Source: a virus. From it: a stretch of 27,043 nt of DNA. The translations under genes were made by a program, and so were the position numbers. This document shows, in pieces, positions 1 through 27,043 of the stretch. The notes below the pieces were generated by a model, which worked only from the letters and a program-made list of their open reading frames with translations, was not told where the DNA came from and ran no database searches. The DNA lies in IMG/VR virus record IMGVR_UViG_3300025671_000412, positions 1 to 27,043 of that record. One strand, given 5' to 3'. Position 1 is the stretch's first letter. The number at the start of each line of letters is the position of its first letter.

Positions 1-521
1 ATGGCCAGCGTGTTGTGGTAAAAGCGCGCATAACAGATGTGGAAGGCAAGACAATAGGCTCTGGTTATGCTGAAGAAATACGCGGTCAGGGCCATGTTAA
101 TCAAACTTCTGCACTGGAAAATGCTGAAACTTCAGCGATTGGCCGTGCCTTGGCAAGTATTGGATTAGCCGGGGGTGAATATGCCTCTGCAAATGAAATG
201 GATGGTGTTCAGCGTAAAACTGTGGCATCATCAGAGAAGAAGGTGGCTGCTCCAGGTTCCGATTCCTCCCTCCAACCTGTTCCCGTGCAAGAGCAGTCGC
301 CTTCTACACCTTCCCAAGATGACAATATGGACAGCGTTCGCTACCTATACCAAACTCTGCGCAAAGAGATTGCACAGACCAATATGGTTGGCGAGGTCAC
401 TGCCCTCTGGAATAAGAACAAGGGCGTTCTTAACCAGCTGAAGAACACAAACGAGGAAGTGTATAAACAGTTTCATTCAATGTTTGCCCATCGTGAAAAG
501 GAGTTAAAGGGTAATGGCTAG
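1..521 (+). CDS. Erf/Rad52-like single-strand annealing protein, 5' truncated
   Basis: The frame is open from the window edge (GQRVVVKARI...), so the gene begins outside the window; the first in-frame GTG at 15 is probably internal. About 30-65 residues into the visible part is a conserved block (TSALENAETSAIGRALASIG, then GGEYASANEM). I associate this with the C-terminal part of the core domain in phage Erf-type recombination proteins, which anneal complementary ssDNA during replication and recombination. A Ser/Pro/Gln-rich linker follows, then a charged helical C-terminus. Its stop overlaps the start of the next gene, an SSB-like protein, by 8 nt, which fits a recombination module. The family call rests on pattern memory, and the N-terminal half is missing. 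Confidence 0.6.
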   Translation, partial: GQRVVVKARITDVEGKTIGSGYAEEIRGQGHVNQTSALENAETSAIGRALASIGLAGGEYASANEMDGVQRKTVASSEKKVAAPGSDSSLQPVPVQEQSPSTPSQDDNMDSVRYLYQTLRKEIAQTNMVGEVTALWNKNKGVLNQLKNTNEEVYKQFHSMFAHREKELKGNG

Positions 522-831
522 AAATTATGAAAAACTGACAACAATGCGGATTTGGCCAAACACCAATGGCAAAGGTCAGGCCAAGTATGGCAATGCAAAC
601 TGGAAGCCATTTAAGAACGGCGCACCCGGTGACATTCACCTGCGGGCAGATGGGAACTATTCTGTTCAAGCCTACGAAAATGACGATGGCTCTCTGGGCG
701 TTACCATCTCAATGGTTAAAGAGTATGAGGGCGGTGACGACATACGCGATGGCATCAGCCAAGGCGGCATGAAGAAGCTGGCTGACACAGTAGTCCAGCC
801 TGACCAACTGGACGATGACATCCCCTTCTAA
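514..831 (+). CDS. Small ssDNA-binding-protein-like protein with acidic DDDIPF tail
   Basis: This 105-residue protein has a compact, aromatic-rich N-terminal part (RIWPNTNGKGQAKYGN, W30, Y50) followed by an acidic linker, and ends exactly in DDDIPF. That tail is the conserved C-terminal tip with which bacterial and phage SSBs recruit partner proteins. The likely role is to coat ssDNA and recruit replication or recombination partners. It directly follows and overlaps the Erf-like gene. It is shorter than cellular SSBs (about 170 aa), and I cannot confirm an OB fold by eye. The tail is a direct observation; the SSB function is inference. ATG 514 is used because it is the first start after the preceding gene and gives coupled translation. 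Confidence 0.6.
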   Translation: MARNYEKLTTMRIWPNTNGKGQAKYGNANWKPFKNGAPGDIHLRADGNYSVQAYENDDGSLGVTISMVKEYEGGDDIRDGISQGGMKKLADTVVQPDQLDDDIPF

Positions 832-1042
832 AGACAGTCTCGTTCTTGCAATCCCGCGCAAAGATGGATTGCTGGTTACAGTGGATGGGGCTGCATATTT
901 TAAGAGTATGCGCCCCATTCAAATGGTTTGGCTTGCCCAATCACTGTTGAAAGCAGCCGGGGAATCAATGGAGAGAGACGATGGCTTGGTTCGACAAGGG
1001 CAAAAAGAAAGCCAAGGGGACAGGCAAACAAAAGAAGATTAA
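815..1042 (+). CDS. Hypothetical small protein
   Basis: This 75-residue protein is of unknown family. Its middle (LLVTVDGAAYFKSMRPIQMVW, then LAQSLLKAAGES) looks like a genuine small globular domain, but the C-terminus is low-complexity and charged where it overlaps the next gene. The start overlaps the end of the SSB-like gene by 17 nt, and the last 62 nt overlap the following zinc-ribbon-like gene. The ribosome site is weak (ctggacg before ATG), so expression probably depends on coupling. It is likely an early accessory gene, and no function can be assigned. Confidence 0.5.
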   Translation: MTSPSKDSLVLAIPRKDGLLVTVDGAAYFKSMRPIQMVWLAQSLLKAAGESMERDDGLVRQGQKESQGDRQTKED

Positions 1043-1226
1043 CTGCGAACTATGCGGCAAGTCTCACGATTTACTGACGGGCCAATGGGTAGCAAACGGG
1101 AAAAGGCAAATACTTTGCCACGCACATGAGGGAGATTGCTTTGACAAGGTTAGAGGAAAAACAAATGATTCTGGAAAAGGGCATCCCGGTTCCGCCAGCA
1201 CGGCGGGGCAAGTGGGACTTCCTTGA
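981..1226 (+). CDS. Small putative zinc-ribbon protein
   Basis: This 81-residue protein has a lysine-rich N-terminus followed by paired metal-binding candidates: C22-x2-C25 and then C46, H47, H49 and C53 (CHAHEGDC). The spacing suits a small zinc ribbon or knuckle that may contact nucleic acid. ATG 981 follows a GGAGAGACG ribosome site. The last 62 nt overlap the next gene if that gene starts at 1165, and the sequence after the last cysteine looks unstructured, so the functional part is probably residues 1-55. The family is not recognised. Confidence 0.55.
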   Translation: MAWFDKGKKKAKGTGKQKKINCELCGKSHDLLTGQWVANGKRQILCHAHEGDCFDKVRGKTNDSGKGHPGSASTAGQVGLP

Positions 1227-1371
1227 CGACATGGAAATCGGCGACAGCTTGGCTGTGACTACACACAAAGAGTTTGAATCGCTGCGCCGTTCCATGTATG
1301 GCAAGGGCATGAAATACCGGTCTATGAAAGAACCGGGTGGTTCTGGCTGGAGAGTATGGAGAATAGAGTAG
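1165..1371 (+). CDS. Small conserved phage protein (DUF7303-like)
   Basis: This 68-residue protein begins MILEKGIPVPPARRGKWDFL and continues DDMEIGDSLAV..., with RSMYGKGMKYRSMKEPGGSGWRVWRIE at the end (split here for clarity: RSMYGKGMKYRS, then the WRVWRIE tail). The pattern of KGIPxP followed by a basic stretch, then MEIGDS, then a helix and WRVWR recurs in small phage and bacterial proteins. The role is unknown; the shape suggests a small DNA-binding or regulatory protein. An upstream in-frame ATG at 1126 exists, but 1165 is preferred because AGAGGA lies 7 nt before it and family members usually begin just before KGIPxP. It is the last + strand gene, and its stop codon lies inside a terminator hairpin. 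Confidence 0.65.
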   Translation: MILEKGIPVPPARRGKWDFLDDMEIGDSLAVTTHKEFESLRRSMYGKGMKYRSMKEPGGSGWRVWRIE

Positions 1372-1395
1372 CTACTTTGGCTACTTTTTCTTCTT
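1366..1395 (+). terminator. Intrinsic terminator at convergent gene junction
   Basis: On the + strand AGTAGC (1367-1372) pairs with GCTACT (1380-1385) around a 7-nt loop, and a U-rich run TTTTTCTTCTT (1385-1395) follows. This is the classic form of a rho-independent terminator for the rightward early transcript. The stem contains the stop codon of the last + gene, and the U-tract encodes the poly-lysine C-terminus of the opposing gene. In the other direction the stem still forms but is followed by TCTATTCTCC, so termination there would be weaker. Confidence 0.65.
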
Positions 1396-1686
1396 GGCCT
1401 TGTTGCGCTTTGAGATTGCAGCGGCCTTCCTTTTAGCATCAGCTTTACTGCTTGCGCCCCAAGCGCGTAGGGACAGCAACAACCTAGTAGGCTTGCCGTT
1501 CTTGCGCTCTGGGCCAGGCATACCGCCCATACGGGCTAGGAAACTAGCGCGGCGGGGATTGTCCCCTGACTTAACCGGGCGTTTCAGATTCATGCCCTGC
1601 GCTTTAGCTGACCTGCGGCCCCGTTCATTGAGACCGCCCTTTGGGTTCTTGCCAGCCTTGCGCTGCCACGCTGGTGTCTTAGCCAT
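1381..1686 (-). CDS. Small basic conserved phage protein (DUF6321-like)
   Basis: This 101-residue, strongly basic protein begins MAKTPAWQRKAGKNPKGGLN and contains the blocks PVKSGDNPRRASFLARM, GPERKNGKPTRLLLSLRAWG and SSKADAKRKAAAISKRN, ending in AKKKK. I recognise this set of motifs as a family common in marine and alphaproteobacterial phages. The biochemical role is unknown; the charge suggests nucleic-acid binding. It is the last gene of the leftward operon and converges on the + strand arm. Its ATG shares one base with the TAA of the 49-codon gene before it (TAATG), so translation is coupled. Confidence 0.85.
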   Translation of the reverse strand: MAKTPAWQRKAGKNPKGGLNERGRRSAKAQGMNLKRPVKSGDNPRRASFLARMGGMPGPERKNGKPTRLLLSLRAWGASSKADAKRKAAAISKRNKAKKKK

Positions 1687-1835
1687 TACTTTTTCTTCTT
1701 TGCTGTTTTTGCAGACTTGCGAAATGCCGCTGCTGTTGGCGCACCCTTCGTTCCGGGCTTCCTCATCTTTTCGCCAGAGCCGGCTTTGATGCGCTTGCGC
1801 TTGGCGTGAATGTTTGCGTAAAGACCTCTAGGCAT
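1686..1835 (-). CDS. 49-residue basic conserved protein
   Basis: This short gene was read from the gap after the lysozyme gene. The product starts MPRGLYANIHAKRKRIKAGS, continues GEKMRKPGTKGAP, and ends KTAKKKK. An AGGAG site lies 8 nt before the ATG, and the start overlaps the lysozyme stop by 8 nt. The GLYANI-x-AKRKRI and GSGEKMRKPG motifs recur in small phage proteins that sit beside the DUF6321-like gene. About a third of residues are Lys or Arg, so nucleic-acid binding is plausible but unproven. The motif match, ribosome site and coupled ends make it a real gene despite its size. Confidence 0.8.
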   Translation of the reverse strand: MPRGLYANIHAKRKRIKAGSGEKMRKPGTKGAPTAAAFRKSAKTAKKKK

Positions 1836-2277
1836 TTTCCATACTCCTGATTCTTTGCACCAGCCTTTCAGCCCGGTTCGTTACCTGATTATACCATCTT
1901 GAATCAACCATTTCATCAGCCATCTTGCCCCAGTCACGCGCCTCCAAGTGACGCTTCATAGAGACAAACTTTGACAGCCGGGGTCTGCCCAGGTTGAACA
2001 TCATGTTGGCCAACACAAGCTGCACTTCTTCGGGCAGGTCATTATAATAATCGTTATAATGCTTTCTGCACTCTGACAGCGTTACCTCAATGTCCTGCTC
2101 AAACACCTCCTGCACACGCTCCTCTGACACGGGCGTTCCTACCGGCTGGCCGTGTTCCGGGTCATCCTTTGTTACCAGGTGGCCAATGCCAAAGGTTGGT
2201 AGGCCAAGATGGTCAAGGTAAATCTCATACTTGCAGCCCTCGTCTGCTTCCAATTCCTTGCGTAGCTGGTCAATCAT
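1828..2277 (-). CDS. T4-type lysozyme (GH24 endolysin)
   Basis: This 149-residue muramidase cleaves the MurNAc-GlcNAc bonds of peptidoglycan at the end of infection. The catalytic set matches T4 lysozyme: E13 in ADEG, D22 in YLDHLG and T28 in PTFGIGH. The C-terminal half has the usual family helices (VLANMMFNLG and the NRAERLVQRI end). There is no signal peptide, so release depends on a holin. The length is a little under T4 lysozyme (164 aa). An AGGA site lies 8 nt before the ATG, and the start overlaps the upstream 3TM holin stop by 4 nt (ATGA), which ties holin and endolysin expression together. Confidence 0.93.
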   Translation of the reverse strand: MIDQLRKELEADEGCKYEIYLDHLGLPTFGIGHLVTKDDPEHGQPVGTPVSEERVQEVFEQDIEVTLSECRKHYNDYYNDLPEEVQLVLANMMFNLGRPRLSKFVSMKRHLEARDWGKMADEMVDSRWYNQVTNRAERLVQRIRSMENA

Positions 2278-2651
2278 TTCTTCAGTCCTTTAATACCGCG
2301 CAGTCCAAAGCTGGCTGCTATTGAGGCATACATCGCCCACTGGAACCAATCAGGTGTAGTCTCCAGCGCAGCAAAGCCACGCTCTACATAGGGCTGTAAG
2401 GGTGGGATGAAGCACATTGCAATGATTATAATGAACAGAATAGTCCACGCCTCATCTTTCCAGCTGTCACCGGAAGCCTGGGCCATAATCTTTTCCCAGC
2501 CCGCTTCATGTGTAGCCGCAACTTTCATCACCTCGGCTTCGGCTTCTGCCTTGGCTACCTTTGCCTTGGTTTCTGCCGCTGCCTTCTCTGCTTTGCCCTT
2601 CAGCCAGCCACCGGCCAGTTCTGCAACAGCTGGTATTAACGCTTGAATCAT
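2274..2651 (-). CDS. Holin of the GTA 3TM type
   Basis: This 125-residue membrane protein has a small hydrophobic N-terminus (LIPAVAELAGGWLKG), an Ala/Lys/Glu-rich helical stretch (about 18-48), a strong membrane segment WTILFIIIIAMCFIPP (about 69-84) and a third one near WAMYASIAASFGLRG at the C-terminus. This layout is that of the GTA_holin_3TM family of phages and gene transfer agents. It probably forms the inner-membrane hole that lets the cytoplasmic lysozyme reach the wall. It sits directly before the lysozyme gene with a 4-nt overlap, and overlaps the 65-residue membrane protein before it by 4 nt. A GAGG site lies 7 nt before the ATG. Confidence 0.85.
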   Translation of the reverse strand: MIQALIPAVAELAGGWLKGKAEKAAAETKAKVAKAEAEAEVMKVAATHEAGWEKIMAQASGDSWKDEAWTILFIIIIAMCFIPPLQPYVERGFAALETTPDWFQWAMYASIAASFGLRGIKGLKK

Positions 2652-2845
2652 TTTTTCGCCTCACTTCCGAGCCATACAGCAAACGCACCAGTCATTGCGC
2701 CGCTAACAACGCTTACCATCGCGCTCTGTTGTGTTGTGATGTCTTCCAAAGACATGCCCCACTCAACAACGCGAATATACATAACAGTCATAACGAACAT
2801 CATTAAGCGCGGTATGATTTTCCATTCCAAAATCTTTTGACTCAT
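2648..2845 (-). CDS. Small two-helix membrane protein, possible holin or antiholin
   Basis: This 65-residue protein has two predicted membrane helices (IIPRLMMFVMTVMYIRVVEW, and a second around AMVSVVSGAMTGAFAVWLG) separated by a short polar loop MSLEDITTQQ. It overlaps the 3TM holin gene by 4 nt and has a GAGG site 5 nt before its ATG. Size, topology and position suit a second holin or antiholin, or a small lysis-timing protein. The family is not identified with certainty. Confidence 0.7.
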   Translation of the reverse strand: MSQKILEWKIIPRLMMFVMTVMYIRVVEWGMSLEDITTQQSAMVSVVSGAMTGAFAVWLGSEAKK

Positions 2846-2852
2846 GTCTTCC

Positions 2853-3302
2853 TCACAGCTTGCCAGTCATGCCCATATAAAGGAACCAGCCAATAAAGGC
2901 CAAAACACCAAGCCCAACTATTCCAAGCAGGGTCAGTAGCGTTATTTCAATTATTTTCTTCCTGCGTCTTCTTCTTGCTTCTTCAGCCTCCTGCCTTTCC
3001 TTGCGGGCCTTGGCCTGAAACTTCTGCCAATCGTCCCACATCCCCGGCCTACCAGCCCAAACCATCATCTCCCGTAGCTGGTCTTCTTGCTCCTTAATTT
3101 TCTCAAGGGCCATAAACTCCTCAAGGTCTCCGCCCCCGGCAAATGGGCTGCGCTTCTTCTTCTCACCCTTACGGCGTAGTTCTTCCTTCGCACCAACAAA
3201 ATCAGCAATGGCAGAGCCAGCGTTTGCTAAGTCGCGCCCGTTACTAACTGCTTGTTTTATAATGGCAAAAGCCGCGTTTGCTGCGGCCAATTCTGCGAGC
3301 AT
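2853..3302 (-). CDS. C-terminally anchored membrane protein of the lysis region
   Basis: This 149-residue protein has an Ala-rich helical N-terminus (about 1-35), a very charged coiled-coil-like middle (KKKRS, MALEKIKEQEDQLREM, RKERQEAEEARRRRRKK) and one C-terminal membrane helix (IIEITLLTLLGIVGLGVLAF). The WAGRPGMWDDWQ motif lies in the centre. It resembles conserved hypothetical proteins of marine podoviruses. A single anchor with a long charged helix is also the shape of an inner-membrane spanin, but the anchor is at the wrong end, so I do not call it one. Start and upstream stop overlap as TAATG, with GGAG 8 nt before the ATG. Confidence 0.7.
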   Translation of the reverse strand: MLAELAAANAAFAIIKQAVSNGRDLANAGSAIADFVGAKEELRRKGEKKKRSPFAGGGDLEEFMALEKIKEQEDQLREMMVWAGRPGMWDDWQKFQAKARKERQEAEEARRRRRKKIIEITLLTLLGIVGLGVLAFIGWFLYMGMTGKL

Positions 3303-3529
3303 TAGTAAATCTCCACGCTGCCTTTTTGCACATGCTGGGGAACGCAGTAAGCAGTCACCCGGTCACGCGGGTCTATGCCATCCAAACTCCCATAGCTACC
3401 AAACCTTTTTGCCACTTGTGACGCAAAATAATTGCAATCAATGACACTCTCAAAATACATCGTGTTACTGACTTGGCGGCGGTCGTCACCTACGCCCAAA
3501 TAAACCAGCAACAAGAACACATGAATCAT
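3302..3529 (-). CDS. Small secreted or membrane-linked hypothetical protein
   Basis: This 75-residue protein has a short hydrophobic N-terminus (MIHVFLLLVYLGVG), then FESVIDCNYFASQVAKRF, and a second cysteine near the end (AYCVPQH). A hydrophobic leader with two cysteines suggests a small periplasmic protein with a disulphide. It resembles in layout the 74-residue protein encoded at 26707-26931, though sequence identity is low. The ATG follows the TAG of the 56-codon gene with no gap. Function unknown. Confidence 0.6.
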   Translation of the reverse strand: MIHVFLLLVYLGVGDDRRQVSNTMYFESVIDCNYFASQVAKRFGSYGSLDGIDPRDRVTAYCVPQHVQKGSVEIY

Positions 3530-3700
3530 CTACCGCCACAGCTTCTTTACCAGCTTCTTTACGGTTTCTGTTTCATAAAGACGGACAGCCCACCAACACA
3601 AAGCAACTAGGGCAGTAATCTCCGGTATTGCCTCAAAGAACGCACCCACGGTAACGCCCCCGAAAACAAAGTCTGCTGTTGTCTTGGCTTCTTCTGTCAT
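3530..3700 (-). CDS. 56-residue membrane protein, holin-like
   Basis: This short gene was read from the gap between the oxygenase and the 75-residue protein. The product starts MTEEAKTTADFVFGGVTVGA, has a hydrophobic segment FFEAIPEITALVALCWWAV, then RLYETETVKKLVKKLWR at the C-terminus. It has a single membrane helix, a short N-terminus and a basic amphipathic tail, like the small class II/III-type holins of T7-like phages. GGAGGT lies 4 nt before the ATG, and the gene starts 2 nt after the oxygenase stop. With the 3TM holin and the 65-residue protein this makes three holin candidates in one cassette. Confidence 0.75.
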   Translation of the reverse strand: MTEEAKTTADFVFGGVTVGAFFEAIPEITALVALCWWAVRLYETETVKKLVKKLWR

Positions 3701-3702
3701 AG

Positions 3703-4254
3703 CTACCTCCAGCGTGGGCCTTCAAACCAAGCAACAAGACTGACACGCTTGCCCTTGGTCACTGGTGAAACTCGGTGCGTCAGGTAGGACGGGAACACAA
3801 GAACAGTTCCCCTCTTTTTTGCTTCTGCTTGGTCTGGCATCTCTACCTCGTTAAATTCAAAGTCGCCGCCCTCATAGTGTTCCGGGTCACTAAGCTGAAC
3901 AGTCACGGACAGTTTGCGGTCAAAGCCGGTGTCCTGGTTCCAGTGTATGTCATGGTGCCAGTCGTAATGGCCTTCATCCTCTGCATCATACTCTGTATAT
4001 TGAATGTCGCCAACAGGGGTGACATCAAATCCAAAAGCTGAACGGTTTGCTTGCTGCACATAGCCCCACAACAGGCCGTGCAGGTAGGTGTCGTTTGTCA
4101 GCCACTTTACATCTGACCTACGGACAGCCGCGTTCTCTTGGTTGTCAGAAAATATTTTTGCTGGCTCTGACTTGGTTGCCAGGGCCGAAAATATAATCCT
4201 GTCAACAGTGGCTTCGTCTATGCCACCAGACCACATTTGCCAGTTCTGTCTCAT
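3703..4254 (-). CDS. Fe(II)/2-oxoglutarate-dependent oxygenase, prolyl-hydroxylase fold
   Basis: This 183-residue enzyme has the complete iron-binding triad: H100-x-D102 (WHHDIHW) and H160 (YLTHRVSPV). R170 (KGKRVSLVAWF), ten residues after the last histidine, is placed to bind 2-oxoglutarate. Other family marks are YTEYDAEDEGHYDWHHD before the metal site and EHYEGGDFEF in the core strands. Such enzymes couple decarboxylation of 2-oxoglutarate to hydroxylation of a substrate, often a prolyl residue in a protein. There is no signal peptide, so it acts in the host cytoplasm. It lies downstream of the tail fibre genes in the same operon, and its start overlaps the previous stop (TAATG). The substrate is unknown; the collagen-like fibre at 6189-9092 is the obvious candidate. 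Confidence 0.88.
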   Translation of the reverse strand: MRQNWQMWSGGIDEATVDRIIFSALATKSEPAKIFSDNQENAAVRRSDVKWLTNDTYLHGLLWGYVQQANRSAFGFDVTPVGDIQYTEYDAEDEGHYDWHHDIHWNQDTGFDRKLSVTVQLSDPEHYEGGDFEFNEVEMPDQAEAKKRGTVLVFPSYLTHRVSPVTKGKRVSLVAWFEGPRWR

Positions 4255-4601
4255 TACCAGCCAGCCGGGACTTTACCCACGATTGGCGGATTAACCAGAG
4301 CCGCAAGCTGCTCATCCAGCATTGTCTGTAGCTCTGCCTCTGTCTTGTCCAGAGAGGCCAGCACCAGTGCTTTGCACCAGTCCTGCGTCAAATCATTAAA
4401 GGCCGTAAAGTTGTCTGCGTCTGCATCACCAGCTGATGCTGTGCCGTATGCGCTGACAGACAGCGGAACGCCCTCTGCATTGGTTTCTGTTCCACTTACA
4501 GCCGTAAAACGCCAGTGGATTGTCTTGCATACATCCGTCAAATCGCCCTCTGTGGGGGCGGTGTCAAGCTGCGGGAAAGTCCAGTTGTATGTGTTAGCCA
4601 T
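4254..4601 (-). CDS. Conserved phage protein (DUF7936-like)
   Basis: This 115-residue protein begins MANTYNWTFPQLDTAPTEGD and contains DVCKTIHWRFTAVSG, a sequence pattern I associate with a small protein found next to fibre genes in cyanophages and other marine phages. The C-terminus (LDEQLAALVNPPIVGKVPAGW) looks helical and then extended. It is probably a minor virion or fibre-associated protein, but the role is unknown. AGGAG lies 9 nt before the ATG, and it follows the 83-residue gene with a 3-nt gap. Confidence 0.7.
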   Translation of the reverse strand: MANTYNWTFPQLDTAPTEGDLTDVCKTIHWRFTAVSGTETNAEGVPLSVSAYGTASAGDADADNFTAFNDLTQDWCKALVLASLDKTEAELQTMLDEQLAALVNPPIVGKVPAGW

Positions 4602-4604
4602 TGG

Positions 4605-4856
4605 TTAAATCTCCTGTTCGGCCAAATGTGTGTTGTATGCGTCAATAATATCCTGCGTATGCACAGCCGCACAGATGCCCTGCACCTTGCTGTCCTCTGC
4701 GCTGTAGTCATCGCCCGGTGTTACCACATGACGGCTGAAGCTGCGGCTGATTTCTGCGCCGTCACGCTTAATGACTGTGGCAGTGCGAACCTGCACATGA
4801 TTGAAATCGCCAACGACCTCAACCTTGTCTACGATTGTTTCTTCTGTTAGTGCCAT
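4605..4856 (-). CDS. Conserved hypothetical protein paired with the DUF7936-like protein
   Basis: This 83-residue protein starts MALTEETIVDKVEVVGDFNH and contains the beta-rich stretch VQVRTATVIKRDG, then SFSRHVVTPGDDYS. It lies next to the DUF7936-like gene, and the two look like a conserved pair. AGGAG lies 7 nt before the ATG. It is the first gene after the hairpin that follows the third fibre gene. Function unknown; a small structural role is plausible from its position. Confidence 0.65.
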   Translation of the reverse strand: MALTEETIVDKVEVVGDFNHVQVRTATVIKRDGAEISRSFSRHVVTPGDDYSAEDSKVQGICAAVHTQDIIDAYNTHLAEQEI

Positions 4857-4888
4857 CGTTTATCTCCTGTTGATGGTTGGACTGTCTG

Positions 4889-4908
4889 CCTCAAGATTCC
4901 ACTTGAGG
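4889..4908 (-). terminator. Perfect 7-bp hairpin after the third fibre gene
   Basis: In the leftward transcript CCTCAAG and CTTGAGG form a perfect 7-bp stem with a 6-nt loop (TGGAAT), starting 3 nt past the fibre stop codon. No U-tract follows, so this is not a canonical terminator. It could be a partial terminator, a 3'-end protector or an RNA-processing site between fibre and downstream genes. Confidence 0.45.
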
Positions 4909-4911
4909 TAA

Positions 4912-6188
4912 TTAGGTTGCCGTATACCAAAACGACATTCTTATGTTTGCGGCAGCACTCCATCCTCCTGTAATTAATGTTGTTCCTGAAAAGGCAACTT
5001 GTCCTGCTGCTGTTCCTGTGGTTGTTCCTGTAATAACAGAAAGCCCCATACCACCAATACTATCCGAAGTAAATGGTAGCCCACTAAATCTTGTTGTATC
5101 TGCGGTTGCTGTTGTTGTTCCGCCGCTTGAACTTACAGTTAATAACCCAAAAACAAATCTACCAATTTTTGTATAAGTTCCGGTATAAGTTACTGTTCCT
5201 GATGTGGTTAAACTTATAGGTGTTGGCGTCCAAGTCCCCTCCTCATAGTCATCCAGATGATTAGCCGACCCAGTGCCGCCTAAGTATGCACCGCCGGATA
5301 GGTAGAGGTTAGCAAACCTTGCACCGCTGTGACCTAAGTTAACAGCCGCATCTCTATCTGCGCCTGTGCCGTTGCTGGGGTTTATTCTAGCATTGTCACC
5401 GTCAATCACTAAGCCTGTTGGACTACTATCTGGTGCTGCAATATATAATCTGTCGCCAGACGCTACACCAATACTACCCACAGTGCTGCCGTCTTTGCGG
5501 AACTCTGCAATCGTGCCGTCCGAAGACAGCTTGTTGAAAATTGCATTTGTGCCAGTGGCAGCAGTTTCAATCCAGCCGCTAGGTGCAACATGAAAACCTG
5601 TGCCTGTTGTGCTGTTGTTGTATAAAGCTGTATCAGTCGTCCCCACCAGTAAGTTTCCGCTTGCATCAAGGCGGAGGCGTTCTGAGCCGTCAACACGAAA
5701 CTGTATAGTTGACGCAGTGCCTGTGTTTGCCTCATCAGAAGCAATAATTAAATCATCATAACCCGTAATGCCAATAAAGTTATTCTGTAAGTTTCCGCTG
5801 TCACCATCAAATCTAATTTTGGATGTTCCACTAGCTCCGACCAAATTAATCTGCTCGCTAGGCGAACTCGTCCCGATGCCCACATTGCCGCCATCTTTAA
5901 TGACCATATGTGCGCCAACACCGCCCTCAACAAACCGCAATGCGTTGCCTCCAGTGTCATACTGGATGCTGAACTCATCCACGCCACCATCGCTAAACTG
6001 CAATTCTGGAACGCCAGCAGTTGAATTGATTTCTAAGATTGGCGATGAACCAGAAATTTCAAGCAGATTGCCGGGAGCAGCATTGCCAATGCCTACCCGG
6101 TTATTCGTGCTGTCAACATACAGCGTGTTTGTGTCCACAGTCAGGTCGTTGGCAAAAGTTCCGTCAGCTAAATCTCTTGCTCTAGTCA

Positions 6189-6189
<1 letters not shown>
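4912..6189 (-). CDS. Tail fibre protein 3, without adaptor domain
   Basis: This 425-residue, Gly/Ser/Thr/Asn-rich beta-structured protein has fibre repeats of the type [18 protein letters not shown] and RLDASGNLLVGTT (residues 15-185). A distinct C-terminal part (about 310-425) begins NHLDDYEEGTWTPT, a motif common at the start of terminal fibre domains. It lacks the T7-type N-terminal adaptor seen in the two upstream fibres. It starts in a region matching the module [18 protein letters not shown], which is also present inside fibre 2. It therefore may attach to fibre 2 rather than to the tail, or be a duplicated distal segment. Its ATG overlaps the fibre 2 stop (TAATG), with GGAG upstream. 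Confidence 0.8.
6085..6147. repeat. Duplicated fibre module, copy in fibre 3
   Basis: This 63-nt stretch encodes the 21 residues from DLTVDTNTL through RVGIG. It matches 7749-7811 in fibre 2 at roughly 54 of 63 bases (counted by eye), and 20 of 21 residues are identical. It points to a past duplication or recombination between fibre genes. Confidence 0.75.
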
Positions 6190-9095
<2,906 letters not shown>

Positions 9096-9101
9096 CTAAT
9101 C

Positions 9102-10424
9102 CTAAGTCTTGATGATGTAATTCAAAATAAATGTTGGCTGCACAATGTTGTGGGCGGAGCCCGAGCCAGTATTCGCAAGGCTGGCAGTGTGAGGTGTGCT
9201 TAAGCCTTGAGTTGTTCCTGTTTCCGTTATGGTCTCAACATTTGTCGGGGTCGTGTAAGAAAGTCCAGAAGCACTTGTGCCGTTGCTGCCAGTTCCCTGT
9301 ATTCCATAAACGGTCACGCTATTAACTGTGTGCGTGTGCGTTGGCATCTGCGCCGTAGTCAGCGTATGCGTTTCAGAGCCGCCGCTGTCACCCAGCGTGT
9401 CGCCGTTCAGTCCACCAGATTGGTCTGTCAGCCTATTTGCGCTGGCTCCGCCCATGTCGTCCTTGCCAGCAATAACACGGCCCCGCAAGTCCGGCAGATT
9501 AAAGGTGGTGCTGCCATCGCCAGAGCCGTAAGTCGTGCCAATAGCCGTAAACAAGTCCACATAAGTTACACGGCTAACAGCTTGTCCGTAACAAAACAGC
9601 CAGCCAGTAGGTGCGCTGCTGCCAGCATACGGGGTCAGGGAGCCAGTTGGGGTCAGCAATGTCTTTAATGCTTCAGCCACCTTTGCCGCAGTTACCGCAC
9701 CATCAGCAATTTGGTCTGTATTTACAGCGTCATCCGCCAGCTTGGCATTGGTAACTGCGTCATCATCAATGTTTGCTGTAGCCACGGTTGCCTGTGTTGC
9801 CAGTGAGCCAAGGCCCAGCGTGTTACGCATTGTTGCCGCATCTATGTCATCAAGCAAAGTTTCCGCAAAGGCAGATGCAACAACATCGCTGCTTGTCCCA
9901 GCAGTAACAGAAACGCTACCATCGGAGCCAAAAGCTAAGTATTTGTTTGCCCGGTCAACAGAGTTTGGAATAGCCGTATTAGCCGGGTCAGATTCCGGGA
10001 ACACAACAGACCGGTCAACACGCTCGTTAATCTGCTGGGCAATAAATGTCAGCCTGTCCAGCGCGTCCTCGTGGGCCTCTGCCGGGAACGGGTCATTTGG
10101 TGTATAGTCTGTGGTCTGCGTCAAAGGCAGGTCACGCTTCAGCAGAACAGTCTCGCCTGTCTGTGGCCGGTAATCTGTGGTGCTGTAATGTGCATCCGCT
10201 GGATTGCCAGTGTCATACTTGAACAGCACAGTGCCACCAGAGTCATTGTCAATCCCGGTAATCACATAATTGTTGGTGGACTCCTCGGCTTCCGCAGCCG
10301 TTGCATCTGTGCGGATGATGACTTTCAATTCGCTGGCGGCAGTAATCTTGAACCCATAAGTAAACTCGTGGGTGGAACCATCGCCGGAGTAGCTATTTTT
10401 TGTGGTCGTTGAACTAACAGTCAT
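9102..10424 (-). CDS. Tail fibre protein 1 with collar domain
   Basis: This 440-residue protein shares the T7-type adaptor (residues 1 to about 150, with [18 protein letters not shown]) with fibre 2. A helical linker follows (DDAVTNAKLADDAVNTDQIA, repeated short helices). The phage tail collar domain is at about 265-340 (PYAGSSAPTGWLFCYGQAVS, then TTFNLPDLRGRVIAGKD), and the histidine-rich end has THTLTTAQMPTHTHTV, HTASL and a distal VQPTFILNYIIKT. The HTHT motifs in such tips commonly bind metal. It is likely a short tail fibre or tail tip fibre that binds host surface. AAGGAG lies 6 nt before the ATG. Confidence 0.88.
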   Translation of the reverse strand: MTVSSTTTKNSYSGDGSTHEFTYGFKITAASELKVIIRTDATAAEAEESTNNYVITGIDNDSGGTVLFKYDTGNPADAHYSTTDYRPQTGETVLLKRDLPLTQTTDYTPNDPFPAEAHEDALDRLTFIAQQINERVDRSVVFPESDPANTAIPNSVDRANKYLAFGSDGSVSVTAGTSSDVVASAFAETLLDDIDAATMRNTLGLGSLATQATVATANIDDDAVTNAKLADDAVNTDQIADGAVTAAKVAEALKTLLTPTGSLTPYAGSSAPTGWLFCYGQAVSRVTYVDLFTAIGTTYGSGDGSTTFNLPDLRGRVIAGKDDMGGASANRLTDQSGGLNGDTLGDSGGSETHTLTTAQMPTHTHTVNSVTVYGIQGTGSNGTSASGLSYTTPTNVETITETGTTQGLSTPHTASLANTGSGSAHNIVQPTFILNYIIKT

Positions 10425-10426
10425 CT

Positions 10427-10441
10427 AAGGCTCCTTGCCTT
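10427..10441 (-). promoter_or_regulatory. Small hairpin presenting the ribosome site of fibre 1
   Basis: In the leftward RNA, AAGGC and GCCTT can form a 5-bp stem around AAGGA, with the AAGGAG ribosome site of fibre 1 spanning loop and stem. It may tune fibre translation. It is short and could be chance. Confidence 0.25.
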
Positions 10442-10478
10442 TTCTTTATACACGATTCCGGGCATCATAAAAAGCCCG

Positions 10479-13400
10479 CTACTGTTCTGTAATCCGTGCT
10501 TGCTCTGGCAATCCCTCAACCATTGTATTCAAAACATTCTTGATTCCGATTGCGTTTTGAAATGGCAGAAGCGAATTAAGTGCGCGTTGTTGGCCGCGAG
10601 ACCATTGGTATTCTGGGTTTAACAAAGCTCTGCTTCCGCCCTGTATTGTTTTTCCGGTTGTGTCAAGCAAGTCAAAAACCGGGTTTCCAGCTATAAAGCT
10701 GGTGGCAAGGCCGGTTGAGCGTTTATAAGCAAATATTGGCTCTTGGCCTGTTGCCCACATAACTGTGTCAAATCCGCCCGGAAGAAGTGCCGCCCAAGAA
10801 CTCCGCACAAATGCTGCTTTTCCTATTTCTTCAACAGAAAGGCGTTCGTTCAAAAACTTTTGTTTGTCGTCCCGACCAATCGCATTTACATGAGTTTGCA
10901 AAACATACGCAGTAGCACCATAGAAGGTTGACCACATCATAGCTTGGTAGGCAGCAAAGTCATTTCTTTTGATGTTGTGCAAAAATTGTTTGGAATGGGA
11001 CACAAGCATGAACGCACGGAATTGCGTAAGTATTTTGCCCATTGTGCTTGTCATGTGAATATTCAGATTGCCGACATCATTTTGCTGGATGCTTTGTCTT
11101 GTCCACCGAGCTATTGCATAAGAAAAAGCATCCCTTGCTTCTATGTCAGTCCATGCCTCCATATTTATAGACCTAACCTTCCGGCTGCGAGAAAACATAG
11201 ATGGATTGGTTACTGTGTTCTGCTTAATCATTGTGACCACACGGGGCCACATTTCTTCATCCAACCCCAAGTTAGCCAAACGAGACTTGATGTCTTGCTC
11301 AAGCGTTGTATTGCCAAGCTTTTTCATTCTGGTTTTTTTAAGTCCAGAAGCCAGGTCAACAAGGGACTGAACCGCAACCTTGCCCGCGGTGCGCTCAAAA
11401 ATAACTGTCAGGGGTGCAAGACCAGACAAATCGGCGGTCATGCGTTTTGCCACACTCATTGTGTTGATGGCGCGGTCAATAAAATCACCTTTGCCAAGGC
11501 TGTATAAATCCTCAACGCTATATTTATTCATAGATTGCTGAGTTCTTCTGTCAACGCCAGGCGCAACAAACGCCTCTAAGTCACGCGCAACATCATCCTG
11601 CAAGTCACCATTGGCTGCTCGTTTAATCATGTTTTTCCAGTCAGGCATCACACGAAGCAGGGCCATAGTGCCATCTATTGAAACCGCGTTGCCCAATTCA
11701 GAAATCTGTGCAAATCCAACCTGGTTCATAACCCTTATGAAGTTGTAGTCCATAAGCAAACGCGTGATTCTGTTGAGGTCGCTGGTAGGGTCGCCAATTA
11801 AGGGAGATGGGCGGCCAGAAATCAAAGCATACAACACATCCAGTTTTTGTATGTCTTTTTCTGCCTGCTTGTTGTTACCTATTTCATCACCAGCGGCGCG
11901 AATGTCCTTCTTAATGGCTTCAAAATCACCATCTAAAAATATGCCCTTTTTAGCCAATGCAATTCGGCCCTGCATTTGATTGATGTAGGCATTTACCACC
12001 GCTTCAGTGTCACGCTCCATCAGGTCTTTGATGTGCAAGGTTTTGCCATTTTTCTCTATGGCTGCGCTCATGTCAAAGTTAAGTCTGCGCCGCGCCCTTG
12101 GTGAAACGCCTTCACGCTTAAAATCCAACAAGGAAACAACGCGGTCTATTTCATCTGCGGAAATGTCTTCAAACTCCTCCCTCAAAATGTCACGCAATGC
12201 CTCTTTGTTTGATGTGCTGAATATACGCGCCATTCCAGAGTCAATCCCAACCTGTCTTTGGCGTATTTTTCTGGACATTCTTTTGGCTATTGATTCGGCT
12301 ATGTCATCCGTCATTTGCGGATTGGCATTTAATAGGGAGGTTTTTAACAGACCAATTATTTCTGGCGCACCAAACCCGTTTTTTTGCGCTGTCTCAAACC
12401 TGTAACCATCCCAAAGGTGGCTAAAATATGTCGGATTGTCAGGTATTTCATCAAAGCCTTTTACACCAGCGCGGCGGGCATCTTCCAGCATGTTCTTAAA
12501 TATTTTGCGAACATCATTGGCGGCAGCTATAACATGCGGGTTTGCGGTTGAGCCGGGCAATTCAATTTCATCTGCCACAAGCTGACCAAACTCCGAACGC
12601 CGCTTTTCCATTTTGCGGCCAACCAAGCCAATGCCGCTTTCCTTTGCCCAATTTTCATAGTTCGGGTCGTATGATTTATAAAATGAATTCGTAACAGTTT
12701 TGGTTCCAACTGTTTTCATTAAGTCGGCTGTAATTTCACCCGGATTTACAGCGTCTTCTCCCAACATGTTTGCTACTTTGCGGCTAATTCCAATCGGAGA
12801 GCTTTTGAGTTGGCCAACCATGTCAAAGCGAACCTTGCCAAAATCTGCCATAGGCTCGTAATCAGCTTCGTCAATTTTCTCTTGTATGCCGCGCCTAATC
12901 TCTATGTCCTGTGATGGGCGAGACATTGGGTTTTCCATTGCGCCAACGCCAGTGTCAATGTTTCGGGCCGCCATAGCTTCATTTACATCCGCCACCTGCG
13001 CCTGATTCACATCACGCTGAACCTTGAAAAATGCTTCCTTGTAGCGGTCGGCAGATGTTTTGCCAAAAATGCTTCCAGCCGCGCCGCCAAGAATAAAGCC
13101 ACCACCCGCCGCATACAAAATGTCATACGGGTCTTTCATTGAATTTTGTGAAACTAAGTAGCTTTCAATCGCTGCGGCTGACGCAGAGCTTGCGGTCGCG
13201 CCCCTAAATGCCCTACCAAGTCTGGTCGCCTTTGCTCCCCAAATCGCAGGTGCAGCTACCCCTTCTGTTGCAACAGTGGCCGCAATGGCCGGAACATCCA
13301 AGGTTGCCGCTGCAATCTGCAACCCAATTCCGCCCCAGCCATATTTGGCAAGTGTCTCTTGGTTCTTTAGAGAGTCCAACGCTCTTTCACGGAGCTTTTG

Positions 13401-13688
13401 GGCGTGAGCCAGGCTAACGGCATCAGCAATAAAATCCTGCTTGTCGTCCGGTATTCCTTCGGTTAGCTCCTCAACAAGCTCTGGCGTTAGGTCAAACTTT
13501 TCATCTGGCTCAAATTGCTCCAAGCCATTGAAAATCCAAGACATTGTGTTTTCTTCGGCAAAGGCTGCATCCAAAGCCTGGCCAAATGTTACCTTTTCAC
13601 GCTCTTTTTGGTATTCTTGTTCGGCCCTTTTTTCTTCCAAAAGGCTGATTGGGCGTTGAACTTGAACTTCCTCTGAGTTAATTGCCAC
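10479..13688 (-). CDS. Internal virion protein, T7 gp16-like ejection protein
   Basis: This 1069-residue protein is the largest in the window and is placed where T7 encodes gp16, the inner core protein that crosses the host envelope during DNA ejection. It has a charged N-terminus, hydrophobic glycine/alanine stretches near residues 140-220 (IGLQIAAATLDVPAIAATVA; AAGGGFILGGAAGSIFG) that could insert in membrane, and a long helical body. I see no SLT-type transglycosylase motif at the N-terminus, unlike T7 gp16. GTG 13688 is chosen over ATG 13709 because AAGAGGT lies 7 nt before the GTG and nothing similar precedes the ATG. It then overlaps the gp15-like gene by 11 nt. A weak inverted repeat (CGGGC/GCCCG, 10459-10478) follows its stop. 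Confidence 0.8.
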   Translation of the reverse strand: MAINSEEVQVQRPISLLEEKRAEQEYQKEREKVTFGQALDAAFAEENTMSWIFNGLEQFEPDEKFDLTPELVEELTEGIPDDKQDFIADAVSLAHAQKLRERALDSLKNQETLAKYGWGGIGLQIAAATLDVPAIAATVATEGVAAPAIWGAKATRLGRAFRGATASSASAAAIESYLVSQNSMKDPYDILYAAGGGFILGGAAGSIFGKTSADRYKEAFFKVQRDVNQAQVADVNEAMAARNIDTGVGAMENPMSRPSQDIEIRRGIQEKIDEADYEPMADFGKVRFDMVGQLKSSPIGISRKVANMLGEDAVNPGEITADLMKTVGTKTVTNSFYKSYDPNYENWAKESGIGLVGRKMEKRRSEFGQLVADEIELPGSTANPHVIAAANDVRKIFKNMLEDARRAGVKGFDEIPDNPTYFSHLWDGYRFETAQKNGFGAPEIIGLLKTSLLNANPQMTDDIAESIAKRMSRKIRQRQVGIDSGMARIFSTSNKEALRDILREEFEDISADEIDRVVSLLDFKREGVSPRARRRLNFDMSAAIEKNGKTLHIKDLMERDTEAVVNAYINQMQGRIALAKKGIFLDGDFEAIKKDIRAAGDEIGNNKQAEKDIQKLDVLYALISGRPSPLIGDPTSDLNRITRLLMDYNFIRVMNQVGFAQISELGNAVSIDGTMALLRVMPDWKNMIKRAANGDLQDDVARDLEAFVAPGVDRRTQQSMNKYSVEDLYSLGKGDFIDRAINTMSVAKRMTADLSGLAPLTVIFERTAGKVAVQSLVDLASGLKKTRMKKLGNTTLEQDIKSRLANLGLDEEMWPRVVTMIKQNTVTNPSMFSRSRKVRSINMEAWTDIEARDAFSYAIARWTRQSIQQNDVGNLNIHMTSTMGKILTQFRAFMLVSHSKQFLHNIKRNDFAAYQAMMWSTFYGATAYVLQTHVNAIGRDDKQKFLNERLSVEEIGKAAFVRSSWAALLPGGFDTVMWATGQEPIFAYKRSTGLATSFIAGNPVFDLLDTTGKTIQGGSRALLNPEYQWSRGQQRALNSLLPFQNAIGIKNVLNTMVEGLPEQARITEQ

Positions 13689-16179
13689 TTTGCAACCTCT
13701 TGCTTTCATTTAGAAGCTGTGTGATTGACTCCGCTTCGTCCAGCAGTCTTTGTCTTTCTGCTGCTGCGGCTTGCGCTGCGGCCTCGCCTTGCTCTCGCCT
13801 AATTTTTGCCAGATTTGCACCAGTCAACTCACCGGCTCTACGGCGCAACTCCTGCGCCTCACCAATCAGTTTGTCTTCTTCCGTCAGGCCGCGTTTCTCA
13901 AGATTTTCCTGTATGATTGCATCAACCTGTGTTTTTCTGTCACCGGCCATAAGACCCTGCAAATCATCAAGCGTGTAAATTGAGTCAATCCCCGTTGTTG
14001 CGGGCATGCCATTTATGAGTATTTGCCACTGGTCAACACGGCCCGGAAACGGAACAAGAGAAACATTGTCATCTTCATCCAATACAACTTCGTCATCGCC
14101 GTATTTTTCAGTAAAGTTTTTGGCTGCCAAATCCACCATTCTGCGCAGGTCATCGTCCTTTGGGTAGAATGGAAAGTTCTTGCGGCGAGGTATAAGCTGT
14201 CCACGAAGATTTATGTGCGTGTCCTGTATGGATGTCATGGCCGCAGACACAGCTTCTTCCGCACTCATGGTTCCCATACGAATGTAAATTTTTGACAAGT
14301 CTTCCACCTTTTGATGGATTGAAACGCGGTTGTCCACACGCTCTCCAGAGATGGTTATGCCAAAAATTGTTGTAACGGAATTGTCCAATATTTCATCAAC
14401 GGCACTTTTTACTGTTGAATATTTTGCATTTACATCAACGCCGGTTTGAAAAGCCCTGTTGACCCTTGTTATTGCATCTGATGTTTCAACCCCGACAGAC
14501 TCAAGAGCAAGGACGGAATCAAAGAAGGCCCGCGATGTTTCATCAGTGTGGTTGTTCAAAACGCCCTTGCCACGAACCTTTAGCTGGCGGTAAAGCTCAA
14601 GCCCTTGAGAGACAGCATTTATGTCAGGGGTTGCTCCTAAGCCTTCTGTGGCAGCACCATCAACAACGCCCTTGAAAGGTTGGTAGGTTACATTATTTTG
14701 CTCAAGAATCTCCATTTGTTGCGGTAGGCTTTGTCCACTCATAGCCTGATTCAAAATTTGCGTTTCTTCTGTTTTGCTATAAAAGCCTGACTGATTGTCG
14801 TATGTGCCATTAAATAACGAGGTAACACCTACGCTTATTTTGGCTTGCTCTTGCCTTTTGCCCTCAATTTCAACCCTTGTTTGGGCAACCGATTTGAGGA
14901 TTGAATTTGATGCAGTCCCCACAGAGCCAGCGTTCTGTGACAGAGATGGCCTACCCATAAAACTTTCATTAACAAGCGACTCTGCCAAATTGGCAAAGGC
15001 GGTGGCAGTCTCAAACTCTCCATTGGCGTAAGCTATTTTTGACTGTGCCTCAAACAGCCTAGCTCCACCAAGTATTGCCGCATCCGCTTCCTCTTTGTTC
15101 GCCGCATCCGTCATTGCAGTAGTTGCAATGGCCATTACTCCATCTGCACCAGCTTCTTCAAAGGCATTGGTCATGTCAGCAATAATGCCAGCACGAACCC
15201 CGTCATTAAATTCTTTGGCGGCGGTGCGGGCCACACTTGCAATTTGCCGCCGCAGTCTGATGGGCATGTTTTGCACAGAAAAAGACAGTTCTTCACCGCT
15301 TTCTCTTGTAATAGAAAAATCCTCACCTGCATCATACCCTGACGCAATCTGGGCGGCTTCATCCGCAGAGGGGGTCAACTCTGTGATTGTCTCAAGGGTG
15401 GAATCATACAACTCTTGGCCAAGCCTTGCTTTTGTTGTATTGCGAAGATTTTTAGCTTGTAACAATTTTGCCGGAGGAATTGTTGGGTCGTCCTTCAAAG
15501 CATTGTAAGCCTCATCTGCCTCCGCTGGAGTTGTGGCTGATGTAAAAGAAAGATTTGCTCTGTCCAACTTTACTTGGAGTTCGTATGATTGCGGTGTGTA
15601 TGACAGCTTTCTGTTTTCGGCTTGAGCGTTAGCAAATGTTGAAGCCACATCAGTTTGGGCTTTTTGGTATTGTGGTGATTCCGGCGAAAAGACCCTAAGA
15701 GTTTCCAGGCTGGATTGCAGAAACATATTGTCCGTTTCTGTTGCCCGCTTTGTTGCCCTGTTAAAAGCGTTCAATTTTGCATCAAAGTTTCTTTGGGCAA
15801 AGATGTTGTTCACCTCGCCAAGAACAAGTGACTTTCTCCTTTCAGAGTAACCCTTCCCATCAAGTCTTTGTATATATTCGTCCCTATGCCGCTGAAAGTT
15901 TTGTTCAGCCTCTTGTGTGGACAAACTTTGGTCTTCCATTAATTTTGTGGCAAAGTAATCTTTGGCAGCAAGCTGTTCTTCAGCAAGTATAGTTTTGTCC
16001 TCTCTTGCCCTTTCTTGCATACCGAACTGAAAGGCAATGTTGCCCGCCCTCTCCCCAAACTGCGAAAGTGCGCGCCCAGGAGCAGTAAATGCGCTTACAT
16101 CTGCTCGGCGAGAAAGCTGACCAGTTGCCATCTGCACAGACGGGCCTAGCCCGCGATTATATAATGGTATTCTCGGCAT
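13678..16179 (-). CDS. Internal virion protein, T7 gp15-like
   Basis: This 833-residue, mainly helical protein, rich in Ala, Glu and Gln, begins MPRIPLYNRGLGPSVQMATG followed by LSRRADVSAFTAPGRALSQF, a start typical of large internal or ejection proteins next to gp14-like genes. The charged C-terminus (AAQAAAAERQRLLDEAESIT) looks like coiled coil. By position it corresponds to T7 gp15, a core protein ejected into the host. No enzyme motif was seen. GGAG lies 6 nt before the ATG, and it follows the gp14-like gene with a 3-nt gap. Confidence 0.78.
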   Translation of the reverse strand: MPRIPLYNRGLGPSVQMATGQLSRRADVSAFTAPGRALSQFGERAGNIAFQFGMQERAREDKTILAEEQLAAKDYFATKLMEDQSLSTQEAEQNFQRHRDEYIQRLDGKGYSERRKSLVLGEVNNIFAQRNFDAKLNAFNRATKRATETDNMFLQSSLETLRVFSPESPQYQKAQTDVASTFANAQAENRKLSYTPQSYELQVKLDRANLSFTSATTPAEADEAYNALKDDPTIPPAKLLQAKNLRNTTKARLGQELYDSTLETITELTPSADEAAQIASGYDAGEDFSITRESGEELSFSVQNMPIRLRRQIASVARTAAKEFNDGVRAGIIADMTNAFEEAGADGVMAIATTAMTDAANKEEADAAILGGARLFEAQSKIAYANGEFETATAFANLAESLVNESFMGRPSLSQNAGSVGTASNSILKSVAQTRVEIEGKRQEQAKISVGVTSLFNGTYDNQSGFYSKTEETQILNQAMSGQSLPQQMEILEQNNVTYQPFKGVVDGAATEGLGATPDINAVSQGLELYRQLKVRGKGVLNNHTDETSRAFFDSVLALESVGVETSDAITRVNRAFQTGVDVNAKYSTVKSAVDEILDNSVTTIFGITISGERVDNRVSIHQKVEDLSKIYIRMGTMSAEEAVSAAMTSIQDTHINLRGQLIPRRKNFPFYPKDDDLRRMVDLAAKNFTEKYGDDEVVLDEDDNVSLVPFPGRVDQWQILINGMPATTGIDSIYTLDDLQGLMAGDRKTQVDAIIQENLEKRGLTEEDKLIGEAQELRRRAGELTGANLAKIRREQGEAAAQAAAAERQRLLDEAESITQLLNESKRLQSGN
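13695..13701 (-). promoter_or_regulatory. Ribosome binding site deciding the GTG start of the gp16-like gene
   Basis: AAGAGGT on the - strand lies 7 nt before GTG 13688 and inside the gp15-like coding end. The competing upstream ATG at 13709 has only CACAGCTTCTAA before it, so the GTG is the better start. Confidence 0.6.
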
Positions 16180-16182
16180 TTA

Positions 16183-16629
16183 CTACTCCAAAAGCTGCGC
16201 TGTCTGGTAGGCAGAACCAAGCAGTGATGTGTATGATTGCGTTCTTAATGCGCTTGCTCTAGCCCTTCCTTCTGCGCGGGTCAATTCAGCATTTACCTCT
16301 GCCGCTGTCTTTGCTATGTCGGCACTATATTGTATGCGAAGCGCATCCAGTTCGGTGTTAAAATATGTGTCAGCCAATGCTTGCAACGGGCTGCCGGACA
16401 TTTCTATTCCAGAAGCAGCTGTAGCAACCCTTTGTGTTGCAGCAAGTCTTTTTGAGTTTTTCCTAAGGATTGCTTCTTCTGCTACCTTTTGTCTGGCAAC
16501 AAGAACTGCCTCGTTCTCTGCTACTTTTGCATTGTATTCAGAAACAGCTTCGGCTGCACGGGCTGCTTTTTGCTGCCCAAGAAAACTGGTTACAGTCCCT
16601 ATTGCAGAAAGTGCGGTTAAAAAACTCAT
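16183..16629 (-). CDS. Internal virion protein, T7 gp14-like
   Basis: This 148-residue protein has a hydrophobic N-terminus (MSFLTALSAIGTVTSFLGQQ) and a long Ala-rich helix (KAARAAEAVSEYNAKVAENE and on to QRVATAASGIEMSGSPLQAL). The AASGIEMSGSP motif recurs in gp14-like internal proteins that form the outer-membrane channel of the ejectosome. Its start shares a base with the upstream stop (TGATG). Function is assigned from order, size and motif. Confidence 0.8.
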   Translation of the reverse strand: MSFLTALSAIGTVTSFLGQQKAARAAEAVSEYNAKVAENEAVLVARQKVAEEAILRKNSKRLAATQRVATAASGIEMSGSPLQALADTYFNTELDALRIQYSADIAKTAAEVNAELTRAEGRARASALRTQSYTSLLGSAYQTAQLLE

Positions 16630-17051
16630 CAGCTTACCCTTGCATACCTATAATAATCGGAGCCATCCAAGCCATACGCTCTCATAACACCTTCCTCATC
16701 AAACCCCATCCACTCCGCAAAGCGAACAGCAACATCATCAACAACACTAACGCTGGCTTGCACACGCCTGATTTTGTTGTCTCTGATTATAGCATCAAGC
16801 CCACGCTTTGAATACCTAGCCACCAACAGCGGTATGTCATACCCACGCGAACCCATCAAAAACCATCCTTCTGCCACACCATGCCACATCAAATGAACGC
16901 CTCCTATGGCAACAATGTGTGGCCCCTGCCAAAGTGCAAAGCCCCGTATGTCTCTGTTCTTAGTAAAGGCAACACGAGCCTCCGGGGTCATTACATAATT
17001 TAACTCAACCTCTAAAATGTCCTGCTCTTGAACAGGCTGCAAGTTAAGCAT
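16629..17051 (-). CDS. T7 gp13-like protein with GNAT acetyltransferase fold
   Basis: This protein of about 140 residues resembles the internal virion protein A (gp13) group, which carries a GNAT-like domain: DIRGFALWQGPHIVAIGGVH corresponds to the beta-strand core, and RRVQASVSVVDDVAVRFAEW then MGFDEEGVMRAYG to the C-terminal GNAT motif (a neighbour-strand plus GF-x-EEG). Whether it still binds acetyl-CoA is unclear, since the usual Q/RxxGxG/A loop is not evident. In T7, gp13 is needed for morphogenesis. It overlaps the tail tubular B stop by 8 nt. A TTG at 17054 lies one codon upstream and is better spaced from the AGGAG, so the start is ambiguous by one residue. Confidence 0.7.
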   Translation of the reverse strand: MLNLQPVQEQDILEVELNYVMTPEARVAFTKNRDIRGFALWQGPHIVAIGGVHLMWHGVAEGWFLMGSRGYDIPLLVARYSKRGLDAIIRDNKIRRVQASVSVVDDVAVRFAEWMGFDEEGVMRAYGLDGSDYYRYARVS

Positions 17052-19452
17052 CAAATGTGTTGCTCCTGCGCATGATTGCCAAAACAGTCATAGGCAAAGG
17101 CTGTGTCTGCCTAACAACAGCCCTTGCATCCGTCTCATAGCTGGATGGGAAAAATATTTCCTTGTCGCCATCAAACATAGGAACAGCCGCGTCCATAGCC
17201 ATGCTGCTGTCACGGAACGGGATGCGGTCAAGGTTGCTGGTGTCAGGCCCAACCTCTGCGCCAACAGTGTCAATAAAACGCACAGTTACGCCATGTATGC
17301 GCTTAATCTTTCCCTGTGAAATGCCATCATCAGCACCGGCCTCAATACGCAAAGTCTCAACAAGGGATGTGTAGGAATAGCCAATATGGACAGTAGATGC
17401 TTCCCGGTCTAGCGTAACCGTTCCACCGCTTACCACCTTGTCTGCGTGAGCCGAGCCATCCGCCAAAATCTGCACAGTCTCACCCTCAAGATGATTAAGG
17501 CCGCTAATGGTGCTTGTTGCTGTGCTGTCGTATGTCAGCCCGGAGTCTACATAAAAGACATCCGAAACATCTGTGCCAAAATAAATTGGCTTCATATAAA
17601 CAATGTGGCGGACAGTTTGGCTGTTAATCGTGCGCTGGACTGACAAGTATACTTGGTCTTCTGCGCCGCTAGGAATAGCCGTAATGCTTTCAACAACGCC
17701 AGTGCCGCCCAGCGGGTGACTATGCCAGCCAATAGTATTGTTTGCTGGGTCATAAGACAGGCCAACAAGAGTGCCATCAGCCCGCACAAACCAAAGCACT
17801 AACTCTGGCTCCTGCTGCCAAATCATGTCGGTCAAGCCACCACGGGCCAAATGTTCTGCCAGAATAGTCAGGTCACGGCCAACAAGCCCGTCTGTGTCCA
17901 AGTCAAAGGTAATTTCCTTTACCTTCTCTTGCCCTTTCTGAATTAAGATGGTGCTGGCCCCAGCCCGCAACGGACGCACATCAGATGAACCGAATGTGGT
18001 TTCGCGCAGCACACTAACATTTGTCGGCGTTACAGGCCCAGTTGTGCCGCCAGACAAAGTAAACTCTGAACTGCTGGTCAACACTTGCAAGAAGCGGCCC
18101 GGAATCATGTGCTTGATGACATTCACTTGGTCGGATGCAATCGTGATGTTGATTGCGCTGTCATCCAGTGTGCCGGGGGTCATGTTTTCAAAGTCGGCGG
18201 TTACTGAACCAAAAATGGTTTGTGGCCGACCCGCTGTTCCAGCAAAGTAAAGACGCTCCTCATAAAACGCCACAGCGCGGGGAAAGCCTTGGTCTCCGTC
18301 AAAAGCACCTAGTGACCATCTTGTATTAGCATTGGCTAAACCAACAGCACTGTCTGGCAGACGCGAGTTGCCATACTGGTCTTCATGCACATCCGCCGTA
18401 ACAACAGTTGCGCTGGTAAATCCGGTAATTCTCACATGACCAAACTCGTCATGCAAGTATTCCCAATCAATAGCACCATAGGTTTCTGTGCCGGAAAGAT
18501 GAACGGGCGCGGTGTTGCCAGATGTTTGGGTGCTGCCTGTTACATTTTTATAAACATGCCCGCCAAAACGAACAGTCGCGTTTGCAGCATAGCTGGTGCT
18601 GGCTGCCCATAAGTCATGCTCAATCTCAAGGATTTCACGGAAGCGAATATAGCGGCCTACATCGTCACTGCTAAACACATCCGCAGAGGCCGTAATAGTT
18701 ATGCCGGTGCCGGTTGCAGCAGAGGCATACATAGTTGTGTCCGTGTCGTTTTCGTCCAGCCAAGGCCCATCAATGAAATTAATGTCAGACAGGGTAAAGC
18801 TGGTGGCTGTAGTGCGGGTCAGCTTTGCGGGGTCGTGGTCTTTATGCGCTAGGTAAAGCACATCAGCAGATTGGACATGATTGATTTCAAATATGTCATC
18901 TATGCTATATGTGGTGGTTACTTCGACAATTTTACCAACAGTGCCACCAGAAACAAAAGCAGAAAAACCAGAACCATCCACACCGCTAAGTTCAAAGGTG
19001 TTAGTAGTAACATTGGCTACAGTAAACTCCCTGTTGTTAATCTCTGTCATACCGGTCACACCGGTAATATATACCCGGTCGCCGTTTGAGTAACCATGCG
19101 ATGTAGCGGTAATAACAACCGGGTTTGCCGCAGTTGCCCCGGTGATGGACTTTGTTGCCTCGGTCAGAATACCGCCATCTTTGAAGAAGCGAATGTAGTT
19201 TGCGCCAAACTCCAGCACATACGCTTGCTCATCGCTGTATTCAAAGTTAATCAGACGAACCTTGCCACCATCTTTTGATGAACCAGCATAGTATGTGCCT
19301 GGTCTGCGCGTAACACCGCCCTGGGGAAAGGCCAGCATATTCTGTAGCGTCTGCGCCCCAGAGTTATACTTTTGCAAATCAATGCGGCCCTCAAGGCGCG
19401 GGGAAAGTTCACCAGCTTGAAAGTTGGTAATGATGGTGGAGACGCGGGCCAT
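17044..19452 (-). CDS. Tail tubular protein B (T7 gp12-like tail nozzle)
   Basis: This 802-residue protein begins MARVSTIITNFQAGELSPRL, then EGRIDLQKYNSGAQTLQNML, then PQGGVTRRPGTYY, the hallmark start of tail nozzle proteins in short-tailed phages. Residues of about 100-165 hold an inserted beta domain (ITATSHGYSNGDRVYITGVT and NREFTVANVTTNTFEL), often annotated as FCCH-like. A central block has AFYEERLYFAGTAGRPQTIF. It forms the distal tail tube below tail tubular protein A. It starts 1 nt after the tubular A stop, with a GAGG site 7 nt before the ATG. Confidence 0.92.
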   Translation of the reverse strand: MARVSTIITNFQAGELSPRLEGRIDLQKYNSGAQTLQNMLAFPQGGVTRRPGTYYAGSSKDGGKVRLINFEYSDEQAYVLEFGANYIRFFKDGGILTEATKSITGATAANPVVITATSHGYSNGDRVYITGVTGMTEINNREFTVANVTTNTFELSGVDGSGFSAFVSGGTVGKIVEVTTTYSIDDIFEINHVQSADVLYLAHKDHDPAKLTRTTATSFTLSDINFIDGPWLDENDTDTTMYASAATGTGITITASADVFSSDDVGRYIRFREILEIEHDLWAASTSYAANATVRFGGHVYKNVTGSTQTSGNTAPVHLSGTETYGAIDWEYLHDEFGHVRITGFTSATVVTADVHEDQYGNSRLPDSAVGLANANTRWSLGAFDGDQGFPRAVAFYEERLYFAGTAGRPQTIFGSVTADFENMTPGTLDDSAINITIASDQVNVIKHMIPGRFLQVLTSSSEFTLSGGTTGPVTPTNVSVLRETTFGSSDVRPLRAGASTILIQKGQEKVKEITFDLDTDGLVGRDLTILAEHLARGGLTDMIWQQEPELVLWFVRADGTLVGLSYDPANNTIGWHSHPLGGTGVVESITAIPSGAEDQVYLSVQRTINSQTVRHIVYMKPIYFGTDVSDVFYVDSGLTYDSTATSTISGLNHLEGETVQILADGSAHADKVVSGGTVTLDREASTVHIGYSYTSLVETLRIEAGADDGISQGKIKRIHGVTVRFIDTVGAEVGPDTSNLDRIPFRDSSMAMDAAVPMFDGDKEIFFPSSYETDARAVVRQTQPLPMTVLAIMRRSNTFDA

Positions 19453-19453
19453 C

Positions 19454-20050
19454 TTAGAACCTCACATTGATGAAGTCGTCTGCAAGTAGCTTGTCTGGTG
19501 TTCCTTCCATTGCATCAATGGAGCGAGCCTCACGCAAACGAGACTCATATAGGTCAAACATATTTTGGGCAACGCCATTACTACCCGTCAGGGCATAGGC
19601 CGTTTCTGCGGCCAAGCGATGCGCCACAGTGCTGCTAAGAAGGGAATCATACTGCTCTGTGTCGGTAACGCGCCCGATGTAGGTAATCTTGCAGGTGCTT
19701 TCGTTTGACAGGATTTTGCGGCCTTCAATCTTATACATAAGCCGGGTGTCATACGCAGCAATCTCGCTGTCCACCTGGTCGTCAAAGAAGGACAGAACCC
19801 GCAAGCAATAAGGATTGTTTGGCAGGGTGTATTGGTAACTAAACCCAAATGCCGGTGTGTCAGCGTCTTGTGCAATGGACTTTCTGGTAATAGCCACATT
19901 CCAAGGGTGCGCTCGGAGAACAGCGTCACGCACAGTAGAAAAACGCCGATTGCAAATCCGCGCTTCTTTTGAGTTCTCACTTAGTGCTGTAATGGTTCCT
20001 GCGCCAAGCAAGTCCATAGCTTCGTTACAAATGTCAACAACGGATGGCAT
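19454..20050 (-). CDS. Tail tubular protein A (T7 gp11-like adaptor)
   Basis: This 198-residue protein begins MPSVVDICNEAMDLLGAGTI and has CNRRFSTVRDAVLRAHPWNV, the conserved RDxxLxxxPW motif of gp11-type adaptors. The motif is followed by the sequence FSYQYTLPNNPYCLRVLSFF, a further family mark. The protein forms the ring that joins the portal to the nozzle and anchors fibres. Its start lies inside the end of the nuclease-like gene (17-nt overlap). Confidence 0.92.
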   Translation of the reverse strand: MPSVVDICNEAMDLLGAGTITALSENSKEARICNRRFSTVRDAVLRAHPWNVAITRKSIAQDADTPAFGFSYQYTLPNNPYCLRVLSFFDDQVDSEIAAYDTRLMYKIEGRKILSNESTCKITYIGRVTDTEQYDSLLSSTVAHRLAAETAYALTGSNGVAQNMFDLYESRLREARSIDAMEGTPDKLLADDFINVRF

Positions 20051-20399
20051 CGGTCATAAGCCTCTCTATTTCTACCAGTGCGCCCTGACTTAAATTGCTA
20101 TCGCCGCCAGAGACAACCTTCCCTTTCCTTTTTGCTTCCCTAACAAGTTTTTTTACACGCTTTGTAGGTAATATTACCACAGATTCGTTACTAATCATAA
20201 AGGCCCAAAAGTCTGCTTCTGTCGTAGCAATGCCAGATGGTTTGCCTCTACAAAAAAACTCCACAAACACTTTGCCAGTTTGTGAAGCCCTAAAATCTCT
20301 TTTCACCTCTATAGTTTTGTCGGTCAATAATTCACCAAGTCGCTTTTCGCTTACCTGTCCTACCTTTAGGTCATACCTAAAATCACTATTGTATTCCAC
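20034..20399 (-). CDS. PD-(D/E)XK-like nuclease between head and tail genes
   Basis: This 121-residue protein, with a GTG start, reads YNSDFRYDLKVGQVSEKRLG at the front, then TIEVKRDFRASQTGKVFVEF and CRGKPSGIATTEADFWAFMI. The E-x-K (TIEVK) followed by a FVEF strand and the GIATTEAD helix start are the active-site pattern of small PD-(D/E)XK nucleases related to Holliday-junction resolvases. Similar proteins occur in other marine phages, usually among DNA-metabolism genes. Here it sits between the decoration and tail adaptor genes. It may resolve or trim DNA during packaging. GAGGGG lies about 7 nt before the GTG. Confidence 0.7.
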   Translation of the reverse strand: MEYNSDFRYDLKVGQVSEKRLGELLTDKTIEVKRDFRASQTGKVFVEFFCRGKPSGIATTEADFWAFMISNESVVILPTKRVKKLVREAKRKGKVVSGGDSNLSQGALVEIERLMTDAIRC

Positions 20400-20427
20400 G
20401 CCGCTTCCCCTCGGCAGGAGGAAGGAG

Positions 20428-20452
20428 GGGGCGACCTTTCAGGGGCCGCCCC
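20428..20452 (-). terminator. Strong GC hairpin between head and tail gene blocks
   Basis: The leftward RNA can form GGGGCGGCC/GGUCGCCCC, 9 bp with one G-U pair and a 7-nt loop. On the other strand that pair would be A-C, so the hairpin favours the leftward transcript. It lies 8 nt after the decoration gene stop. The sequence after it is pyrimidine-rich (CCTCCTTCCTCC) but has no U-run, so it may act as a partial terminator or as a stabiliser of the abundant capsid mRNA. Confidence 0.55.
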
Positions 20453-20459
20453 AACCAGA

Positions 20460-20939
20460 TTAGTTCACCACATACTCAATGATGAAAGCCATGTCACCAG
20501 CGGTGCCACCAGTTGCGGAGAAAGTTGCCGCAACATAGTAGAATCCACCGGGGTCTGAGGACTGACCTGCCAGTTCCCAAACCTGCTGACCAGTGGTGTT
20601 GATGTTGGCTTCTTCATAACGCAGTTCCGTCATGCCAGCCGCGTCAGCTACAAGAGTAGCCAGCGCATCTTCATCAACAACCACGCCTTCATCAGTGTAG
20701 AAGCCGACATTAAAGGTGCATGTGCCACCCAAATTGTCGGAACCAACACGGACAGAAGTCAGGGTCGCGTGGGTTGGAATCGGTGCAAGCATTACAATGT
20801 CGTCATCGGTGCTGTCACCAGCAGCCAGTGCAACATTGCCCTGTGCAATACGCTTTACGCCACCAAGCTCTTGAGCATTGTTGACGACCGGCGGGGTTGC
20901 CTCAAGATTGGCAATAAGGTCAGAGTTTTTCGTTGTCAT
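20460..20939 (-). CDS. Probable capsid decoration or head fibre-like protein
   Basis: This 159-residue protein has a short flexible N-terminus (MTTKNSDLIANLEATPPVVN) and a beta-rich Gly/Ala/Thr body (RIAQGNVALAAGDSTDDDIV, TCTFNVGFYTDEGVVVDEDA, VAATFSATGGTAGDMAFIIE). It follows the major capsid gene by 13 nt, the usual place for decoration or head-stabilising proteins. I have seen similar sequences beside capsid genes in marine phages, but no family name is certain. The ribosome site is weak (AAGAG). Confidence 0.65.
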   Translation of the reverse strand: MTTKNSDLIANLEATPPVVNNAQELGGVKRIAQGNVALAAGDSTDDDIVMLAPIPTHATLTSVRVGSDNLGGTCTFNVGFYTDEGVVVDEDALATLVADAAGMTELRYEEANINTTGQQVWELAGQSSDPGGFYYVAATFSATGGTAGDMAFIIEYVVN

Positions 20940-20952
20940 CTCTTAGCCACTC

Positions 20953-21831
20953 TTAGTCAGGGGTTTCGTCACAGAAGATTTGAACAACCTTGGCTTCTTC
21001 CATGCGAACCGCACCGAGAGACATGCAGTAGTAGACTTGAGTTGCATAACTCTTGTCAGCACGCTCATCAATCCGCGCAGAGATGTCTTTACCAAGACCC
21101 AGGGTCAAGCCATCTTCGGCCCAAGCAAAACACTTGCGGATGTCATTTACATCAACATCCAGCCGGTTGGTCATGATGAATTTGAAACCCATGAAGGTGT
21201 CAACATCACCCTGAACCAGTGCTTTGATGGTGTTGAAGTCGCTGCTGGTCACTTCAGTAGTGCCGAGCAGGTCTTCAATCTGCTTCGGGCCAACCGCGAT
21301 GTAACGATTGATGGACGGGTCAACATCCAGCAAGTCCATCTTGCGCTTGGCTTCACGCAGCTTTGCAATGGTCAGGCCATCGTTGGATGAAGCTGAACCA
21401 ACAGAGTTGGCGGTTGCATCCAAGTCTGCGCTGCCTGAACCGGTCTCGCCGGTGCTTGCAGTGCCGGTAGCGGCGGCGATGATGACATCATCCATTGCAC
21501 GACCCATAGCAGCAGCTGCCGCACGAGCGTAGGATGAAGTCGGGTCAATCAGCATACGGACTTTGTCCTGGTCATCAATCAGGTCAGCATACTCGTAGTC
21601 AGCCAAAGACAGGCGGCGGCGACCATGCGGGGTGTCCATCTGCGGGGTGTCGGCGTGGCGGCTGGTGCGAAGGGCAGCAGTCGCAGCACCAATTTGGTCA
21701 ATGAAAGCATTTTTGCCAACAACATTCTCAATGCGCACTGCATCACGCAGACGGGAACCCATCTGCTGTGAAAGCATCTGCACATTTGCAGAATACTGCT
21801 GAACAAATGCTGTGGTTACTTGCGTAGACAT
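20953..21831 (-). CDS. Major capsid protein
   Basis: This 292-residue protein begins MSTQVTTAFVQQYSANVQML and continues SQQMGSRLRDAVRIENVVGK. Its features fit the capsid family of this phage group: the DTPHGRRRLSLADYEYADLI block (about 65-85), a PTSSYARAAAAAMGRAMDDV helix, and a C-terminal block KCFAWAEDGLTLGLGKDISA followed by RIDERADKSYATQVYY. It presumably has the HK97 fold, which I infer from position and the ADYEYADLID pattern. It follows scaffold plus the 78-residue gene and precedes the decoration gene. AAGGAG lies 8 nt before the ATG, a strong site as expected for the most abundant virion protein. Confidence 0.9.
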   Translation of the reverse strand: MSTQVTTAFVQQYSANVQMLSQQMGSRLRDAVRIENVVGKNAFIDQIGAATAALRTSRHADTPQMDTPHGRRRLSLADYEYADLIDDQDKVRMLIDPTSSYARAAAAAMGRAMDDVIIAAATGTASTGETGSGSADLDATANSVGSASSNDGLTIAKLREAKRKMDLLDVDPSINRYIAVGPKQIEDLLGTTEVTSSDFNTIKALVQGDVDTFMGFKFIMTNRLDVDVNDIRKCFAWAEDGLTLGLGKDISARIDERADKSYATQVYYCMSLGAVRMEEAKVVQIFCDETPD

Positions 21832-21855
21832 AAGTCTAACTCCTTGTTTTCACAG

Positions 21856-22092
21856 TTACATTTGGTTCATTGTCAGTGCGCTACCCTTTCGGACGCTCCT
21901 CGCTTTTTTGGCCGGCGTATGGCCACCGTCTTTCCGGTCGTCTGCGGGACGAGTTGCCTCGCTACCCCTAGTAACCCATTCCCAATACCTGTCGGCTAAT
22001 CGGGCCGGGTCAAGAACATCGCGTTGAGTTCCAAACTCTAACGCAATCCTCAAACAATCCATTCGAGCATGGACTTTTTCAAGTTCATCCAT
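21856..22092 (-). CDS. Small hypothetical protein between scaffold and capsid genes
   Basis: This 78-residue protein has a helical N-terminus (MDELEKVHARMDCLRIALEF, then DVLDPARLADRYWEWV) and a charged, probably disordered C-terminus (ADDRKDGGHTPAKKARSVRK). It overlaps the scaffold stop by 8 nt and precedes the capsid gene by 24 nt. The LADRYWEWV pattern is seen in small phage proteins of the same gene position. No function is known; a role in head assembly is only suggested by place. Confidence 0.6.
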   Translation of the reverse strand: MDELEKVHARMDCLRIALEFGTQRDVLDPARLADRYWEWVTRGSEATRPADDRKDGGHTPAKKARSVRKGSALTMNQM

Positions 22093-22927
22093 GAACCATG
22101 TCCATCAGCTCTGACACCCGGTCAATGGCGGTTTGCCTACCAGGTGCTTTTGCATCCCAATAAGGATGTGTTTTGTCATTCATGATGGCATCAATCTCTG
22201 CTTGTGCCTCTTTAGGTGTCATAGCACGGCTGGAAGGACTGTCAGAGATTGTGTCTTCACTGGTTACACTATGCCGGAAATCCGCCATGTTTGCAAACGC
22301 TTTGATGAAATCGGGATGGTTGCCAATCATCGTGCCATCTGCCAGCTTCATTTCCAAAATTTCAGGCGTTGTAAAGTCTTGGACAACCGACTTAGCCGCA
22401 GCAAGTTTTTGTTCAAACGCTTGCCCCCATTCCTTACGGAGTTCAGTCTCCACCTGTTCGCGGGCAAATTGTTCATTCTGCTCCGCCGCTTCCGCAGTTT
22501 GTTGCGACATGCTTTTGTAGTATTCAAGAACACCATTCGCTTGTTCCGGCGAGAGCCGGAGTTTGTGCGCAACATCGGCGTAAGATTTGGCGGCATCTTC
22601 TGTAATCACATTCCCATCAACAGCTATTTCATAACCATCGGGCGTTTCCGGTCGCCCAAGCCGACTATAAATGCGGTCAAGGTCTTCGTCTGTCGGATTA
22701 ACCGGCATCGGAATCTTGTCTGCACCAATAAGACGCTGCGCGTTCACATAGGAACGGGCAAGGTTTCCAACATCTTTAATTGGGGAGAGGCTTGGGTGGT
22801 CACGCAATTCTTCTGGTATTGTGCTTAAAAAATCGTTACCAGAACCGCCTTGCGCTACATCCGCTGGTGTTTCCAACAGCGGTGCTTCGGTAGGCTGGTC
22901 TACCTGTTCGATTGCTTCTTCTGACAT
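22085..22927 (-). CDS. Capsid scaffolding protein
   Basis: This 280-residue acidic protein has an unstructured front (MSEEAIEQVDQPTEAPLLET) and a PEELRDHPSLSPIKDVGNLA block that is typical of T7-like scaffold or capsid assembly proteins. Helical segments follow (LSPEQANGVLEYYKSMSQQT, EQNEQFAREQVETELRKEWG), and a C-terminal helix (DAKAPGRQTAIDRVSELMDM) probably binds the capsid shell. It guides procapsid assembly and is released during packaging. GAGGAG lies 5 nt before the ATG. Confidence 0.88.
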   Translation of the reverse strand: MSEEAIEQVDQPTEAPLLETPADVAQGGSGNDFLSTIPEELRDHPSLSPIKDVGNLARSYVNAQRLIGADKIPMPVNPTDEDLDRIYSRLGRPETPDGYEIAVDGNVITEDAAKSYADVAHKLRLSPEQANGVLEYYKSMSQQTAEAAEQNEQFAREQVETELRKEWGQAFEQKLAAAKSVVQDFTTPEILEMKLADGTMIGNHPDFIKAFANMADFRHSVTSEDTISDSPSSRAMTPKEAQAEIDAIMNDKTHPYWDAKAPGRQTAIDRVSELMDMVHG

Positions 22928-22929
22928 AA

Positions 22930-23130
22930 TTACTCCTCTGTCAGCATGTTGTGGATGTGGAGGATGACTGCTCTTTTACCCTCCTCAAAAGCTGTGGCCT
23001 TGGCATCGCCAGCCACATAGCTTAAAGACCGCCAGTTACAGCGGGCTTCAAGGTCGTGCAAAACCTTCTGTCCGTTTGTGGAATCAAAGGTTTCTTTATA
23101 CATTGCGCGGAGTTTGTCTATTTCCTGCAT
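22930..23130 (-). CDS. Bbp19-like small phage protein
   Basis: This 66-residue protein starts MQEIDKLRAMYKETFDSTNG and has QKVLHDLEARCNW, then YVAGDAKATAFEEGKRAVIL followed by HIHNML. The order 'F.S.nGq.VL.DLe', then 'GD..atAF.EGkR.vil' matches the Bbp19 family, found between portal and scaffold genes in many podoviruses. The role is unknown, probably in head assembly. GGAG lies 4 nt before the ATG, and the start overlaps the portal stop (TAATG). Confidence 0.8.
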   Translation of the reverse strand: MQEIDKLRAMYKETFDSTNGQKVLHDLEARCNWRSLSYVAGDAKATAFEEGKRAVILHIHNMLTEE

Positions 23131-24719
23131 TATTCTCCAACCATCCTAACTGCTTGTGCAGCTTGGGCGGCGGTATAGACATCTTCTTGTTCCTGCTGCC
23201 GTTGCTGCATCATTGCTTGCTGTTGCGCTCTGGCTTCCCTCGCCTGATTAATTTCCCGCTGTGAACGAAGCGTAGTCTTGGGAACACCAAGAGCATCGGT
23301 AACATGCCTCACCAAACCATCAGGGTCAATATGGTCGCCAACCGGCAGGGCTTGAGACAGCGGCATAAGGATTTCCAATGCCCGCATAGTGTTGTTAAGG
23401 CTGTTGGACTTTTGCGCACGAGCCAGCGGTGAAACATACTCAATCTCAACATTGCGGCCTTGCAGAAGTTCTGGGGGCTGTGCCAGCATTTGCTCCCGCA
23501 ACATCAGGGCAAACACGCGGTCAATCAGCGGGCGAAGCATCTCGTTCATCAATCTGCCCAGCACGGGGCCAATCACCCTCATGCGTTCTTCTTGCCTTCC
23601 AATCACCTCTGTTGCAGTCATGTTTGGCCCACCGCCAATAAGAAGCTGGTCAACAAAGAAAGCGGAACGAATAGCTTGTCTGCGTTGGTTTTCCATTTCC
23701 AGCCCAATGTTAATGTTTGCGCCGGTATTTAGCGGGGTAATGGTGTCGCGTGAACCAGACCGGTAGAAATTAAGGCCACCAGGCTGGGTGCGGATTGGCA
23801 ACAAGAAACCATCGTCAGGAACCAGCAGCGGCGGATTAATCATCTTTTGTGCCGCTTCAATAATGGTCTTGGACATCAGGTTAATCATCTTAACATCTGG
23901 TAGGGCGGTCATGGCCGGCGACCGCCCCATAATCTCACCAGTCGCCTTCAAGAAACGCGGAACCACATACGGCATTTCATTGAAGCCACCTTCAAGCACA
24001 ATCATGCCCGTCTTTTTGCAAATATAGACGGATGAGTATGGCATGTTCTTATTGTCAATTTTGGTAGCGTCCCGGTCTTCGTTTGGCAGCACGATGTGCA
24101 AAATCTCAACCATGTCGTCCGGGTTCTTCTCAAATGTTTTGAGAATGTAGTCAGTAACATTTTCTTTGCCAAAGCGGCTAATAGCTTGGGAAGCTGTGGA
24201 CTCATACAGCCGGTAAACGGCATTTACCACGCCAAAGCGGTCTTCAGTTACATAATATTCGGAGATGTGCCGGGTGCTAAAACGCAAGTCCCCCTCTGAC
24301 ATTTCGCAGAACATGCAGCCAGTGCCAAACACAACCAGGTCAACATACATCTCGTGTATTTCAGTCTCAAAGTTTGACTGATTAAACGCTTGCATCATAC
24401 GCATACTGGTGTCTTGCAGCCATTCACGCACATCATCATCGCGGCTAATGTCGCTGTCTTTAATGTCCAGATGGAACCAAGGTGAAGCCCCAGAGGTCAG
24501 CATGCCATGTAAGCTGGAAGCAAGCAGGTCAACAGCCTGTAAAGCTGTGCCATCATAAATCATTTCCATGCGTTTCTCGCCACGAGACCGCTTCTTTACG
24601 ATGTCAGCCTTGCGGGGCAACATATAATCCGCAAGTTCTTGGTAGTGCGTGTTCCAGTTGTCGCGCTTTGCTTTTAGTTCCTCAAAACGCTTTACAAGTG
24701 TCTTAGCATGCTGTTCCAT
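23130..24719 (-). CDS. Portal protein (head-tail connector, T7 gp8-like)
   Basis: This 529-residue protein has the family start (RFEELKAKRDNWNTHYQELA, then DYMLPRKADIV) and SSLHGMLTSGASPWFHLDIK near residues 68-88, a typical connector signature. Later blocks are FLKATGEIMGRSPAMTALPD (about 235-255), MINPPLLVPDDGFLLPIR and TATEVIGRQEERMRVIGPVL followed by GRLMNEMLRPLIDRVFALML. It forms the 12-mer ring through which DNA is packaged and ejected. The C-terminus is Gln-rich (QQQAMMQQRQQEQEDVY). It starts just after the 228-residue gene, and I see no strong ribosome site. Confidence 0.95.
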   Translation of the reverse strand: MEQHAKTLVKRFEELKAKRDNWNTHYQELADYMLPRKADIVKKRSRGEKRMEMIYDGTALQAVDLLASSLHGMLTSGASPWFHLDIKDSDISRDDDVREWLQDTSMRMMQAFNQSNFETEIHEMYVDLVVFGTGCMFCEMSEGDLRFSTRHISEYYVTEDRFGVVNAVYRLYESTASQAISRFGKENVTDYILKTFEKNPDDMVEILHIVLPNEDRDATKIDNKNMPYSSVYICKKTGMIVLEGGFNEMPYVVPRFLKATGEIMGRSPAMTALPDVKMINLMSKTIIEAAQKMINPPLLVPDDGFLLPIRTQPGGLNFYRSGSRDTITPLNTGANINIGLEMENQRRQAIRSAFFVDQLLIGGGPNMTATEVIGRQEERMRVIGPVLGRLMNEMLRPLIDRVFALMLREQMLAQPPELLQGRNVEIEYVSPLARAQKSNSLNNTMRALEILMPLSQALPVGDHIDPDGLVRHVTDALGVPKTTLRSQREINQAREARAQQQAMMQQRQQEQEDVYTAAQAAQAVRMVGE

Positions 24720-24721
24720 AA

Positions 24722-25408
24722 TTAACCCATCAATGTTGGAGTTTGGCCACCATTAGCGGTGTCACCCAGCACAGAGCCGCCAACAATCGTTGCCCCCCTG
24801 CCTCGGCGGCGGGCGCGTTGTATTCTTGCAGATTCTTCTGCTAAAGCGGCTGCACGACCCATGTCCGGTGGGGCTGGGGCTGTGTCGCCTGGCGCAGCTG
24901 GTGGCGGTGGAGGTGGAGCCGTAGTCCCCATAACTGTTCCGCTAGGTCTGTCTTCGCTAGGCATCATAGCGCGTTCTGTAGGTGTTAGACCACGGGCTTG
25001 GATTATGCCGCCTCTTTCTTCAAACATAGGAAACTGGTCGCCAGTGCCGGTGGCTCTGTTGACTCTGGCAGCAATCGGATTGTAATCTGGACGACCAACA
25101 TAATCATCACCTCCAAAAATTCCAGTCCCCCTCCGAACAACGCCAACAGTCATGCCGCGCTCATCGCGCACGGGAGTCCCGCCTTTCTCTAAAGCCTGAA
25201 TCATTCTTTCCCTTGTCGGCCCGCCAATACCAGTCTCCAAAGCGCGCAGTGGCAAAGAACCAGGAGCAATAAGAGGAGCATCTCTTAACTGCTGCTCCAT
25301 ACGCTCACCTCTGCCTTGGATGTCCGCAATAGACCTTGAGGTTTCCGGCGCATACAATTCCCTTTCAGTTGGGGTCATGCTCCCTGCTTCTGAAACACTT
25401 GTAGTCAC
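24722..25408 (-). CDS. Conserved virion-associated protein between terminase and portal
   Basis: This 228-residue, probably disordered protein is rich in Gly, Pro and Arg, with a seven-proline run in TAPPPPPPPAAPGDTAPAPP near residue 170. The C-terminus, RRRGRGATIVGGSVLGD and then TLMG, matches a short motif (R-G-R-x-x-T-I-x-x-G ... T-L-x-G) that recurs in proteins encoded beside phage portal genes. The role is unknown; it may be a small head-associated protein. It uses a GTG start with AGGAG 6 nt before it. Confidence 0.65.
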   Translation of the reverse strand: MTTSVSEAGSMTPTERELYAPETSRSIADIQGRGERMEQQLRDAPLIAPGSLPLRALETGIGGPTRERMIQALEKGGTPVRDERGMTVGVVRRGTGIFGGDDYVGRPDYNPIAARVNRATGTGDQFPMFEERGGIIQARGLTPTERAMMPSEDRPSGTVMGTTAPPPPPPAAPGDTAPAPPDMGRAAALAEESARIQRARRRGRGATIVGGSVLGDTANGGQTPTLMG

Positions 25409-25417
25409 TTTTCTCTC

Positions 25418-26707
25418 CTAAATCTGAAATGGATTGTATTCATTAACGGCCATTTGTTGCGGAGGGCGAACCATTCTTTGCCTATTCTCCAGCCCAATAG
25501 CCAAATACCTAAACGCATCCGCAGCATGGCTCGTGAAATCATGACGCGGGTGGTCTCTGAAAACCTTTTTTCTCTCATCCCATTCCTGCCTGTATTGCCT
25601 CAACATGTCTAAGCCGGTGTCGCACTTGTCGCGGTCAAAGTAACATTTTGGCACCAGCATCCTTGCCGCGTTTATTCCGTCAGCTACCTTCATCCTAGGT
25701 ATAACACGAAACTTGATTCCAAGCGAGTAGGCAGTTTCCAACCTGCTTTTACCAGAACCCAGTTCCCGCACCTCAATGTCGTGCGGAGCCAAATGGTCGC
25801 CGTAAGTGTAGTCCTTCTTGTTGAGAACATCAGCGTAGTGATTTAGCCCCACGCCGCTGCTCTCATAATAATCAATAACATTTACTGCGCCGCCGGGAAA
25901 GGTTTGCGCAAACCAGATGGCTGTGGAGTCGTTAATACCTAAATCCCAAGCCGTATGCACCGGAAGGGTAGGGTCGTAGGGAACGCGGCTAATCCTGCCC
26001 TGGTCATCAGCATCCGCTAGTAGCTTGCCGTAATACGCCCCAATAATAGCGGCAGTAAAGGAACACTCATACTCTTGGTCATACTGCTCCGGGGTCATCT
26101 GCGCCCTAGCAGCTTTCAGTTCGTCTTCCCTGACAATCTCTGTCTCACTGGCCTTACAAATCTTGTAAAACCAGTCTTCAGACCCTTCTTCAATCTGTGA
26201 TTTAGCAGTCTCTAGCAATTCATAAAAATGGTTGTGCCCGGCGGGCGTGCCAAGAAAACAAGCACTGCCCTGTCTGTCAGAAAGCGCAGGTCGGACAACT
26301 TCCCCCCATACCCTTGGGTTCTGCATGCCAAACTCATCAAAAATACACTCATCCAGGTAAATACCACGAAGGGCATCCGGGTTTTCAGCAGACAACAGCA
26401 TTAACCTCCCCCCGTTGGGAAAGTCACACCGCAGTTCTGTTTCATTAAACTGAACGCCAGGAATCGGACTGGCATAATGCTTTACATAATCCCAAGCTAT
26501 TCGCTTTGCTTGCGTAAAGGTAGGAGCAACAAAGGCCGTGCGTGGCCTAGGTAACGGACAAGTCAGGCAGGTCTTTATTAGCTGATTAACGGCCCAGACA
26601 GTCTTTCCAAAGCGTCTGTGCATCACAAGCACATTCCACCGCTTTAACTGCTTGTGCATGTCCTTCTGCAAAGGACGCGGCTTATATGGGATTTTTACAT
26701 CTACCAC
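25418..26707 (-). CDS. terL: Terminase large subunit
   Basis: This 429-residue packaging motor has an N-terminal ATPase with a Walker A-like loop HRRFGKT (residues 30-36) and a Walker B IFDEF (D124, E125) after RGIYLDEC. An RNase H-like nuclease follows, with WDLGINDSTAIWF (about 250-262) and HDFTSHAADAFRY (D397). It cuts concatemers and pumps DNA through the portal. The length is a little short for the family (450-600), but both domains look intact. It uses a GTG start overlapping the previous TAG by one base, with AGGGG about 6 nt upstream. Unlike T7, terminase precedes portal here. Confidence 0.95.
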   Translation of the reverse strand: MVDVKIPYKPRPLQKDMHKQLKRWNVLVMHRRFGKTVWAVNQLIKTCLTCPLPRPRTAFVAPTFTQAKRIAWDYVKHYASPIPGVQFNETELRCDFPNGGRLMLLSAENPDALRGIYLDECIFDEFGMQNPRVWGEVVRPALSDRQGSACFLGTPAGHNHFYELLETAKSQIEEGSEDWFYKICKASETEIVREDELKAARAQMTPEQYDQEYECSFTAAIIGAYYGKLLADADDQGRISRVPYDPTLPVHTAWDLGINDSTAIWFAQTFPGGAVNVIDYYESSGVGLNHYADVLNKKDYTYGDHLAPHDIEVRELGSGKSRLETAYSLGIKFRVIPRMKVADGINAARMLVPKCYFDRDKCDTGLDMLRQYRQEWDERKKVFRDHPRHDFTSHAADAFRYLAIGLENRQRMVRPPQQMAVNEYNPFQI

Positions 26708-26931
26708 TAAATACCCCTTTTAGATTCTCCGCACACGCCTGTTACTACAGGGCTTTTGTCAGGGTTCTGCATAACTAACTGCTTCATTACCCAATCTACC
26801 CTGCTCTGCGCAGCAACACGGCACTCAACCTTCGTCTGAAACTGGACTCCGCTTTCCATCCCAAAGCATCTATTAACAGGATTGCCATTAAGGTCAGCAG
26901 CTATACAAAATACAATAATCCATTCAAACAT
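26707..26931 (-). CDS. Small protein with hydrophobic leader and paired cysteines
   Basis: This 74-residue protein begins MFEWIIVFCIAADLNGNPVN, has CFGMESGVQFQTKVECRVAA, and a late cysteine in TGVCGESKRG. The hydrophobic start followed by spaced cysteines suggests a small membrane or periplasmic protein. Its layout is similar to that of the 75-residue protein at 3302-3529. GGAG lies 6 nt before the ATG. Function unknown. Confidence 0.6.
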   Translation of the reverse strand: MFEWIIVFCIAADLNGNPVNRCFGMESGVQFQTKVECRVAAQSRVDWVMKQLVMQNPDKSPVVTGVCGESKRGI

Positions 26932-26940
26932 ACCGGTCTC

Positions 26941-27043
26941 CTATTCTAGCTGGCGGTAACTCTGCCAGATTTCTTTCTGCGTCCTCCCAACCTCATCAGC
27001 CTTCTGCTTGCTACGAGCCTTTATGTCCCGTGCGTCAATCTCC
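26941..27043 (-). CDS. C-terminal end of a charged helical protein, truncated by window edge
   Basis: The - strand frame is open from the right edge for 33 codons, ending DEVGRTQKEIWQSYRQLE and TAG. It has strongly charged, helix-forming composition (ARDIKARSKQKADEVGRTQK). The stop is followed closely by the GGAG site of the next gene. It may be a small-terminase-type or unrelated early late-operon gene; too little is visible to say. Confidence 0.5.
   Translation of the reverse strand, partial: EIDARDIKARSKQKADEVGRTQKEIWQSYRQLE

What the first reader, a model, noticed from the sequence alone, without database searches (positions are those of the whole stretch)
3703..4254. Complete oxygenase in a late operon next to lysis genes
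The enzyme keeps all metal and cosubstrate residues, so it is likely active rather than decayed. Its placement in the late operon, not among DNA-metabolism genes, argues against a nucleotide or DNA demethylase role and for a virion or host-envelope protein as substrate.
Basis: partly seen in the sequence, partly recalled or inferred. Interest (0 to 1): 0.5.

Follow-up and report, generated by a model that had tools for sequence, protein, structure and literature searches.

The report
Phage enzyme for collagen-like tail fibres
A marine virus of bacteria carries a protein-hydroxylating enzyme that, from its gene neighbours and its fold, most likely modifies the virus's own collagen-like tail fibre, much as animals modify their collagen; the chemistry itself is not yet tested.

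Summary
The gene is real: 183 aa, minus strand 3703-4254, invariant HxD...H plus Arg, dN/dS about 0.07-0.14. Its predicted fold matches protein prolyl and lysyl hydroxylases (PBCV-1 collagen prolyl hydroxylase, P. putida P4H, PHD2).

The likeliest substrate is the phage's own collagen-like tail fibre (6189-9092). In 35 of 35 IMG/VR homologue loci with at least 4 kb upstream, a collagen-like gene lies upstream on the same strand (17 of 17 clusters). Relatives without the oxygenase have no Pro-bearing collagen (0 of 22; 14 keep recognisable fibre homologues). A different phage 2OG family has none (0 of 34).

In 28 of 80 such loci a phage version of animal procollagen lysyl hydroxylase/glycosyltransferase follows. 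It tracks Lys in the collagen (34 of 34 loci against 0 of 34). It is not found in this window, whose collagen has no Lys, so Pro (X position) is the likeliest target here. Roseobacter phage CRP-6 (Lys-rich, Pro-poor) has the lysyl enzyme and no oxygenase hit in its whole genome. L455 (no Pro, yet oxygenase intact) is the main counter-example.

The activity is inferred.

The parts
3703..4254 (-). Fe(II)/2OG oxygenase (OXY), 183 aa, HxD...H + R170
6189..9092 (-). collagen-like tail fibre, 967 aa, T7-like N-terminus (weak match) and S74 chaperone C-terminus; proposed substrate
   Evidence: Pfam Collagen 1e-16, Peptidase_S74 4e-11, Phage_T7_tail 7e-5 under cut-off; PHROG tail fibre
8187..8501 (-). 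collagen stretch 1: 35 uninterrupted GXY triplets, 22 with Pro at X, 1 at Y, 27 Thr at Y, 0 Lys at Y
8103..8174 (-). collagen stretch 2: 8 GXY triplets, 7 Pro at X, 0 Pro at Y, 5 Thr at Y, 0 Lys at Y
4254..4601 (-). DUF7936 protein, between fibres and OXY; fibre-associated by position only
   Evidence: PF25590 6.7e-20
4605..4856 (-). phrog_6228 protein of unknown function
   Evidence: 2.3e-27
4912..6189 (-). second fibre-like protein, 425 aa
   Evidence: phrog_18345 tail fibre 1.9e-10
9102..10424 (-). collar-domain tail fibre; its N-terminal domain is similar to that of collagen fibres in relatives
   Evidence: PF07484 5e-24; blastp of its residues 1-165 to relatives' fibres
3530..3700 (-). 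56-aa gene directly after OXY, function unknown
   Evidence: ORF list; conserved in close relatives
1828..2277 (-). endolysin (phage lysozyme) later in the same minus-strand gene run
   Evidence: PF00959 2.3e-11

Best explanation
The gene encodes a small 2OG/Fe(II) protein hydroxylase that modifies the phage's own collagen-like tail fibre in the infected cell, before or during trimerisation. Most likely it turns prolines of the Gly-Pro-Thr repeats (X position) into hydroxyproline, which would stabilise or rigidify the triple helix. In related phages whose collagen also carries Gly-X-Lys, a second enzyme (galactosyltransferase-like + PLOD glucosyltransferase-like + lysyl hydroxylase-like domains in one chain) follows and would modify the lysines. 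Shown: intact active-site residues, predicted fold, constant gene linkage, covariation of enzyme set and repeat composition. Inferred: catalysis, substrate, residue and effect on the fibre. Rough odds: fibre collagen as substrate 0.8; Pro as the residue, given that, about 0.7. The confidence below is for the fibre as substrate with Pro as the main but not certain residue.
For: Collagen-like gene upstream on the same strand in 35 of 35 loci with at least 4 kb upstream, 17 of 17 clusters at 90% identity; 60 of the 61 measured gaps are under 2 kb and 16 are under 30 bases. Of the 45 truncated loci, 26 show it. 0 of 22 relatives lacking OXY have Pro-bearing collagen; 14 of the 22 keep a recognisable homologue of a window fibre. 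0 of 34 loci of another phage 2OG family (PiuC-type) have collagen. Fold: VIA Z 17.6 to PBCV-1 viral collagen prolyl hydroxylase 5c5t, 17.6 to P. putida P4H 4iw3, about 15-17 to PHD2 and LH3. A second enzyme in relatives = Glyco_transf_25 + GT_PLOD + 2OG, matching human LH3 (1.3e-34), mimivirus R699 and lysyl hydroxylase, and COLGALT1. It tracks Lys in the collagen: 34 of 34 against 0 of 34; OXY precedes it in 65 of 65 loci with 2 kb upstream. OXY without that enzyme goes with nearly Lys-free, Pro-rich collagen: median X-Pro 0.69 (n=32) against 0.42 (n=93) in OXY-free collagens. CRP-6: Lys 26 of 99, X-Pro 6 of 99, lysyl enzyme present, no OXY hit at E 0.01 in the whole 44.9-kb genome.
Against: L455: collagen of 148 triplets has no Pro, yet OXY is intact. 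Y-position Pro, the classic collagen P4H site, is nearly absent (1 of 43 triplets here), so this would not be the animal reaction. Collagen does not require OXY: only 5 of 49 GPT-collagen loci with 2.5 kb downstream have it. Homologues in bacterial contigs: 7 of 8 have no collagen nearby, incl. 5 chromosome-like loci at 47-51% identity. Thr at Y is present in all 82 linked collagens (minimum 0.15), so Thr cannot be excluded. Sequence similarity to solved structures is highest for PKHD/PiuC, not P4H. 8 of the 22 negative relatives show no fibre homologue, so they are weaker controls. An E. coli prophage collagen is stable without hydroxylation (PMC3368898, passages).
Confidence: 0.72

Rival explanations
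1. The enzyme modifies the fibre, but not proline: Thr at the Y position or a residue outside the collagen stretch.
For: Thr at Y is universal in the 82 linked collagens and one collagen (L455) lacks Pro altogether.
Against: X-Pro is enriched in OXY+ collagens without the lysyl enzyme; Pro-poor CRP-6 has no OXY hit in its genome; the fold neighbours are mostly prolyl and lysyl hydroxylases.
Confidence: 0.13
2. It hydroxylates a host protein (for example EF-Tu, as the solved P. putida P4H-EF-Tu complex suggests) as a host-takeover gene, and sits beside fibres by chance or as a cargo site.
For: One of the two best structural matches is the P. putida P4H-EF-Tu complex; homologues on bacterial contigs exist without collagen; PHROG files the family as moron/AMG.
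Against: 35 of 35 linkage to collagen, 0 of 22 in OXY-free relatives; the five chromosome-like copies are nested inside the phage group, suggesting later domestication.
Confidence: 0.1
3. PiuC/YbiX-like role in siderophore or iron handling.
For: Best sequence matches in the PDB are PKHD hydroxylases incl. PiuC.
Against: NCBIfam PKHD models far below cut-off (60 of 143 bits at best); no TonB receptor among the 20 window proteins scanned in Pfam; a PiuC-annotated phage gene sits elsewhere, between uvsY and uvsW, and its family shows no collagen.
Confidence: 0.03
4. Nucleic-acid demethylase or base hydroxylase.
For: Some phage 2OG enzymes act on bases (recalled).
Against: Fold and Pfam matches, operon position.
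Confidence: 0.02

Closest known systems
PBCV-1 viral collagen prolyl hydroxylase (vCPH, 5c5t)
   Same: viral 2OG enzyme; top structural match by VIA (Z 17.6, tied with P. putida P4H)
   Different: eukaryotic virus; 19% identity in the alignment; here a phage, and X-Pro rather than Y-Pro would be the substrate
Mimivirus L230/R699 and human LH3/COLGALT1 collagen lysine enzymes
   Same: domain set of the second enzyme found beside OXY in relatives
   Different: in phages GT25, GT_PLOD and lysyl-hydroxylase-like domains lie in one chain beside a tail fibre; not found in this window
PKHD-type hydroxylases PiuC/YbiX/CciO
   Same: closest in sequence among solved structures, same catalytic motif
   Different: cellular partners of TonB-dependent iron receptors (PMC12004947, PMC12004943, passages); longer; OXY is below the family score cut-offs
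Bacillus anthracis P4H and spore collagen BclA
   Same: prokaryotic hydroxylase in an organism with collagen-like proteins
   Different: reported on synthetic PPG peptides, X and Y with Y favoured (review PMC8968730, passages); not a phage, not a tail fibre

Membership tests
Fe(II)/2OG oxygenase superfamily (PF13640) | double-stranded beta-helix fold and HxD...H metal triad with basic 2OG anchor | tested here: met
   PF13640 59 bits over cut-off 27; H100, D102, H160, R170 invariant; model pLDDT 85, Foldseek E 8e-10
collagen/peptidyl prolyl hydroxylase | fold closest to prolyl hydroxylases | tested here: met
   5c5t, 4iw3, PHD2, 3gze among the top rows; differences under 1 Z are ties, and lysyl hydroxylases and PKHD enzymes follow within 3 Z
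collagen/peptidyl prolyl hydroxylase | hydroxylates proline in collagen-like peptides | not testable with these tools
   only gene linkage and composition
PKHD equivalogs PiuC/YbiX | NCBIfam equivalog score cut-off | tested here: not met
   60 of 143, 39 of 180, 38 of 336, 33 of 399 bits
AlkB-type nucleic-acid demethylases | match to an AlkB-type family model | tested here: not met
   Pfam scan to E 0.01 gives only PF13640 and PF13759
PLOD lysyl hydroxylase/glycosyltransferase (gene in relatives, not in this window) | GT25 + GT_PLOD + 2OG domains, HxD...H | tested here: met
   five genes scanned: GT25 and GT_PLOD in 5 of 5, PF13640 at E 0.01 in 4 of 5, not in S-CAM9; LH3 alignment of L054; H509 D511 H556 invariant in 8 of 8
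PLOD lysyl hydroxylase/glycosyltransferase (gene in relatives, not in this window) | hydroxylates and glycosylates collagen lysine | not testable with these tools
   only the Lys covariation

The most novel reading that the evidence does not exclude
Marine phages carry a self-contained collagen maturation pathway: a prolyl hydroxylase for Gly-Pro-Thr repeats and a single-chain lysyl hydroxylase/galactosyl-/glucosyltransferase for Gly-X-Lys repeats, each kept largely where its target residue is present in the tail fibre. Tail fibres of these phages would then be hydroxylated and, where Lys is present, glycosylated triple helices.
Probability: 0.55. Interest if true: 0.87.

Novelty: new variant of a known kind. 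Interest (0 to 1): 0.72.

Why it matters
PHROG files this oxygenase family under auxiliary metabolic genes; one paper says how viruses use prolyl 4-hydroxylase 'remains cryptic' (PMC9301287, passages), and another states that bacteria and viruses lack the prolyl hydroxylases needed for Y-position Pro of collagen (PMC3368898, passages). This gives one phage family a concrete, testable virion substrate. Cultured phages carry the whole set (S-CAM9, S-PRM1, S-8S56) or part of it (CRP-6: collagen and lysyl enzyme), so the question is directly testable. It would also add phages to the known users of collagen-modifying enzymes and might offer enzymes for recombinant collagen.

Tried and rejected
Nucleic-acid demethylase: no support; no AlkB chain is among the 50 Foldseek and 50 VIA rows shown, which is not proof of absence. 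PiuC role: NCBIfam cut-offs not met. The idea that any collagen in a virus implies the enzyme was rejected: 10 of 120 GPT-pattern loci have an OXY hit; two of these contigs were already in the OXY set (L018/L090, L081/L099) and a third probably was (L028/L200, same length and position; its name was not listed). The collagen filter (6 or more uninterrupted GXY triplets, 70% without Gly at X and Y, some Pro) was set. Without the Pro requirement the OXY-free relatives give 1 of 22 (L236, 9 Pro-free triplets) and the PiuC control 0 of 80; HTVC010P has one 6-triplet Pro-free run. Of the 77 new lysis-gene relatives, one outside the 18 informative ones (L280) has a 6-triplet collagen ORF and no OXY hit. 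L312 first looked collagen-free because its collagen frame is broken in the assembly. L455 first looked collagen-free because it has no Pro. Against a strict Lys rule: two pattern loci without strong OXY have a weak lysyl-enzyme model hit and no Lys at Y; they are L135 (194-aa partial hit) and L158 (its 2OG gene itself is the hit). Eight of 93 OXY-free, PLOD-free collagens have 10% or more Lys at Y. P-SSM7, HTVC008M, HTVC023P, AG-345-E15 and a 735-kb phage carry more distant OXY relatives without Pro-bearing collagen in the stretch examined. Riftia and Gly-Hyp-Thr chemistry: recalled as a possible analogue, not seen among the 12 papers listed of 105, so not used as evidence. Novelty searches: (procollagen + cyanophage: 0 papers; some searches showed 20 of 229, 15 of 42 and 15 of 41 papers). 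These were seen as listings; passages of eight papers were read, no whole text. Most subscription papers are not held.

Full report
THE OBSERVATION. The window is the whole of a 27,043-base virus record, probably a fragment of a genome. ORF 3703-4254 on the minus strand is 183 aa. It matches PF13640 (8.8e-16) and phrog_61 (5.5e-33). H100, D102, H160 and R170 are present and invariant in the alignments of 20 and 44 homologues. Divergence from L005 and L006 is dS about 0.14, dN about 0.018. It overlaps the DUF7936 gene by one base, and the next gene starts 2 bases after its stop, in a minus-strand run of terminase, portal, capsid, tail, internal protein, fibres, DUF7936, oxygenase, small genes, lysozyme. 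Portal matches are best to HTVC010P-type pelagiphages (up to about 56%); the two whole genomes examined (HTVC010P, HTVC024P) have no oxygenase hit and no Pro-bearing collagen.

FOLD. The AlphaFold2 model from 44 sequences has mean pLDDT 85, pTM 0.84. Foldseek ranks P. putida P4H, PiuC, a Shewanella PKHD enzyme and Dictyostelium PHD first. VIA-align ranks PBCV-1 viral collagen prolyl hydroxylase (Z 17.6, 2.7 A, 164 residues) and the P4H/EF-Tu complex (17.6) first, then PHD2-type, algal P4H, LH3, PiuC (15.2) and mimivirus lysyl hydroxylase (14.7); rows within 1 Z are ties. By sequence the closest solved structures are PKHD enzymes.

THE COLLAGEN LINK. The window's 967-aa tail fibre (6189-9092) has 43 GXY triplets: 29 with Pro at X, 1 with Pro at Y, 32 with Thr at Y, none with Lys at Y. 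I took the 80 best homologues of the oxygenase from IMG/VR out of 309 (selected on the oxygenase alone). Of these, 35 have at least 4 kb upstream, and all 35 have a collagen-like gene upstream on the same strand (17 of 17 clusters at 90% identity); of 45 truncated loci 26 show it. In a further cyanophage-type set, 9 of 10 loci have it in frame and the tenth, L312, encodes the repeat in a broken frame.

CONTROLS. Relatives found through a lysis-side gene: 80 kept, of which L004, L022 and L026 were already in the oxygenase set; the other 77 had no oxygenase hit, and of these the 18 with at least 6.5 kb upstream have no collagen (one of the shorter ones, L280, has a 6-triplet ORF). Relatives found through the internal virion protein (19 loci) gave 5 informative ones: 4 without oxygenase and without collagen, 1 with both, which is the L016 contig again. 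L215 and L288 are the same contig, so the 22 negatives are 21 contigs, 12 clusters. Homologues of the window fibres are detected in 14 of the 22; the other 8 are weaker controls. PiuC-type phage oxygenases: 0 of 34 informative loci, 0 of 80 in all; a second count by blastp found 33 informative loci in 19 clusters. Fisher tests give p about 1e-8 to 1e-20 but ignore relatedness; on a 27-row tree of the lysis-side gene the oxygenase label needs 5 changes, 3 forced by well-supported branches. In the other direction, only 10 of 120 GPT-collagen loci have an oxygenase hit.

THE SECOND ENZYME. In 28 of the 80 oxygenase loci and 10 of 10 cyanophage-type loci a second gene follows, overlapping the oxygenase gene by a few bases or lying 0.6-1.8 kb downstream. 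In all five such genes scanned Pfam finds Glyco_transf_25 and GT_PLOD (GT_PLOD E 2e-43 to 4e-49), and in four of the five a C-terminal PF13640 match at E 0.01 or better; the fifth, S-CAM9, had none at that threshold. PDB matches of the L054 copy are human LH3, mimivirus R699 and lysyl hydroxylase, and procollagen galactosyltransferase 1. Its metal residues are kept in 8 of 8 aligned copies. I examined 97 loci; 29 were dropped for fewer than 10 triplets or too little downstream DNA. Of the 68 left, 34 of 34 with the gene have Lys at Y in 15-44% of triplets and 0 of 34 without it exceed 2% (near copies included; with repeats removed 25 against 32 collagens, ranges not overlapping). Starting from this gene instead (15 of its 80 loci were already held), the oxygenase precedes it in 65 of 65 loci with 2 kb upstream, and collagen lies upstream in 30 of 31 with 5 kb; the 31st, L455, has a Pro-free collagen that my filter missed. 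Records of cultured phages with the gene: S-CAM9, S-PRM1, S-8S53, S-8S55, S-8S56 and CRP-6, plus the single-cell record AG-345-L05; its product is called hypothetical protein in the four annotated records opened. No such gene is found in the window.

WHICH RESIDUE. The window and 33 other loci have the oxygenase with 2% Lys or less in the collagen, so Lys is not its likely target there. X-position Pro is enriched in collagens with the oxygenase and without the lysyl enzyme (median 0.69, n=32) over oxygenase-free ones (0.42, n=93), although the latter were chosen for GPT repeats. CRP-6 has 26 of 99 triplets with Lys, only 6 with Pro at X, and the lysyl enzyme; its whole 44.9-kb genome has no oxygenase hit at E 0.01. 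Against this, L455 keeps an intact oxygenase with no Pro in 148 triplets, and Thr at Y never falls below 0.15 in 82 distinct linked collagens. I therefore favour X-position Pro, with Thr or another residue open.

EVOLUTION. In a 56-row tree the collagen-linked oxygenases form a 45-row group (support 94/82, just short of the strict mark), which also holds 5 homologues from SAR116, other Alphaproteobacteria and Myxococcota contigs with chromosome-like neighbours and no collagen nearby, as one clade (100/99) nested inside. More distant phage oxygenases without collagen lie outside the group; two weakly related collagen-side oxygenases (L141, L158) also lie outside. This suggests phage-to-host transfer and a changed role in cells; the root is midpoint only. 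Of all 8 bacterial-contig loci, one (L322, Erythrobacter) has collagen next to it.

LITERATURE. A Baltic virome paper notes viral P4H and collagen tail fibres and calls the use cryptic (PMC9301287, passages). Ghosh et al. state that bacteria and viruses lack the prolyl hydroxylases for Y-position Pro and that an E. coli prophage collagen is stable without them (PMC3368898, passages). A review describes B. anthracis P4H acting on X and Y prolines of PPG peptides (PMC8968730, passages). Mimivirus L230 and R699 act on viral or animal collagen (PMC9614988, PMC9546862, passages). The searches listed under Tried and rejected showed no report of a phage collagen hydroxylase; they cover only the open-access library, and some listings were capped.

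VERDICT. Most likely the gene is a hydroxylase of the phage's own collagen-like tail fibre, a new phage variant of a kind known from eukaryotic viruses and animals. What is shown is sequence, predicted fold and genetic linkage; the chemistry is inferred.

Noticed in passing
L323 10001-10543, L324 10001-10543, L325 3377-3919, L326 6587-7129, L327 4297-4839: Homologues of the oxygenase on SAR116, other alphaproteobacterial and myxococcal contigs with chromosome-like neighbours, nested inside the phage group: apparently domesticated, function unknown.
   Followed up: partly
L082 10555-12399 and the matching gene in L306, L475, L476: Cultured phages carry a gene with Glyco_transf_25 and GT_PLOD domains (shown for L082) that is called hypothetical protein in these records; phrog_61 (filed as AMG 2OG oxygenase) covers nearly this whole architecture in L054.
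   Followed up: yes
L455 1733-3970: Phage fibre with 148 GXY triplets and no proline in them, 33% Lys at Y, beside an intact oxygenase and lysyl enzyme.
   Followed up: partly
L082 9393-10004; L133 1748-2320 minus strand: A further 2OG oxygenase beside OXY in S-CAM9 and in L133, role unknown.
   Followed up: no
L314 9273-10004: Fused cytidylyltransferase-like and mannose-6-phosphate isomerase C-terminal domains beside the collagen cassette, hinting at further fibre sugars.
   Followed up: no
window 4254-4601 and 4605-4856: DUF7936 and phrog_6228 proteins lie between fibres and oxygenase; in L028 and L041 the gene before the oxygenase matches a phage tail assembly chaperone family, weakly in L041.
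   Followed up: no
window 17044-19452: Tail protein carries a match to the ubiquitin-activating enzyme E1 FCCH domain (2e-11), probably a shared small beta fold.
   Followed up: no
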